64,000 nucleotides of DNA from Vibrio crassostreae. Lineage in GTDB: Bacteria > Pseudomonadota > Gammaproteobacteria > Enterobacterales > Vibrionaceae. Position numbers and translations under genes: made by a program. Every line of letters begins with the position of its first letter. Positions within the stretch are counted from its first letter, which is position 1. The notes beneath the pieces are model-generated. The model was not told the DNA's origin and ran no database searches. It saw only the letters and a list, made by a program, of their open reading frames with translations. Below are positions 1 through 64,000 of the stretch, piece after piece. The stretch lies in contig NZ_AP025476.1 of the NCBI RefSeq assembly GCF_024347415.1, positions 2,604,001 to 2,668,000 of the forward strand, in the 5' to 3' direction.

Positions 1-24
1 TAAGTAACCCTTTGAAGTTCGTGG

Positions 25-53
25 TTTATTGTTATGCCTGACTAAACTATAAT
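25..53 (+). promoter_or_regulatory. possible fur promoter
   Basis: A perfect -10 hexamer TATAAT lies at 48-53. The only -35-like sequence at the right spacing is the weak TTTATT at 25-30. This sits about 55 bases before the Fur start codon. The first 50 bases of the window show no gene. In vibrios fldA usually lies upstream of fur, but that cannot be checked here. Confidence 0.35.
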
Positions 54-105
54 GGTATTAATATTGAATTCTGTTAATTGCTGCAGATCATCAACAGGAA
101 AGTAT

Positions 106-555
106 ATGTCAGACAATAATCAAGCGCTAAAAGATGCAGGTCTTAAAGTGACCCTTCCACGGCTCAAAATTTTAGAAGTATTACAACAGCCAGACTGCCA
201 ACATATTAGTGCTGAAGATTTATATAAGAAGCTGATCGACCTAGGTGAAGAAATCGGTCTTGCAACCGTTTATCGAGTACTTAACCAATTCGATGACGCT
301 GGCATTGTAACTCGTCACCACTTCGAAGGCGGCAAGTCTGTATTTGAACTTTCTACACAGCACCACCACGACCACCTTGTATGTTTAGATTGTGGCGAAG
401 TGATCGAATTCTCTGATGACATCATCGAAGAAAGACAGAAAGAGATTGCTCAGCGTTACAACGTGCAACTGACAAACCACAGTTTGTACTTGTACGGCAA
501 AAGCATTAGCGGAGATTGCAAAGGCAATCCAGACGCGCATAAAGCGAAGAAGTAA
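106..555 (+). CDS. fur: ferric uptake regulator Fur
   Basis: Fe(II)-dependent repressor of iron-acquisition genes, a cytoplasmic dimer of 149 residues (the usual Vibrio Fur length). The winged helix occupies residues 1-80, with the recognition helix GLATVYRVLNQF at 51-62. The metal-binding core HHHDHLVCLDCG is at 86-97 and includes Cys93 and Cys96 of the structural zinc site. The frame is open from 52, but the start at 106 is preferred because AGGAAAG precedes it and the protein then begins MSDNN as in relatives. It is monocistronic, with its own terminator just downstream, and converges on glnS. Confidence 0.97.
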   Translation: MSDNNQALKDAGLKVTLPRLKILEVLQQPDCQHISAEDLYKKLIDLGEEIGLATVYRVLNQFDDAGIVTRHHFEGGKSVFELSTQHHHDHLVCLDCGEVIEFSDDIIEERQKEIAQRYNVQLTNHSLYLYGKSISGDCKGNPDAHKAKK

Positions 556-560
556 TACAG

Positions 561-588
561 AACGCTGGCTTAGGCCGGCGTTTTTTAT
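561..588 (+). terminator. fur terminator
   Basis: A GC-rich stem (AACGCTGGC/GCCGGCGTT, one G-T pair) with loop TTAG is followed by six T, 6 bases after the fur stop codon. Confidence 0.85.
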
Positions 589-632
589 ATCATCACTATA
601 TAAGTACGAATATCCGATATTATTCAGACACA

Positions 633-657
633 AAAAAACCGGCTCTAAGCCGGTTTT
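633..657 (-). terminator. glnS terminator (bidirectional shape)
   Basis: AAACCGGC and GCCGGTTT form a perfect stem around TCTAA, flanked by A- and T-runs on both sides. It lies 38 bases beyond the glnS stop and can also back up the fur terminator. Confidence 0.85.
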
Positions 658-694
658 TTATTGGGTCGTTTTTAACAAACTAAATGCTCAAGCA

Positions 695-2362
695 TTAAGC
701 TTCAGTTTTACCCCAAGTATCACGTAGACCAACCGTGCGGTTGAAGACTAGTGCATCTGCTTTAGAGTCTTTCGAATCCACACAGAAGTAGCCTGTACGT
801 TCAAACTGGTACGCTTGCTCTGCAACACCTTCTGCTAGGCTAGGTTCAACAAAACCATTTAGCGTAACAAGTGATTCAGGGTTTAGCGTTGCAGCGAAGT
901 CATCAGCAGCGGCTGGGTTTGGCACTGTGAATAGACGATCGTACAAACGAATCTCAGCAGGCAGCGCTTTATCAGCAGATACCCAGTGGATAACGCCTTT
1001 CACTTTGCGGCCATCTGCAGGGTTCTTACCCAATGTTTCATTGTCGTAAGAGCAGAAGATAGTCGTAATGTTGCCTTCTGCATCTTTTTCGATACGTTCA
1101 GCTTTGATCACATAAGCGCCACGTAGACGAACTTCTTTGCCTAGAACCAAACGCTTGTACTTCTTGTTTGCTTCTTCACGGAAGTCATCACGCTCAATCC
1201 AAACTTCACGGGTAAATGGTACTTCGCGAGTTCCCATTTCTGGCTTGTTTGGATGGTTTGCAACAGTTAACGTTTCTACTGCATCTGCTTCGTAGTTTTC
1301 GATAACGATCTTAACTGGATCCAGAACGGCCATTGCACGAGGTGCATTTTCGTTCAGATCATCACGAATGCAAGACTCAAGTGAACCGAACTCAATCATG
1401 TTCTCTTGCTTTGTCACGCCAATACGTTTACAGAATTCACGAATAGAGCTTGAAGTAAAACCACGACGACGCAGGCCAGAAATAGTAGGCATACGTGGGT
1501 CATCCCAACCTTGAACTAGGTTTTCAACCACAAGTTGGTTCAGCTTACGCTTAGACATCACTGTGTATTCAAGATTCAGGCGACTAAACTCGTACTGACG
1601 AGGTTGGCAATCAATCGTGATGTTATCTAGAACCCAATCGTACAAACGACGGTTATCTTGGAATTCAAGCGTACAGATAGAGTGCGTAATACCTTCCAGC
1701 GCATCAGAGATACAGTGAGTAAAGTCGTACATTGGGTAAATGCACCACTTGTCAGCTGTTTGATGGTGGTGAGCAAAACGAACACGGTAGATAACAGGAT
1801 CGCGCATAACCATGAACGAAGAGCTCATGTCGATCTTAGCACGCAAACACGCTTTACCTTCTTCAAAGCCACCGTCACGCATTTTTTCAAACAACGCTAG
1901 GTTATCTTCAGGGCTGCGGTCACGGTATGGGCTCGCTTTACCTGGCTCTTTTAGCGTGCCACGGTACTCACGGATTTGATCAGGACTTAGCTCGTCAACA
2001 TACGCTAAGCCTTTATTAATTAATTCCACAGCATAAGCGTAAAGCGTATCGAAGTAGTTTGATGAGTAACAAATATCACCAGACCATTCGAAGCCTAACC
2101 AGCTTACATCATTCTTAATTGACTCAACGTATTCAACGTCTTCTTTTTCAGGGTTTGTATCATCGAAACGAAGATTACATTGTCCCTGGTAGTCCTGAGC
2201 AATACCAAAGTTCAAGCAAATAGATTTAGCGTGACCAATGTGCAGGTAGCCATTTGGCTCCGGCGGGAAACGAGTATGCACGCTACTGTGTGTACCATCC
2301 GCTAAATCTTTATCAATAATTTGGCGAATGAAATTCGATGGACGAGCCTCAGCTTCACTCAT
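695..2362 (-). CDS. glnS: glutamine--tRNA ligase
   Basis: Charges tRNA-Gln with glutamine using ATP; a cytoplasmic class Ib/Ic synthetase. It has 555 residues, the full family length. The HIGH motif is at residues 41-44 within [15 protein letters not shown], and the KMSKS-type loop reads VMSKRKL near residue 268. The C-terminal anticodon-binding beta-barrels are present. The start is supported by AGAGGTGC upstream of the ATG. It is transcribed towards fur and ends in a strong terminator, so it appears monocistronic. No anomalies were seen. Confidence 0.97.
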
Positions 2363-2664
2363 CTATAGCACCTCTATGTATTTAGTATTGTCAGAGAAAG
2401 TTATCTTTCGTCCCCAAGAAAACGGTCGCTTTTAGCACCGGTCAAAGATTGAAAGATCATTGTTGCTAATCATCCACAATTCTTTGCCTTTGCACAATAA
2501 GAACCGTCCGTTAATTGCGAATATTTCTGCTATTCGATGAAGAATAGAACGAACCGTGTTCAGTAGCCTTAAACAGCAGGCACAAAAAAGCCTCCCATGT
2601 GGGAGGCTTTCAATTTGATACTTACTTAAGAGTAACTTTACGTCTTAATTAAGTACTTCCTTTA
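2363..2664. other. intergenic glnS-nagE
   Basis: This 302-base gap holds the glnS leader and, on its nagE side, the nagE terminator at 2583-2610. Nothing else recognisable was seen. Confidence 0.5.
2583..2610 (-). terminator. nagE terminator
   Basis: On the minus strand AAGCCTCCC pairs with GGGAGGCTT and runs into TTTTTT, 55 bases after the nagE stop. Confidence 0.85.
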
Positions 2665-4224
2665 CTATGGAAGTTTTACATCAGATAGGTCTTCACCTGC
2701 ACCGATAGCTTTCATTTCGCCAGCTACGATTTCAGCTAGTGGGCCTAGGATAACCTGTAGGTTGTTTTCACCTAGTTTTACCACACCTTTAGCACCTAGT
2801 TTCTTAAGAACAACTTCATCAGCGACAGAGCGGTCTTTAAGAGTTAGGCGTAGACGAGTGATACAAGCGTCGATTGAAGTTAGGTTGTCGTGACCACCTA
2901 GAGCTTTCAGGTATTGACGTGCAAGGTCGCCCTTTGGTGCGTCGCCAGCAGGAGCTGCAACAGCTTCGTCATCATCTTCACGACCTGGCGATTTCAAGTT
3001 GAAAGCGCGGATTGCGAAAGAGAAAGTGAAGAAGTATAGAGCACCGAAACCAAGACCGATTAGTAGTAGTACGAATGGTTTAGTTGCTAGACCCCAGTTC
3101 AATACGAAGTCGATAAGACCAGCAGAGAAACCGAAACCGTGCAGAGTACCAAACATGTTAGCAACTACTAGAGACAGACCTGTAAATACAGCGTGCATTG
3201 CGTATAGAGCAGGAGCTAGGAATACGAACATGAATTCTAGCGGCTCTGTGATACCTGTTAGGAATGAACAGAATGCAACTGAGAATAGTGCGCCACCAAC
3301 TTGGCTACGTTTTTCAGCAGGAGCAGCTAGGTACATTGCAAGTGCAGCACCTGGTAGACCGAACATCATTACTGGGAAGAAACCGTTCATGAATACGCCA
3401 GCGCCTTTATCGCCGCCGAAGAAACGGTGTAGGTCACCAGATTTAACAGTTTCAGTCACTTCTTTAACTACAGTAGTGATTTCTGGAGTTACAGAGTTAG
3501 CGAATGTGAATGTGTGCTCTTGGCCAACAACTAGAGTTTTAGCCAGTGCTGGGTCAACACAAAGTTGAGTGATGTTAGCGAATGCGCCTTGACCAGCAAC
3601 GATGATCTCTTGACATGTACCCATACCAAACCAGAAGTATGAGTTCAATACGTGGTGTAGACCTACAGGGATAAGTGCACGGTTAAGAGTACCGTAAACG
3701 AATTGGCCGATAGCGCCAGACGTTGATACTGCGTGAGCCAGTGCGTCTAGACCAGATTGAACACCAGGCCAAACCACACCAGACACAGCACCTGCAACAA
3801 GTGCAAATAGACCGGCCATGATAGGTACTAAACGTTTACCCGCGAAGAAAGCCAGCCACTCTGGAAGGCGTGTCGCGTGGAAAGCGTTGTAAGAGTGACC
3901 TGCGATGATACCTGCGAAGATACCGCCGAAGAATGACATGTTAACGTCTGCGTTAATTGTCGTTGCTGTAGCAGTTAGTACGAAGTAAGCAACTGCACCA
4001 GCAAGACCTGCTGCGCCGTTACCGTCTTTAGAAAGACCAATCGCGATACCTAGACCAAAGAGCAATGGTAGGTTACCGAAGATAGCACCACCAGCTTGCG
4101 CCATGAATGGAATATCAAGTAGATCGCCTTGACCTAAACGTAAAAGAAGCGCCGCAATCGGAAGCGTTGCGATTGGTAGCATTAACGCCTTACCAAGCTT
4201 CTGTGCATATCCTAGAATATTCAC
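2665..4224 (-). CDS. nagE: PTS N-acetylglucosamine transporter, IICB subunit
   Basis: Imports GlcNAc across the inner membrane and phosphorylates it to GlcNAc-6-P. The IIC domain fills roughly residues 1-400, with the signatures VGLHHVLNSYFWF and LTGITEPLEF. The IIB domain (about 430-510) carries the phosphocysteine in SIDACITRLRLTL (near Cys454). At 519 residues it lacks the IIA domain fused in E. coli NagE (about 650 residues), so phosphate must come from a separate IIA, plausibly Crr encoded at 38850. The start is GTG, preceded by AGGGGGAAAC. It is divergent from nagA-nagC across a regulated intergenic region, and the GlcNAc specificity is inferred from that context. Confidence 0.93.
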   Translation of the reverse strand: MNILGYAQKLGKALMLPIATLPIAALLLRLGQGDLLDIPFMAQAGGAIFGNLPLLFGLGIAIGLSKDGNGAAGLAGAVAYFVLTATATTINADVNMSFFGGIFAGIIAGHSYNAFHATRLPEWLAFFAGKRLVPIMAGLFALVAGAVSGVVWPGVQSGLDALAHAVSTSGAIGQFVYGTLNRALIPVGLHHVLNSYFWFGMGTCQEIIVAGQGAFANITQLCVDPALAKTLVVGQEHTFTFANSVTPEITTVVKEVTETVKSGDLHRFFGGDKGAGVFMNGFFPVMMFGLPGAALAMYLAAPAEKRSQVGGALFSVAFCSFLTGITEPLEFMFVFLAPALYAMHAVFTGLSLVVANMFGTLHGFGFSAGLIDFVLNWGLATKPFVLLLIGLGFGALYFFTFSFAIRAFNLKSPGREDDDEAVAAPAGDAPKGDLARQYLKALGGHDNLTSIDACITRLRLTLKDRSVADEVVLKKLGAKGVVKLGENNLQVILGPLAEIVAGEMKAIGAGEDLSDVKLP

Positions 4225-4310
4225 CAGTTGTTTCCCCCTATAGGATTTTTTAGAATTCGTTTGAGAAACTTATTTTAGTCGCTCAATTTAGTCCTATTCA
4301 GTGTATTCAA

Positions 4311-4332
4311 TTAATTTTGCTCCGCAAATTAA
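4311..4332. promoter_or_regulatory. candidate NagC operator
   Basis: TTAATTT and AAATTAA form inverted 7-base arms around TGCTCCGC, in the nagE-nagA intergenic region about 90 bases from the nagE start. AT-rich palindromes of this size are the kind of site NagC binds, but the match to a consensus was not scored. Confidence 0.4.
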
Positions 4333-4341
4333 AACCTTACC

Positions 4342-4363
4342 ATTTGTGATCCTAATCACCAGT
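4342..4363. promoter_or_regulatory. CRP binding site
   Basis: TGTGA-TCCTAA-TCACC (4345-4360) matches 9 of the 10 core positions of the cAMP-CRP site. It sits between nagE and nagA, next to the candidate NagC operator. CRP activation of nag genes is known in enterobacteria. Confidence 0.65.
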
Positions 4364-4699
4364 TTTTACCAAATCCAGAGGTTTTTGCTAGCGAGATCAT
4401 AAAACTTATTTTATCATTCAAAAAAATGAACATTTATAGATAAAATCCAAATCTAATCATTAGGTAAAAAGATGGTATCTGCGGGCTTCTATTGCCGTAT
4501 GAATAATCATTAACAATGAACCTAAATGTATAATAACGATCAGTTGTTCATATATTTTTCAACTACTTAAATAGCTTCCCATATTGAAGCCGTTTGCCCA
4601 TAAAAGATAAATCGTTACGTAAATGATGCTCGCAAACTAAGTCCACATTTAGGTAACGAACGAATTTAAAAGATCTCACGAAATAAGGATTAGCTGACT

Positions 4700-5836
4700 A
4701 TGTACGCGCTAAGTAACTGTAAAATTTACACTGGTAGTGATGTTCTGACCGATCATGCTGTTGTAATCGAAAACGAACTGATCAAAAAAGTCTGTCCTAT
4801 CTCTGAATTGCCAGAGGGAATCGAGGTTCGCGACCTAGACGGAGCAAACCTAAGTCCAGGTTTCATTGACCTACAACTGAACGGTTGTGGCGGTGTAATG
4901 CTTAACGATGAGATCACTGCAGAAACCATGCAGATCATGCACAAAGCAAATCTGAAATCTGGCTGTACTAGCTTCTTACCAACGCTTATCACCTCTTCAG
5001 ACGAAGATATGCGTGCGGTTATTACGGCAGCTCGTGAGTACCACAACCAGTACCAAAACCAATCTTTAGGTCTGCACCTAGAAGGTCCGTACTTGAACGT
5101 TGCGAAAAAAGGCATCCACAGCGTCGATCACATTCGTAAGTCTGACAACGAAATGATTGAGCTTATCTGTGACAACAGTGACCTTGTTGCAAAAGTTACA
5201 TTAGCTCCAGAGTTAAACGACCCTGAACACATTGAACGCCTGCACAAAGCTGGCGTTGTGGTTTCTATCGGCCACACCAACGCAACTTACGCAGAAGCAC
5301 GCCAAGGTTTTGAATCTGGTATCACGTTCGCTACTCACCTATTCAATGCAATGACCCCTATGGTCGGTCGTGAACCGGGCGTTGTAGGCGCGATTTACGA
5401 CACACCAGAGGTTTACGCTGGGATCATTGCCGACGGTTTCCACGTTGATTACGCAAACATCAGAATTGCGCATAAAACCAAGGGAGAAAAGTTGGTATTA
5501 GTGACGGATGCCACAGCTCCTGCAGGTGCTGACATGGAATACTTTATTTTTGTCGGTAAGAAAGTATATTACCGTGATGGTAAGTGTGTTGATGAAAACG
5601 GCACACTGGGCGGCTCAGCTCTGACTATGATTGAAGCAGTTCAGAATACAGTTGAGCACGCTGGTATCGCTTTAGACGAAGCTCTTCGCATGGCTACGCT
5701 ATACCCAGCTACGGCTATCGGTGTAGAAAGCAAGCTAGGTCGAATCAAAAAAGGCATGGTTGCAAACCTAGCTGTATTTGACCGAGACTTTAACGTTAAA
5801 GCGACTGTTGTTAACGGACAATACGAGCACAATTAA
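4700..5836 (+). CDS. nagA: N-acetylglucosamine-6-phosphate deacetylase
   Basis: Converts GlcNAc-6-P to GlcN-6-P plus acetate, the first intracellular step of GlcNAc and chitin-derived sugar use. It is an amidohydrolase of 378 residues. Visible motifs are the metal-binding HLEGPY, GHTNATY, THLFNAM and the catalytic aspartate in [21 protein letters not shown] precedes the ATG. The stop is followed after two bases by the nagC start, so the two genes form one operon. nagB is not in this window. Confidence 0.96.
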
Positions 5837-5838
5837 GT

Positions 5839-7053
5839 ATGAATGGCGGACAAATAGGTAACGTAGACTTAGTTAAACAACTAAACAGTGCGGCGGTATA
5901 CCGACTTATAGACCAACAAGGGCCTATCAGTCGTATACAAGTGGCTGATGTAAGCCAACTCGCACCGGCAAGTGTTACAAAAATTACCCGCCAACTTTTA
6001 GAGCGCGGCCTAATCAAAGAGGTTGCGCAGCAAGCGTCTACTGGCGGTAGACGCGCTATCTCCCTAACCACAGAAGTAGAACCTTTTCATTCTGTCGCTG
6101 TGCGTTTAGGTCGAGACTACATTCAAATAAGCCTTCATGACCTTGGCGGTCGTGAGTTGGCTTTCCAACAGCAAGACCTGAATTATTCAGACCAGTCAGA
6201 CCTTACCCAAGGCTTGGTTAATAATTTGAAGGCTTTCATTGCTGAACACCAACCAAAGATCGATCAGCTGATTGCTATTGGTGTCACACTTCCAGGCTTG
6301 GTTAACCCAACGACTGGTGTTGTTGAGTACATGCCAAACACGGATATCGATAACCTGGCTTTAAGTGACATTATTCGCGACACATTCCATGTCGCTTGTT
6401 TTGTGGGTAACGATGTTCGCGGAATGGCGCTTGCAGAGCACTACTTCGGTGCAAGTAAAGACAGCCAAGACTCTATTTTAGTGAGTGTTCACCGTGGTAC
6501 CGGCGCAGGTATTATCGTAAATGGTCAGGTTTTCTTAGGTCACAACCGCAACGTAGGTGAGATTGGCCATATCCAAATCGATCCGCTAGGCGAGCAATGC
6601 CAATGTGGTAACTTCGGTTGTCTTGAAACCGTAGCAGCAAACCCAGCAATCGTTGAACGCGTGCAGAAGCTGATTAAACAAGGCTATGAGTCTTCTTTAA
6701 CAGAGCTTGAGCATATTACGATTCAAGACGTTTGTGACCACGCGATTAATGGTGATGAGCTAGCCAAGCAAAGCTTAGTTCGAGTAGGAAACCAGTTAGG
6801 TAAGGCTATCGCGATGACGATTAACTTATTTAACCCTCAAAAAGTTATCATTGCTGGTGATATTACCAAGGCACAAGAGATTGTTTTCCCTGCAATTAAG
6901 CGCAATGTAGAGAATCAGTCGTTAACGACTTTCCATAGCGGCTTGCCTATTGTAGCATCACAGATCGATAAACATCCTACGATGGGAGCTTTTGCCATGA
7001 TTAAGCGCGCCATGCTCAACGGCGTGTTACTGCAGAAGCTTCTCGAAGACTAG
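5839..7053 (+). CDS. nagC: GlcNAc repressor NagC (ROK family)
   Basis: ROK-family transcription factor that senses GlcNAc-6-P and represses nag and chitin-use genes. It has 404 residues. The N-terminal helix-turn-helix spans about residues 15-65 (GPISRIQVADVSQLAPASV). The ROK domain carries the zinc motif CQCGNFGCLE. It is translationally linked to nagA by a 2-base gap. Its likely own target is the intergenic region upstream of nagA, giving autoregulation. A strong terminator follows. Confidence 0.94.
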   Translation: MNGGQIGNVDLVKQLNSAAVYRLIDQQGPISRIQVADVSQLAPASVTKITRQLLERGLIKEVAQQASTGGRRAISLTTEVEPFHSVAVRLGRDYIQISLHDLGGRELAFQQQDLNYSDQSDLTQGLVNNLKAFIAEHQPKIDQLIAIGVTLPGLVNPTTGVVEYMPNTDIDNLALSDIIRDTFHVACFVGNDVRGMALAEHYFGASKDSQDSILVSVHRGTGAGIIVNGQVFLGHNRNVGEIGHIQIDPLGEQCQCGNFGCLETVAANPAIVERVQKLIKQGYESSLTELEHITIQDVCDHAINGDELAKQSLVRVGNQLGKAIAMTINLFNPQKVIIAGDITKAQEIVFPAIKRNVENQSLTTFHSGLPIVASQIDKHPTMGAFAMIKRAMLNGVLLQKLLED

Positions 7054-7076
7054 AGAAAAACAATTCTGATTTTCCG

Positions 7077-7111
7077 CGGGCCGTGTTTGTATAAACACGG
7101 CCCGTTTTTTT
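7077..7111 (+). terminator. nagA-nagC operon terminator
   Basis: CGGGCCGTGTTT and AAACACGGCCCG form a perfect 12-base-pair stem around GTAT, followed by a T-run. Confidence 0.92.
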
Positions 7112-7137
7112 AAGCTAGGGAACTACAACAACAAGTT

Positions 7138-8724
7138 ATGGAACTTATATTAATATCCACTGCGTTTATCGCAGGATTTATTGCTTTAAAGTGTCACCTT
7201 CCCCCATTAGTTGGTTTTTTGGTTGCAGGCTTTGGGCTTTTTGCCTTTGGCTTTGAAACCAATGACACCATCATTACTTTAGCTGACCTTGGTGTCACGC
7301 TGCTTCTATTTACTATCGGCTTAAAGCTCGATATCAAAACCCTACTCTCTAAAGAGATCTGGGCTGGCGCGACAATCCACAACCTTTTGTCCACTCTGTT
7401 TTTCGCCGTCGCCCTGTTTGGCTTTAAGTTCTTAGGTATTTCATCGCTAGCTGCCATGTCGGTAGAACAGATCGTTCTGCTCGGTTTTGCTCTTTCATTC
7501 TCTAGTACGGTATTTGCGGTTAAGACTCTGCAAGAGAAAGGCGAAATGAATGCGACCTACGGAACGTTAGCGATTGGTATCTTGGTCATGCAGGATATCT
7601 TCGCCGTAGTATTCTTAACGGCTTCTACGGGCAAAATACCTGAGTGGTATGCGATTGCTCTGTTTGCCCTACCCTTATTACGCCCACTGTTCTACAAAGT
7701 GCTCGATTGGGTTGGTCACGGTGAGATGCTGGTTCTTTCAGGCATCTTCTTCGCATTAGTCGTCGGTGCTGGTTTATTCCATTTGGTTGGTGTGAAACCA
7801 GACTTGGGGGCTCTTGTTTTAGGTATGTTACTTGCTGGTCACCCAAAAGCCTCAGAATTATCAAAGTCGCTGTTTAACCTTAAAGAACTTTTCCTTGTCT
7901 GTTTCTTCTTGAACATTGGTTTGTCAGAGCAACCAACCATTCAAGGCTTTATGCTCGCAATCTTGTTCTTGCTGATGCTGCCAGTGAAAGGTGTTCTCTA
8001 CTTCTTGGTACTCAACCGCTTCAAGTTCCGTGTTCGAACGTCTCTACTTGCCTCGCTATCACTGTTTAACTATAGCGAGTTTGGCCTCATCGTTGGTGGT
8101 CTCGCCTTCAAGATGGGCTGGATGTCAGGTGACATCTTGGTGGCTGTGGCAATTGCTGTTTCACTGTCGTTCTTAATCGCAGCACCTTTAAACCGAGCTG
8201 GTCACAAGCTTTATCAGCAGTCAGGTAAATGGCTAAAAGAGCATGCGTCAGAAAAACTTCACCGACGTGATAAGCGAATTGACCCAGGTCGGGCCCAAGT
8301 GCTGATTCTTGGTATGGGACGAATTGGTACTGGTGCTTATGACGAATTACGCTCTCGCTATGGCAAAGTCAGCCTAGGTGTTGAAGTTCGCGAAGAAGCC
8401 GCGCACAATCACAGAAGCCATGGCAGGAACGTGATCTCTGGTGACGCGACTGACCCGGATTTCTGGGAACGAATTCTAGATACAGCAAACGTAAAGCTAG
8501 TGATCCTGGCTATGCCTCACCACCAAGGTAATCAAACCGCTTTAGAGCAATTGAAGTCACGTAACTTTAAAGGCCAAATTGCGGCTATTGCTGAATATCC
8601 AGATCAACTCGAAACACTGAAAGAGAATGGCGTTGATGCGGCATTTAACATTTACAGCGAGGCTGGTAGTGGTTTTGCTCGCCACGTTTGCGAACAGTTA
8701 AATCCAAATATCAATAAAATCTAG
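7138..8724 (+). CDS. Kef-type cation/proton antiporter with RCK domain
   Basis: Monovalent cation/proton antiporter-2 family membrane protein of 528 residues. Roughly residues 1-365 are hydrophobic and carry about 12 membrane segments typical of the Na+/H+ exchanger fold. The C-terminal RCK/TrkA-N domain (from about 385) has the nucleotide-binding signature GMGRIG. It resembles the YbaL/KefB/KefC group, whose members exchange K+ or Na+ for H+ under nucleotide or glutathione control. The exact ion and paralogue cannot be read from sequence. It stands alone between two terminators. Confidence 0.85.
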   Translation: MELILISTAFIAGFIALKCHLPPLVGFLVAGFGLFAFGFETNDTIITLADLGVTLLLFTIGLKLDIKTLLSKEIWAGATIHNLLSTLFFAVALFGFKFLGISSLAAMSVEQIVLLGFALSFSSTVFAVKTLQEKGEMNATYGTLAIGILVMQDIFAVVFLTASTGKIPEWYAIALFALPLLRPLFYKVLDWVGHGEMLVLSGIFFALVVGAGLFHLVGVKPDLGALVLGMLLAGHPKASELSKSLFNLKELFLVCFFLNIGLSEQPTIQGFMLAILFLLMLPVKGVLYFLVLNRFKFRVRTSLLASLSLFNYSEFGLIVGGLAFKMGWMSGDILVAVAIAVSLSFLIAAPLNRAGHKLYQQSGKWLKEHASEKLHRRDKRIDPGRAQVLILGMGRIGTGAYDELRSRYGKVSLGVEVREEAAHNHRSHGRNVISGDATDPDFWERILDTANVKLVILAMPHHQGNQTALEQLKSRNFKGQIAAIAEYPDQLETLKENGVDAAFNIYSEAGSGFARHVCEQLNPNINKI

Positions 8725-8743
8725 TATTAGACCGTGTTCAACT

Positions 8744-8788
8744 AAACCTCTCAAAACTGACTATTTTTCGCACTTTTGAGAGGTTTTT
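8744..8788 (+). terminator. terminator after Kef-type antiporter
   Basis: ACCTCTCAAAA and TTTTGAGAGGT form a perfect 11-base-pair stem, followed by T5. Confidence 0.85.
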
Positions 8789-8959
8789 GTTTAAAAAACC
8801 AACCGCAATTAAACATCACACACCAAAAGCACATAAAAATTAGATAATTTCTAACAGAACACCCTTTATATTATTTTTTTGCTCACATCCGGTTGCTTTT
8901 TTTAGCCAGAATGGCAAATTGAATGCAGTTGATTTGGAAATTATTTAAAAGGAAGTTCT

Positions 8960-10630
8960 ATGTGTTCAGTATTTGGCATTCTCGACATTAAAAGTGATGC
9001 CGCAGCACTTCGCCCTATTGCTTTAGAAATGTCTAAAAAGCTTCGTCATCGTGGTCCAGACTGGTCTGGTATCTATGCAGGTGAAAAAGCAATCCTTGCT
9101 CATGAACGTCTTGCTATTGTTGGCTTGAACAGTGGTGCTCAACCACTATACAGCCAAGACAAAAAGCACATTCTTGCAGTGAACGGTGAGATTTATAACC
9201 ACAAAGAACTTCGCGCACGCTATGAAGATAAGTACCAGTTCCAGACTGATTCTGACTGTGAAGTTATCCTAGCGCTATACCAAGAGATGGGTGCAGACCT
9301 TCTAGAAGAGCTTAACGGTATTTTCGCCTTCGTTTTATACGATGAAGACAAAGACGAATACCTAGTGGGCCGCGACCATATTGGTATCATCCCGCTTTAC
9401 CAAGGTTACGATGAGCACGGTAACTACTACGTTGCTTCAGAGATGAAAGCATTGGTTGAAGTATGTAAGACGATCAGTGAATTCCCTCCTGGTAGCTTCT
9501 ACTCTTCGAAAGATGCAGAACCTCAACGCTACTACATACGCGATTGGAACGAGTACGCTGCGGTACAAGGCAACAGCACAAGCAAAGAAGAACTGACTGA
9601 AGCGCTAGAAGCAGCAGTTAAACGTCAACTAATGACTGACGTTCCTTACGGTGTACTTCTATCTGGTGGCCTTGATTCATCAATTACTTCAGCGGTCGCT
9701 AAACGCTTTGCTGCAATGCGTATCGAAGATGATGAGCAATCTGAAGCTTGGTGGCCACAACTGCACTCATTCGCAGTTGGCCTTGAAGGCGCACCAGATC
9801 TTATCGCTGCTCGTGAAGTTGCGGACAAGATCGGTACTGTGCACCACGAGATGACTTACACCATTCAGGAAGGCTTAGATGCGATCCGTGATGTTATCTA
9901 CCATATCGAGACTTACGATGTAACGACGATTCGTGCATCAACGCCAATGTACTTGCTTGCTCGTAAGATCAAAGCAATGGGCATCAAAATGGTATTGTCT
10001 GGTGAAGGTGCTGATGAAATCTTTGGTGGCTACCTTTACTTCCATAAAGCGCCAAACGCAAAAGAGTTCCACGAAGAAACAGTACGTAAGCTACTTGCTC
10101 TAAGCATGTTCGACTGTGCTCGCGCAAACAAATCATTGGCAGCATGGGGCGTTGAAGGTCGTGTACCATTCTTAGACAAAGAGTTTATCGATGTCGCAAT
10201 GCGCCTGAACCCTGAAGACAAGATGTGTGGTAACGGTAAGATGGAGAAACACATCCTGCGTGAGTGTTTTGAAGACTACCTACCAGATTCAATCGCATGG
10301 CGTCAAAAAGAGCAGTTCTCTGATGGTGTTGGCTACGATTGGATTGATACATTGAAAGCAACGGCTGAAGCAAAAGTAACGGATCAACAAATGGAAGCTG
10401 CTAAGTTCCGTTTCCCTTACAACACGCCAACAACCAAGGAAGGTTATGCTTACCGTGAAATCTTTGAGGAGCTATTCCCTCTAGAATCAGCGGCAGAATG
10501 TGTACCAGGTGGACCTTCAGTTGCTTGTTCATCAGCAAAAGCGATTGAGTGGGATGAGTCATTCAAAAACTGTGTCGACCCATCGGGCCGTGCAGTACAA
10601 GCCGTTCACAACGATGCTTACAACGCTTAG
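8960..10630 (+). CDS. asnB: asparagine synthase B, glutamine-hydrolysing
   Basis: Makes asparagine from aspartate, glutamine and ATP in the cytoplasm. It has 556 residues. Cys2 directly after Met1 (MCSVFGI) is the N-terminal nucleophile of the glutaminase domain (about 1-200). The synthetase domain follows, with the PP-loop LLSGGLDSS near residue 235 and SGEGADEIFGGY further on. AAAAGGAAG precedes the ATG. It is a single-gene unit ending at a bidirectional terminator shared with rfaH. Confidence 0.96.
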   Translation: MCSVFGILDIKSDAAALRPIALEMSKKLRHRGPDWSGIYAGEKAILAHERLAIVGLNSGAQPLYSQDKKHILAVNGEIYNHKELRARYEDKYQFQTDSDCEVILALYQEMGADLLEELNGIFAFVLYDEDKDEYLVGRDHIGIIPLYQGYDEHGNYYVASEMKALVEVCKTISEFPPGSFYSSKDAEPQRYYIRDWNEYAAVQGNSTSKEELTEALEAAVKRQLMTDVPYGVLLSGGLDSSITSAVAKRFAAMRIEDDEQSEAWWPQLHSFAVGLEGAPDLIAAREVADKIGTVHHEMTYTIQEGLDAIRDVIYHIETYDVTTIRASTPMYLLARKIKAMGIKMVLSGEGADEIFGGYLYFHKAPNAKEFHEETVRKLLALSMFDCARANKSLAAWGVEGRVPFLDKEFIDVAMRLNPEDKMCGNGKMEKHILRECFEDYLPDSIAWRQKEQFSDGVGYDWIDTLKATAEAKVTDQQMEAAKFRFPYNTPTTKEGYAYREIFEELFPLESAAECVPGGPSVACSSAKAIEWDESFKNCVDPSGRAVQAVHNDAYNA

Positions 10631-10663
10631 AGCGTTTTGAACAAACCCTAAAGACTAAAGACT

Positions 10664-10692
10664 AAAAAAGGCGCATGATGCGCCTTTTTATT
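10664..10692. terminator. bidirectional terminator, asnB/rfaH
   Basis: AAAAAGGCGC and GCGCCTTTTT pair around a short loop between the convergent asnB and rfaH genes, with A- and T-runs on either side. Confidence 0.9.
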
Positions 10693-10718
10693 TTTAAGCC
10701 TATTTTTTATTGTTGCAG

Positions 10719-11225
10719 TTATGCGTGAGCTTGTAGTGCTTCGTTCTCAATACTGATAGGAACCACGTGGCTGATCATTTTTACCAACATAATCGATCGA
10801 GCCTCACCGTCTTTCTGATCGAAAATAGCCTCAACCCCGGCAAACTGGCCACTCTGAATCTTAACCACCTGCCCAGATTCAAACTCAACACAACAATCTT
10901 CAGTTTCGATGCTGTAGCACTTCTCAAACTCTTTGAGTTCAAAAACCAAGTCACCTTGGACCTCATGCGGTCTTGCGCCGAACTTAATAAAGTCCACCAC
11001 ACCGCGCGTTGAACGAACGGTCGTGAAGCTAGGACCTTGCTCATAGTCAAAGCGAACAAAGATGTAAGATGGAAACAGCGGCTCTTTGACCTGCTTTTCT
11101 TTCCCTCTCACCACCTTTTCGACTTCTATTTGAGGATAAAAGCACTCTACCCCTTGATTCTCTAAGTGCTGCTGAGCGCGTTTTTGATCACCACGCTTAC
11201 AGTAAAGCAAATACCAACGTTTCAT
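10719..11225 (-). CDS. rfaH: transcription antitermination factor RfaH
   Basis: NusG paralogue that loads onto RNA polymerase at ops sites and promotes expression of long surface-polysaccharide operons. It has 168 residues, near the E. coli length of 162. The N-terminal NGN domain begins RWYLLYCKRGDQKRAQQHL, and the short C-terminal KOW domain (from about 110) carries GQVVKIQSGQFAGVEAIF. No ops-controlled operon is in this window, so its targets lie elsewhere. It appears monocistronic. Confidence 0.93.
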   Translation of the reverse strand: MKRWYLLYCKRGDQKRAQQHLENQGVECFYPQIEVEKVVRGKEKQVKEPLFPSYIFVRFDYEQGPSFTTVRSTRGVVDFIKFGARPHEVQGDLVFELKEFEKCYSIETEDCCVEFESGQVVKIQSGQFAGVEAIFDQKDGEARSIMLVKMISHVVPISIENEALQAHA

Positions 11226-11727
11226 TTAACTAGCCATTTTATATTTTTAGATATTTTACCACATGCCTAAAACGGTTGAATCGCCATTAATAAAATGAAT
11301 CGTTGCTAACGAAAAATAATGCGTAGCAGACCAATTTATCAACAAAAAGTTATAGGTGTCGAAAGTGGTTAAGCATTCTACAGGGATCATTTAGAGATCA
11401 AAAGGCTCATTGTTGTAAGCATATATACACCCAACCTAATGCGAATACCACTCCATTTAAAATCATAATGATACACCAGAGAAATGTATCTAAACATATT
11501 TATTCAATTGAACGTTAAAAAAGGTTATTAACCAACCAACTCAAATCTGGAAAATTAGTTTGCAGCACATCCAAAACGGGCAGCATTAAAAGTAAAGATC
11601 ATTAATATCAACATCTTAGCTAGGCTAAGTTATCGTGACCATAAAATACGTCTATTGCAGACTTTTATCCCACTGTGTATACATGAATGACTATAAAATC
11701 TTTTAATACCTAAAATTAGTAAAACTT
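11226..11727. other. long intergenic region rfaH-peptide transporter
   Basis: About 500 AT-rich bases with no credible ORF. It contains the divergent leaders of rfaH and the POT transporter. A weak sigma-70-like pair TTGCAG (11655-11660) and TATACA (11678-11683), spaced 17 bases, lies 45 bases before the transporter ATG. No hairpin or known operator was recognised. Confidence 0.4.
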
Positions 11728-13122
11728 ATGCCAAGCAACCACAACATCTTTGGCCACCCTAGAGGCCTATTTCTACTTTTTAGCACAGAGCTATGGGAAC
11801 GTTTCTCATACTATGCAATGCGTGCCATCCTTGTCTTATTTTTGACTGACACTACCCTCAACGGTGGACTTGGTTGGTCAACGAAAGACGCACTCGATCT
11901 CTACGGTATTTACACCGGCTTAGTCTACATCACACCATTAATCGGTGGCTGGATTGCCGATAACTACTTAGGGCAGCGTAAGTCTATCCTAGTTGGCGGT
12001 GTATTAATGGCACTAGGCCAATTTACACTGGCATTACCTAACGGTTTCATAGGGTTAGACCAAGTGAACGCTCTTTACCTTGGTTTAGCACTACTAATCA
12101 GTGGTAACGGTATGTTTAAGCCGAACATCTCAACTATGGTTGGCGATCTGTACCAAGAAGGCGATAACCGCCGTGATGGTGCTTTCACCATTTTCTACAT
12201 GGGCATCAACTTAGGCGCACTACTTGGTGGCTTGATTTCCGGTGCTGCAGTGGATTCATTCGGTTGGAAAGCAGGCTTCTTGGCTGCCGGTATTGGTATG
12301 GTTATTAGCTTGATCATGCAAATGACGATGGCTCAATCTTGGTTAGGCAACATCGGTTCTGTACCTGCGGCTGCTCGAGCAAAAGAGCTGAACAAATCGA
12401 AAGAGAAAGCGCCACTGACTAAAGAAGAGTTCGACAGACTAAAAGTTATTCTGATTATGGGTCTGTTCGTGATTGTTTTCTGGGCTGGCTTTGAACAAGC
12501 TGGCGGCCTAATGAACATCTACACTCAACAATATACTGACCGTATGATTGGTGGTTTTGAAGTTCCTGCTGCTTGGTTCCAATCTCTGAACCCATTCTTC
12601 ATTATTACACTTGCACCGATCATCGCTGCATTTTGGGTGAAATTAGGTAAGCGTGAACCAAACTCACCGGTTAAGTTTGCGATGGCGTTATTCTTCTTAG
12701 CACTTGGCTTTGTGTGCATGATGGGCGCGGTAATGGAGCAAGGTGGCGACCTAGCAGTGAAAACATCGATGTTATGGCTAGTAGGTGCATTCTTCTTCCA
12801 TACTCTTGGTGAGCTTTGTCTATCGCCTATTGGCCTGTCGTTGGTCACTAAGCTAGCTCCACTTCGTTTAGCATCACTAATGATGGGTGCTTGGTTCGGC
12901 TTCAATGCGGTTGCAAACTACGTAGCAGGCCTAGTGGGTTCTCACGTTGGTGAGCTGGGCGCAATGTCTATCTTTGGTGGTATCGCGATTACAGCAACAA
13001 TTAGTGGCGTATTACTGCTTCTTTGTGCTGGTAAGCTTGTATCATGGATGCATGGTGTAGAAACCAACATGACGCTTGAAGCAGAGCCAAAAGCTGAGAC
13101 AGCAGAAACCTCTGTTGCTTAA
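11728..13122 (+). CDS. proton-dependent di/tripeptide transporter (POT family)
   Basis: Inner-membrane symporter that takes up di- and tripeptides with protons. At 464 residues with about 12-14 membrane segments it fits bacterial POT proteins (DtpA/B/C/D type). Family signatures are ELWERFSYYAMRA near the N-terminus, GGWIADNYLGQRKSI, FYMGINLGALLGG (the PTR2 signature) and GELCLSPIGLSLVTKLAP. Which Dtp paralogue it is cannot be decided. It is a single gene, convergent with hemH. Confidence 0.92.
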   Translation: MPSNHNIFGHPRGLFLLFSTELWERFSYYAMRAILVLFLTDTTLNGGLGWSTKDALDLYGIYTGLVYITPLIGGWIADNYLGQRKSILVGGVLMALGQFTLALPNGFIGLDQVNALYLGLALLISGNGMFKPNISTMVGDLYQEGDNRRDGAFTIFYMGINLGALLGGLISGAAVDSFGWKAGFLAAGIGMVISLIMQMTMAQSWLGNIGSVPAAARAKELNKSKEKAPLTKEEFDRLKVILIMGLFVIVFWAGFEQAGGLMNIYTQQYTDRMIGGFEVPAAWFQSLNPFFIITLAPIIAAFWVKLGKREPNSPVKFAMALFFLALGFVCMMGAVMEQGGDLAVKTSMLWLVGAFFFHTLGELCLSPIGLSLVTKLAPLRLASLMMGAWFGFNAVANYVAGLVGSHVGELGAMSIFGGIAITATISGVLLLLCAGKLVSWMHGVETNMTLEAEPKAETAETSVA

Positions 13123-13158
13123 TATCTAGATCTATTTCAAGAAGAAACATCAAGATCA

Positions 13159-13188
13159 AAAAGGGCTGCTCAATGAGCAGCCCTTTTG
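13159..13188. terminator. bidirectional terminator, POT transporter/hemH
   Basis: AAAGGGCTGCT and AGCAGCCCTTT form a perfect 11-base-pair stem around CAATG. T4 follows on the plus side and T5 on the minus side. Confidence 0.9.
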
Positions 13189-13227
13189 CTATTTATGCGA
13201 TAAGCCGTAATAAAGGCTCAGCAGCTG

Positions 13228-14190
13228 TTAGCGATATAGAGCGACTAACTCTGCCATCATATCGATGTGCGAGTCTCTGTCGTTCAAACACATAATGTAG
13301 CTAAAGTCCGAACCACCAGCGTCAATGAAAGTATCTTTACACTGGTCTGAAATCTCTTCTAACGTTTCCAAACAGTCAACCGAAAATGCAGGTGCCATGA
13401 TGTCGATCTTCTTGATACCTTTGCTTGGCAGTGATTCAAGTGTCTCGTCAGTGTATGGCTTCAACCACTCCTCTCGACCAAATCGCGATTGGTAGGTCAT
13501 GGTGATGTCTTCTTCAGATAAACCTAGCTCAGCAGCAAGCAGCTTTGTCGTTGCTTCACAATGCTGTGGGTAGATATCGCCTTCATCAGCTAAGCGCTTC
13601 GGAATACCGTGGAACGAACAAACCAAGTGATCGGCTCTGCCATTTTGTTCCCAATGGCTACGAACGCTTTCAGCCAATGCTTTGGCATAGCTAGGGTGTG
13701 AGTAGTAGTCACGAATAAAGCGATAGCTTGGGATAACTGGCATCTGTTTAAAGGCTTTGGTTAAACCATCAGAAACTGCCGCTGTGGTTGTGCCAGAGTA
13801 CTGAGGATATAAAGGCAGTACGATGATGTCCTCAACACCCTGGTCCATCAGTTGCTCAACACCAGTCTTAATGCTTGGGTTACCATAGGTCATACCCAGT
13901 GCAACCGGCATCTCTAGTTTCTTCTGGAGCTTTTCAGCTTGTCTTTGAGAATACACAAGCAGTGGTGAGCCTTCATCCATCCAGACAGATTGATACAACT
14001 TGGCTACTTTGGGTGCTCGAATCGGTAAAATCACCCCGTGCAAGATTGGGCACCAAAGCCAACGGGTTAGGTTTACTACTCGCTTGTCGTGTAAGAATTC
14101 ACTCAAAAATCGACGAACGCCAGCTGGGGTCGCCGAATCTGGTGTTCCTAAGTTCACCAGTAAAACGCCCTGCTTTTTATTATTTTCCAT
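13228..14190 (-). CDS. hemH: ferrochelatase
   Basis: Inserts Fe2+ into protoporphyrin IX, the last step of heme synthesis; membrane-associated on the cytoplasmic side. It has 320 residues, the usual bacterial length. Motifs are [18 protein letters not shown] at the N-terminus, [14 protein letters not shown], the active-site histidine in CSFHGIPKR, and [16 protein letters not shown]. It lies downstream of adk on the same strand, as in enterobacteria. However, an intrinsic terminator follows adk, so hemH probably has its own promoter in the 279-base gap. Confidence 0.96.
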
Positions 14191-14407
14191 AGATACCTGA
14201 GACCAATATGTGATTTTCTGGAAAGTAATATACTAATCTGCATAAGTTTAAGATCATTGGTTCCCACTAAATGTCTGAATAATCATTCTTTAAATGGGAT
14301 ATCGCAACATCTACTCTCGATTGTGAGCCACCTTCATCAAAAACGGTTTCATCTTGAATGGTGTGTAATCGAATTATCTAGATTGGTATCGTACTAAAAA
14401 CTGAAAC

Positions 14408-14433
14408 AAAAAAAGCGACCCTTAAGGTCGCTT
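14408..14433 (-). terminator. adk terminator
   Basis: On the minus strand AAGCGACC/GGTCGCTT pair around TTAA and run into a T-tract, between adk and hemH. Confidence 0.87.
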
Positions 14434-14469
14434 CCAATATATCAAATTCTAAAACTGGCTGTTAGCCAA

Positions 14470-15502
<1,033 letters not shown>

Positions 15503-17407
15503 CTAACGCTTTGTCAGTAGCTCGTTGATTGCACCCAAGAATTGTGACGGATCTTCCATTGAGCCCTTTTCAGCCAGCATCGCTTGACCAAGTAGCAACT
15601 CAACCCAGCGACCAAACGCTTGCTCGTCTGCTTCGTCGGCCATCTGTTTAACCAGAGCGTGCTCAGGGTTAATCTCGAAGATGTACTTCACTTCAGGTGC
15701 CGCTTGACCCGCAGCTTCAAGAAGCTTAGCCATTTGCGTACCCATTTCGAAGTCGTCAGTCACAACAACAGCCGGCGTTGTTGCTAACTTGAATGTCGTG
15801 CGAACTTCTTTAACACGACCACCTAGGTAAGATTGAGTGCGCTCTACAACAGACTTGAACTCTTCTTCAGTCTCTTTTTGCTTCTCTTTCTCTTCTTCAC
15901 CTTCAAACTTGCTTAAATCTAAGCCCGCTTTTGTGATCGATTGGAACTGTTTGCCATCAAAGTCAGTTAGGTAGTTCATTACGTACTCATCAATGCGATC
16001 GTACATTAGAACCACTTCAATACCTTTTGCTTTGAACTGCTCCAAGTGTGGGCTGTTCTTAGCTGCAGCATAGCTATCCGCTGTTAGGTAGTAAATCTTA
16101 TCTTGGCCTTCTTTCATGCGTTCAACGTAAGATTCAAGGCTGATGGTTTGTTCAGCAGAATCCACTTCCGTTGACGAGAAACGGAGTAGACCAGCGATCT
16201 TCTCTTTGTTCGCCATGTCTTCAGCTGGGCCTTCCTTCAATACTAGGCCGAACTCTTTCCAAAACTCTAGGTACTTGTCATTGTCATTCTTTGCCATGCG
16301 CTCAAGCATAGTTAGTACACGCTTGGTACATGCGCCACGAAGAGACTGAGTTACCTTGTTGTCTTGCAGGATTTCACGAGACACGTTCAATGGCAGATCG
16401 TTTGAGTCAATCAGACCGCGAACGAAACGCATGTAAGATGGCATGAACTGCTCTGCGTCATCCATGATGAATACACGCTGCACGTAAAGTTTCAAGCCAC
16501 TCTTGTGGTCACGGTTCATCATGTCCCAAGGTGCTTTCGCTGGGATGTAAAGCAAGCTTGTGTAGTCGTTCTTACCTTCAACCTTGTTGTGGCTCCACGT
16601 TAGTGGATCAGCGAAATCGTGAGATACGTGCTTGTAGAACTCTTGGTACTCTTCTTTCTCGATATCAGATTTGTTACGAGTCCAAAGCGCTTGCGCCTTG
16701 TTAATCTGTTCCCAATGCTTCTCTTCGGTGTCTTTACCTTCGTCATCTTTCACTGCTGTGAAGATAGAAACAGGAATGCCGATGTGATCAGAGTACTTAC
16801 CAATCACTTCACGCAGACGCCATTCGTTTAAGAACTCTTTACCGTCTTCACGCATATGAAGAATGATGTCAGTACCGCGAGATTCTTTGGTGATGTCCTC
16901 GATGGTGTAATCGCCTTCGCCAGCAGAGTGCCATTGAACGGCTTCATTGTTTTCTAGGCCAGCTGCACGAGTGCGAACCGTTACCGCGTCAGCAACGATA
17001 AACGCAGAATAGAAACCAACACCAAATTGACCAATCAATTGAGAGTCTTTGCTTTGGTCTTCAGATAGCTTTGAGAAAAAATCTGCAGTGCCTGATTTAG
17101 CAATCGTACCTAAATGCTCAATAACATTGTCACGGCTCATGCCGATACCGTTATCAGAAATCGTTAAGGTGTTTGCTTCAGCATTGAATGAAAGTTTCAC
17201 ACCTAAATCAGCATCACCTTGGTAAAGGTCACCATTAGATAGAGCTTGAAAACGAAGCTTGTCAGCCGCGTCAGATGCGTTAGAGATCAGCTCACGTAGG
17301 AAGATTTCCTTATTTGAATACAGTGAGTGAATCATTAGATGAAGTAGTTGTTTTACTTCAGATTGAAAGCCACGAGTCTCTTTATTTTGCGTTGCCGTTT
17401 CGCTCAT
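15503..17407 (-). CDS. htpG: molecular chaperone HtpG (Hsp90)
   Basis: Cytosolic ATP-dependent Hsp90 chaperone of 634 residues. The GHKL ATPase motifs [26 protein letters not shown] and [11 protein letters not shown] are in the N-terminal domain. The frame runs open to 17461, but the ATG at 17407 is preferred for its TTGGAGT ribosome site and the family N-terminus MSETATQ. A heat-shock-type promoter lies at 17486-17513. It is divergent from toxR, a conserved Vibrio arrangement. Confidence 0.97.
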
Positions 17408-17485
17408 TTTTACTCCAAAACATCTATACTTTATGTTGAATAACCATAGGGGGAGTAACACTTGATGCCACTCTTATGTTCATTA

Positions 17486-17513
17486 ACATGAGGATGACAA
17501 ATGTAAATTCAAG
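17486..17513 (-). promoter_or_regulatory. sigma-32 promoter of htpG
   Basis: Read on the minus strand: CTTGAAT, 13 bases, CCTCATGT. This is close to the heat-shock consensus CTTGAAA-N13-CCCCATNT (one mismatch in each box). It ends about 79 bases upstream of the htpG ATG. HtpG is a classic sigma-32 target. Confidence 0.65.
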
Positions 17514-17679
17514 GTCAAAAATCATAAAAACACTGTTTTTTTGATCTGTTTTTATTATCCTTGAGTCTGATAAATATAAAAGAACATAAAAGAAGCCATG
17601 ATTTGGTGAAGAATTAACTGAACTTCACCTGAGATTTGTCTATTTCGCACCCCAAATCATCCAAAAGTAGAAGAATTCA

Positions 17680-18591
17680 ATGAGCAATATCGGCACAAAG
17701 TTTATTCTCGCACAGCGGTTTGTCTTCGATCCAAACAGCAACTCACTTGTTGACCAAATGAGCGACGGCGAAGTCGTACGCCTTGGCAGCAATGAAAGCC
17801 GCATTCTCCTGATGCTGTCAGAAAGACCCAATGAAGTTATCACTCGTAATGAATTACACGAGTATGTTTGGCGAGACCAAGGCTTTGAGGTTGATGACTC
17901 TAGCTTAACGCAAGCAGTATCGACACTAAGAAAGATGCTGAAAGATTCGACCAAATCTCCAGAATTCGTAAAGACCGTGCCTAAACGCGGTTATCAATTT
18001 ATTGCAACCGTTGAGCGCTCTGCCCCACTTTCATCAAATGATCAGCCAGTCGCGGCTGAAATTACCGAAAATGACGTAGAACCTATCTTGACGTTTGCAA
18101 CGCCTGCAGCGACTGAAGAAACGATCACTGAAACGGTTGAATCAGAGCCAATTGCAAAAGTTCAAGAGACCAAGGTAGAACTAGAACCAGCAACCGCTCC
18201 TGTTACGGCTCCCGCTAAAAACACCAATAAGTGGCTAACATTTTGGTTACTGCTTGCCGCTTTCATCATGCCGATTCTCGTTTTGACGTTTACCAACCCG
18301 GCAGAGTCCGAGTTCAAAACATTGGCTGAAATAGATGGCGTAAAGGTTCAATCACCGATTAACCACCCAGATCTTAGCAGTTGGCTGCCAGCGATAGAGA
18401 AGTGTGTATTACGTTACAACACCAATCACACTGGCATGCTAAAGCCGACTGAAGTGATTGCAACAGGTGGGCAAACCAATAACCTTGCCCTCAACTACAT
18501 TCACCCGCAAGAATACTCAAGCGAAAATGTAACTCTAAGAATTTACGCAAACCAGTCGGATGTAAACGACATTTGTAACGGTGGTCAGTAA
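17680..18591 (+). CDS. toxR: transmembrane transcriptional activator ToxR
   Basis: Inner-membrane one-component regulator that senses bile, pH and envelope state and controls outer-membrane porin genes. It has 303 residues. The OmpR/PhoB-type winged helix spans about 1-110 (RNELHEYVWRDQGFEVDDS...KTVPKRGYQF). A Pro/Glu-rich variable tether follows, then one membrane segment near 185-205, then a periplasmic domain with Cys242 and Cys299, the redox pair known in V. cholerae ToxR. It forms an operon with toxS, whose ATG follows its stop by one base. Confidence 0.96.
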   Translation: MSNIGTKFILAQRFVFDPNSNSLVDQMSDGEVVRLGSNESRILLMLSERPNEVITRNELHEYVWRDQGFEVDDSSLTQAVSTLRKMLKDSTKSPEFVKTVPKRGYQFIATVERSAPLSSNDQPVAAEITENDVEPILTFATPAATEETITETVESEPIAKVQETKVELEPATAPVTAPAKNTNKWLTFWLLLAAFIMPILVLTFTNPAESEFKTLAEIDGVKVQSPINHPDLSSWLPAIEKCVLRYNTNHTGMLKPTEVIATGGQTNNLALNYIHPQEYSSENVTLRIYANQSDVNDICNGGQ

Positions 18592-18592
18592 C

Positions 18593-19108
18593 ATGAAATT
18601 AAAAGTATCGATTATTTTACTGGTTCTATCTGCATTTTTGAGTGGTTGGTTGTATTGGGGCAGCGATGCAAAAGTAGAGCGCTTGCTCACTCAGCATGAA
18701 TGGCAATCTAAGATGGTGACGCTGATTAGCGATAACAAGCAAGCTGACTCAATCGGCCCACTTCGTAGAGTTGAACTATCATCGAATGCGAAGTACCTGC
18801 CAAATGGTACATATTTGAGAATGTCAGTGGTTAGACTGTATGGTACTCAAACTGAGCCTGCGAATGTCATCAACATTTCGGAGACGGGTCAGTGGGATAT
18901 CAACGACAACTACCTTTTGGTTTCACCAACAGAGTTTAAAGATGTGACTTCAGCTCAGCGCCAAGATTTTTCGGAAGGGCAACTCGAACTGATCACTCAG
19001 GTTATTAAGATGGATGCAGAGCAAAGCCGACGCATCGACATCGTTAACCCGAAAGCACTGTTATTGACTAGCTTAAATCACGGTTCAACCGTATTGTTTT
19101 CGAACTAA
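18593..19108 (+). CDS. toxS: ToxR-stabilising periplasmic protein ToxS
   Basis: Membrane-anchored periplasmic partner that stabilises ToxR and enhances its activity. It has 171 residues with one N-terminal membrane segment (about 4-24: KVSIILLVLSAFLSGWLYWG) and a periplasmic domain. The frame opens at a GTG at 18581, inside toxR. The ATG at 18593, one base after the toxR stop, is the likelier start because GGTGG in the toxR end serves as its ribosome site. Confidence 0.94.
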   Translation: MKLKVSIILLVLSAFLSGWLYWGSDAKVERLLTQHEWQSKMVTLISDNKQADSIGPLRRVELSSNAKYLPNGTYLRMSVVRLYGTQTEPANVINISETGQWDINDNYLLVSPTEFKDVTSAQRQDFSEGQLELITQVIKMDAEQSRRIDIVNPKALLLTSLNHGSTVLFSN

Positions 19109-19134
19109 AATCGAATAGCTCTTTACGCCATAGT

Positions 19135-19168
19135 AATAAAAAAGGAGCATGATGCTCCTTTTTTATTA
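19135..19168 (+). terminator. toxRS terminator
   Basis: AAAAAGGAGC and GCTCCTTTTT form a stem around ATGAT, followed by TTATT, 25 bases after toxS. Confidence 0.88.
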
Positions 19169-19242
19169 CCCTTAGCATCTGTTTTTTCATTGATACAGTG
19201 ATATTGGTATTAAGAATTTACTCGCATTTAAAAGGATTACCC

Positions 19243-19554
19243 ATGAGTACAGAGTCAGATCAAACAGCTTCCCCTATCACTAGAGCAACAATCACCATAC
19301 ACTATTGCCGTCAATGCAATTGGATGCTTCGTTCTAGTTGGTTATGCCAAGAGCTACTGCATACCTTCAGTGAAGAAATTGAACAAGTCAGTTTACACCC
19401 AGACACAGGAGGCAGGTTCGAAATCTTTTGCAATGGTGTGCAAATCTGGGAAAGAAAAGCAGATGGCGGCTTTCCTGAGGCGAAAGTTCTGAAACAAAGA
19501 GGGCGAAACATCATTGCTCCAGACAGAGACCTCGGCCACGTAGACTCAAAATAA
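19243..19554 (+). CDS. SelT/SelW/SelH (Rdx) family protein
   Basis: Small thioredoxin-like protein of 103 residues from the Rdx family, bacterial relatives of selenoprotein W. The redox motif is Cys22-Arg-Gln-Cys25 in HYCRQCNWMLRSSWL, with cysteine where some relatives carry selenocysteine. The conserved region GGRFEIFCNG follows. The frame opens at 19198, but AAAAGGATTACCC places the start at 19243. The redox partner is unknown. It converges on yfcE with only 25 bases between the stops. Confidence 0.85.
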   Translation: MSTESDQTASPITRATITIHYCRQCNWMLRSSWLCQELLHTFSEEIEQVSLHPDTGGRFEIFCNGVQIWERKADGGFPEAKVLKQRGRNIIAPDRDLGHVDSK

Positions 19555-19579
19555 GCCCTTTTACCGCCGATCCAATGGT

Positions 19580-20125
19580 TTAAAGCTGGCCACTCACGAG
19601 AGCATCACCTTCAAGGCTAATGACTTTGAAGGTATTGTTTTCATAGATGCCATAGCTCGCCGCGTGTCCCTCTCGTGGGAATGTCACCGAGCTAGGATTA
19701 AAGATAAAGATATTATCTTGGTATTCAGCAACTGGGATATGGGTATGGCCGTGTGCAATAATATCGCCTGCCTTCAGCGCAGGGCGTTTATTGGTATTGT
19801 ACAAATGACCATGGGTTAGGAAGATACGTTGGCCTGATTCTAATAGCACCCACGAGTAATCCATCATCATTGGAAAAGACAACAACATCTGATCCACTTC
19901 GCTATCGCAGTTACCACGAACGGCAATGATCTCTTGAGAAAACGCATTCAACTTATCTGCAACCGCCGGCGGGTTGTATCCCTCTGGAATCGGGTTTCTT
20001 GGACCATGATTCAGAATATCACCCAATAGAACCAAATATTGTGCACCAGAGGCTTGGTATAGCTCTAATACTTTTTCTGTTGCTGGCAGCGAACCGTGTA
20101 GGTCTGAAGCAAAAAATAATTTCAC
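19580..20125 (-). CDS. yfcE: phosphodiesterase YfcE-type
   Basis: Metallophosphoesterase of the MJ0936/YfcE group, 181 residues. E. coli YfcE hydrolyses phosphodiesters in vitro. All metal-binding motifs are present: SDLHGS, GDILNHG, GNCDSEVD, THGH and AHGHTH. The start is GTG with GGAG eight bases ahead. It lies 47 bases after the CBS-domain gene on the same strand with no terminator between, so it may be the last gene of that operon. Confidence 0.92.
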   Translation of the reverse strand: MKLFFASDLHGSLPATEKVLELYQASGAQYLVLLGDILNHGPRNPIPEGYNPPAVADKLNAFSQEIIAVRGNCDSEVDQMLLSFPMMMDYSWVLLESGQRIFLTHGHLYNTNKRPALKAGDIIAHGHTHIPVAEYQDNIFIFNPSSVTFPREGHAASYGIYENNTFKVISLEGDALVSGQL

Positions 20126-20172
20126 ACGTACTTCTCCATAAAATTTATCAGCCTATTGTACGTATCAAAATG

Positions 20173-20580
20173 CTACACGTCATCTCTCGCCATACCGTTG
20201 ATTACGATATTATTGTAACTAACCATACCGACTATCTTGTTGTCACAAACGACTGGCGCACGACTAATACCAAAGCGTTCAAATAGGCGAGCGCAATATT
20301 TTACGTTCATCTCAGCAGACACGCTTAGCGCTGGCTTGGTCATGATCTCATAAACATTGGTTCGCTTCGGAGAACGGTTCTTAGCCAGTACTTTCTTAGC
20401 AATATCATTCATCAATACGATGCCGTATTCGTCATCTTCGTGGCGCTTATCGACAATGATGGCTTTCACTTTATGCTTCTTAGCCATCTCTATCGCTTCT
20501 AACACTGTAGTTAGCCCATCAATAATCACATAGGTGTTGGCCATTACGTCACTGACTCGAATCTTGTCATTGGTATTCAT
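20173..20580 (-). CDS. two-CBS-domain protein of the DUF1538 operon
   Basis: Stand-alone tandem CBS protein of 135 residues. CBS1 is about residues 8-65 (VSDVMANTYVIIDGLTTVLEA...YGIVLMNDI) and CBS2 about 75-132 (VYEIMTKPALSVSAEM...IVGMVSYNNIV). CBS pairs usually bind adenine nucleotides or related ligands and gate transporters or enzymes. There is no membrane segment or catalytic domain. Its ATG overlaps the stop of the PII-like gene (ATGA), so it is translationally coupled to it. Function inferred: a regulatory subunit for the adjacent membrane proteins. Confidence 0.85.
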   Translation of the reverse strand: MNTNDKIRVSDVMANTYVIIDGLTTVLEAIEMAKKHKVKAIIVDKRHEDDEYGIVLMNDIAKKVLAKNRSPKRTNVYEIMTKPALSVSAEMNVKYCARLFERFGISRAPVVCDNKIVGMVSYNNIVINGMARDDV

Positions 20581-20927
20581 AGTTCATCCTCCACAACCTT
20601 AGTTAATGTCTCGACCTGGTGTGCTACCCCGACTGCATCTTCGACATCAATCTGCACTGCTATACCTTGTCCCGATTCTTGGTCAAACTCACCCACGTCA
20701 CTAATTCTTTCGAGAATATGCCTTGCTAGATGCTCCTCGACGACAAACAGCAACACATCTTTTTGCACCTCTAACGTTAAGCCAAAGAAGGTGGTTTTTT
20801 GGTTTAAGCCCTGCCCTCTGGCATTATTAATCACGGTTGCTCCGGTTGCGCCCGCATCACGCGCGGCATCGAGCACACTGTCTGTCTTGCTCTCTTCTAC
20901 AAACGCTAAGATAAGTTTAAAGCGCAT
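20577..20927 (-). CDS. PII-like signalling protein of the DUF1538 operon
   Basis: A 116-residue protein with the start of the GlnB/PII fold ([20 protein letters not shown], then DAARDAGATGATVI). The T-loop region (about 37-55) is shorter than in GlnB, lacks the uridylylated tyrosine, and reads RGQGLNQKTTFFG. The usual B-loop TGKxGDGK is replaced by ESGQGIAV. It is therefore a divergent PII-like protein rather than GlnB or GlnK. It overlaps the upstream DUF1538 gene by 11 bases and the CBS gene by 4. PII-like proteins commonly regulate a neighbouring transporter in response to a nucleotide. Confidence 0.8.
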   Translation of the reverse strand: MRFKLILAFVEESKTDSVLDAARDAGATGATVINNARGQGLNQKTTFFGLTLEVQKDVLLFVVEEHLARHILERISDVGEFDQESGQGIAVQIDVEDAVGVAHQVETLTKVVEDEL

Positions 20928-21711
20928 CTTTGCTCTCCTTAGAGGTGTGTAAACGGTTTAACCATTGTGTTATTTGGGCATAGCTCATCACTGAAATAAT
21001 GGGAAATAAGCTGGCAAAAGCGATCAATCCAAAACCATCAATGACAGGGTTTCTTCCTGGTACGGTTGAAGCAAGCCCAAGCCCGAGCGCCGTCACCAAA
21101 GGGACTGTCACCGTTGATGTGGTTACACCGCCCGAGTCATAGGCCAATGGAATAATGAGTTTTGGGGCGTAAAAGGTTTGAATGACCACGACGACATAAC
21201 CAAAAATGATGTAGTAATGGATCGGGTCTCCAGCAACAATCCGATAGCTTCCAAGCGAGATACCAATAGCGACACCCAATGCCACGGCGATTCTCAGCCC
21301 ATTAACACTGATACTGCCGCCCGAGACTTGATTCGCCTTAATTGCCACAGCAATCAACGAAGGCTCGGCGATTGTGGTGCTAAAACCAATACAGAATGCA
21401 AAAAGATAAACCCAATAATAGTCAAACCAAACCAACGTAAGGCCAGAGCTGACCTTAAACTCAGTCAGGAAAATTGGCTCAGTCAGTTGCATGGCCATCG
21501 TCTCCCCTAAGGGAAACAGTGCAAGTTCCAATCCCATCAAGAAAAGAGACAAACCAAGGATGACGTAAAAGAAACCAATCAGCACCTTAGCTAAATTGTT
21601 CACAGGCTTACGTAATACCGCCAACTGAAAACCAAAGATGATCACCGCAATCGGAATTACATCCATCACGGTACCTAAAAAGGTGTCGATAAATTGCTGC
21701 ACACTGATCAT
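20917..21711 (-). CDS. DUF1538 membrane protein, second copy
   Basis: Polytopic inner-membrane protein of 264 residues with about seven hydrophobic segments. It is a clear paralogue of the gene just upstream: the first 70 residues align without gaps ([17 protein letters not shown]), and both share FSTTIAEP (110-117 here), [11 protein letters not shown] (190-200) and [17 protein letters not shown]. The polar residues inside membrane segments (TTx[13 protein letters not shown]) look like a substrate or ion path. The C-terminus is a short charged cytoplasmic tail. Its ATG overlaps the upstream stop (ATGA). No biochemical role is known to me. Confidence 0.85.
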
Positions 21712-22442
21712 GTCACCACCATCCCATAAACCATGACGAACATCATCGGCAACAACGAAGCAAATGCAATCAATCCAAAGCCATCAATCATAGGATTTCG
21801 TCCTTTAATCGCCGAGGCTAACCCCACCCCCAGTGCTGTCACCAGTGGAACGGTGATCGTCGATGTTGTCACTCCACCAGAGTCATACGCAATCCCAATA
21901 ATGTTTTCCGGAGCAAATGCAGTAAGCACCACAACTCCAATATAGCCACCGATGATCATGTACTGAATTGGCCAACCTTTTAAGATTCGCAGCACCCCAA
22001 GTAAAATAGCGATACCGACAGACAATGCTACGGTGAAACGCAGACCATCTGCATATTCTTCCATTTCATCTAACGTATTGGGGATGACGCCTCCCTCGGC
22101 GGCCACTTCCGCGGCTTCGGCCGCCACTGCGGTTAACGCAGGTTCGGCAATGGTGGTACCAAAACCTAAACAGAAAGCGAAGGTCAATAGCCAAAACACA
22201 CTGCCCTTTCGCGCAAAAGCTTGAGCCATCGATTCGCCAATCGGGAACAACCCCATTTCAAGGCCAAAGATAAAGAAAGTCAGACCAAACACCACCAGCA
22301 CTAAGCCAGTTAGAATTGATAACAGATGAGGAAGTGGCTCTTGCAAGACAGCAAGCTGGAAAAAAGCGATCACCGCCACGATCGGCAATAGATCTCTCAG
22401 GCTACCTAACATGGCTCGAAACAAAGCAAGCACCGCCGTCAT
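21708..22442 (-). CDS. DUF1538 membrane protein, first copy
   Basis: First gene of the four-gene operon; 244 residues with about seven membrane segments. Conserved polar motifs are GFGTTIAEP (93-101), [11 protein letters not shown] (185-195) and [17 protein letters not shown] (214-230). Between the third and fourth segments it carries an Ala/Glu-rich loop (about 102-132) different from its partner. The ribosome site AAGGAATTGCG precedes the ATG. The pair may form a heteromeric transporter or channel; this is inference from sequence character and from the regulatory genes in the same operon. Confidence 0.85.
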
Positions 22443-22490
22443 CGCAATTCCTTGTCGCTGATTATGAGTTACTAATAATCATGGCAAATC

Positions 22491-22513
22491 CTTATCATTC
22501 CTTATGTGATAAG
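22491..22513. promoter_or_regulatory. candidate operator upstream of DUF1538 operon
   Basis: CTTATCA and TGATAAG are perfect inverted 7-base arms spaced 9 bases, about 60 bases upstream of the first DUF1538 start codon. The position and symmetry suit a dimeric regulator. The regulator is unknown, and the match to a Fur box is poor. Confidence 0.35.
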
Positions 22514-22731
22514 TATTACGCAGTTGGTAACATATCCGAGTAAAACCCATAAGTGTGATAGCGGTATACTTCCTAGCCAAATGAATTTTATTTCACTCAT
22601 TCTTAAATTTAAAAAGGCGTAATTTGGGGATCACACTATTGAAACCAACTGATCGTTATAGTGATTTTTTCGTATTGATTGGCGATTAAAAACAAGCCGT
22701 GTCTATAATTATGTTTAATAGGGAGATTGGT

Positions 22732-23646
22732 ATGAAGATATTGTTAACGGGTGGTACTGGATTTATTGGCTCTGAATTGGTCAAGAGTTGGAACACTGAC
22801 GACGTAACATTGCTGACGCGGAGTCCTGAAAATGCGAAACAAAACCTAAATCACCTCAACCAGAACAATCTTCATTACATTCAATCCCTTGATGAGCTCA
22901 GTGATCTCAATGATTTTGACGTTGTAGTCAACCTCGCAGGTGAACCGATTGCAGATAAGCGTTGGAGTACAGAGCAAAAAGAGAGGATCTGTAATAGTCG
23001 CTGGCACATCACTGAAAAACTGGTCGAATTAATTCAGGCCAGTAGCAACCCACCACAAGCTTTTATTAGCGGGTCAGCCGTAGGTTACTATGGTGACCAA
23101 CAACAACACCCGTTTGACGAATCACTGCAAGTAGAAGATGAAAGCTTTCCTCATAAAGTGTGTGCTCACTGGGAAGAGATAGCTAAGAGAGCACAATCAG
23201 AAAGCACACGCGTGATACTATTGCGAACAGGGATTGTGCTTGGCGAAAATGGCGGTGCACTCAAGAAGATGCTTATGCCGTACAAGCTCGGAGTAGGCGG
23301 CCCATTAGGCTCTGGGGAACAATACATGCCTTGGATTCACATGCTTGATATGGTGAGAGCCATCAACCACTTATTGTCGATTCCTCACGCTCAAGGGGAG
23401 TTTAATATGTGTGCTCCGCACCCTGTCACCAATAAACTGTTCAGCAGCACACTAGCCAAGCAACTACGCCGACCGCATTTCTTGTTCACTCCGAAATGGG
23501 CTATGTCGCTTCTGATGGGAGAATCATCTTGTTTGCTATTTGACAGCATTCGATCCAAACCGAAGAAGCTCACTGAAACGGGATTCAACTTTAGTTACTC
23601 TAGGATCGAACCTGCATTAAAAAACTTGTTACAACATCAAGACTAA
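22732..23646 (+). CDS. yfcH: TIGR01777 family NAD(P)-binding epimerase-like protein
   Basis: Extended SDR-type protein of 304 residues. The Rossmann motif GGTGFIGSEL is at the N-terminus, ISGSAVGYYG forms the active-site region, and the C-terminus matches the DUF1731 tail (WAMSLLMGES...LTETGFNFSY). Homologous to E. coli YfcH, whose substrate is unknown. The frame opens at 22699, but the ATG at 22732 follows AGGGAGATTGGT and gives the family N-terminus MKILLTGGTGF. A short-chain dehydrogenase follows 43 bases downstream. Confidence 0.9.
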   Translation: MKILLTGGTGFIGSELVKSWNTDDVTLLTRSPENAKQNLNHLNQNNLHYIQSLDELSDLNDFDVVVNLAGEPIADKRWSTEQKERICNSRWHITEKLVELIQASSNPPQAFISGSAVGYYGDQQQHPFDESLQVEDESFPHKVCAHWEEIAKRAQSESTRVILLRTGIVLGENGGALKKMLMPYKLGVGGPLGSGEQYMPWIHMLDMVRAINHLLSIPHAQGEFNMCAPHPVTNKLFSSTLAKQLRRPHFLFTPKWAMSLLMGESSCLLFDSIRSKPKKLTETGFNFSYSRIEPALKNLLQHQD

Positions 23647-23689
23647 TTCTTTACCCTAGAGCGATAGAGACTCTAATAAAGGATTAAGT

Positions 23690-24517
23690 GTGAACAAGTC
23701 GATTCTTATTACCGGTTGCTCAACAGGTATTGGCTATACATGTGCCCATGCACTTCAAAAGCGCGGCTTTCATGTCATTGCATCTTGTCGTGACCCACAA
23801 GATGTTCAACGCCTTCAAGATGAAGGTCTCACCTGCATTCAACTCGATCTTTCCAACCAAGAAAGTATTGAAAATGGTGCCAAGCTTGCGATTGAACTCG
23901 CACCTGACGGGTTGTATGGATTATTCAACAACGGTGCTTACGGCCAAGCGGGGGCGCTAGAAGACTTACCGACTCAAGGCCTCAGAGAGCAATTCGAAAC
24001 CAACTTCTTCGGCTGGCACCATCTTGTTTGTCAGATCCTTCCGCATATGCGTGAACGTGGCGAAGGCCGAATCGTACAAAACAGTTCAGTGTTAGGCTTC
24101 GCCGCTATGAAATATCGCGGCGCCTACAACGCTTCAAAGTTCGCTATTGAAGGTTGGACTGATACTCTACGTTTAGAACTACATGGCAGCGGTATACACA
24201 TTTCATTACTTCAGCCCGGCCCTATCGAAACCCAGTTTAGAGCCAACGCCCTGAAAGCGTTCAATAAATGGATCAACATTTCTGGCAGTGTCCACCAAGA
24301 AGCTTACCAACAGCAAAAAGACCGACTTGAAAAAGAGTCGTCGAACAACGCTTTTGTCCTGCCTGCTGCAAGCTGTATTGAACCCGTTTTTCATGCGCTG
24401 ACTGCCGATAAACCTAAGTTAAGGTACCGAGTTACGACACCAACCAAGGTATTCGCTGTGTTAAAAAGACTCCTACCAAGCCGCTTGCTAGACCCTATTT
24501 TAAGAAAAGCAGCATAA
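23690..24517 (+). CDS. short-chain dehydrogenase/reductase
   Basis: Classical SDR of 275 residues. The cofactor motif GCSTGIG is near the N-terminus, NNGAYG follows, and the catalytic Ser/Tyr/Lys set appears as QNSSVLGF and YRGAYNASK. Related to the YbbO-type SDR group. The substrate cannot be inferred. The start is GTG with AAAGGATTAA ahead of it. It is probably co-transcribed with yfcH, since no terminator separates them. Confidence 0.88.
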   Translation: MNKSILITGCSTGIGYTCAHALQKRGFHVIASCRDPQDVQRLQDEGLTCIQLDLSNQESIENGAKLAIELAPDGLYGLFNNGAYGQAGALEDLPTQGLREQFETNFFGWHHLVCQILPHMRERGEGRIVQNSSVLGFAAMKYRGAYNASKFAIEGWTDTLRLELHGSGIHISLLQPGPIETQFRANALKAFNKWINISGSVHQEAYQQQKDRLEKESSNNAFVLPAASCIEPVFHALTADKPKLRYRVTTPTKVFAVLKRLLPSRLLDPILRKAA

Positions 24518-24603
24518 ATGAGTAACTTTGAATGCACAGTCGCAAACTTTAATGTAACGATGTAATTTATTCGTAACAATAAGATGTCATGATTTAGGCT
24601 ATC

Positions 24604-24627
24604 TCATCAATTATTCCCAATTGATGA
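24604..24627. repeat. perfect inverted repeat before micro-ORF
   Basis: Nine-base arms TCATCAATT and AATTGATGA with a six-base loop end 19 bases upstream of the ATG of the small ORF. There is no T-run, so it is more likely an operator or an mRNA hairpin than a terminator. Confidence 0.45.
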
Positions 24628-24646
24628 AGCTACTTCTGGATATTTC

Positions 24647-24712
24647 ATGACTTTAAACCGCCTTAATTGGGTAGGTGTGAGTTTGGCTATTACGTTGTTT
24701 ATTCTGTTTTGA
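24647..24712 (+). CDS. possible 21-residue membrane peptide
   Basis: ATG at 24647 and TGA ending at 24712. The peptide begins MTLNRLNWVGV and continues as an uninterrupted hydrophobic stretch (SLAITLFILF), the size of a single membrane segment with one Arg on the N-terminal side. Only a weak ribosome site (TGGAT) is visible. The composition resembles known small bacterial membrane proteins, but no family is recognised and it may be chance. Confidence 0.3.
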   Translation: MTLNRLNWVGVSLAITLFILF

Positions 24713-24915
24713 ATATCTTAAGTAATACCTCACTGGCCACCTCAATGAGAACGCTGTGTCTTCCGTGTTGAGATAACAACTCTATCAGCATCGAAGCATG
24801 GCGTTTTTCTATTTTTAGCGCTTTTTATCTGAGATAACTGAGTTAGATCTTGAAGTTACCGACTTCTCACCCCATATTTGCAACGTATCCACAAAACAAA
24901 CCTCAAGGAACGTAA

Positions 24916-25770
24916 ATGCAATCTCCGCATATTGTTGAACTTAATGAGCAGAACTTTCGTCAAGTATTAGAAGGTTCGATGCAGACCCCTGTACTCATCC
25001 ATTTTTGGGCACCAATGAGCCAAGAGAGCGCCCAAGTCATTCCTGAACTCCAAACATTAACTCAGCAATACAACGGTGCTTTCACGTTAGCCCTACTGAA
25101 TTGCGAGCAAGAACAAGCGATTGCTAGCCAGTTTGGTGTTCAAGCACTGCCTACGATTGCACTGTTTGTTAACGGTCAACCTGTCGATGGATTGGGTGGT
25201 CCTCAAAGCTTAGACGCGATTGTAGAGATGCTAAGCAAACACCTTCCTAGTCAAGATGAACTCGCGCTGCGCCAAGCTCTTGAGTTAATGCAAGCAGGCG
25301 ATCACACTCAAGCTCTAGCGGCAATGCAGCAACTTCCTGCTGAGCTTACAAGCAAAGGTGAAGTAAAACTGGCGATAGCAGAGTGTTTGTTAGAAACACA
25401 ACAGTTTGACCTTGCTGAAACTCAGCTAGCAACCATCCCTCTTGAGTACCAAGATAATTACTACAAAGGCTTAGTTGCGAAGCTTGAACTTCATAAACAG
25501 GCAGCAGACAGCCCTGAGATTCAAGCCCTAGAATCCGCTCTTCAGCAAAACCCAAGCGATGCTAAAACGGCCTCTGAATTAGCACTGCAATACCACCAAG
25601 TGAACCGTAGCGAAGAAGCAATGGATCTACTGTGGTCTTTCCTAGCAAAAGATCTTAATACTCTCGATGGTGACATGAAGAAAGAATTCATGGATATCTT
25701 GAGTGCGCTTGGACAAGGTAACGCGGTTGCGAGTAAATACCGTCGACAGTTGTACTCTCTGCTTTACTAG
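24916..25770 (+). CDS. cnoX: chaperedoxin CnoX (YbbN)
   Basis: Thioredoxin-fold plus TPR protein of 284 residues. In E. coli it protects proteins from oxidative aggregation and hands clients to GroEL and DnaK. The thioredoxin domain fills about 1-110, and the former active site reads WAPMSQES (Ser35-Ser38) with no cysteine. Cys63 (LLNCEQEQAI) matches the functional cysteine of E. coli CnoX. TPR-like helices fill the rest. CTCAAGGAACG precedes the ATG. It lies upstream of qmcA-nfeD, as ybbN does in E. coli. Confidence 0.92.
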   Translation: MQSPHIVELNEQNFRQVLEGSMQTPVLIHFWAPMSQESAQVIPELQTLTQQYNGAFTLALLNCEQEQAIASQFGVQALPTIALFVNGQPVDGLGGPQSLDAIVEMLSKHLPSQDELALRQALELMQAGDHTQALAAMQQLPAELTSKGEVKLAIAECLLETQQFDLAETQLATIPLEYQDNYYKGLVAKLELHKQAADSPEIQALESALQQNPSDAKTASELALQYHQVNRSEEAMDLLWSFLAKDLNTLDGDMKKEFMDILSALGQGNAVASKYRRQLYSLLY

Positions 25771-25860
25771 TCAGGTTCTGTAACAGCTGAGTCGTAAGTT
25801 AACTATCAAATCTAAATTCAAGCAAATCCACCTATTAGATTTTCGAATGTAAAACATCAC

Positions 25861-25894
25861 AATGGGCCATAAAATCAATGTTTTATGGCCCATT
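25861..25894. terminator. long hairpin after cnoX
   Basis: AATGGGCCATAAAA and TTTTATGGCCCATT are perfect 14-base arms with loop TCAATG, 90 bases after cnoX. The T-tract is poor (TCTCATTTAT), so termination is likely but not certain. Confidence 0.6.
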
Positions 25895-25980
25895 TCTCAT
25901 TTATAAATTTGCCCCACCTTTAAATATGCGCCAGTATGAGTAATAAACATTCAAAAACTTAAACTTGCAAAGGACTTTGT

Positions 25981-26910
25981 ATGCCTATTGATACCTTGAT
26001 TACTATTGGCGTCTTTACTGCCGTCGCACTATTATTTATTTTCGCTGGTGTAAAAACCGTTCCACAAGGCAACAACTGGACCGTTGAACGCTTCGGACGA
26101 TACACACATACTCTCAAACCGGGTCTTAACTTAATCATTCCATTTATTGATAAAGTTGGACAGCGCATCAGCATGATGGAGCGTGTACTCGACATCCCAG
26201 CACAAGAAGTCATCTCTAAAGACAACGCGAACGTAGTTATTGATGCGGTGTGTTTTGTTCAGGTTATCGACGCCCCTAAAGCAGCTTATGAAGTAAATGA
26301 CCTTGAGCACGCGATCCGTAACTTAACCCTCACCAATATCCGTACTGTACTTGGCTCGATGGAGCTGGATGAAATGCTCAGCCAACGTGACATGATCAAT
26401 ACCAAATTGCTTAACATCGTCGATGAAGCAACTAATCCTTGGGGCGTAAAAGTTACGCGTATTGAGATTAAAGACGTACAACCGCCAGCCGATCTTACCG
26501 CTGCAATGAATGCTCAGATGAAGGCAGAACGAAACAAACGTGCTGATATCTTAGAAGCAGAAGGCGTAAGACAAGCAGAGATCCTAAAAGCAGAAGGTCA
26601 CAAGCAGTCAGAAATCCTGAAAGCGGAAGGTGAAAAACAAGCTGCAATACTTCAAGCCGAAGCTCGTGAACGTGCTGCAGAAGCAGAAGCGAAAGCGACA
26701 GAAATGGTATCGACGGCGATTGCTCAAGGCGACATGCAAGCTGTAAATTACTTTATTGCACAAGGCTACACCGACGCACTGAAATCAATTGGCCAAGCAG
26801 AAAACGGCAAGATCATCATGCTACCGCTTGAAGCAACAGGCCTAATGGGTTCTGTGGCTGGTATTGCAGAGATGTTTGCACATAAGAATGACAAAGGTAG
26901 TAAGGACTAA
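25981..26910 (+). CDS. qmcA: SPFH-domain membrane protease modulator QmcA
   Basis: Stomatin/prohibitin-type inner-membrane protein of 309 residues (E. coli QmcA/YbbK, associated with FtsH). One N-terminal membrane segment (about 4-22) is followed by the SPFH domain ([18 protein letters not shown] onward). A helical region then carries a repeated pattern ILKAEG-K/R-Q (about 185-225), typical of flotillin-like assemblies. It is directly followed by nfeD with a three-base gap. Confidence 0.93.
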
Positions 26911-26913
26911 CTT

Positions 26914-27363
26914 ATGGTCGAATTACTAGAACAAGTAAACCACTGGCACTGGCTGGCATTTGGTCTAGCACTGCTTGCACTTGAACTGGTTGGAACCGCT
27001 GGTTACTTTTTATGGATAGGCATATCTGCCATGTTGGTCGGTGCACTTTTGGGTGCTCTACCAATTGGTTGGCAGATGCAATGGCTGTCCTTTGCAAGCT
27101 TCTCATTGATCACGACTTGGTTGTGGTGGAGAAGACAACTCTCGAATGACAAGCAATCAGATGCAGAACGAGAGTTAAACCAAAGAGAAAAGCAACTGGT
27201 AGGTCAAACCGTTATTCTAAGTGAAGACGTAAAGAAAGGTAGCTGTCGAATTAAGTTCGGTGACTCTTCTTGGTCTGCAAAGGCGAGTCAAGATATCCCA
27301 TCAGGCACCGAAATTAAGATCGTCGCTTTAGACGGAATAGTTCTAATAATAGAACCTTTATAA
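26914..27363 (+). CDS. NfeD-like membrane protein (YbbJ)
   Basis: Short NfeD-family protein of 149 residues. Two or three membrane segments lie in residues 12-75, and a C-terminal OB-fold domain begins about 95 (LVGQTVILSEDVKKGSCRIKFGDSSW). The qmcA-nfeD pair is a conserved partnership of SPFH protein and NfeD. No protease domain is present, as expected for the short form. Confidence 0.92.
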   Translation: MVELLEQVNHWHWLAFGLALLALELVGTAGYFLWIGISAMLVGALLGALPIGWQMQWLSFASFSLITTWLWWRRQLSNDKQSDAERELNQREKQLVGQTVILSEDVKKGSCRIKFGDSSWSAKASQDIPSGTEIKIVALDGIVLIIEPL

Positions 27364-27682
27364 TCAAGTGCTATATGGAGCCTGCATTTTCAATAAATGC
27401 AGGCTTTTTCTATTTTTGAACCTTAATAATATTCGAATTATCATTGCGATAGATTGAATTGAAAAAAAAATAAGTTCTTATTTCGTAAAGCTAAAAAGTT
27501 TGATTAAGCTAAAAAGGTATAAGAAAGCCAGATTTCTTGCCCAAGATATATATGAATAATTAGCGTGACTCTCGCTTAATTATAATTATTAAAAATGTTA
27601 AGTCCGTCCAATTTTTGAAATTTTCTTTCCCTTGTCCATACTTTCATTTATCTCAATCAGAGATAAACCTAATGGAGTTTGT
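27364..27682. other. AT-rich leader of the small secreted peptide gene
   Basis: After the qmcA-nfeD terminator, about 270 strongly AT-rich bases lead to the 59-codon gene. No ORF is convincing here. It probably contains that gene's promoter, but no single -35/-10 pair stands out. Confidence 0.4.
27379..27409 (+). terminator. qmcA-nfeD terminator
   Basis: AGCCTGCATTT and AAATGCAGGCT form a perfect 11-base-pair stem around TCAAT, followed by TTTTC. Confidence 0.9.
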
Positions 27683-27862
27683 ATGAGACATTTTTTAATC
27701 ATTCTAACGGCTATTTTCAGCTTATCATTCGGAAGTGCTCTCGCGAGCAGTCAGTCTCCTGGTAACGGAAACATGGGGCCAATTGTAAAATGCTCAGATG
27801 GTAATGCAGTCACTCACGTACCATTGCTGATCTGTAAACATTACGGCGGAAAAGTGCTGTGA
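27683..27862 (+). CDS. small secreted two-cysteine peptide, unknown function
   Basis: A 59-residue protein with a typical signal peptide (MRHFLIILTAIFSLSFGSALA, cleavage after ALA) and a mature part of about 38 residues. The two cysteines in KCSDGNAVTH and LLICKHYGGK could form a disulfide. The spacing CxDG...C..(H/Y)GG recalls small exported DUF3761-like proteins, but that is only a resemblance. The frame opens at 27632; ATGGAGTTTGT before 27683 and the signal peptide set the start. It has its own flanking terminators. Confidence 0.7.
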   Translation: MRHFLIILTAIFSLSFGSALASSQSPGNGNMGPIVKCSDGNAVTHVPLLICKHYGGKVL

Positions 27863-27874
27863 TAGGAGACTAAA

Positions 27875-27915
27875 GTCAGGCTAGTAATGTAATTGCGGCC
27901 TGACGATTCTTTTTA
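27875..27915 (+). terminator. terminator after small secreted peptide
   Basis: GTCAGGC and GCCTGAC (27875-27881, 27898-27904) form a stem with a long loop, followed by GATTCTTTTT. Confidence 0.6.
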
Positions 27916-27926
27916 GCTGACATAAC

Positions 27927-28319
27927 CTAACTGCGGCCAGATAAATTGTTTAAGATAGGACATTCCGTTGAAGCATCACCAGGGCAATCATGAACCCAAG
28001 ATTGCAGTTGAGCTTTCATCTTATTTAATTCAGCAAGCTTCAACTCTATTTCGTCTAACTTCTGCGTTGCCTTCTTTTTTACCTCGTAGCTTTCTCTATC
28101 GGGGTTCATTGCCAAATCAACTAGTGCTTTACACTCATCAAGGGTAAATCCAACCATTTTAGCTCTTAGTACAAACTCCAACTGTTCGATGTGAATCTCG
28201 CCGTATTGCCTATAGCCGTTTTCTGAACGATGTGGAGGACTCATCATGCCTTTACTTTCGTAAAAACGAATGGATTTCGCTGTTGTACCAACACGCTTCG
28301 CTACTTCGCCAATATTCAC
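27927..28319 (-). CDS. cueR: Cu(I)-responsive MerR-family regulator CueR
   Basis: Activator of copper-efflux genes, 131 residues. The MerR helix-turn-helix is at the N-terminus (NIGEVAKRVGTTAKSIRFYESKGMM). A dimerisation helix follows, then the metal loop DCPGDASTECPIL with two cysteines spaced as Cys112/Cys120 of E. coli CueR. The start is a GTG at 28319 preceded by AGGTAAG; the longer open frame to 28370 would read through an upstream terminator. No copA is adjacent. Proximity to qmcA-nfeD matches the E. coli cueR neighbourhood. Confidence 0.9.
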   Translation of the reverse strand: MNIGEVAKRVGTTAKSIRFYESKGMMSPPHRSENGYRQYGEIHIEQLEFVLRAKMVGFTLDECKALVDLAMNPDRESYEVKKKATQKLDEIELKLAELNKMKAQLQSWVHDCPGDASTECPILNNLSGRS

Positions 28320-28339
28320 AATCTTACCTGTAAGCCTAA

Positions 28340-28380
28340 AATGAAAAACCGCAGTACTGCTGTTATACAATACTGCGGTT
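28340..28380 (-). terminator. terminator of the lipoprotein gene
   Basis: AACCGCAGTA and TACTGCGGTT form perfect 10-base arms (28347-28356, 28371-28380), with TTTTTCATTTT following on the minus strand. It lies 20 bases before the cueR start, so cueR must start transcription very close by or depend on read-through. Confidence 0.85.
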
Positions 28381-28412
28381 GAAAAACATAGTTAGGGCGT
28401 AACGTTAAAGGC

Positions 28413-29216
28413 TTACTCTTGCTCTAACAACCAAATAATAGTTTGAGATTTTTCTTCACTATCTAGCTTGTTGAACCAGTATGAAACCATTTCGATCTCT
28501 TTTGAGCCTTCTAGTGGTGCTGGGTTCGCGTTCTTACGATTCTTGAATGCCCAATCTGTCACTGCAGCTTGCTCTTCTTTGGTTGCTTCACCATACCAGT
28601 AATTCACCATCTCTTGTGCTTGTGATGCTTTTGGTTCTTCAGCAACTACAGCCGCAACAGGCACCGCTACTGGAGCAACAGCGATAGCTGTATGATTATT
28701 TGCGCCATTATAGATTGTGTCGATATACGCTTTCGGCACAATGAAAGTTGTACTCATTACTGAGTTTTGTCCATCAAGTGTAAATTCTAAGTTCTTTTCT
28801 CTTGCTTGCTGAATGTCAGCTTCGCTCAATGGAAATTCAATATATTGAGTCTTTGTGCAGTGTTCGCTGCAGCTCTCTCTTGGAACCTGTCTCTCTTCAA
28901 GGTCTATCGTCTTTCCAAAAAAGCTTACGGTTTCGTATTCTTTATAGCTCTGGAAGTAACTCACATCCATGATAATTGAAGATTCTGGAGCCGAGTTCTG
29001 TGTTACTTCTTTGTTGTATGTAAAGTAAAGTGACGATTTCAGGATATCAGCACCGACGTTCGCTTTACTTTCCGCTACATAAGATTGTCCAGTCACTTGA
29101 ATGTAACCACCTTTTGGCTGTACATCTGCAACTGAGTCTGCAAAATTACTTTGTGAATCGAGTGAACTACAAGCTCCCAAAAATAATGATAATACAACTA
29201 CACTAACTTTATTCAT
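28413..29216 (-). CDS. lipoprotein with repeated C-terminal helical motif, unknown function
   Basis: A 267-residue predicted lipoprotein. The lipobox LFLGAC-S follows a short signal sequence, and the start at 29216 makes this the N-terminus (frame open to 29258). The middle contains a cysteine pair in ESCSEHCTK. The last 70 residues hold two copies of one motif, EMVNYWYGEATKEEQ and EMVSYWFNKLDSEEK, each followed by a Trp-containing helix. Such Tyr-Trp/Glu-Glu motifs also occur at the end of DUF2057-type proteins, but membership is not established. It lies downstream of the porin gene on the same strand. Confidence 0.75.
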   Translation of the reverse strand: MNKVSVVVLSLFLGACSSLDSQSNFADSVADVQPKGGYIQVTGQSYVAESKANVGADILKSSLYFTYNKEVTQNSAPESSIIMDVSYFQSYKEYETVSFFGKTIDLEERQVPRESCSEHCTKTQYIEFPLSEADIQQAREKNLEFTLDGQNSVMSTTFIVPKAYIDTIYNGANNHTAIAVAPVAVPVAAVVAEEPKASQAQEMVNYWYGEATKEEQAAVTDWAFKNRKNANPAPLEGSKEIEMVSYWFNKLDSEEKSQTIIWLLEQE

Positions 29217-29314
29217 TATGACTAATTCCTTATGTTCACTATGGAAAAACGCTGGCAAACAAAATTTACCAGCGTTTTGATTTTTATCTAACTGTTTAAG
29301 CTAAAGATTCTAGC

Positions 29315-30454
29315 TTAGAAACCGTACTCAAGACCAACGCGAGTTACGATATCTGTATCAGCGTCACCAACAGTACGACCCGCTACACGTAGGTAAGGTA
29401 CGAAACCGTTATGAACAGCCATTAGCTGACCAGAAATAGTGTTGCTGTCTGAGTTAGCATCTTTAGAACCATTTGTTTCAGACTCAAGGTTAGCTGCGTA
29501 ACCTAGTTTGAAACCGATTGGACCATTCCAGTATTGACCAATGATTGAGTAAGAATCTTGAGTCACTTTACGGATTCCGTTATCTAGCTCTTCGCCTTTA
29601 TATGCTGCTGCGATACCGAAACCAGCTGGTAGACTAGCTTCAAAACCTACGATGTATGCGAATGTATCGTCATCGTAACCAGCTACAGTATCAGTTAGGT
29701 AAATTTCACCTTTAGGCGTAGTTACGTTGCCGTTTGCATCTTTAATGTCTTCTTGAGCTACAACATACTCACCACCAGTCTCCGCTACTACACGAGTACC
29801 AGATTCAACCGCACCCATGAATGTTACTTTTTCGAAGCTGTACTTAGCACTTGCACCAACAAAGTTTGCATCACGAGTCGCTGCACCGCCACCGTTGTCG
29901 TTATCATCACGACCAACAGAAGCTGCAAAAGAGAAACCACCAAATTTAGCTGAATCGTAACGTACTTGGTTAGATTGACGATCGTAGTGACCGTTGATGC
30001 CGCCCCAATCGAATACAGAACCTAAACCAGGGTTAGAGAATGGCCAGTCGACGATTTCGTATAGTGGTGTAAGAACACGACCCACACGAAGGTTACCCCA
30101 AGAGCCAGAAGCACCAACGAACGTATCACGGAAACCTAGAACACCACCTGAAACGCCACCGTGAGACCAGTCTGTGCTATCTACGTAGCCAGATTCGATC
30201 TGCATTGTGATAGTAACGTCTTCAAACATATCTTTGTGAGCACGGAAGCCGATACGAGATTCGTTCTCTACTGCGTAACCAGAGCTAGAGTCATTGTTGT
30301 CAGTTGTGTTGTAGTTCACTAGAGAGATAGCTGCAACACCGTAAACGTCAACGTTGAAGTCAGAGTTGATACCAACTTCTTTCGCCATTACGCCTGTCGA
30401 TAAAAGTGCAACAGATGCACCTAGTAGAGTACGTTTGAAAATTTTGTTTTCCAT
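29315..30454 (-). CDS. outer-membrane porin
   Basis: General Gram-negative trimeric porin of 379 residues. The signal peptide ends in STGVMA, just before KEVGINSDF. Beta-strand patterns run throughout, a loop with RVGRVLTPLYE matches the constriction-loop region, and the C-terminal Phe in RVGLEYGF is the signal for BAM assembly. It belongs to the OmpU/OmpT-like vibrio porins, but which one cannot be told. TTAGGAG precedes the ATG. Porins of this kind are typical ToxR and CRP targets; a possible CRP-like site is at 30696-30711. Confidence 0.88.
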   Translation of the reverse strand: MENKIFKRTLLGASVALLSTGVMAKEVGINSDFNVDVYGVAAISLVNYNTTDNNDSSSGYAVENESRIGFRAHKDMFEDVTITMQIESGYVDSTDWSHGGVSGGVLGFRDTFVGASGSWGNLRVGRVLTPLYEIVDWPFSNPGLGSVFDWGGINGHYDRQSNQVRYDSAKFGGFSFAASVGRDDNDNGGGAATRDANFVGASAKYSFEKVTFMGAVESGTRVVAETGGEYVVAQEDIKDANGNVTTPKGEIYLTDTVAGYDDDTFAYIVGFEASLPAGFGIAAAYKGEELDNGIRKVTQDSYSIIGQYWNGPIGFKLGYAANLESETNGSKDANSDSNTISGQLMAVHNGFVPYLRVAGRTVGDADTDIVTRVGLEYGF

Positions 30455-30979
30455 GGAATAAAACTCCTAAAAATGGATATAGCTGTTTGAATATTCCCCG
30501 CCTAAAGTTGGCCGCCGTAGAGAGAAATACCTTTTCTTGTTTGAGAACCCTAAACTCTGAATTCTCTATTTCCTTTCTGGTTATACACATCGTGTGCATC
30601 CATGGCATTAAGACTAACTTCGCCCTCAAAAAGATCAATGAGAACTTAATTTTCATCTAAAAAAATATGAGTTGGTGCAAATTTAGTAGGTACTTAGTGA
30701 TCCAGATCGACAAATTGTAAAGCTCACAACCAAAAACAATAAAAACAATAAATATCAACCACTTGAATGGAGCTCGCCCTTATAAAAATAGAAGTGACTC
30801 GCATTTTTGATACAACTACAATGGTATTTCATTAATGTTGAGCAGCGTCACTGTCCTGATTTTAGAGTTCGTATAGGAACAAAATTCTCAACAATTAAAA
30901 AGCCCTCATTTTTATATCAGAAACAAAAAAGGCACTCCCTTGAAAGGAGTGCCTTTGAGCTTTTTTTATCTGTATTTAC
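30455..30979. other. intergenic porin-ligA: porin promoter region
   Basis: A 525-base region without a credible gene. Adjacent to the porin is a long leader. AGTGA-TCCAGA-TCGAC at 30696-30711 resembles a CRP site (8 of 10 core bases). The ligA terminator closes the far end (30925-30957). About 120 bases in the middle show nothing recognisable. Confidence 0.5.
30925..30957 (-). terminator. ligA terminator
   Basis: AAAGGCACTCC and GGAGTGCCTTT pair, and the minus strand continues into T6. The plus side also has a T-run after a spacer, so it may work both ways. Confidence 0.87.
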
Positions 30980-33047
<2,068 letters not shown>

Positions 33048-33084
33048 TATAAATATAGATTATTTACAAGGCTAAACAATACGG

Positions 33085-34128
33085 CTAGGCATTCGATGCC
33101 GTCATAAAGTCTCTGATTTGCTTGCGGTAGTCAGACAAACGGTTTGGTGTCATTAGGTTGCGTGACTCATCCAAAACGTTTCCGCCCATATCATCAGCAA
33201 TTTTCTGCGCTGCACTCAGCATCACATTGAAGTTTTGATCTGCTTGACCGTAACAAGGCAACGTCATAAAGAACGAAATACCTTTCGTCGTGAAGTCAGC
33301 AGGGTCGTCATGTTCTAGAGTACCCGGCTGCATCATGTTCGCTACGCTGAAAATAACTTTTGGTTCGTCACTCGATTGCGCAAAGCAGTGGTAGATAGAC
33401 ATCTCACCGTAAGTTAAACCGTTGTTCTCCATACTGCGGAAAAGCTCAGTACCCACAAATGGGATCTCTCCAGCACAGTGAACATTAAGAACGATCACTT
33501 CTAAGCCAAGTTCTTCGTCTGGCTTCGCTTCTTCAACAGGTACGCTTTGTGGAGTAACGTCTTCTTTCGCAACAACAGGCTCACTTTGAGTGAACGTTTC
33601 GTTTGAAACAAGTGGGTCATCAACCGTCTCAGAAGTTTCTTCAAACGAACCGTACTGCTCTTTAAAGCCAGCATGGTTTTCTTTTTGTTCGTCGGTCAAC
33701 TCAAAGCTTGGAACTTCAGGTTCAATAACCTTCTCTTCTTCAAGCTCTTCCGACTCACTTTCAACCTTGATTGGGTCTTCAACACTGAAAGAAGGAAGAT
33801 CATTCAATTCGATGTCGTCTTCGTGAGCTTCTTTCATTTTTGGCGCTGTCAGTGGATCTGAATCGATCAGAGGATCAGTCGCAGATGGCGAAACAGCAAA
33901 ATCCGGTTCTTTACGTTCTTTTCGGATTATCTCAAAATCATCTTCTGGGGCGAATGAACGGTTTGGGATAGTTTCTGCTTCATCTAAGCTATCGTTATCA
34001 AGCTTACCAAGCGGCTTATCACCAAACTTTGCTTTCCCTTCTTTTTTACTCGTCCACAGACCGTGGAACAATAATGCGGCGATAGCTAGTGCGCCAACAA
34101 TAATGAGTACAAATCGCAATTCCTGCAT
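33085..34128 (-). CDS. zipA: cell division protein ZipA
   Basis: Inner-membrane anchor that tethers FtsZ to the membrane in the division ring. It has 347 residues. The N-terminal membrane segment (about 5-24) is followed by a short basic stretch. A long acidic, Pro/Glu-rich linker (about 45-205) comes next. The C-terminal FtsZ-binding domain begins about 210 ([22 protein letters not shown]) and ends [10 protein letters not shown]. Divergent from cysZ across 229 bases. Confidence 0.95.
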
Positions 34129-34357
34129 TTTTCGCTCTCAGCTTTCTTAGTCAACTAGCGATAAACACGCTGTCACTAAGTTGGGTTAATTTGGCTAATC
34201 TCACTACTCTATCAAAAGTAGCTACTGTTTTAGAACAACTTAATACAATTAGTTCCTTACATGGTGTGATTTTCACCACGCTTTTTTTCTTAATTTTGGT
34301 CGAGTACACTAGACATGTTTGCTATTTAATCAAATTCACATGTGACCTAATTTAAAT

Positions 34358-35116
34358 ATGACTATTGAATCTGTTCCCCGCTCCGGCTTTGGCTATTTTA
34401 TTTTCGGAATAAAAATCGCTTTGTCACCGAGCATTCGTAAGTTTGTACTCATGCCACTTATCGCGAACGTGTTACTCGTTGGTGGTGCCTTGTTTTATAT
34501 CTTCTCCAACCTAAACACTTGGATTGAAGGTTGGATTGGTGCGTTACCAAGCTTCTTATCGTGGTTGTCATACATTTTATGGCCATTACTAGTGTTAACC
34601 ATCTTGGCCACGTTCTCGTATTTCTTTAGTACGCTCGCTAACTTCATTGCCGCACCGTTCAACGGCTTGCTCGCGGAAAAAGTTGAAGAGTTGCTGAGCG
34701 GTAAAAAAGTGAATGACGATGGTTTACTTGATGTTCTCAAAGATACCCCACGTATATTAGCGAGAGAATGGCGCAAGCTTGTCTACGTTCTGCCAAAAGC
34801 GATCGGTTTATTCCTACTTTTGTTAATTCCAGCACTAGGGCAAACCGTTGCACCGTTTTTATGGTTCATCTTCACAGCATGGATGTTAGCGATTCAATAC
34901 GCTGACTACCCGTTCGATAATCATAAAATCAAGTTCGATGACATGAGAAACAATTTGAAACAAAAACAAGGTAAGAGCTACAGCTTCGGTGCGCTTGTTT
35001 CTGTTTTCACGACCATTCCAATTTTAAACCTGATTGTAATGCCCGTTGCCGTTTGTGGCGCAACAGCAATGTGGGTTGCTGAGTTTAAAGACCAAGCCCT
35101 ACGCTCACGTCTATAG
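34358..35116 (+). CDS. cysZ: sulfate transporter CysZ
   Basis: Inner-membrane sulfate uptake protein feeding cysteine synthesis. It has 252 residues with four main hydrophobic regions (about 32-55, 70-97, 145-172 and 210-230), and the region YADYPFDNHKIKF is characteristic of the family. No strong ribosome site is seen before the ATG. It lies upstream of cysK as in E. coli, but the 237-base gap and a hairpin suggest separate control. Confidence 0.94.
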   Translation: MTIESVPRSGFGYFIFGIKIALSPSIRKFVLMPLIANVLLVGGALFYIFSNLNTWIEGWIGALPSFLSWLSYILWPLLVLTILATFSYFFSTLANFIAAPFNGLLAEKVEELLSGKKVNDDGLLDVLKDTPRILAREWRKLVYVLPKAIGLFLLLLIPALGQTVAPFLWFIFTAWMLAIQYADYPFDNHKIKFDDMRNNLKQKQGKSYSFGALVSVFTTIPILNLIVMPVAVCGATAMWVAEFKDQALRSRL

Positions 35117-35151
35117 TTCTCGTCTTTAACCCTGCCTATACTTCCTAGTTT

Positions 35152-35192
35152 CGCCTATCTTTTTGAAGTTCTGATTTCAATAAAGATAGGCG
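35152..35192 (+). terminator. hairpin after cysZ
   Basis: CGCCTATCTTT and AAAGATAGGCG are perfect 11-base arms with a 19-base loop. There is no T-tract after it, so it is a possible rather than a clear terminator. Confidence 0.5.
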
Positions 35193-35353
35193 TCAATTCT
35201 GCTACATATCTATATGATATAACTTTTTAATCCTTTTACCTTTTTTTCAACTTGTTTAATCTAAATTCAAGCTGAACAAACATCGAAAGACACTAGACGG
35301 TAAAGTGATTGATATACTACGTTTAGTTCTGTCATTAAATGAAGGAATATCGC

Positions 35354-36322
35354 ATGAGCAAGATCTACGAAGACAACACCCTAACGATTGGTAACACACC
35401 TCTAGTCCGCCTTAACAAAGTAAGCAAAGGTAACGTCCTAGCTAAGATCGAAGCTCGTAACCCAAGCTTCAGTGTTAAGTGTCGTATCGGTTCAAACATG
35501 ATCTGGGAAGCAGAAAAAGCAGGTACGCTGAAGCCAGGTATTGAGCTTGTTGAACCGACTAGTGGTAACACTGGTGTTGCTCTTGCATTCGTAGCTGCAG
35601 CGCGCGGTTACAAGCTAACACTAACGATGCCTGAGTCAATGAGCCTAGAACGTCGTAAGTTGCTTAAAGCGCTTGGCGCAAACCTAGTGCTGACTGAAGC
35701 GCCAAAAGGCATGAACGGCGCGATAGCTAAAGCAGAAGAGATTGTTGCTTCAGATCCAAGTAAATACCTACTACTACAACAATTCAATAACCCAGCAAAC
35801 CCACAAATTCACGAGCAGACGACTGGTCCTGAAATTTGGGAAGCAACAGACGGCGAAATCGACGTGTTTGTAGCGGGTGTTGGTACGGGTGGTACTATCA
35901 CTGGTACAAGTCGTTACATTAAAGGTGAAAAAGGCAAAGCGATTACTTCAGTAGCAGTTGAACCAGCTGAGTCTCCAGTCATTGCACAAGCGCTTGCAGG
36001 CGAAGAAATCAAGCCAGCTCCACACAAAATTCAAGGTATCGGTGCAGGTTTCATCCCTGGAAACCTAGATTTAGATATTATTGACCGTGTTGAATCGGTA
36101 ACTTCTGAAGAAGCGATTGAGATGGCTCAACGCCTAATGAAAGAAGAAGGTATTCTTGCAGGTATCTCATCTGGCGCGGCAGTTGTAGCTGCGAACAGAA
36201 TCGCAGAACTGCCTGAATTTGCAGGAAAAACTATCGTTACCGTACTACCAAGCTCTGGTGAGCGTTACCTAAGTACAGCCCTATTTGCTGGCATCTTTAC
36301 GGAAAAAGAGAACCAACAATAA
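35354..36322 (+). CDS. cysK: cysteine synthase A
   Basis: PLP enzyme making cysteine from O-acetylserine and sulfide. It has 322 residues. The PLP lysine is in [11 protein letters not shown], the substrate loop [10 protein letters not shown] is clear, and the phosphate-binding GTGGTITG is present. The frame opens at 35339, but AAGGAATATCGC puts the start at 35354, giving [14 protein letters not shown] poor -35 and TATACT at 35313-35318 would suit an activator-dependent (CysB) promoter; this is inference. Confidence 0.96.
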
Positions 36323-36624
36323 TATGTGGTCAAATCAATTTTTCGTCCAAAAAAGCCCCGTTTAGGGGCTTTTTTGTTGATCCCTGCCCCACCTTTGGTA
36401 ATATCGGGTCTGTTTTATTTTTCGCTTCAAAATAAAAGAAGCAATAAACAAATTCTGAAAGTCATGAGTACTCAACAAAAGACGACCATGGCTGGATAAA
36501 AATTTATAACCAGTCTAAGTTCTAACACGAACATGGCGTACTAGCCTCTAGCGCATTTGGGCTAAAGCAGTTAAGCTAATCTGGTTACAAACTTACAAAA
36601 AATAAATTAATTGGGGTATATAAA
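36323..36624. other. intergenic cysK-ptsH: pts promoter region
   Basis: Apart from the cysK terminator, this AT-rich stretch must hold the ptsHI-crr promoters. No CRP or Mlc site could be recognised by eye with confidence, and no ORF was found. Confidence 0.4.
36349..36376 (+). terminator. cysK terminator
   Basis: AAAAAAGCCCC and GGGGCTTTTTT pair perfectly around GTTTA. Confidence 0.93.
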
Positions 36625-36882
36625 ATGTACGAGAAGCAAGTAGAAATCACAGCAGAAAACGGTCTTCACACTCGTCCAGCTGCACAGTTCGTTAAAGAAG
36701 CAAAATCTTTCGACGCTGACATCACAGTGACTTCTAATGGCAAAAGCGCTAGCGCGAAAAGCCTGTTCAAACTACAAACTTTAGGCCTAGTAAAAGGTAC
36801 TAACGTTACTATTTCAGCTGAAGGTCCTCAAGCTCAGCAAGCAGTTGACCACCTAGTTGCTCTTATGGATCAACTACACTAA
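36625..36882 (+). CDS. ptsH: PTS phosphocarrier protein HPr
   Basis: Small cytoplasmic phosphocarrier passing phosphate from EI to the sugar-specific IIA proteins. It has 85 residues. His15 in NGLHTRPAA is the phosphorylated residue, and Ser46 in [11 protein letters not shown] is in the conserved regulatory position. First gene of the ptsH-ptsI-crr cluster. GGGG upstream of the ATG serves as ribosome site. Confidence 0.98.
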
Positions 36883-36898
36883 TACGGTCTCCTTCTTT

Positions 36899-36929
36899 CA
36901 AAGCCATTTTGCATAGCAAAGTGGCTTTG
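36899..36929 (+). other. strong intercistronic hairpin ptsH-ptsI
   Basis: CAAAGCCATTTTGC pairs with GCAAAGTGGCTTTG (14 pairs, one G-U) around a three-base loop ATA. There is no T-run, so it is likely an mRNA-stabilising or partial-termination structure that leaves ptsH mRNA in excess of ptsI. Confidence 0.6.
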
Positions 36930-37018
36930 TTCGAAATAGATAGGAATAAGCGCGACATTAGTCGACGACTTAAAGTCACACACTCTCCCGTTTACAGTTG
37001 AACAACTAAGGTAAGGCT

Positions 37019-38743
37019 ATGATTTCAGGCATCCTAGCATCTCCTGGTATTGCTTTCGGTAAAGCACTACTACTTCAAGAAGATGAAATTGTCCTAAACA
37101 CTCAATCTATCTCTGACGACCAAGTTGAAGCAGAAGTACAGCGTTTCTTTGACGCTCGTAACAAATCTTCTCAGCAACTTGAAGTTGTTAAGCAAAAAGC
37201 ACTTGAAACTTTTGGCGAAGAAAAAGAAGCAATCTTTGAAGGCCACATCATGCTGCTTGAAGATGAAGAGCTAGAAGAAGAGATTTTAGCACTCATCAAG
37301 AAAGACAAAATGCACGCAGACAACGCGATCCACACTGTGATCGAAGAGCAAGCTGTTGCACTAGAGTCTCTTGATGATGAGTACCTAAAAGAACGTGCAA
37401 CTGATATCCGTGATATCGGTACTCGTTTCGTTAAAAATGCTCTAGGCATCAACATTGTATCTCTAGCAGACATCAATGAAGAAGTTATCCTAGTAGCTTA
37501 CGACCTAACGCCATCTGAAACTGCACAAATCAACCTAGACTACGTTCTTGGTTTCGCTTGTGACATCGGCGGTCGTACATCTCATACTTCAATCATGGCA
37601 CGTTCTCTTGAGCTTCCAGCTATCGTTGGTACTAACGATATCACTAAGCAAGTTAAGAACGGCGACATGCTTGTGCTAGACGCGATGAACAACAAGATCA
37701 TCATCAACCCTTCTGAAGCTGAATTAGCGGAAGCTAAGAAAATCAAAGCAGATTTCGAAGCAGAAGCGGCTGAACTAGCAAAACTAAAAGATTTGCATGC
37801 TGAAACTCTAGACGGTCACCGTGTAGAAGTTTGTGGCAACATCGGTACAGTAAAAGACTGTGACGGTATCCTGCGTAACGGCGGTGAAGGCGTTGGTCTG
37901 TACCGTACTGAATTCCTATTTATGGACCGTGACGCGCTTCCTACTGAAGAAGAGCAATACGTTGCTTACAAAGAAGTAGCTGAAGCAATGGAAGGCGAGT
38001 CAGTGATTATCCGTACTATGGATATCGGTGGCGACAAAGACCTACCATACATGGACCTTCCACAAGAGATGAACCCTTTCCTAGGCTGGCGTGCAGTACG
38101 TATCAGCTTGGATCGTCGTGAAATCCTACGTGACCAACTACGTGGCATCCTACGCGCATCTGCACACGGTAAACTACGTATCATGTTCCCAATGATCATT
38201 TCTGTTGAAGAGATCCGTGAACTGAAAAAAGCAATCGAAGAGTACAAAGTTGAACTTCGCGCTGAAGGCCTAGCTTTCGATGAAGAAATCGAAATCGGCG
38301 TAATGGTTGAGACTCCAGCTGCTGCTGCAATCGCACACCACCTAGCGAAAGAAGTATCTTTCTTCTCTATCGGTACTAACGACCTAACGCAATACACTCT
38401 TGCGGTAGACCGTGGTAACGAAATGATTTCTCACCTATATAACCCACTATCTCCTGCTGTTCTTACAGTAATCAAGCAAGTGATCGACGCATCACACGCT
38501 GAAGGTAAGTGGACTGGTATGTGTGGTGAACTTGCTGGTGATGAGCGTGCAACGCTACTTCTTCTTGGTATGGGTCTAGATGAGTTCTCTATGAGCGGTA
38601 TCTCTATCCCTAAAGTTAAGAAGGTAATTCGTAACTCTAACTTCGCTGAAGTTAAAGCTATGGCTGACGAAGCACTATCTCTACCTACAGCTGCAGAAAT
38701 TGAAGCTTGCGTAGAAAAATTCATCGCTGAGAAAACTCAGTAA
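37019..38743 (+). CDS. ptsI: PTS enzyme I
   Basis: Takes phosphate from PEP and passes it to HPr, starting the PTS cascade. It has 574 residues (E. coli 575). The active-site histidine is His189 in [12 protein letters not shown]. The PEP-binding C-terminal barrel shows [23 protein letters not shown] and the cysteine motif [19 protein letters not shown] precedes the ATG. Operon partner of ptsH (136-base gap with hairpin) and crr (106-base gap). Confidence 0.98.
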
Positions 38744-38763
38744 TCGCCAAATGCTTAATAAAG

Positions 38764-38789
38764 TTAGACGGCTAAAAATAGTCGTCTAA
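38764..38789 (+). other. hairpin between ptsI and crr
   Basis: TTAGACGGCT and AGTCGTCTAA pair (one G-U) around AAAAAT, followed by TTTGTTAG. It is a possible weak terminator or attenuator ahead of crr; a separate crr promoter may follow it. Confidence 0.45.
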
Positions 38790-38849
38790 TTTGTTAGATT
38801 GGTATAGTATATTCTACAGAATAAAACTAAACGTTAGGAGCATGACACA

Positions 38850-39359
38850 ATGGGTCTGTTTGACAAACTGAAAAAGCTTGTATCTGATGACAGCGCTGAT
38901 GCTGGTGCAATCGAAATCATCGCACCTCTTTCTGGTGAAATCGTAAACATCGAAGATGTGCCAGATGTAGTTTTCGCTGAAAAAATCGTTGGTGACGGCA
39001 TCGCGATCAAACCAGCTGGCGACAAAATGGTAGCTCCAGTTAACGGTACTATCGGTAAGATCTTCGAAACTAACCACGCATTCTCTATCGAGTCTGACGA
39101 CGGTGTTGAGCTTTTCGTTCACTTCGGTATCGATACTGTTGAACTTAAAGGCGAAGGCTTCACTCGTGTAGCTGAAGAAGGTCAATCTGTTAAAGCTGGT
39201 GACACTATCATCACTTTCGACCTAGCGCTTCTAGAAGAGAAAGCGAAATCTACGCTTACTCCAGTTGTTATCTCTAACATGGACGAAATCAAAGAGCTGA
39301 ACAAGCTTTCTGGTTCTGTAACTGTTGGCGAAACTCCAGTTCTTAAAGTAACTAAGTAA
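38850..39359 (+). CDS. crr: PTS glucose-specific IIA component (IIA-Glc)
   Basis: Soluble IIA that phosphorylates IIB-Glc-type domains and regulates adenylate cyclase and non-PTS permeases. It has 169 residues, same as E. coli. The two active histidines, His76 and His91 counting Met1 (75 and 90 in mature numbering), lie in NHAFSIES and [11 protein letters not shown]. The ribosome site is AGGAGC. It is the likely phosphate donor for the IIA-less NagE in this window. Confidence 0.97.
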
Positions 39360-39384
39360 TTTCGATTACTTATCTGCTTTAATT

Positions 39385-39413
39385 AAAACGCTACCTAAGG
39401 GTGGCGTTTTTTG
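39385..39413 (+). terminator. ptsHI-crr terminator
   Basis: AACGCTACC and GGTGGCGTT pair (one G-T) around a short loop and end in T6. Confidence 0.88.
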
Positions 39414-39648
39414 TGCCTGCTGTTTTTTTCAATACCTCAGATAGCAATACTGACTATCACACCAAAACTCTTCTCCAAGCTCCCTCAAAGAATCACAACC
39501 ACACTGACCGTTTGCGCCCTACTACCCAACTAGGTTTTGACTAAACGTTATTAAGCGCTATTCAATGCATTTCGCCTATACATCAAATTACACTTGTGAT
39601 GTGTAACAAACAGCAGTTCTCTGATATCTCGTTCTACTCGATTCTGAG

Positions 39649-39745
39649 ATGACGACTAAAGACTTCGATTCAGGTAAGCAATAGAAGATCAATACCACCC
39701 TGTAGTCGTCATTCCCTACAGTGAGGAAAAAGCGTGATAGGGAAT
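39649..39745. repeat. nested palindromic element, possibly a dispersed Vibrio repeat
   Basis: ATGACGACTA (39649-39658) recurs inverted as TAGTCGTCAT (39703-39712). A second inverted pair, ATTCCCTA (39711-39718) and TAGGGAAT (39738-39745), adjoins it and shares two bases. The layout GTCATTCC...GGGAATCTC resembles short non-coding repeats scattered in vibrio genomes; the second part of that statement is from memory and was not searched. Confidence 0.5.
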
Positions 39746-39812
39746 CTCGCTTTTGCTTCTGTTTACCCGCACTACACTTTTCCAAATACACCTTCACCAA
39801 ATTTCAGGCAAT

Positions 39813-39835
39813 AAAAAACCCAGCCGAAGCTGGGT
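39813..39835 (-). terminator. flagellin terminator with tetraloop
   Basis: On the minus strand ACCCAGC-TTCG-GCTGGGT is followed by T5; a UUCG loop makes it very stable. Confidence 0.93.
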
Positions 39836-39934
39836 CTGTTTAGCGCTCATCTCTCACCACGAGCTAATTTGTGGAAGCCTAACGTTAACGCTTATGATCA
39901 AAAATACTTATAGTCAACGTGGCTTTTTAATCGA

Positions 39935-41068
39935 TTAACCTAGTAGGCTAAGTGCCGAGTTCGGTGCTTGCTTCGCTTGAGCAAGAATCGAGCTTGAAGC
40001 TTGAGAAAGGATCTGAGACTTAGTCATCTGAGTCGTTTCTTTCGCGAAGTCGGTATCTTTAATACGGCTCTTAGATGCGTTAACGTTCTCGTTAATGTTG
40101 TCTAAGTTGCTGATAGCGTGGTCGAAACGGTTTTGGAAAGCACCTAGCTCAGCACGGTGGCTGTCTACGTACTTAAGTGCCGCATCGATTACTGCTACAG
40201 ATTCTTGTGCTCCGCCAACAGACGTTACGTCGATAGTATCAACCGTTACGTCTTTGCCAGGTTGCATGCCTAGTTCGCCAGCAAGGCTACCAGAGAATGC
40301 CACTTCACCTTCAACTTTGTTGTTACCAGTAAACATTTGTAGCTTACCATCTTCAGTTACAGACGCTTTCACAGAGTCTTGTTGACCGTTGATGTACGTT
40401 GCTAGCTCTTCGATGTCGTCACCCGCTTTTGCGCTGATGTCGATTTCTTGTGCTTGACCGAAGTTATCAGTGAACGACAGTTTTAGGTCGTTAGAGCCAG
40501 CTTGAACGTTCCAATCTTTGTCTTTCGCGTTCTCAGTTTGGTAGCTCTTACCACCCATCTGAGCATTATCAGAGCGCATGTCTTTCAGTTGAAGCATTAC
40601 CGCTTCACCGTTATCCGCACCGATTTGGAATGATTTAGTACCGTGAGTACCGTTAAGCAGCTTGTTGCCACCAAAAGACGTCGTTTCCGCGATACGGTTT
40701 AGTTCGTCGTTCAGTGCTGTTACTTCTTCTTGAATCGCTACACGCTCAGATTTTGAGTTTGAGCCGTTTGAAGATTGTAAAGACAAATCACGCATACGTT
40801 GCAGGATGTTCGTTGTCTCGTTCATTGCACCTTCAGCAGTTTGTGCAATAGAGATACCGTCATTCGCGTTACGTACAGCAACATCAAGGCCGCGGCTCTG
40901 AACATTCAAACGGTTAGAGATTTGTAGACCCGCAGCGTCATCTTTTGCGCTGTTGATTTTTGAGCCTGAAGCTAGACGCTCCATTGATGTTTGTTGTGCG
41001 CTGTTTGCGTTGTTTAGGTAACGTTGCGCTGTCATCGCTGAAACGTTTGTATTTACATTCACTGCCAT
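39935..41068 (-). CDS. polar flagellin, copy 1
   Basis: Flagellin of 377 residues, exported by the flagellar type III system to build the polar filament. Conserved D0/D1 ends are visible: [18 protein letters not shown] at the start and [19 protein letters not shown] at the end. The middle carries the variable D2 region. The open frame reaches 41125, but the sigma-28 promoter and the family N-terminus set the start at 41068. In V. parahaemolyticus flaC/D/E genes lie beside crr, so this is by position a flaCDE-type gene; the exact letter is not assigned. Confidence 0.94.
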
Positions 41069-41150
41069 GGTGATTTCTCCAATTGATTTTCCGGTATAGC
41101 GGTTTCCGACGTCTCGGAAAACCAAAGTAGTTCTCTCAAAGTTACTTTTA

Positions 41151-41177
41151 ATAACGGCGTGATTGGCGAAACCTTTA
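41151..41177 (-). promoter_or_regulatory. sigma-28 (FliA) promoter of flagellin copy 1
   Basis: Minus strand: TAAA (41177-41174), 15 bases, GCCGTTAT (41158-41151). This fits the FliA consensus TAAA-N15-GCCGATAA with one mismatch in the -10 box. It ends 82 bases upstream of the ATG. Confidence 0.8.
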
Positions 41178-41365
41178 GGAAAAAAACAACAAAATTAAAG
41201 AAATAGCGATAAAGGAGAAGAAAGCGTGACTGGCAGTAAAATTATCAAAAAAAGATGAGAAAAACGCTAAAGTTGCCAAGAAGTCGGTCGAGCGATAATT
41301 TGTGTTTTAATTAACCAAACGGACTGGTTAAGCCGAAACACATTTATAAGATTCTAGGTAATTTA

Positions 41366-42499
41366 TTAACCTAATAAGGTTAAGGCAAGGTTCGGCGCCT
41401 GCTTTGCTTGGGCCAATATTGTGGTGCTCACCTGCTGCAAAATTTGTTGCTTAAGCATTTGAGTGGTTTCCTTGGCGTAATCAGTATCTTTAATTCTGCT
41501 ATTTGATGTCGCCAAGTTCTCATGAACATTTTCGAGATTATTAATCGCATGATCAAAGCGGTTTTGCATTGCGCCTAATTCAGAACGATGACTATCCACG
41601 TACTTCATCGCTGTATCCAAAATAGAGACAGCACGCTGCGCACCACCCACATCGGTCACGTTGATGTCGTCGACAGATTCGTAATAACCCGCCGACATCG
41701 AAAGTTCACTGGCTAACGAACCTGAGAAAGAAATCGTGCCGGCCGTACCTTCGCCAGACATGTAGATCTGAAGTTGCCCTTCGTCATTGACGGAAGCCGA
41801 TACCAGGTCTGTTTGACCATTGATGTAAGTCGCCAGCTCTTCAATGTCATCGCCCGCTTTAGCATTAATGGTGATCTCTTGAGGCTGACCAAAACGGTCG
41901 GTAAAAGACATCGTCATATCATTCTGGTTGGATTTCACTTCCCACGAGTCACTTGCCATGCCACTTGCGACATAACTAAAGCCCCCCATGTTGATGTCAT
42001 CGGTGCGCATGCTTTTCAGGCCGATTTGCACCGCTTCACCAGAACTACCACCGATCTGAAATGACGAGCTACCAAAACTACCGTTAAGGAGCTTTTTTCC
42101 ACCAAATGAGGTGGTTTCTGCAATTCGATTCAACTCGTCATTTAAGGCGGTCACTTCTTCTTGAATGGCGATTCGTTCTGATGAACTATTCGAGCCGTTA
42201 CTCGCTTGTAGGGACAAGTCACGCATGCGTTGCATGATATTGGTGGTTTCATTCATCGCACCTTCTGCAGTTTGCATAATGGAGATGCCGTCATTCGCAT
42301 TGCGAACAGCGACATCAATACCGCTCATCTGCGCTTCAAGTCGATTCGAGATTTGGAGACCTGCAGCATCATCTTTGGCGCTATTAATACGACTCCCTGA
42401 AGCCAAGCGCTCCAAAGATTGGTTCAGCATGTTGTTGGCATTAGAGAGGTTTCTCTGGGCCACCAGCGCTGAGACATTTGTATTAACAGTTATAGCCAT
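41366..42499 (-). CDS. polar flagellin, copy 2
   Basis: Second flagellin of 377 residues, a tandem paralogue of the downstream gene. Its ends [18 protein letters not shown] and [19 protein letters not shown] match copy 1 closely, and divergence is concentrated in the middle (about residues 170-290). It has its own sigma-28 promoter. No terminator is obvious in the 297-base gap to copy 1, so some read-through transcription is possible. Confidence 0.94.
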
Positions 42500-42544
42500 A
42501 GACCTTCACTTACAAAAAGATGAATAAAACTCACGATTGCTCTT

Positions 42545-42571
42545 ATATCGACCAATTCATATAAAGCTTTA
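42545..42571 (-). promoter_or_regulatory. sigma-28 (FliA) promoter of flagellin copy 2
   Basis: Minus strand: TAAA (42571-42568), 15 bases, GTCGATAT (42552-42545), two mismatches from the FliA -10 box. It directly adjoins the peroxidase terminator and ends 45 bases before the ATG. Confidence 0.7.
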
Positions 42572-42572
42572 A

Positions 42573-42600
42573 TAAAAAAGGAGCCCTGAGGCTCCCTTAT
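42573..42600 (-). terminator. Dyp-type peroxidase terminator
   Basis: On the minus strand GGAGCC/GGCTCC pair around TCAG and run into T6. The T-run ends just before the sigma-28 promoter of the next gene. Confidence 0.85.
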
Positions 42601-42619
42601 TTATTCTTTTTGAGACGGC

Positions 42620-43543
42620 TTACTTAATCGTTAATGCACTCAACATCTCAGCTGAAGGAGCAAAGTAGTAAGCGCCAGTAACGGCTTTAGTAAAGCGAAG
42701 CAGTTGGTCGGTTTTGCCATCGGTTACGCCGTACATGCTCTCTAACATCGCATCAAAGTTATGACGAACGTTACAGTAAGCAATGAACAGTAAGCCGTGA
42801 TCGCCCGTTGCTGTGCCGTAAGGCAGGCTGTGACGAACGATTTTAAGACCCTTGCCTTCTTCTTTGATATCCACACGGCCAACGTGAGACGCCGCTGGAA
42901 CATCATCTAGCTCGATGGAGTCTGGCTTAGTACGACCAACCACTTTCTCTTGTGCCGATACGTTTAATCGGTTCCAAGCAGGTAGGTTATGCACAAAACG
43001 TTGCACCATCACGTAGCTACCACCCGCGAATTCACCTTCAGGTACAATCGCCACTTCAGCGCGCTGCGCGTCTTTCGGGTTTTCAGTACCATCAACGAAA
43101 TCAGTCATGTCACGTGAGTCTAGGAAGCGGTAACCGTAAGTTTCATCAACCACTTCCACGTCCGCAGCTACTTCAGATAGCAATTTACGTAGGATGAAGA
43201 AGTGCAGATCATGTCGGTTTGAATGACAGTGAATCAAAACATCAGACAGTGTGCTCGGTGCTGTCACATCACCTTCGCCAAGCGCAGGGAAATCAATTAG
43301 ATCAGAGGGAGCAGCTTGCTCGAACTTATCCCAAAAAGCTTTTGAGAACGCAACCGACGCCGTTAGGTTCGCATCAGGTTGAGTTTGGTTTAGCTCTTCG
43401 ATTAGAGTCGGAAGCTTTTGAATTTCTGCTAGTACATTAGCAGTATTAGCGTTCACTTTAAGTTGAACGTAAAGAGCGAAAGGCCCAGCTTCAGGCAAAA
43501 TAGCACTTTGAACGTTAGGCTGCTCATTTGAAACATTAAGCAT
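42620..43543 (-). CDS. Dyp-type heme peroxidase (YfeX-like)
   Basis: Cytoplasmic heme peroxidase of 307 residues. The Dyp signature appears as FVDGTENP (GxxDG-type), followed by GGSYVMVQRFVHNLPAW and the heme-region SHVGRVD, with LFIAYCNVRHNFDAML near the end. E. coli YfeX, the closest known relative, has peroxidase and proposed heme-related activity. It is followed upstream by a YfeZ-like gene, as yfeX and yfeZ are close in E. coli. No Tat signal is present. Confidence 0.92.
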   Translation of the reverse strand: MLNVSNEQPNVQSAILPEAGPFALYVQLKVNANTANVLAEIQKLPTLIEELNQTQPDANLTASVAFSKAFWDKFEQAAPSDLIDFPALGEGDVTAPSTLSDVLIHCHSNRHDLHFFILRKLLSEVAADVEVVDETYGYRFLDSRDMTDFVDGTENPKDAQRAEVAIVPEGEFAGGSYVMVQRFVHNLPAWNRLNVSAQEKVVGRTKPDSIELDDVPAASHVGRVDIKEEGKGLKIVRHSLPYGTATGDHGLLFIAYCNVRHNFDAMLESMYGVTDGKTDQLLRFTKAVTGAYYFAPSAEMLSALTIK

Positions 43544-43608
43544 AGATTATTCCTTCCAGTTTTAGCTTCTAAGTATAATTGTGAATGGGACAAATGTTTT
43601 GATGAGAA

Positions 43609-44085
43609 TCAGTCTTCGTGCTCAACCACTTTAAAGCAATCCCTTGCAGCATGGCTATTGGTTAGGTAAAGCGCCAACCACAGCAGCAACAATAGGGTGA
43701 TGCCATTTGACCAACGGAACCATCCGTTATCCAAATAGATTAAATAAATCGTATGGGAGCTCTGTGCCAAGATAGCCATCATGGTCACCCCGCGCCCCCA
43801 CGACACCACTTTATTAAGGCGTTTTCTATCTGGCGCTCTGAGTCCAAACAACCACATCAGTAATAAGCTAGGGATACTCAATGCAATCCCAACATAAAAC
43901 ATCTGATGATCTGGGTAGACTATCTCGAGGATATCCGTTCCCGATTCTCGGCTTGCGCCTGCAACAATGAAAACGACCAAGGCTTTAGCAAGAAACAACC
44001 AACCTAACCAGAGCAAGATCGGGGCTTTCAAAAAGCCGTGCTTGTCGTATTGTTCTATGGAGTACCGCACAAATCTCACTTTCAC
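43609..44085 (-). CDS. DUF2919 membrane protein (YfeZ-like)
   Basis: Inner-membrane protein of 158 residues with four hydrophobic segments (about 22-42, 62-82, 98-115 and 122-142). YSIEQYDKHGFLKAP near the N-terminus is characteristic of DUF2919. The start is uncertain: GTG at 44085 gives the full length, while GTG at 44070 gives a protein starting at RYSIEQYD. Function unknown. Same strand as the peroxidase gene, 65 bases upstream of it, so probably one operon. Confidence 0.82.
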   Translation of the reverse strand: MKVRFVRYSIEQYDKHGFLKAPILLWLGWLFLAKALVVFIVAGASRESGTDILEIVYPDHQMFYVGIALSIPSLLLMWLFGLRAPDRKRLNKVVSWGRGVTMMAILAQSSHTIYLIYLDNGWFRWSNGITLLLLLWLALYLTNSHAARDCFKVVEHED

Positions 44086-44179
44086 TTATTTTCAAACCAA
44101 CACTTTAACGCAAATCATTCATACTTAACTAGCTTTGCGTTATCTTAGTAGCCAATCCGTTTTAATTATCGAACTCAGT

Positions 44180-44524
44180 ATGAAAAAGAAAACTAATACG
44201 CCGTCTGTTGAATCTCAACAAGAAGCACTGAAGATAGCCAAAGCGACTCAAAAGCCAGCTCAAACCAAAGAACAAACTAAACTGATTGCTCAAGGTATCG
44301 AGAAAGGCATTGCGCTCTATAAGAAACAGCAAAAAGAGCGCAGTCGCCAAGCTGATAAAGCAAAGAAACGTGTACAGAAAGAGAAGCAGACTCAACAAGC
44401 ACACCAAGCTCAAGAGCTGGATATCGACACTAGCGTTGAAACCGCATCAAATCACGCCAATAAATTGCCGTGGCTACTATTGGTCGCTAGCTGGATAGGC
44501 TTCGCAATTTATTTGATGAAATAA
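44180..44524 (+). CDS. DUF2956 small membrane-anchored protein
   Basis: A 114-residue protein, very rich in Lys, Gln and Arg (residues 1-85, probably a coiled coil), with one C-terminal membrane segment (WLLLVASWIGFAIYLM). This tail-anchored layout fits DUF2956. The frame opens at 44135, but MKKKTNTPS at 44180 is the likely start. Function unknown. A DUF4156 lipoprotein follows 12 bases downstream. Confidence 0.8.
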   Translation: MKKKTNTPSVESQQEALKIAKATQKPAQTKEQTKLIAQGIEKGIALYKKQQKERSRQADKAKKRVQKEKQTQQAHQAQELDIDTSVETASNHANKLPWLLLVASWIGFAIYLMK

Positions 44525-44536
44525 CAGGGTAATCGT

Positions 44537-44869
44537 ATGAAAAAGGAATTGGTCGCTTTGATTATAAGTGGTGCATTGCTAGGTTGCACGACACCCACAT
44601 CAATGCCCCATAGCGAAGCTGACAAAGTACAAATGGACTACCACGGCCTGATTAATATCGACCAATGCGAATATAAAGGGGAAGTCACTGGCAGCGAAGG
44701 TCACTGGTACAGCTATTTGTTCTTCCCCAATGACACCCTGATTCAAGGTGCGATGAATGAGCTTAAGTCGAATGCCATTGAGCTAGGCGCAGACACCGTT
44801 ATCTTTACCCTACCTCAAGATTTCAGCACTTCTGTGACTATGCTTGGTACTGCCTACCTGTGCGAGTAA
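44537..44869 (+). CDS. DUF4156 lipoprotein
   Basis: A 110-residue predicted lipoprotein. The lipobox is ALLGC-TT, after a short signal sequence. The body (CEYKGEVTGSEGHWY, AMNELKSNAIELGADTV) fits DUF4156, small envelope lipoproteins of unknown role. It is 12 bases after the DUF2956 gene and probably in the same operon. Confidence 0.82.
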   Translation: MKKELVALIISGALLGCTTPTSMPHSEADKVQMDYHGLINIDQCEYKGEVTGSEGHWYSYLFFPNDTLIQGAMNELKSNAIELGADTVIFTLPQDFSTSVTMLGTAYLCE

Positions 44870-44917
44870 GCAATTAAATCGGCATATCGTTATGCTTCGA
44901 TTTTATAACGCCCAAAA

Positions 44918-44940
44918 GAAAGCCAGCTTTCGCTGGCTTA
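44918..44940 (-). terminator. terminator of winged-helix gene
   Basis: AAGCCAGC and GCTGGCTT pair around TTTC, overlapping the stop codon of the minus-strand gene; TTTCTTTT follows on that strand. Confidence 0.65.
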
Positions 44941-45225
44941 TGCACTAAATCCAAGGCTTGTTGCTATATCGCCTTTACGTTCTAGAACCCACTGACTGTC
45001 AAATGGTCCCCAGTCGGATAACTGGTAATAACCATCATTATGACGTCGCCCATCTTGAACAAACATAAGTTCGATACCGATCCCCGGTAACGCCTTGAGT
45101 ACATCTTGAATAGTACGACGAGGCCAACCCGTTTTTTCGATGAGTTTAGGCACATTTGGCCTATCAAGGCTTTCGACTAACAATGCTAAATATAGCCGCC
45201 TTGCAAAAACAGGACTCAACTCCAT
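44938..45225 (-). CDS. small winged-helix DNA-binding protein
   Basis: A 95-residue single-domain protein. The helix-turn-helix spans about residues 22-48 (NVPKLIEKTGWPRRTIQDVLKAL) and a wing follows (HNDGYYQLSDWGPF). It resembles the HTH_43 type of winged helix. AGGAGG five bases before the ATG at 45225 sets the start; the open frame begins two codons earlier at a GTG. Targets unknown. It is divergent from the yffB-dapE pair. Confidence 0.78.
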   Translation of the reverse strand: MELSPVFARRLYLALLVESLDRPNVPKLIEKTGWPRRTIQDVLKALPGIGIELMFVQDGRRHNDGYYQLSDWGPFDSQWVLERKGDIATSLGFSA

Positions 45226-45430
45226 TGACACCTCCTATATATGTGCAACTCAATTATTTCTTTTTTCGCTGACAACATGTTGAGGCTGATCAATAAGTCT
45301 CCAATAGTGACATTTTCTTACTGTTTTTTTTCGCTCAATGAAATATTCCTCACTCTATTTTGTCTGAATTGCTGCTTCCTGATAGGATTCAACTCATAAC
45401 AATGAAATAAAATCACCCAAAGGAAGAATA

Positions 45431-45778
45431 ATGACTATCACGATGTTTGGTATCCCAAATTGCGACACCATCAAAAAAGCAAAGAAATGGCTCGAAGCTG
45501 AAGGTATCGAGTTCGAATTTCACGATTATCGCAAACAAGGCATCACTGAAGAGCTAGTAACAAGCTTCTGTTCAGAGCTTGGTTGGGAGCTTGTGCTAAA
45601 CAAACGTGGGACGACTTATCGCCAACTTTCTCAAGAGCAAAAAGACACATTAACGGAAGAAAAAGCCGTCGCTCTGCTTGTTGAACAACCAGCAATGATT
45701 AAGCGCCCTATCTTGAAAGTCGATGGCAAGCTTCATATTGGCTTCAAAGCTGACCAATACACTGCTATTTTTGCGTAA
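45431..45778 (+). CDS. yffB: ArsC/Spx-family reductase YffB
   Basis: Thioredoxin-fold protein of 115 residues. A single active-site cysteine lies in GIPNCDTIKKAKKWL. It belongs to the ArsC/Spx group and, like E. coli yffB, sits immediately upstream of dapE. True arsenate reduction is doubtful for this subgroup. AAAGGAAGAATA precedes the ATG. Confidence 0.9.
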   Translation: MTITMFGIPNCDTIKKAKKWLEAEGIEFEFHDYRKQGITEELVTSFCSELGWELVLNKRGTTYRQLSQEQKDTLTEEKAVALLVEQPAMIKRPILKVDGKLHIGFKADQYTAIFA

Positions 45779-45818
45779 TCAGTAATTTGCGCAATAAGCA
45801 ATATTAAAACAGATAACA

Positions 45819-45847
45819 AGGCGTTGAACGTGCTCTGTTCAACGCCT
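45819..45847 (+). other. perfect hairpin between yffB and dapE
   Basis: AGGCGTTGAAC and GTTCAACGCCT form perfect 11-base arms around GTGCTCT, without a T-run. It may trim or stabilise the shared mRNA, or act as a weak terminator. Confidence 0.55.
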
Positions 45848-45890
45848 GAAGTTAATGACTAGACGTTTTATTTAAACAAGGAATTCAAGG

Positions 45891-47027
45891 ATGACAGATA
45901 GCCCAACTTTGGCTCTGGCAAAAGACCTCATTAGCCGTCAATCGGTAACCCCTGAAGATGCAGGCTGCCAAGAGCTGATGATTAATCGCTTAAAAGCGCT
46001 CGGTTTTGAAATCGAAGTGATGGTATTTGAAGATACGACGAACTTTTGGGCTCGTCGTGGTACTGAAGCGCCTCTGTTTGCCTTTGCTGGCCACACTGAT
46101 GTTGTTCCTGCTGGCCCGATTGAGCAGTGGAACACTAAGCCATTCGAACCGACTATCGTAGATGGTTTCCTACACGGCCGCGGCGCAGCGGACATGAAAG
46201 GCTCTCTGGCTTCAATGATTGTTGCTGTTGAGCAGTTCATCGCTCAGCATCCAGACCACACAGGTTCAATCGGTTTCCTTATCACATCGGATGAAGAAGG
46301 CCCATTCATCAACGGTACGGTACGTGTTGTCGAAACACTGATGGCGCGCGGTGAGAACATCGACATGTGTATTGTTGGTGAACCATCAAGCACTGAGTTC
46401 GTAGGTGATGTTGTGAAGAACGGCCGTCGTGGCTCTATCACAGGCGATCTAACGATTAAAGGTACACAAGGTCATGTTGCCTACCCTCACCTAGCGAACA
46501 ACCCAGTACACAGCTCTCTGCTTGCTATCAACGAGTTGGCAACAACTGAGTGGGACAAGGGTAATGATTACTTCCCACCAACAAGCTTCCAGATTCCAAA
46601 TGTGAGTGCAGGTACTGGCGCGTCAAACGTGATCCCTGGTGAGTTTAACGTTCAGTTTAACCTGCGTTTTAGTACCGAACTAAGCAACGACATCATCGTT
46701 GAGCGCATCACAACGACACTCGACAAGTATGATTTCGAATACGACCTTAAGTGGACATTCAATGGCGACCCGTTCTTAACAGACGCAGGTTCACTGCTTG
46801 ATGCTATTGTTGATGCAGTGGGTCACGTCAATGATGTTAAACCAGCTCTGCTAACGACTGGCGGTACGTCTGATGGTCGCTTTATTGCGCGTATGGGCGG
46901 ACAAGTGGTTGAACTAGGCCCTGTGAATGCAACGATCCACAAGGTTAACGAATGCGTGAAAGTGGCTGATTTAGAAAAGCTAACTGACATGTACGAAAGA
47001 ACATTAGTGGACCTGTTCGCTAAATAG
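45891..47027 (+). CDS. dapE: succinyl-diaminopimelate desuccinylase
   Basis: Dinuclear zinc hydrolase giving LL-diaminopimelate and succinate in lysine and peptidoglycan synthesis. It has 378 residues. Metal and catalytic motifs: [31 protein letters not shown] and [17 protein letters not shown] is in the C-terminal half. AAGGAATTCAAGG precedes the ATG. It is followed by a LAS peptidase gene 45 bases downstream. dapA, an earlier pathway gene, lies at 49206. Confidence 0.96.
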
Positions 47028-47072
47028 TCTTTCATCAGCGATTCATAGCATCTAATTATTGAGAGACTCGTT

Positions 47073-47747
47073 ATGACACCAGAGCAGCTTACCGGACAAT
47101 CAGATTCTCACCTAGAGTCTAGCCTGATCGGCACCAAGACCTTCTTGGTTCACAGTGAGGTTAAGAATGACCTAAACAATTTGATTGAAGCTGCTCAACT
47201 CGCTGGTTTTAAAATGGAGATTGCCAGTGGCTTTCGCGACTATGAAAGACAATCTTTGATTTGGAACCGTAAGTTTTCTGGCGAAGCTCTGATATTAGAT
47301 TCAGAGAGCCAACCACTTGATGCTTCAACACTGACTGAACATCAAAAGTTGTCGGCTATCTTGAGATGGTCTGCGCTTCCCGGTGCGAGTCGTCACCATT
47401 GGGGTTGTGACTTCGATGTCTTTGCTCGTAACCTCTTACCTGAAAGCACACAGCTGCAATTAGAACCATGGGAATACCTTACCGGCCACCAGCAAGCGTT
47501 TTACCAATGGCTATCGGTTCATGTTGAACAATTTGGGTTCTTCTTCCCTTACAGTCAAGACCTGGGTGGTGTGGCGATAGAACCTTGGCATATTAGCCAT
47601 CGTAACGTTTCGGAGTCGTGTTTATCACAGTTATCTCCCACTTTACTTGGCAAGCAACTCCAATCTAAGCCAATATTAGGGTATGAGATTATTATGGAGC
47701 AGCTAGACGAGATCTACGCACGCTTCGTAGCGAATATCAGTCATTAG
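47073..47747 (+). CDS. M15/LAS-family D-Ala-D-Ala carboxypeptidase-like protein
   Basis: A 224-residue zinc peptidase of the VanY/M15B type. The zinc motif SRHHWGCDFDVF (HxxxxxxD) and the second histidine in EPWHISHR are intact, and SGFRDYERQ is the substrate-side motif. There is no signal peptide, so the site of action is unclear; it could act on peptidoglycan peptides in the cytoplasm or be exported another way. Downstream of dapE and 8 bases upstream of a DUF2897 gene. Confidence 0.88.
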   Translation: MTPEQLTGQSDSHLESSLIGTKTFLVHSEVKNDLNNLIEAAQLAGFKMEIASGFRDYERQSLIWNRKFSGEALILDSESQPLDASTLTEHQKLSAILRWSALPGASRHHWGCDFDVFARNLLPESTQLQLEPWEYLTGHQQAFYQWLSVHVEQFGFFFPYSQDLGGVAIEPWHISHRNVSESCLSQLSPTLLGKQLQSKPILGYEIIMEQLDEIYARFVANISH

Positions 47748-47755
47748 GAGCGCTT

Positions 47756-47965
47756 ATGTTGGAGTGGCTTACAAACCCTTGGGTTATCATCATCATCGTG
47801 GTTAGCGTCGTGGTGGGTAACATCGCAGCTCTTAAACAGACTGCCAATATGGATCTGACAGGTCGTGGTAAAACAGAGCGAGATTTAGATAAACTCAATC
47901 GCTTGGATAAGCAGAATCAAGAGAAAGCTCAGAAAGAAGAGTCCAAAGACAACAAAGACGCATAG
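47756..47965 (+). CDS. DUF2897 small membrane protein
   Basis: A 69-residue protein with one N-terminal membrane segment (about 8-24, NPWVIIIIVVSVVVGNI) and a charged tail rich in Lys, Asp and Gln. Fits DUF2897. AGGAGCGCTT precedes the ATG. Last gene of the dapE unit. Function unknown. Confidence 0.82.
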   Translation: MLEWLTNPWVIIIIVVSVVVGNIAALKQTANMDLTGRGKTERDLDKLNRLDKQNQEKAQKEESKDNKDA

Positions 47966-48018
47966 CTTTTTACTTTGGGTATCCACTTGATTAACTAATA
48001 GTCTGATAACAACGAACA

Positions 48019-48053
48019 CAAAAAAAGAGGACACAATGTGTCCTCTTTTTTAT
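48019..48053. terminator. bidirectional terminator, DUF2897/bamC
   Basis: AAAAAGAGGACAC and GTGTCCTCTTTTT pair around AAT between convergent genes. Confidence 0.92.
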
Positions 48054-48066
48054 TGGCTTTAGCTAA

Positions 48067-48096
48067 TCACAGAGCTGATTGAACCCAGCTCTGTGA
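48067..48096 (-). other. perfect hairpin directly after bamC
   Basis: TCACAGAGCTG and CAGCTCTGTGA are perfect 11-base arms with an 8-base loop, 15 bases after the bamC stop. It has no T-run and precedes the real terminator. Confidence 0.55.
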
Positions 48097-48110
48097 CTGC
48101 TTAAGTGCTA

Positions 48111-49157
48111 CTACTCAGCTTTCGATTCTTTGTCATCTTTGGTCTGGTCAGCAATATGCGCTAGTACCGGAACCATTGACTTAAGCAGCTCTTCTTCTAC
48201 TGGCTTACCTGATGCATCCGTTACGTTAATCGACGTACGGTTACCAAGGTCACCAAATAGGAAGTTGTAAGTGCCTGGCGCTAAATCGATAGGCTGTAGG
48301 CCAATTTCTTCCCAGAACTCATCATCTGGTGCGGCGTACTTAGCTTTCACTGTACCTTGAGACTGGTTGCGCTCTTCAAGCTCAAAGCCCATAGCAGGCA
48401 ACAAGTTTGGCAGACGCTGCCAGAATACATTGTATGGTGTACGAGCAATAATCACAGGGAAACCACTTCGGTCAGCACCCATTGAGATCGGAATACGCTT
48501 CACCAACTCTTGTGCTTTCAAAGCTGCTTCAGCACGAAGGTTTTCATCGTACTTAGCCATCACTAAGTTAGTTAAGAACGCGTTGTAACGCTCTTTATTG
48601 GTTGCCGTTACAGGCTTCTCTTCAGTACCTTCACGCCAATCAATAAGGTTAATCTTAAAGCCATGACGGTTGTTCGCTTGGAAACGAGAGATAGAGTAGC
48701 GGCTGCCAAGCTCTACGTCTTCATCTTCAGAAACCCAAGTTACCCAATCAGTCTCAATCTCATTCTCGGATTGCTCACGAATACCAATACCACGTTGAGC
48801 TAGCATATCTACTGCTGTTTGCCACACTCTGTCTGCCTCTTCAGCACGAAGAAGCCATAGTGTCACTTCACCATTTTGACGCTCAGCGCGAGCACCCGGG
48901 ATCAATTCAAGAACCTGTTGCGGTGGGCGAATATCAACTTCACGACCTGTACCACCACTGAACTCACCGCTTGGGATGTCAAAATTTGGGTAGAACTGAG
49001 GCTGAGCATCTTCAGGCAACTGCCATTGTGAAAACTCAGGTGTTTCTAAGTATTCGAAATCATCTTTGGCTTGGCGACGTTGAGTCGGGCTGCCAGAACA
49101 TGCTGTAAGAACGAAAACAGCCAGTGACCCAATCACTAGCTGGTGAGAATACTTCAT
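48111..49157 (-). CDS. bamC: outer-membrane assembly lipoprotein BamC
   Basis: Lipoprotein subunit of the BAM complex that folds beta-barrel proteins into the outer membrane. It has 348 residues. Cys20 of the lipobox VLTAC-SGSP is acylated. An unstructured N-terminal segment (about 24-70) is followed by two helix-grip domains (from about 80 and about 225). It lies downstream of dapA as in E. coli (dapA-bamC), 48 bases after its stop. Confidence 0.95.
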   Translation of the reverse strand: MKYSHQLVIGSLAVFVLTACSGSPTQRRQAKDDFEYLETPEFSQWQLPEDAQPQFYPNFDIPSGEFSGGTGREVDIRPPQQVLELIPGARAERQNGEVTLWLLRAEEADRVWQTAVDMLAQRGIGIREQSENEIETDWVTWVSEDEDVELGSRYSISRFQANNRHGFKINLIDWREGTEEKPVTATNKERYNAFLTNLVMAKYDENLRAEAALKAQELVKRIPISMGADRSGFPVIIARTPYNVFWQRLPNLLPAMGFELEERNQSQGTVKAKYAAPDDEFWEEIGLQPIDLAPGTYNFLFGDLGNRTSINVTDASGKPVEEELLKSMVPVLAHIADQTKDDKESKAE

Positions 49158-49205
49158 TTATACTCCTAAATGCCGAAAGTTCGCTTCGGCATCACTTCAT
49201 ACGTT

Positions 49206-50084
49206 TTAGTAAATGCACGCTTCAGTCATTGCTTGAGCAACAACAGGTTGAGCTGGTTCTGACAGTTCAGTCAGCGGTAGACGTAAGCCACCTTCAGCGA
49301 TCAGACCCATTTTATGAACCGCCCATTTTACGGGAATAGGGTTAGATTCAACGAACAAATTCTTATGTAGAGGCATCAAACGCTCATTGATCGCTTCTGC
49401 TTCTTCAAACTTACCTTCTTTTGCTAGCTTGAACATGGTTGCCATATCAGCGGCTGCAACATTATTCGTTACAGAGATCACGCCATCGCCACCACGCTTA
49501 ACAAATTCTAGACCTGTTAAGTCATCACCACTTAGTAAGATAAAGTCTTCGCCACAAAGTTCACGGTGAATTGCAATTCTGTCGAGATCACCCGTCGCAT
49601 CTTTAAGTGCAACGATGTTTTCGATCTCAGCAAGGCGAGCAACCGTTTCTGGCAACAAGTCTACAGCAGTACGACCAGGAACATTGTATAGGATTTGTGG
49701 AACGTCACTGACTTCAGCAATCGCTTTGTAGTGTTGGTACAAACCCTCTTGAGTCGGTTTGTTGTAGTAAGGCGTTACGCTCAGACAGCCTGCAATACCA
49801 GAACCATTCAACAAACGGCTGAATAGAACAGATTCGTGAGTTGCATTTGCACCTGTACCAGCGATAACGGGAATACGACCATCAGCAAATTCAACGATCT
49901 TGTTGACGACTTTGACATGCTCTTCAATTGTGAGTGTTGAAGACTCACCTGTTGTGCCAACCGCAACCAGACCATCACTACCTGCTGCAACATGGTGATC
50001 AACCAACTTTTTAAGGCTGTCGAAATCCACTTCGCCATCTGCGTTAAATGGCGTAACTAGCGCAACGATACTTCCTGAAAACAT
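49206..50084 (-). CDS. dapA: 4-hydroxy-tetrahydrodipicolinate synthase
   Basis: Condenses pyruvate with aspartate semialdehyde, the first committed step to diaminopimelate and lysine. It has 292 residues, full length. The Schiff-base lysine is in [12 protein letters not shown], with GTTGES in the N-terminal part and YNVPGRT giving the catalytic tyrosine region. The frame opens at 50141, but GGGAGATAGAC places the start at 50084 ([13 protein letters not shown]). Operon with bamC. Confidence 0.97.
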
Positions 50085-50458
50085 GTCTATCTCCCTTAAT
50101 TTATTCTTTTTGCATGTTACTGTAAGCCAATCAATAAACACAAGACATTAAAGTGGCTTACCGGCAACATCTGCATTAAATATTGTCGTATGTTTGAGGT
50201 AAAACGACTTCTAACAGCGTTCTACCTAGAATTTGGGTAACCTGCGCTCAATCTAGCGGATAGCACCTAACTGGATGTCAGTAACAAGTAAGCTGTGCTC
50301 TCATCACTCTATCTCGTTTTTTAACGCACCTGACATTCTTATCATTGGTTACATGTTAGAAGCAAGGTGGCTCATAAAAAGCCCCTTACGCACGCTTATT
50401 CCACAAGCTAACTGTGCTAACATGCATGAATCAATGGAATATAAAGAGACGTGATTTT
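50085..50458. other. divergent dapA/gcvR control region
   Basis: A 374-base gap between divergent genes with no ORF. It must contain both promoters. TAACAT just upstream of gcvR with a preceding TGC could be an extended -10. No operator was recognised. Confidence 0.4.
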
Positions 50459-51001
50459 ATGACTCAACATCTAGTAATCACAGCTGTGGGCACTGATCGC
50501 CCAGGTGTATGCAACCAAGTGGTTCATTTAGTCACCCAATCAGGCTGTAACATTATTGATAGCCGTATCGCTCTGTTTGGCGAAGAATTTACGCTTATCA
50601 TGCTACTGTCTGGAAAGGCAAATAACATTACCCGCGTTGAAACCACCCTGCCCTTGCTTGGCCAAGAGCACGACTTGATTACGATTATGAAGCGAACCTC
50701 GCCTCATGATGTTATTGAGAACTCCTACACGCTGGAAGTTTTCGTTGAGTCAGACGACAAACTCGGCCTGACCGAGCAATTCACTCAGTTCTTCGCAGAC
50801 CGCAATATCGGCCTCGACTCGCTTAGCGCGCAGACCATCAATAAGTCCAAGGTTCAGCTCGATAACGACCAATTCCATATCTCTATTACCGCTTCTGTGC
50901 AATCAGAATGTAATTTGATGCAGCTACAAGAAGAATTCGACGCGCTGTGTCAGAGCCTATCCGTACAAGGCTCGCTCAACTTTATTAAAAACAGTCTCTA
51001 A
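50459..51001 (+). CDS. gcvR: glycine cleavage system transcriptional repressor GcvR
   Basis: Two-ACT-domain protein of 180 residues that, in E. coli, binds GcvA and blocks activation of the gcv operon. ACT1 begins LVITAVGTDRPGVCNQVVHL (about 4-75), ACT2 begins TLEVFVESDDKLGLTEQFTQF (about 90-175). The frame opens at 50414, but the start at 50459 gives the family N-terminus. It sits 12 bases before bcp, as in E. coli. Confidence 0.92.
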   Translation: MTQHLVITAVGTDRPGVCNQVVHLVTQSGCNIIDSRIALFGEEFTLIMLLSGKANNITRVETTLPLLGQEHDLITIMKRTSPHDVIENSYTLEVFVESDDKLGLTEQFTQFFADRNIGLDSLSAQTINKSKVQLDNDQFHISITASVQSECNLMQLQEEFDALCQSLSVQGSLNFIKNSL

Positions 51002-51013
51002 AAAGGAAATGTC

Positions 51014-51484
51014 ATGAATACGCTAACGGCTGGTGTTCCAGCACCTGCTTTTTCTCTTCCAGATCAAGATGGCAATATCGTATCTCTTGGTGACTTCAAG
51101 GGTAAAAAAGTACTTTTCTACTTTTACCCAAAAGCAATGACCCCAGGTTGTATCGTGCAAGCGGAAGGTCTGCGTGATATCAAAGCACAACTTGATGACC
51201 TCAATGTCGTGGTTTTGGGTGTGAGTATTGATCCAGTCAAACGCCTACCAAACTTCGTTGAGAAGAAATCTCTGAACTTCACTCTATTATCAGATGAAGA
51301 CCACAGCGTTGCTGAACAGTTTGGCGTTTGGGGTGAGAAAAAATTCATGGGTAAAATATACGATGGTCTGCATCGTATTAGCTTCCTAATCGATGAAGAA
51401 GGTCAGATTGAACACGTCTTCAACAAGTTCAAAACCAAGACTCACCACGAAGTGGTTTTAGATTACTTCAACCAAGAAGCTTAA
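51014..51484 (+). CDS. bcp: peroxiredoxin Bcp
   Basis: Thiol peroxidase of the AhpC/TSA superfamily, 156 residues, reducing peroxides in the cytoplasm. The peroxidatic cysteine is in PKAMTPGCIVQAEGLRD. The resolving cysteine found five residues later in E. coli Bcp is replaced by Glu, so this is a 1-Cys form. AAAAGGAAATGTC precedes the ATG. Transcribed with gcvR. Confidence 0.95.
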   Translation: MNTLTAGVPAPAFSLPDQDGNIVSLGDFKGKKVLFYFYPKAMTPGCIVQAEGLRDIKAQLDDLNVVVLGVSIDPVKRLPNFVEKKSLNFTLLSDEDHSVAEQFGVWGEKKFMGKIYDGLHRISFLIDEEGQIEHVFNKFKTKTHHEVVLDYFNQEA

Positions 51485-51559
51485 TGGCTGTTTCGGTTAA
51501 AGCACTAAGTTAAAGAAAGCTTCTTAACCCAATAAACTTAAGCGATACATACCATTAAA

Positions 51560-51594
51560 AATGGCCGAATATCAGGGATATCCGGCCTTTTAAT
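51560..51594 (+). terminator. gcvR-bcp terminator
   Basis: GGCCGAATATC and GATATCCGGCC pair with one mismatch around AGG, followed by TTTTAATATTT. Confidence 0.75.
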
Positions 51595-51764
51595 ATTTCA
51601 TCAATATGACAAGCGCGATTATACTCACCTGACCAATATAGAATTTGATGTTGAAAAACTCTGTTGAAGAAATAAAAATGCTATTGACAACGAAAAATTT
51701 CATTCACTAAGCCTAACAAGCGTCTTTCTACATCAAAAAAGCAATAAATCAGGTAAGAAAGAAA

Positions 51765-52430
51765 TTATTGGTTGTCTTTTAAGTACTTCATTCCTTTAAT
51801 ATACACTTCATAGTTATATACATCCTCTTCATCACCAGTCTCAGAAAATATTCTAAAGATATCTCCAGCCAGCTCTAAATCATCTAAATCTCTAGATTTA
51901 ATAAGAATAAAAGCTAGCTCTCTTGTCGCATAGCTTTTATCCAACTTATAAGATTTCTTAAGATATTCTTTGGCTTTTATGTACCAATCTAAAGGCGGTT
52001 CTTTTGATCTTGTAAATTTCAAATAATAACTCTGGCCAAGAATAATCATCTGGTCAGGATCATTTTCACTATAAAAAGGACTTGACTCAATAATTTCTAT
52101 TGACTTATCTAAATCTTGAACAAAACCTTCCCCATGGTAATAAATACTTGCTTCGATCAAAAATGCATAGTTCTCATTTTTTTTAGAGATAATTGCTAAT
52201 CTCTCGAGGAACTTGGTTTTGCTATAATAATGACTTAGATAATTGATATTATCCAAGTAGAAAAATATTCCATCAACAACCTTAGAGTCTTCTTCTGAAG
52301 TAAAATCATCCATGAAGCAGTTCTCTAACTCCTTCGCACATGAATACTTGTTCTGAGCGTTGACCCAGCTTATATCTCCATCAGCGAAAACTTGTGATGA
52401 AATAAATAGTGCTAATAAAAAAACTAACAT
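51765..52430 (-). CDS. secreted Sel1-like/TPR-type protein, accessory
   Basis: A 221-residue protein with a short signal peptide (about 1-17, ending SSQVFA). The helical body contains a Sel1-like segment (EASIYYHGEGFVQDLDKS, about 93-110) and further repeat-like helices (KAKEYLKKSYKLDKSYA). It is much more AT-rich than its neighbours, with many ATA and AGA codons, and the signal peptide lacks the usual basic N-terminus. It lies 15 bases after perM on the same strand. The specific function is unknown; it looks like a recently acquired gene between two core loci. Confidence 0.7.
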   Translation of the reverse strand: MLVFLLALFISSQVFADGDISWVNAQNKYSCAKELENCFMDDFTSEEDSKVVDGIFFYLDNINYLSHYYSKTKFLERLAIISKKNENYAFLIEASIYYHGEGFVQDLDKSIEIIESSPFYSENDPDQMIILGQSYYLKFTRSKEPPLDWYIKAKEYLKKSYKLDKSYATRELAFILIKSRDLDDLELAGDIFRIFSETGDEEDVYNYEVYIKGMKYLKDNQ

Positions 52431-52445
52431 TTATAAGTCATTTCG

Positions 52446-53522
52446 TTACTGTTGATGTTCAGGGTCATCATCTAGAGCATGGCTCGGTAAGGCATTCCAA
52501 ACCGCTTTAACTAGCGTTGCTAGCGGGATAGCAAAGAACACACCCCAGAATCCCCACAATCCACCAAACACTAACACGGCAACAATAATTGCGACTGGGT
52601 GCAGGTTTACCGCTTCAGAGAAAAGAACCGGAACCAGTACGTTACCATCTAACGCTTGGATAATACCGTAAGCGAGAAGCAGCCAATAAAACTGAGGCTC
52701 TAATCCCCACTGGAACAGACCAACAATCGCCACAGGAACTGTCACAGCTGCCGCACCGATATAAGGAATAAGTACCGAGAAGCCAACCGCTACAGCCAAT
52801 AATACTGAATAACGAAGATCCAGAATTGCGAAGGTTACGTAACTCACGCCGCCTACGATTAGAATTTCTAACACTTTACCGCGGATGTAGTTAGAGATTT
52901 GCTGGTTCATCTCTTCCCATACTTTAGTCGCTAAACGACGATTTCGAGGAAGTACACCGCTGGCCATTCTGATCATTTCTTCTTTGTCTTTTAACAAGAA
53001 GAAGATAAGCAATGGTACGAGAATCAAGTAAACCGCCAAGGTCGCTAAACTCACAAGAGAAGCAAGTGAGCCTTTGACAACACTTTCACCAAAACCTAAC
53101 GCTTTGTTCTTGGCATTAGACATAATGGACTCAACGATCTGCAAGTTGGCAAGTTCAGGGTAGCGTTCAGGAATAGTCGCGATGAAGTTTTGTAAGCTGC
53201 CATACATACTTGGGATATCATTGATTAGGTTACCCACTTGTTCCCAAATGGTTGGTACCAAGCCAAAGATCGCAAGTAGCATCACGCTAAAGAACATCAT
53301 GATAACCAGCATCACCGAAGGGGTTCTTGGAACACCGAGTCTTTGAAGTTGGGTAACAGGCCACTCAAGCAAGTAAGCCAACACAATGGCCACTAATAAT
53401 GGCGCAATGAGGTGACCAAAAAAGTAGATGGTAATAAAGCCGAATAGAATGATGGCAACCAAACTGACAGCATGGGGATCAGAGAAACGTCGTTTATACC
53501 AACGATTGACCATTTCAAGCAT
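52446..53522 (-). CDS. perM: AI-2E-family transporter PerM
   Basis: Polytopic inner-membrane protein of 358 residues with about eight membrane segments, from the AI-2 exporter-like (UPF0118) family. Typical regions are LVPLLIFFLLKDKEEM and LRYSVLLAVAVGFSVLIPYIGAA. Members export or exchange small solutes or ions; the substrate here is unknown. The frame opens at 53618 but the ATG at 53522, which overlaps the end of the TusA-like gene and follows AAGGAA, is preferred (53513 is an alternative). Confidence 0.88.
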   Translation of the reverse strand: MLEMVNRWYKRRFSDPHAVSLVAIILFGFITIYFFGHLIAPLLVAIVLAYLLEWPVTQLQRLGVPRTPSVMLVIMMFFSVMLLAIFGLVPTIWEQVGNLINDIPSMYGSLQNFIATIPERYPELANLQIVESIMSNAKNKALGFGESVVKGSLASLVSLATLAVYLILVPLLIFFLLKDKEEMIRMASGVLPRNRRLATKVWEEMNQQISNYIRGKVLEILIVGGVSYVTFAILDLRYSVLLAVAVGFSVLIPYIGAAAVTVPVAIVGLFQWGLEPQFYWLLLAYGIIQALDGNVLVPVLFSEAVNLHPVAIIVAVLVFGGLWGFWGVFFAIPLATLVKAVWNALPSHALDDDPEHQQ

Positions 53523-53754
53523 CTGACTGCAATTCCTTTTTAGTGACGAGGAGATGATAATAGTTAGAGCAAACCTCAGTGATGACGTCATAGGCTTGCT
53601 TAGACAAAAAAGTAACAATATCTTTCATCGAGCTGTTATCAGAGACATAAATTGACAATGATTGCCCGACTTCTAACTTTACACTGTGACGCTTGGCTAA
53701 TAATAGTGCCATTGGACAGCGCTCTTGGCGTAAATCTAGAATATTAGGTGTCAT
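53515..53754 (-). CDS. TusA-family sulfur-carrier-like protein
   Basis: A 79-residue TusA/YeeD-type protein. The sulfur-accepting cysteine is Cys13 in LRQERCPMALLLAK, followed by the family beta-strand SLSIYVSDNSSMKD. Its last codons overlap the start of perM by eight bases, so the two are translationally coupled. TusA relatives deliver sulfane sulfur; the acceptor here is not known. Divergent from bepA. Confidence 0.87.
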   Translation of the reverse strand: MTPNILDLRQERCPMALLLAKRHSVKLEVGQSLSIYVSDNSSMKDIVTFLSKQAYDVITEVCSNYYHLLVTKKELQSDA

Positions 53755-53932
53755 TCTTGAGCTCGATGCTTATTATAAGGGTCGTATTGTAATCTGTTTT
53801 TGAAAACGCGCCATCATTCATTCATCTTCCTTCATGATAGCGCACGCACTTGGCAAAGGTTAAATCAGATAAAGAACCAATTTGCATTGCACTTGTCTTA
53901 CTGTCAGAAGAAACGGAGTATTACTGACTAAT

Positions 53933-55387
53933 ATGTTTAAACGCGCTCGCTCAATTGCTTGCTTATGCATCGCAGCTACATTAAGCACCCCAACGTTGGC
54001 GAATACCAATAGTTTGGAGCTACCCGATATCGGTACCGCTGCTGGCGGCACGCTCTCTATCGACCAAGAGCTTATCTATGGTGATGCCTACATGCGTATC
54101 ATCAGAAGCAGCCAGCCTATCGTAAACGACCCAGTTTTAAACTTATATATTGATACGCTTGGTCATCGTCTGGTCGCTAACGCAAATGATGTAAAGACGC
54201 CTTTCCAGTTCTTTATGATCCGTGACCGCAACATCAACGCCTTTGCTTTCTTTGGTGGCTATGTTGCTTTGCATTCAGGTCTATTCCTGCATGCACAATC
54301 TGAAAGTGAATTGGCTTCAGTATTAGCGCACGAAATCGCGCACGTTACCCAACGTCACTTAGCACGTAGCATGGAAGATCAAGCTCGCCGTTCTCCAGCA
54401 ACCATTGCTGCTCTTGCGGCTTCTGTATTACTGGCGATTGCAGCTCCTGAAGCGGGCATTGCAGCCCTAACGGCAACGACAGCGGGTAATATGCAAAGCC
54501 AGATCAACTACACACGTAGTAATGAAAAAGAAGCTGACCGCTTTGGTATCAACACGCTTGCGAAAGCTGGCTTTGATGTGAATGCAATGCCACGCTTCTT
54601 TGGCCGCTTAGCCGATGAATACCGCTATGCGAGCACACCACCTCCAATGCTACTGACTCACCCATTACCAGAAGACCGAATTACAGATTCACGTGCTCGT
54701 GCTCGTAGTTACCCGCCACTGAAACTGGCTCCGTCTTTGGACTACCATCTTGCAAGAGCCCGCATTGTTGCGCGCTATGCTGGCATTAATAACGATGCTG
54801 CTCTTGATTGGTTTGAGCGTCAGCTGAAGAAAGCCCCTAAAGCCTTGGTTCCATCGTTAGAGTATGGGCAAGCGCTGGTTTACCTAGATTCTAAAAAATT
54901 AGACAAAGCAGAGCCAATTCTGAACAAACTGATTAACAGCGACCCGACCAACCTGTTTTATCTAGATGCTATTTCCGATCTGCACATCGAGAAGAAACAG
55001 CCTAAGATTGCGATTAAAGAACTTAAGTCGGCACTGGTTCGTCAGCCAAACAACCCAGTTCTGACCATCAACTACGCCAATGCACTAATTGAAAATGAAA
55101 ATCTACAAGAAGCAGTTCGCGTATTGCAGCGTTACACGCACGATAACCCGAATGACACCAATGGCTGGCACCTACTTTCAAAAGTAAATACGAGCCTTGG
55201 TAATAGCGACGAAGAACTGGCTGCTCGTGCAGAAATTTTGGCACTACAAGCCAACTGGAACAAAGCGATTCAGTACTACACGCAGGCGAGCCAAATCGCA
55301 GAACTAGGCAGCCTAAAACAAGCACGCTACGACGCTCGAATTGATCAACTAATGATTCAACGAGAGCGCTTCTTGTCGCTACAATAA
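53933..55387 (+). CDS. bepA: beta-barrel assembly-enhancing protease BepA
   Basis: Periplasmic M48 metalloprotease and chaperone that promotes or clears outer-membrane proteins such as LptD. It has 484 residues. A signal peptide ends about residue 23 (TPTLA). The zinc motif HEIAH lies in LAHEIAHVTQRH with the third ligand in EKEADRFG, and TPR repeats fill about 300-480. The frame opens at 53882; the start at 53933 gives the signal peptide. Followed by yfgD, as in E. coli. Confidence 0.95.
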   Translation: MFKRARSIACLCIAATLSTPTLANTNSLELPDIGTAAGGTLSIDQELIYGDAYMRIIRSSQPIVNDPVLNLYIDTLGHRLVANANDVKTPFQFFMIRDRNINAFAFFGGYVALHSGLFLHAQSESELASVLAHEIAHVTQRHLARSMEDQARRSPATIAALAASVLLAIAAPEAGIAALTATTAGNMQSQINYTRSNEKEADRFGINTLAKAGFDVNAMPRFFGRLADEYRYASTPPPMLLTHPLPEDRITDSRARARSYPPLKLAPSLDYHLARARIVARYAGINNDAALDWFERQLKKAPKALVPSLEYGQALVYLDSKKLDKAEPILNKLINSDPTNLFYLDAISDLHIEKKQPKIAIKELKSALVRQPNNPVLTINYANALIENENLQEAVRVLQRYTHDNPNDTNGWHLLSKVNTSLGNSDEELAARAEILALQANWNKAIQYYTQASQIAELGSLKQARYDARIDQLMIQRERFLSLQ

Positions 55388-55509
55388 TATGTTTACTGGT
55401 AGCCGCTCGTTGCAAGAATAAAAAGAAAGCTCAACGTTACACAAAAAAGAAGTCGCCTCTGGTGGCTTCAGCTAAACAATTAAATCAAAAATAATAATGA
55501 GGAAGAACC

Positions 55510-55860
55510 ATGTCTGTCGTGATTTATCATAATCCACGTTGCTCAAAGAGCCGTCAAACTCTCGAATTGCTTGAAACAAACGGTGTACAACCTGAAGTTA
55601 TCAAGTACCTAGACACGCCTTTAACTGTCGAGCAGCTAAAAGTGCTTTTCACTCAACTGGGTTTTGACAGTGTTCGCGACATGATGCGTACCAAAGAAGC
55701 GGACTACAAAGAAGCAAACTTGGATGATGCATCAGTAACTGATGAAGATCTTTTCTCAGCAATGGCAACAAATCCAAAACTGTTCGAGCGCCCAGTGGTT
55801 GTTGCGAACAACAAAGCAAAGATTGGTCGTCCACCAGAGCAAGTATTAGAGATTCTGTAA
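55510..55860 (+). CDS. yfgD: ArsC-family protein YfgD
   Basis: Glutaredoxin-like arsenate reductase family protein of 116 residues. Catalytic Cys11 lies in YHNPRCSKSRQTLELL, and the arginine motif near the end reads FERPVVV. The bepA-yfgD order matches E. coli. Whether it reduces arsenate was not shown for YfgD; the fold is clear, the substrate is not. A WrbA-like gene follows after six bases. Confidence 0.9.
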   Translation: MSVVIYHNPRCSKSRQTLELLETNGVQPEVIKYLDTPLTVEQLKVLFTQLGFDSVRDMMRTKEADYKEANLDDASVTDEDLFSAMATNPKLFERPVVVANNKAKIGRPPEQVLEIL

Positions 55861-56894
<1,034 letters not shown>

Positions 56895-56933
56895 TATTGA
56901 TACGTTGCTCTTGAACACAGACACTAGATAAAC

Positions 56934-56970
56934 AAAAGCCCTGCAGGATTGCTCTTGCAGGGCTTTTTTC
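56934..56970 (+). terminator. terminator after DUF2069 gene
   Basis: AAAAGCCCTGCA and TGCAGGGCTTTT pair perfectly and end in a T-run; it serves as a stop between convergent units. Confidence 0.9.
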
Positions 56971-57005
56971 ATGTTTTCATTTCAATCAGTCATGTCAGCT
57001 GACAA

Positions 57006-58256
57006 TTATGAGCGAACCCACTCGTATACCAAGCTTGGCTTAGCATGTACTGGCGCAGTATCAGCTGTGTTAGATTCCTCTAGCGTTGCGTCAGGCGTGT
57101 TCGTTAGCTCAGTATCCTCAGATACCTCGTTGCCATTAATCACTTGTACGCCTGAGTCAGTTTCGTCACCAACGACTTCAGCAGCGTCTGTTGAATCATC
57201 GCCTACAGACATGGTGTTGTCTTGAGTTTCAAATTCAGGGCTCACTTCAGGCTCAATGTAAGATTCTTCAACCTTCGCAACTTGGCGAATACTTGCAACT
57301 TCTTGCTCAAACTCTTGTTGAGTCGACAATAAGTGAATTCGGAAAGTTACTTCGTTGTTCTGAATCTTCAGAATATCTAGGCTTGCCACCGAGTTGAGAC
57401 GCTTAAGTGCGTTTTCCAACTGAAAGAAGTCTTGAGCATTATTCAGGCTAATAAACTGCGTTAAAATCGATTCTGATGACTCACTCGCTACCGTCACAGC
57501 ACTTTTTCCTGCGTAGTAGTTACTGATTTGGTCGACTAACTTCTTAGAAGTCGTGGCACTGTTACCTGATAAAGAACCACTTACAGGCGATGTTGGTGCG
57601 CTCGTCAATTGACTTGGCTTTTGATCATATAGAGTCCAACGTAGACCTGAAGATTGAGCCTTGATCACCAATACAGCATCAACAGGGTAACGCTGACTCG
57701 CTTTACTGATTGGCGTAACAAAGCTGCCCCACAAATCAGAAGTCGCAATACCCGTAATATCGTCAAAGTCACCCACAGGCAGCGTTAGAGGCAAACCGCG
57801 CTCTTTTGCGTTTGCTTGCAAGCCCGCTGCTAACTGCGAGTTAGAGTGTTCCCAGACGATATTCTTGTCGTAGTTGTCCTCTTCCACCAGCCAAACAAGG
57901 ATGTTTGAACGCGTGTCAGGCCAGTACGGTAACTGTGCTTGAGTCAATAGCGAACGGATTTGAGCACCGTTAAAACGCATACGCAATGTTGATTGGTCAT
58001 TGCTTTCACCAAAACTCATTTGAGACATGTACTGCGAACTCTTGCGCATCGCCTTTTGAATCGTCTCATTCGAAGCGACATCAGTTTGGCCGGTCGCACG
58101 TATCAATACCTGCTCCATACCTGTATTTCTTGCCACTTGTTCTGGCTGTTTGTCTTCAGCGTTAATCGCAACTTCAGCACTAAAAATATCTACTTGAGTT
58201 AAGGCGTAACTCGGAGAGGCTAATAGTCCCATCAACAACAATGCTATGTAGCGCAT
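57006..58256 (-). CDS. DUF2066 exported protein
   Basis: A 416-residue protein with a signal peptide (MRYIALLLMGLLASPSYA). The body matches DUF2066, proteins of unknown role next to purMN in gamma-proteobacteria. The C-terminal 80 residues are acidic and low in complexity (Glu, Asp, Thr-rich). AGGATCAGT precedes the ATG at 58256; the frame opens at a TTG at 58274. Divergent from uraA. Confidence 0.82.
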   Translation of the reverse strand: MRYIALLLMGLLASPSYALTQVDIFSAEVAINAEDKQPEQVARNTGMEQVLIRATGQTDVASNETIQKAMRKSSQYMSQMSFGESNDQSTLRMRFNGAQIRSLLTQAQLPYWPDTRSNILVWLVEEDNYDKNIVWEHSNSQLAAGLQANAKERGLPLTLPVGDFDDITGIATSDLWGSFVTPISKASQRYPVDAVLVIKAQSSGLRWTLYDQKPSQLTSAPTSPVSGSLSGNSATTSKKLVDQISNYYAGKSAVTVASESSESILTQFISLNNAQDFFQLENALKRLNSVASLDILKIQNNEVTFRIHLLSTQQEFEQEVASIRQVAKVEESYIEPEVSPEFETQDNTMSVGDDSTDAAEVVGDETDSGVQVINGNEVSEDTELTNTPDATLEESNTADTAPVHAKPSLVYEWVRS

Positions 58257-58534
58257 ACTGATCCTAATATTCAAATCTTGTGCCTAGATGATAAGCAACT
58301 ATGGATTGAGGGGCAAGGTCGATAGCGCCCACTGTGTTTAATAACCACAAAATATCACCTGGCCATGATAAATCGCTCACTTATAAACTGAATTTCTAGG
58401 GCTTAGATGGATATAAAACATCACTAAGATAAATAAATTTGATCTATTTAGTGTGGCAATCGATTGCTAAGTGATAGAATCCCGCGAATTTTATTTTTCG
58501 CTTTTCATATAACGACCATTTTTAAGGACATAAC

Positions 58535-59773
58535 ATGAAAAATGCTCTGCAAGGTGCGCAAATGCTGTTTGTAGCATTTGGTGCGCTTGTACTCGTGCCG
58601 CTACTAACAGGACTTGACCCCAACGTTGCACTCTTTGGCGCAGGTATTGGTACCCTTTTATTCCAACTTATTACACGCCGTTCAGTGCCAATCTTCTTAG
58701 CATCTTCTTTTGCATTCATCGCGCCTATCATGTTTGGTATTCAAACTTGGGGTGTAGGCGCAACCATGGGCGGCCTAATGGCGGCAGGTGTTGTGTATGT
58801 ACTAATGGGCGCGTTAATTAAAGTTCGTGGCGTTGGCTTTATCCATAAACTGCTCCCACCAGTCGTTGTTGGCCCAGTAATTATGGTTATTGGTTTAGGT
58901 CTTGCACCTGTTGCAGTTAACATGGCGCTAGGTAAGACAGGCGATGGCGCGGTTCAACTTGTTGATGCAGACGCTGCACTGTGGATCTCTTCTATTTCAC
59001 TGTTAGTGACGATTGTCATCAGTGTGTTCTCAAAAGGCTTCCTTAAGCTGCTGCCAATCTTCGGTGGTATTGTTGCGGGTTACATCACCAGCTTGGTATA
59101 CGGCGCGGTAGACTTCACACCAGTAGCGCAAGCATCTTGGTTAGCACTACCAAACTTCACTGCGCCAGAGTTCAACATCAACGCTATCTTCTTTATGGTG
59201 TTTGTCGCGATTGCACCTGCTGTTGAGCACGTAGGCGACATGCTTGCTATTTCTAATGTAACAGGCAAAGACTACCTTAAGAAACCAGGTTTACACCGCA
59301 CTATTACTGGCGACGGCGTGGCAACCATTGCCGCTTCAATGCTGGGCGCGCCACCAAACACTACGTACAGTGAAGTAACAGGTGCAGTAATGCTGACCAA
59401 AGCATTCAACCCAGTGATCATGACTTGGGCTGCTGTAACAGCTATCGTTCTTGCATTGGTCGGTAAGCTAGGTGCACTACTTCAAACGATTCCGGTTCCT
59501 GTAATGGGCGGCATCATGATTCTACTGTTTGGCTCTATCGCAACCGTAGGTTTGAATACTCTAATTCAAAACAAAGTTGACCTACACAAATCACGCAACC
59601 TTGTGATTGTCGGCATTACTTTAGTCTTTGGTATTGGCGGCATGGCCTTTGGTATCGGTGATTTCAGCCTACAGGGCGTAAGCTTGTGCGGTATCGTGGC
59701 GATTCTACTTAACCTAGTGCTTCCAGAAGAGTTAGGTGACAACACTGTGGTAGACAAAGCTCAAATCGATTAA
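58535..59773 (+). CDS. uraA: uracil permease UraA
   Basis: NCS2-family proton-coupled uracil symporter of 412 residues with 14 membrane segments expected. The family core is PAVEHVGDMLAISNVTGK, GDGVATIAASMLGAPPNTTYSE and PVPVMGGIMILLFG. AAGGACATAAC precedes the ATG. Unlike E. coli, where upp and uraA form one operon, upp is convergent here. Confidence 0.93.
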   Translation: MKNALQGAQMLFVAFGALVLVPLLTGLDPNVALFGAGIGTLLFQLITRRSVPIFLASSFAFIAPIMFGIQTWGVGATMGGLMAAGVVYVLMGALIKVRGVGFIHKLLPPVVVGPVIMVIGLGLAPVAVNMALGKTGDGAVQLVDADAALWISSISLLVTIVISVFSKGFLKLLPIFGGIVAGYITSLVYGAVDFTPVAQASWLALPNFTAPEFNINAIFFMVFVAIAPAVEHVGDMLAISNVTGKDYLKKPGLHRTITGDGVATIAASMLGAPPNTTYSEVTGAVMLTKAFNPVIMTWAAVTAIVLALVGKLGALLQTIPVPVMGGIMILLFGSIATVGLNTLIQNKVDLHKSRNLVIVGITLVFGIGGMAFGIGDFSLQGVSLCGIVAILLNLVLPEELGDNTVVDKAQID

Positions 59774-59818
59774 TGAATCGGTAAGGCTAGATTCAAAAGA
59801 ATCACAAACCAACAAGAT

Positions 59819-59856
59819 CAAAAAAGGGAGAGCATTGAATGCTCTCCCTTTTTACT
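59819..59856. terminator. bidirectional terminator, uraA/upp
   Basis: AAAAAGGGAGAGCAT and ATGCTCTCCCTTTTT pair around TGA between the convergent genes. Confidence 0.93.
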
Positions 59857-59914
59857 AATACGGCTAATTCAGCGAGTTAAGAAACGGTTTAGAGTCACTT
59901 AAGCTGAAACCGAA

Positions 59915-60541
59915 TTACTTAGTACCGAAGATCTTATCACCAGCATCGCCAAGACCAGGAACAATGTAACCCTTGTCGTTTAGCTTCTCGTCGATTGCGG
60001 CCGTGTAAAGCTCAACATCTGGGTGCGCTTTTTCTAGAGCAGCGATACCTTCAGGAGCAGCAACAAGCACAAGAATCTTAAAGTGCTTACAACCTTTCTC
60101 TTTCATTAGGTCGATAGTCGCGATCATAGAACCACCAGTCGCAAGCATTGGGTCTACCACTAGAGCAATACGCTCGTCGATGTTAGATGCAAGCTTGTTG
60201 AAGTATGGTACTGGCTCAAGTGTTTCTTCGTCACGGTAAATACCAACAACGCTGATACGTGCACTTGGGATGTGCTCAAGAACGCCGTCCATCATGCCTA
60301 GACCAGCACGTAGGATTGGCACTACCGTTACTTTTTTACCTTTAATTTGGTCAACTTCTACTGGACCGTTCCAACCGTTAATCGTCACACGCTCAGTTTC
60401 AAAGTCTGATGTCGCTTCGTATGTTAGAAGGCTACCCACTTCTGTCGCTAGCTCACGAAAACGCTTAGTGCTAATCTCACCTTCACGCATCAGGCCAATT
60501 TTATGTTTTACTAGCGGGTGTTTCACTTCAACAACTTTCAT
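59915..60541 (-). CDS. upp: uracil phosphoribosyltransferase
   Basis: Converts uracil and PRPP to UMP. It has 208 residues, same as E. coli. The PRPP loop is [13 protein letters not shown] and the uracil region is [17 protein letters not shown]. The frame opens at 60556, but GGAGTTGGAA sets the ATG at 60541 ([10 protein letters not shown]). Divergent from purM across a 170-base control region. Confidence 0.96.
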
Positions 60542-60629
60542 TTCCAACTCCGGCAATATTTAAACAAACCTGTAGATTATACACGAACTCTAAGGTTATT
60601 TCAGAATCTTTATTCTAATAAAAAAAACC

Positions 60630-60645
60630 GCGCAAACGTTTGCTC
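60630..60645. promoter_or_regulatory. PurR box
   Basis: GCGCAAACGTTTGCTC matches 13 of 16 bases of the PurR consensus ACGCAAACGTTTGCGT. It lies about 20 bases upstream of TAGAAT (60664-60669), a plausible purM -10, where a repressor would block transcription. Confidence 0.78.
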
Positions 60646-60710
60646 TTGGTAATCAAGCCCTGTTAGAATAGCGCCGTTTTCACATCCAACTTAAGTTCGA
60701 GGACTATCCC

Positions 60711-61751
60711 GTGAGTGGTAATACTTCTTCTCTAAGCTACAAAGACGCTGGTGTTGATATCGACGCAGGTAATGCACTAGTAGACCGTATTAAAGGTGCT
60801 GTTAAACGCACTCGTCGCCCTGAAGTAATGGGCGGTATTGGTGGCTTTGGCGCCCTATGTGAACTTCCAACGAAATACAAAGAGCCGGTACTTGTTTCAG
60901 GTACTGATGGTGTTGGTACTAAACTTCGCCTTGCTTTGGATCTGAAAAAACACGACACCATTGGTATCGACCTAGTGGCAATGTGTGTGAACGACCTAAT
61001 CGTTCAAGGTGGTGAGCCGCTATTTTTCCTAGACTACTACGCAACAGGTAAGCTAGATGTAGATACAGCAGCAGACGTTGTTTCTGGTATCGCTGAAGGT
61101 TGTGTTCAAGCTGGTTGTGCACTAATCGGTGGTGAAACGGCTGAAATGCCAGGCATGTACGAAGGCGACGACTACGACGTAGCTGGTTTCTGTGTTGGTG
61201 TTGTAGAAAAAGCTGACATCATTGACGGCGCTAAAGTAGCAGCAGGCGACGCACTTATCGCTGTTGGTTCAAGTGGTCCACACTCAAACGGTTACTCTTT
61301 AATTCGTAAAGTTCTAGAAGTTTCTGGTGCTGATAAGAGTGAAGAACTAGAAGGTCGCACTATCGGTGAGCACCTACTAGAACCTACTAAGATTTACATC
61401 AAATCGGCACTTAAGATGATTGCTGAGCATGACATTCATGCTATCTCGCACATCACAGGTGGTGGTTTCTGGGAAAATATCCCACGCGTACTTCCTGAAG
61501 GCACTAAAGCAGTCATTGATGGCAAGAGCTGGGAATGGCCTGCTATCTTCAGCTGGCTACAAGAGAAAGGTAACGTGGAGACATTCGAAATGTACCGCAC
61601 TTTCAACTGTGGTGTTGGCCTAGTTGTTGCTCTACCTAAAGATCAAGCAGACGCTGCTGTTGAACTACTGAAAGCAGAAGGCGAAAACGCTTGGGTTATC
61701 GGTGAGATCGCAAACGCTGAAGCTGGCGAAGAGCAAGTAGAAATCAAATAA
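60711..61751 (+). CDS. purM: phosphoribosylformylglycinamidine cyclo-ligase
   Basis: Makes AIR from FGAM with ATP in purine synthesis. It has 346 residues. Motifs are [37 protein letters not shown] and [15 protein letters not shown] start with GAGGACTATCCC before it. First gene of purMN, under the PurR box. Confidence 0.96.
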
Positions 61752-61782
61752 GTGATACGCTCACTTACTTAGTTAGTTAATC

Positions 61783-61808
61783 AATGAGGACCTAATGGTC
61801 CTCATTTT
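61783..61808 (+). terminator. hairpin after purM
   Basis: AATGAGGACC and GGTCCTCATT pair perfectly around TAAT, followed only by TTGC. It is a partial terminator between purM and purN. Confidence 0.6.
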
Positions 61809-61875
61809 GCTATTTAGCCCGCAGAAAACCTTAGTTTATGTAGGTACATTGTAAACAGTCCAGTTAACCAATCGC

Positions 61876-62562
61876 ATGACCCACTCTATGAAGAACAGCC
61901 ATTCTATGAATAACAGTCACTCTAAGAAAAACATCGTCGTTTTAGTCTCAGGAAGCGGAAGTAACTTGCAGGCAATTTTGGATGCCTGTGAGAGCCACAC
62001 GATTGATGCCTCTGTTAAGGCCGTTTTCTCAAACAAAGCAGAGGCTTTTGGTCTAGAGAGAGCAAAGTCAGCAGGTGTTGACGCTCATTCGGTGAATCCA
62101 AAAGAATTTAATTCGCGTGAAGAATTTGATCATGAATTGATGGTTCAGATCGATGCTTACCAACCCGACCTGATTGTACTCGCTGGCTATATGCGCATTC
62201 TGAGTTCAGAGTTTGTTCGTCATTACGCGGGTAAAATGATCAATATCCACCCTTCTCTGTTACCTAAGTATCCGGGGCTGCACACCCACCAGCGTGCTAT
62301 TGATGCTCAGGACAAAGAGCATGGCACCAGCGTCCACTTTGTTACCGAAGAGCTCGATGGTGGTCCTGTAATCTTACAAGCTAAGGTGCCAGTATTTGAA
62401 GGGGATGATGCCGACATGCTAGCGAGCCGAGTACTCACCCAAGAACACTGCATTTATCCTCTGGTCTGCAAGTGGTTCGCGGAAGATCGTTTATCAATGG
62501 CAAACGGACAAGCTATCTTAGACAGCAAGGCATTGGGCAAGCACGGTTACGCAGAAGAGTAA
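61876..62562 (+). CDS. purN: phosphoribosylglycinamide formyltransferase PurN
   Basis: Transfers formyl from 10-formyl-THF to GAR. It has 228 residues as called. The core starts with IVVLVSGSGSNLQAILDA and holds the catalytic INIHPSLLPKYPG and TEELDGGPV. The N-terminus has an extra segment with three tandem six-residue units (SHSMKN-like). The ATGs at 61876, 61888 and 61906 are all possible, and no clear ribosome site separates them. Confidence 0.93.
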   Translation: MTHSMKNSHSMNNSHSKKNIVVLVSGSGSNLQAILDACESHTIDASVKAVFSNKAEAFGLERAKSAGVDAHSVNPKEFNSREEFDHELMVQIDAYQPDLIVLAGYMRILSSEFVRHYAGKMINIHPSLLPKYPGLHTHQRAIDAQDKEHGTSVHFVTEELDGGPVILQAKVPVFEGDDADMLASRVLTQEHCIYPLVCKWFAEDRLSMANGQAILDSKALGKHGYAEE

Positions 62563-62591
62563 TTCGTTAAAACTAAACCAAATAAAAACAA

Positions 62592-62632
62592 AAAGGCCGC
62601 TTACTGATTCATTAGTACAGTAAGCGGCCTTT
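62592..62632. terminator. bidirectional terminator, purN/yafJ-like
   Basis: AAAGGCCGCTTACTG and CAGTAAGCGGCCTTT are perfect 15-base arms around an 11-base loop between convergent genes. Confidence 0.92.
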
Positions 62633-62668
62633 CTTCTATGCGTTTCAAAATAAAACTATTCGAATTAC

Positions 62669-63514
62669 TTAACTCAATGGCTCAGTCGGTGCTTGGCTTA
62701 CCACCTTCTTCGGCGCATAAGCGACATCTTCCAATGCTTGATGGTTGTTACCAATCAGCTCACCAAAATGAAACAGTGCGTATTCGCCCGGCTTCATTCT
62801 AAACCACTCTTCATTGTCAGTAAGAGGCTGAGTCGCCACTACCGTAACCACATCATTAGGCGTGGTCTCTTCTTGAAAGTTAATCTCAACATCTTCATCA
62901 ATCAGACTCGCATTACCAAAAGGCGCGCGTCTGGTTATCCAGTACAAATGGTTAGTACAGTATGTCATCACATACTCACCATCGCTCAATAACATGTTGA
63001 AAACACCTTTCTCGCGTAGCTTGTCACAACACTCAGCCACGAAACGAAACATACCTTCCATGTCTTGAGGCGGTTCAGGAAAACGCTCTTCAAGTTGTTT
63101 CAGTAGCCAACAAAAAGAGAGTTCACTGTCCGTTTCACCGACAGGTCTGAAACGACCACTCACCAGATCATCATAATCTGACAATTGACCATTGTGAGCA
63201 AAGGTCCAGTATCGCCCCCACAGCTCTCGGGTAAAAGGATGTGTATTTTCTAGATTGACGCCACCACGATTGGCTTGACGGATATGACTGACAACAGCTT
63301 GGCTTTTAATTGGGTAGTTTTGAACCAAGTCAGCGATCTTAGATTCACAGCTCGGATTCGGATCTTTAAAGGTGCGAAAACCCTTACCCTCATAAAAGGT
63401 AATACCCCAGCCATCACGATGCGGGCCGGTGTTACCTCCACGCTGCATAAGACCAGTAAAGCTAAAACAAATATCAGTTGGCACATTCGCGCTCATACCG
63501 AGCAATTCACACAT
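62669..63514 (-). CDS. yafJ: class II glutamine amidotransferase (YafJ-like)
   Basis: N-terminal-nucleophile glutaminase-fold protein of 281 residues. Cys2 after Met1 (MCELLGMSAN) is the nucleophile; further motifs are HRDGWGITFY and HNGQLSDYDD. There is no synthase domain, so the ammonia or amide acceptor is unknown. GGGAG precedes the ATG. Close to gmhA on the same strand, the same pairing as yafJ-gmhA in E. coli. Confidence 0.92.
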   Translation of the reverse strand: MCELLGMSANVPTDICFSFTGLMQRGGNTGPHRDGWGITFYEGKGFRTFKDPNPSCESKIADLVQNYPIKSQAVVSHIRQANRGGVNLENTHPFTRELWGRYWTFAHNGQLSDYDDLVSGRFRPVGETDSELSFCWLLKQLEERFPEPPQDMEGMFRFVAECCDKLREKGVFNMLLSDGEYVMTYCTNHLYWITRRAPFGNASLIDEDVEINFQEETTPNDVVTVVATQPLTDNEEWFRMKPGEYALFHFGELIGNNHQALEDVAYAPKKVVSQAPTEPLS

Positions 63515-63542
63515 GGTTTAATCTACTCCCTATTAAAACCAA

Positions 63543-63565
63543 TGGAGCCAGAAATCTGGGCTCCA
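63543..63565 (-). terminator. weak hairpin between gmhA and yafJ
   Basis: TGGAGCC and GGCTCCA pair; the minus strand then reads ATTGGTTTTAAT, a poor T-tract, so termination may be partial. Confidence 0.45.
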
Positions 63566-63578
63566 GATGTCTGTAAAA

Positions 63579-64000
63579 TTATTCTTCCATCTCTTTTTCG
63601 ACAAGCTGAATCACAATATGAATGATCTTAATGTGAATCTCTTGGATACGGTCTGCGTAACCAAAATGTGGCACTCGGATTTCGATATCAGCGCAACCCG
63701 CCATTTTACCGCCATCTTTACCCGTCAATGCAATCGTCTTCATGCCTTTAGCTTGAGCAGCTTCAATCGCTTTCAAAATGTTGGCAGAGTTACCTGAAGT
63801 CGACAGACCGAACAACACATCACCTTTACGACCTACCGCTTCTACATAACGAGAAAATACGTGGTCGTAGCCAAAATCATTACTCACGCAAGACAGGTGG
63901 CTTGGATCTGAAATCGCAATACCAGCGTAACCTGGACGGTTTTCACGGTATCGGCCAGTAAGCTCTTCTGCGAAGTGCATTGCATCACAGTGTGAACCAC
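63579..64000 (-). CDS. gmhA: phosphoheptose isomerase, 5' end beyond window
   Basis: Sedoheptulose-7-phosphate isomerase, the first step to ADP-heptose for LPS inner core. Only the C-terminal 140 residues are in the window. The frame stays open to the window edge and reads [21 protein letters not shown], the GmhA signature, followed by [18 protein letters not shown] (SIS domain) and ending in [13 protein letters not shown]. The ATG at 63980 is internal, not the start. Confidence 0.93.

Follow-up and report, generated by a model that had tools for sequence, protein, structure and literature searches.

Which function is encoded by a set of four tightly coupled genes that specify two related DUF1538 membrane proteins, a PII-like protein and a protein with two CBS domains? 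We addressed this question for a locus of Vibrio crassostreae that lies within a stretch of 64,000 nucleotides, hereafter referred to as the window. In our view, the four genes probably encode a sensor-controlled antiporter of the UmpAB type, in which the two membrane proteins would form an antiparallel heterodimer that is switched by the PII-like and CBS proteins. According to the list of open reading frames (ORFs) of the window, UmpA, UmpB, the PII-like protein and the CBS protein are encoded by four minus-strand genes of one gene set (positions are those of the window):

21708..22442, minus strand: umpA, DUF1538 membrane protein of 244 aa (ORF, Pfam, NCBIfam, family charge bias)
20917..21711, minus strand: umpB, DUF1538 membrane protein of 264 aa (ORF, Pfam, NCBIfam, family charge bias, AlphaFold2 model)
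20577..20927, minus strand: PII-like gene, 116 aa, DUF1538-linked PII subfamily with the motif RGxG...TFxGL (Pfam, subfamily alignment, linkage)
20173..20580, minus strand: two-CBS gene, 135 aa (two PF00571 stretches, PDB match)
21708..21711, minus strand: umpA/umpB overlap of 4 bases, ATGA (from sequence)
20917..20927, minus strand: umpB/PII overlap of 11 bases (from sequence)
20577..20580, minus strand: PII/CBS overlap of 4 bases, ATGA (from sequence)

A preliminary description of this DNA had claimed four genes overlapping by 4, 11 and 4 bases, which encode two paralogous seven-segment membrane proteins followed by a PII-like and a two-CBS protein. All of this was confirmed. The ORFs and junctions could be read from the sequence, and PII-CBS pairs in the panel of loci described below also overlap most often by 4 bases (45 of 77 pairs, with starts chosen by script). 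Both membrane proteins are members of DUF1538 (PF07556; 236.4 bits for UmpA and 227.6 bits for UmpB at a cut-off of 22.6), both show seven Kyte-Doolittle hydropathy peaks of at least 1.5 over 19 residues, and they have in common the polar motif GRNP(M/V)IDGFG and one further motif of 17 letters. By the same measure, UmpA has an extra, weaker peak of 1.23 at residues 102-120. The third protein belongs to the P-II family (PF00543, 42.6 bits, cut-off 25) and the fourth has two CBS domains (PF00571, 62.5 bits, cut-off 24). The best NCBIfam matches of the membrane proteins are the UmpA profile NF041627 (382.4 bits, equivalog cut-off 490) and the UmpB profile NF041628 (349.9 bits, equivalog cut-off 500). 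Because these scores lie under the cut-offs, we have filed the proteins as UmpAB-like rather than as proven equivalogs, i.e. as a DUF1538 pair that is expected to work like UmpAB. The window can be placed in the Vibrio splendidus clade, its UmpB being 97-98% identical to that of V. splendidus and V. crassostreae loci.

The operon is flanked by a yfcE-family and a yfcH-family gene. The gene for the YfcE-family phosphodiesterase (19580-20125) is located on the same strand and begins 47 bases past the CBS stop codon, and it might be part of the operon transcript. A ToxS gene (PF17323) following a Trans_reg_C regulator gene, which is presumably toxR, lies at 17680-19108, slightly more than 1 kb away from the operon, and a SelT/SelW/SelH-family (Rdx) gene (19198-19554) sits between toxS and the operon. 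We take one further neighbouring gene to be htpG. No Rfam elements were found around the operon, and promoter-like sites were as frequent there as in shuffled sequences (7 versus 6.6). Terminator-like sites numbered 14 versus 2.8 in shuffles (sd 1.7), many of them overlapping and inside genes, and we have drawn on none of these sites.

According to the preliminary description, DUF1538 proteins have no assigned substrate. This statement is outdated, since the DUF1538 pair of Halomonas zhaodongensis was reported in 2017 to be UmpAB, a two-component Na+(Li+,K+)/H+ antiporter (PMC5484666). That report describes that co-expression of umpAB restores tolerance to salt, lithium and alkali in E. coli KNabc, that Na+(Li+,K+)/H+ antiport takes place at pH 6.5-9.5, and that the two subunits form a heterodimer as judged by co-immunoprecipitation; Vibrio ezurae is named among the close homologues (PMC5484666). 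As umpAB alone gave antiport in E. coli, neither of the sensor genes is required for basal antiport. The main text of the report mentions neither PII nor CBS, and it contains no topology, antiparallel or inverted terms (PMC5484666). NCBIfam names both subunits, while Pfam still lists DUF1538 as being of unknown function. The heteromeric membrane pair proposed in the preliminary description agrees with the Halomonas heterodimer and with the conservation of the gene unit in our survey. Its 'pore or transporter' can be narrowed down, as the antiport activity of the homologue makes an antiporter likelier than a pore. Of two other papers, a machine-learning study of 2026 lists DUF1538 among pH-adaptation families, and a study on cable bacteria ties UmpAB to salinity. 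No paper treating UmpAB together with PII-like or CBS proteins was found within the open-licence PMC literature. Antiport and heterodimer formation are already known for the homologue, and the partnership of UmpAB with the sensors is new to the open-licence literature searched.

How firmly are the sensors linked to umpAB? DUF1538 was present in 27 of 41 relatives, a set that includes the genome of the window itself, in 90 of 274 class genomes and in 116 of 299 phylum genomes, and in none of the 14 named control genomes. Gene neighbourhoods were examined in a panel of 94 loci from the listed DUF1538-positive matches, which was aimed at one locus per genus; high-scoring matches were favoured, a few genera are included twice and some positive genomes were left out. 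These loci were scanned with profiles grown from the window proteins, and PII and CBS matches of less than 60 bits were dropped. The preliminary description had proposed such a survey and had regarded a usual separation of the four genes as an argument against its own reading. Instead, the genes were found together. The order UmpA-UmpB-PII-CBS was observed in 67 of the 94 panel loci, fused UmpAB with PII and CBS in 8, UmpA-UmpB-PII without CBS in 8, and other arrangements in 11. A PII gene on the same strand was present near umpAB in 90 of the 94 loci, in 89 cases within 400 bases of DUF1538 or of a neighbouring match, and a same-strand CBS gene in 78 of the 94. The panel loci without PII are L215 (where the contig ends), L217, L251 and L256; L217 has a single DUF1538 domain, and the same genome has UmpB-PII-CBS at L284. 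Among the named loci, which are mostly from Vibrionaceae, all 80 have PII and CBS behind umpAB (V. ezurae locus L118 included), and 76 of them show the plain four-gene form. Because of this 80-of-80 linkage, the four-gene arrangement is far beyond chance. Even where the order is altered, with PII-CBS ahead of fused UmpAB as in L279, the gene set is still together. Three loci (L239, L252 and L257) contain two UmpAB-PII units each. An apparent UmpB-PII fusion (P0248, 378 aa, DUF1538 plus P-II) was rejected as proof of fusion, its joint being garbled, with the last span of UmpB gone, in a manner resembling a frameshift.

The same linkage is seen at the level of whole genomes. The PII profile (E<=1e-10) and the CBS profile (E<=1e-20) each match 89 of the 274 class genomes, and of the 90 genomes with DUF1538, 87 have PII and 82 have CBS; relatedness is not taken into account in the Fisher tests of co-occurrence. 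Of the DUF1538 genomes, three lack a PII match (G183, G234 and G274), and these contain divergent PIIs next to a UmpAB that is fused or, in L291, interrupted (L289-L291). Conversely, PII was found without DUF1538 in two genomes, G138 and G230, and the contig of G138 ends just upstream of the PII gene. In G230, a broken UmpB remnant is located right before intact PII and CBS genes (L268:1-1400). Seven genomes have CBS without DUF1538, namely G138, G230 and five with weaker matches (81-91 bits) inside much longer ORFs. Further exceptions, in which DUF1538 was absent from the fetched stretch, are PII at L276 (two weak matches), L277 and L280 (one internal stop), and CBS at L281 and L282. Over the 274 class genomes, PII and CBS are near-exclusive companions of DUF1538.

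We next consider why two homologous membrane proteins would be needed. Lys and Arg residues were counted on either side of the membrane, with loops set from an AlphaFold2 model of the fused homologue P0198, in the DUF1538 proteins of the 164 of 174 loci that have exactly two long domains (A and B assigned by gene order). UmpA is richer in these residues on the side of its N-terminus in 164 of 164 loci (mean 9.27 versus 2.62), and UmpB on the side of its C-terminus in 162 of 164 (10.04 versus 4.68; one equal, one reversed). With the termini excluded, the sign for UmpA was kept in 149 of the 164 loci, with 10 equal and 5 reversed, and that for UmpB in 160, with 4 equal. Distant fusions show the opposite bias as well, in 13 of 13 cases for each half. 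UmpA and UmpB are thus a homologous pair with opposite positive-inside biases. UmpA is predicted to have a cytoplasmic N-terminus and its C-terminus outside, and UmpB an outside N-terminus and a cytoplasmic C-terminus. By the subtraction used in a review, the biases are about +6.7 for UmpA and about -5.4 for UmpB. For accepted antiparallel pairs, that review gives charge biases with a size of 6 to 7; size alone is compared here, since the signs printed in the review are equal within a pair. This view is supported by natural UmpA-UmpB fusions, whose linkers comprise 28-46 residues with a median net charge of -5 (74 of 75 fused rows, after one row with a deviating length had been dropped). The hydropathy peak of these linkers has a median of 0.79 and exceeds 1.6 in only 2 of the 74 rows. 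With seven spans per half and a join without an extra span, the halves would therefore be inverted relative to each other. Eight spans in UmpA, to which its weak eighth peak might correspond, would undo this argument. UmpA-UmpB may accordingly be viewed as an antiparallel heterodimer, that is, as a split inverted-repeat transporter.

The predicted fold offers a candidate ion path. The AlphaFold2 models of P0198 (pLDDT 80.2, pTM 0.80) and of the UmpB of the window (pLDDT 84.1, pTM 0.75) both contain helices that are broken at AEP and near GGVTT. In three sets of domains searched with simple patterns, the Glu of AEP is kept in 156/156, 192/194 and 28/29, and the Asp of the GGVTT motif in 156/156, 188/194 and 23/29. 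These four acids (Glu of AEP and Asp of DSGGVTT in both subunits) probably form the cation/proton path. Foldseek searches of solved structures gave no match at E 0.001 for either model, and the absence of any one family from these results is uninformative; UmpB had no match among PDB sequences up to E 10. The rows for NCX_Mj and MgtE in the structure search were too weak for either to be named as a fold relative.

The PII-like partner is usually named 'P-II family nitrogen regulator' in databases, and it forms a subfamily of its own kind. G26, T31, G38, F47, G49, G88 and G100 are invariant in 46 of 46 aligned rows, and (R/Q)GxG...(T/S)FxGL is present in 85 of 95 subfamily sequences. By PROSITE-like patterns, which we take to be the classical GlnB/GlnK uridylylation and nucleotide signatures, neither the uridylylation-site motif nor the C-terminal GDGK signature was found in any of the 95. 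Because these signatures are absent from all 95 sequences, GlnB-type nitrogen sensing by the subfamily is unlikely. The protein has no close match among PDB sequences (best E 0.09). In the CBS protein, an Asp that we presume to be the ribose-contacting residue is found in the first motif in 70 of 79 rows, the window included, and in the second motif in 65 of 79, where the window has Asn. Its best PDB sequence match is the CBS part of CBS-CP12 (PDB 5nmu; E 1.5e-25), a protein described as AMP-binding in a review. A search for diadenylate cyclase (PF02457), which matches 11 of the 14 control genomes, gave no match in the host genome, and c-di-AMP is therefore an unlikely sensor ligand in this host.

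A distant DUF1538 clade shows a different sensor arrangement. It comprises sixteen loci (L269-L275 and L289-L297), 13 of which have both DUF1538 domains in one chain. L269-L275 were chosen for their PII match, so that PII at these loci is no test of linkage. Of 11 stretches chosen by DUF1538 alone, nine have PII (L289-L297), L298 has none and L299 is a fragment at the end of a contig. A separate second PII-like gene is present in 14 of the 16 loci (its profile was built from five of them, leaving nine that are independent), and none of the 16 has a CBS match. The usual position of CBS is taken in the distant clade by a further PII-like gene or domain. Single ORFs of 384-396 aa with tandem PII-like domains occur at L289:6159-7313, beside fused UmpAB, and at L291:6075-7262, beside interrupted UmpAB. 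Profile comparison supports two PII-like domains in this chain (best 94.6% and 98.8%); for a third domain, the values with three PII profiles were 57, 40 and 3%, with a CBS control of at most 0.6%. The chain would thus have two to three PII-like domains, the third being weakly supported, and is perhaps a single-chain PII trimer. A search of five genomes of its order for further copies matched one, the query genome itself. A tree built from 30 loci sampled from the panel and 13 distant loci places UmpA and UmpB in separate clades, with the distant halves grouping apart from both (0.996). This position leaves one shared UmpA/UmpB duplication unsupported. The metagenomic protein P0126 (759 aa) apparently has three DUF1538 units in one chain.

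The gene unit is conserved, the charge biases are opposite and the fusions lack a linking span. For the working of the complex, we infer an antiparallel assembly, an ion site, gating, ligands and oligomeric states along the following lines. UmpA and UmpB, as homologous seven-span proteins inserted in opposite orientations, would pair as an antiparallel heterodimer, and two broken helices per subunit would carry the conserved acids of the cation/proton path, Glu of AEP and Asp of DSGGVTT. The pair would export Na+ (Li+, K+) against H+. A PII-like trimer may bind to the cytoplasmic face of UmpAB and switch transport, and a CBS dimer may sense the adenylate state and tune this switching, either directly or via PII. 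Tentatively, and as a possibility that we hold to be less than probable, UmpAB could be a trimer of antiparallel heterodimers whose caps are a CBS adenylate sensor and a dedicated PII trimer that senses a ligand new for PII proteins; the distant clade would then have a hetero-PII, and in at least two of its genomes a covalent chain with two to three PII-like domains would act as a single-chain trimer.

It seems rather unlikely that UmpAB has another physiological substrate, for instance bicarbonate or an organic ion, and that the Na+/H+ antiport seen in an E. coli strain without antiporters represents a side activity. Such a view may appeal to the fact that antiport is known from one homologue and one laboratory, which reports antiport by several unrelated families, and that the bicarbonate transporter SbtA is also controlled by a PII-family protein. 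However, antiport was measured with all three cations (PMC5484666), and the links to pH adaptation and to the salinity of cable bacteria point in the same direction. Thioalkalivibrio and Alkalilimnicola, which carry the names of alkaliphiles, are among the matches listed (120 fused homologues), together with Azoarcus and Pseudomonas, for a query that was itself Thioalkalivibrio-like. The ligand-gated channel or pore of the preliminary description is very improbable: CBS domains do regulate channels such as MgtE, but the homologue has antiport activity (PMC5484666) and the broken helices with conserved acids in the models would fit a carrier.

Two further readings concern the partners rather than the substrate, and we consider both improbable. 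PII and CBS could just be co-transcribed with umpAB and act elsewhere, in nitrogen or energy metabolism, as might be suggested by the copies without nearby DUF1538 at L276, L277, L281 and L282 and by the function of UmpAB alone in E. coli (PMC5484666). This is difficult to reconcile with the near-exclusive co-occurrence in the 274 class genomes, with a gene unit that is kept whether UmpAB is split or fused and when the order changes, and with the missing classical PII signatures. Likewise, the opposite positive-inside biases and the fusions in which a short acidic linker joins two seven-span domains argue against UmpA and UmpB being an ordinary paralogous pair that lies parallel in the membrane, a reading to which the weak eighth hydrophobic peak of UmpA leaves some room. 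Should the sensor-controlled antiparallel antiporter be correct, ion and pH homeostasis would join the processes under PII-run transport, beyond nitrogen and carbon uptake, and CBS would link this homeostasis to the adenylate state. The need for both UmpA and UmpB would be explained by their being opposite halves of one inverted-repeat carrier, and the large DUF1538 family and its small PII-like partner would gain a concrete, testable role. The natural split and fused forms of UmpAB provide material on the evolution of inverted-repeat transporters.

Lastly, the gene set can be compared with known systems. The closest is UmpAB of H. zhaodongensis, which, like the window pair, consists of paired overlapping DUF1538 genes with seven predicted spans each, and in which loops III-IV of UmpA and II-III of UmpB are long and hydrophilic (PMC5484666); antiport was measured there and is predicted for the window copy. 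In SbtA-SbtB and AmtB-GlnK, a PII-family protein acts on a membrane transporter, as we propose for UmpAB and its PII-like partner, but UmpB has no PDB sequence match and the PII subfamily lacks the T-loop tyrosine and GDGK motifs. The cyanobacterial CBS-CP12 proteins, whose CBS part is the closest PDB sequence to the CBS protein, differ from it in that the window protein lacks the CP12 part and has a different partner. The sodium/calcium exchanger NCX_Mj gave a match that was under the meaningful level of the tool and missing from the rows for UmpB alone. DUF606, YdgQ/YdgL and YdgE/YdgF are, like UmpA/UmpB, homologous pairs in opposite orientation, and DUF606 also has fused two-domain forms like those of fused UmpAB. 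UmpAB differs from these three systems in the seven spans of each half and in its attached sensor genes.
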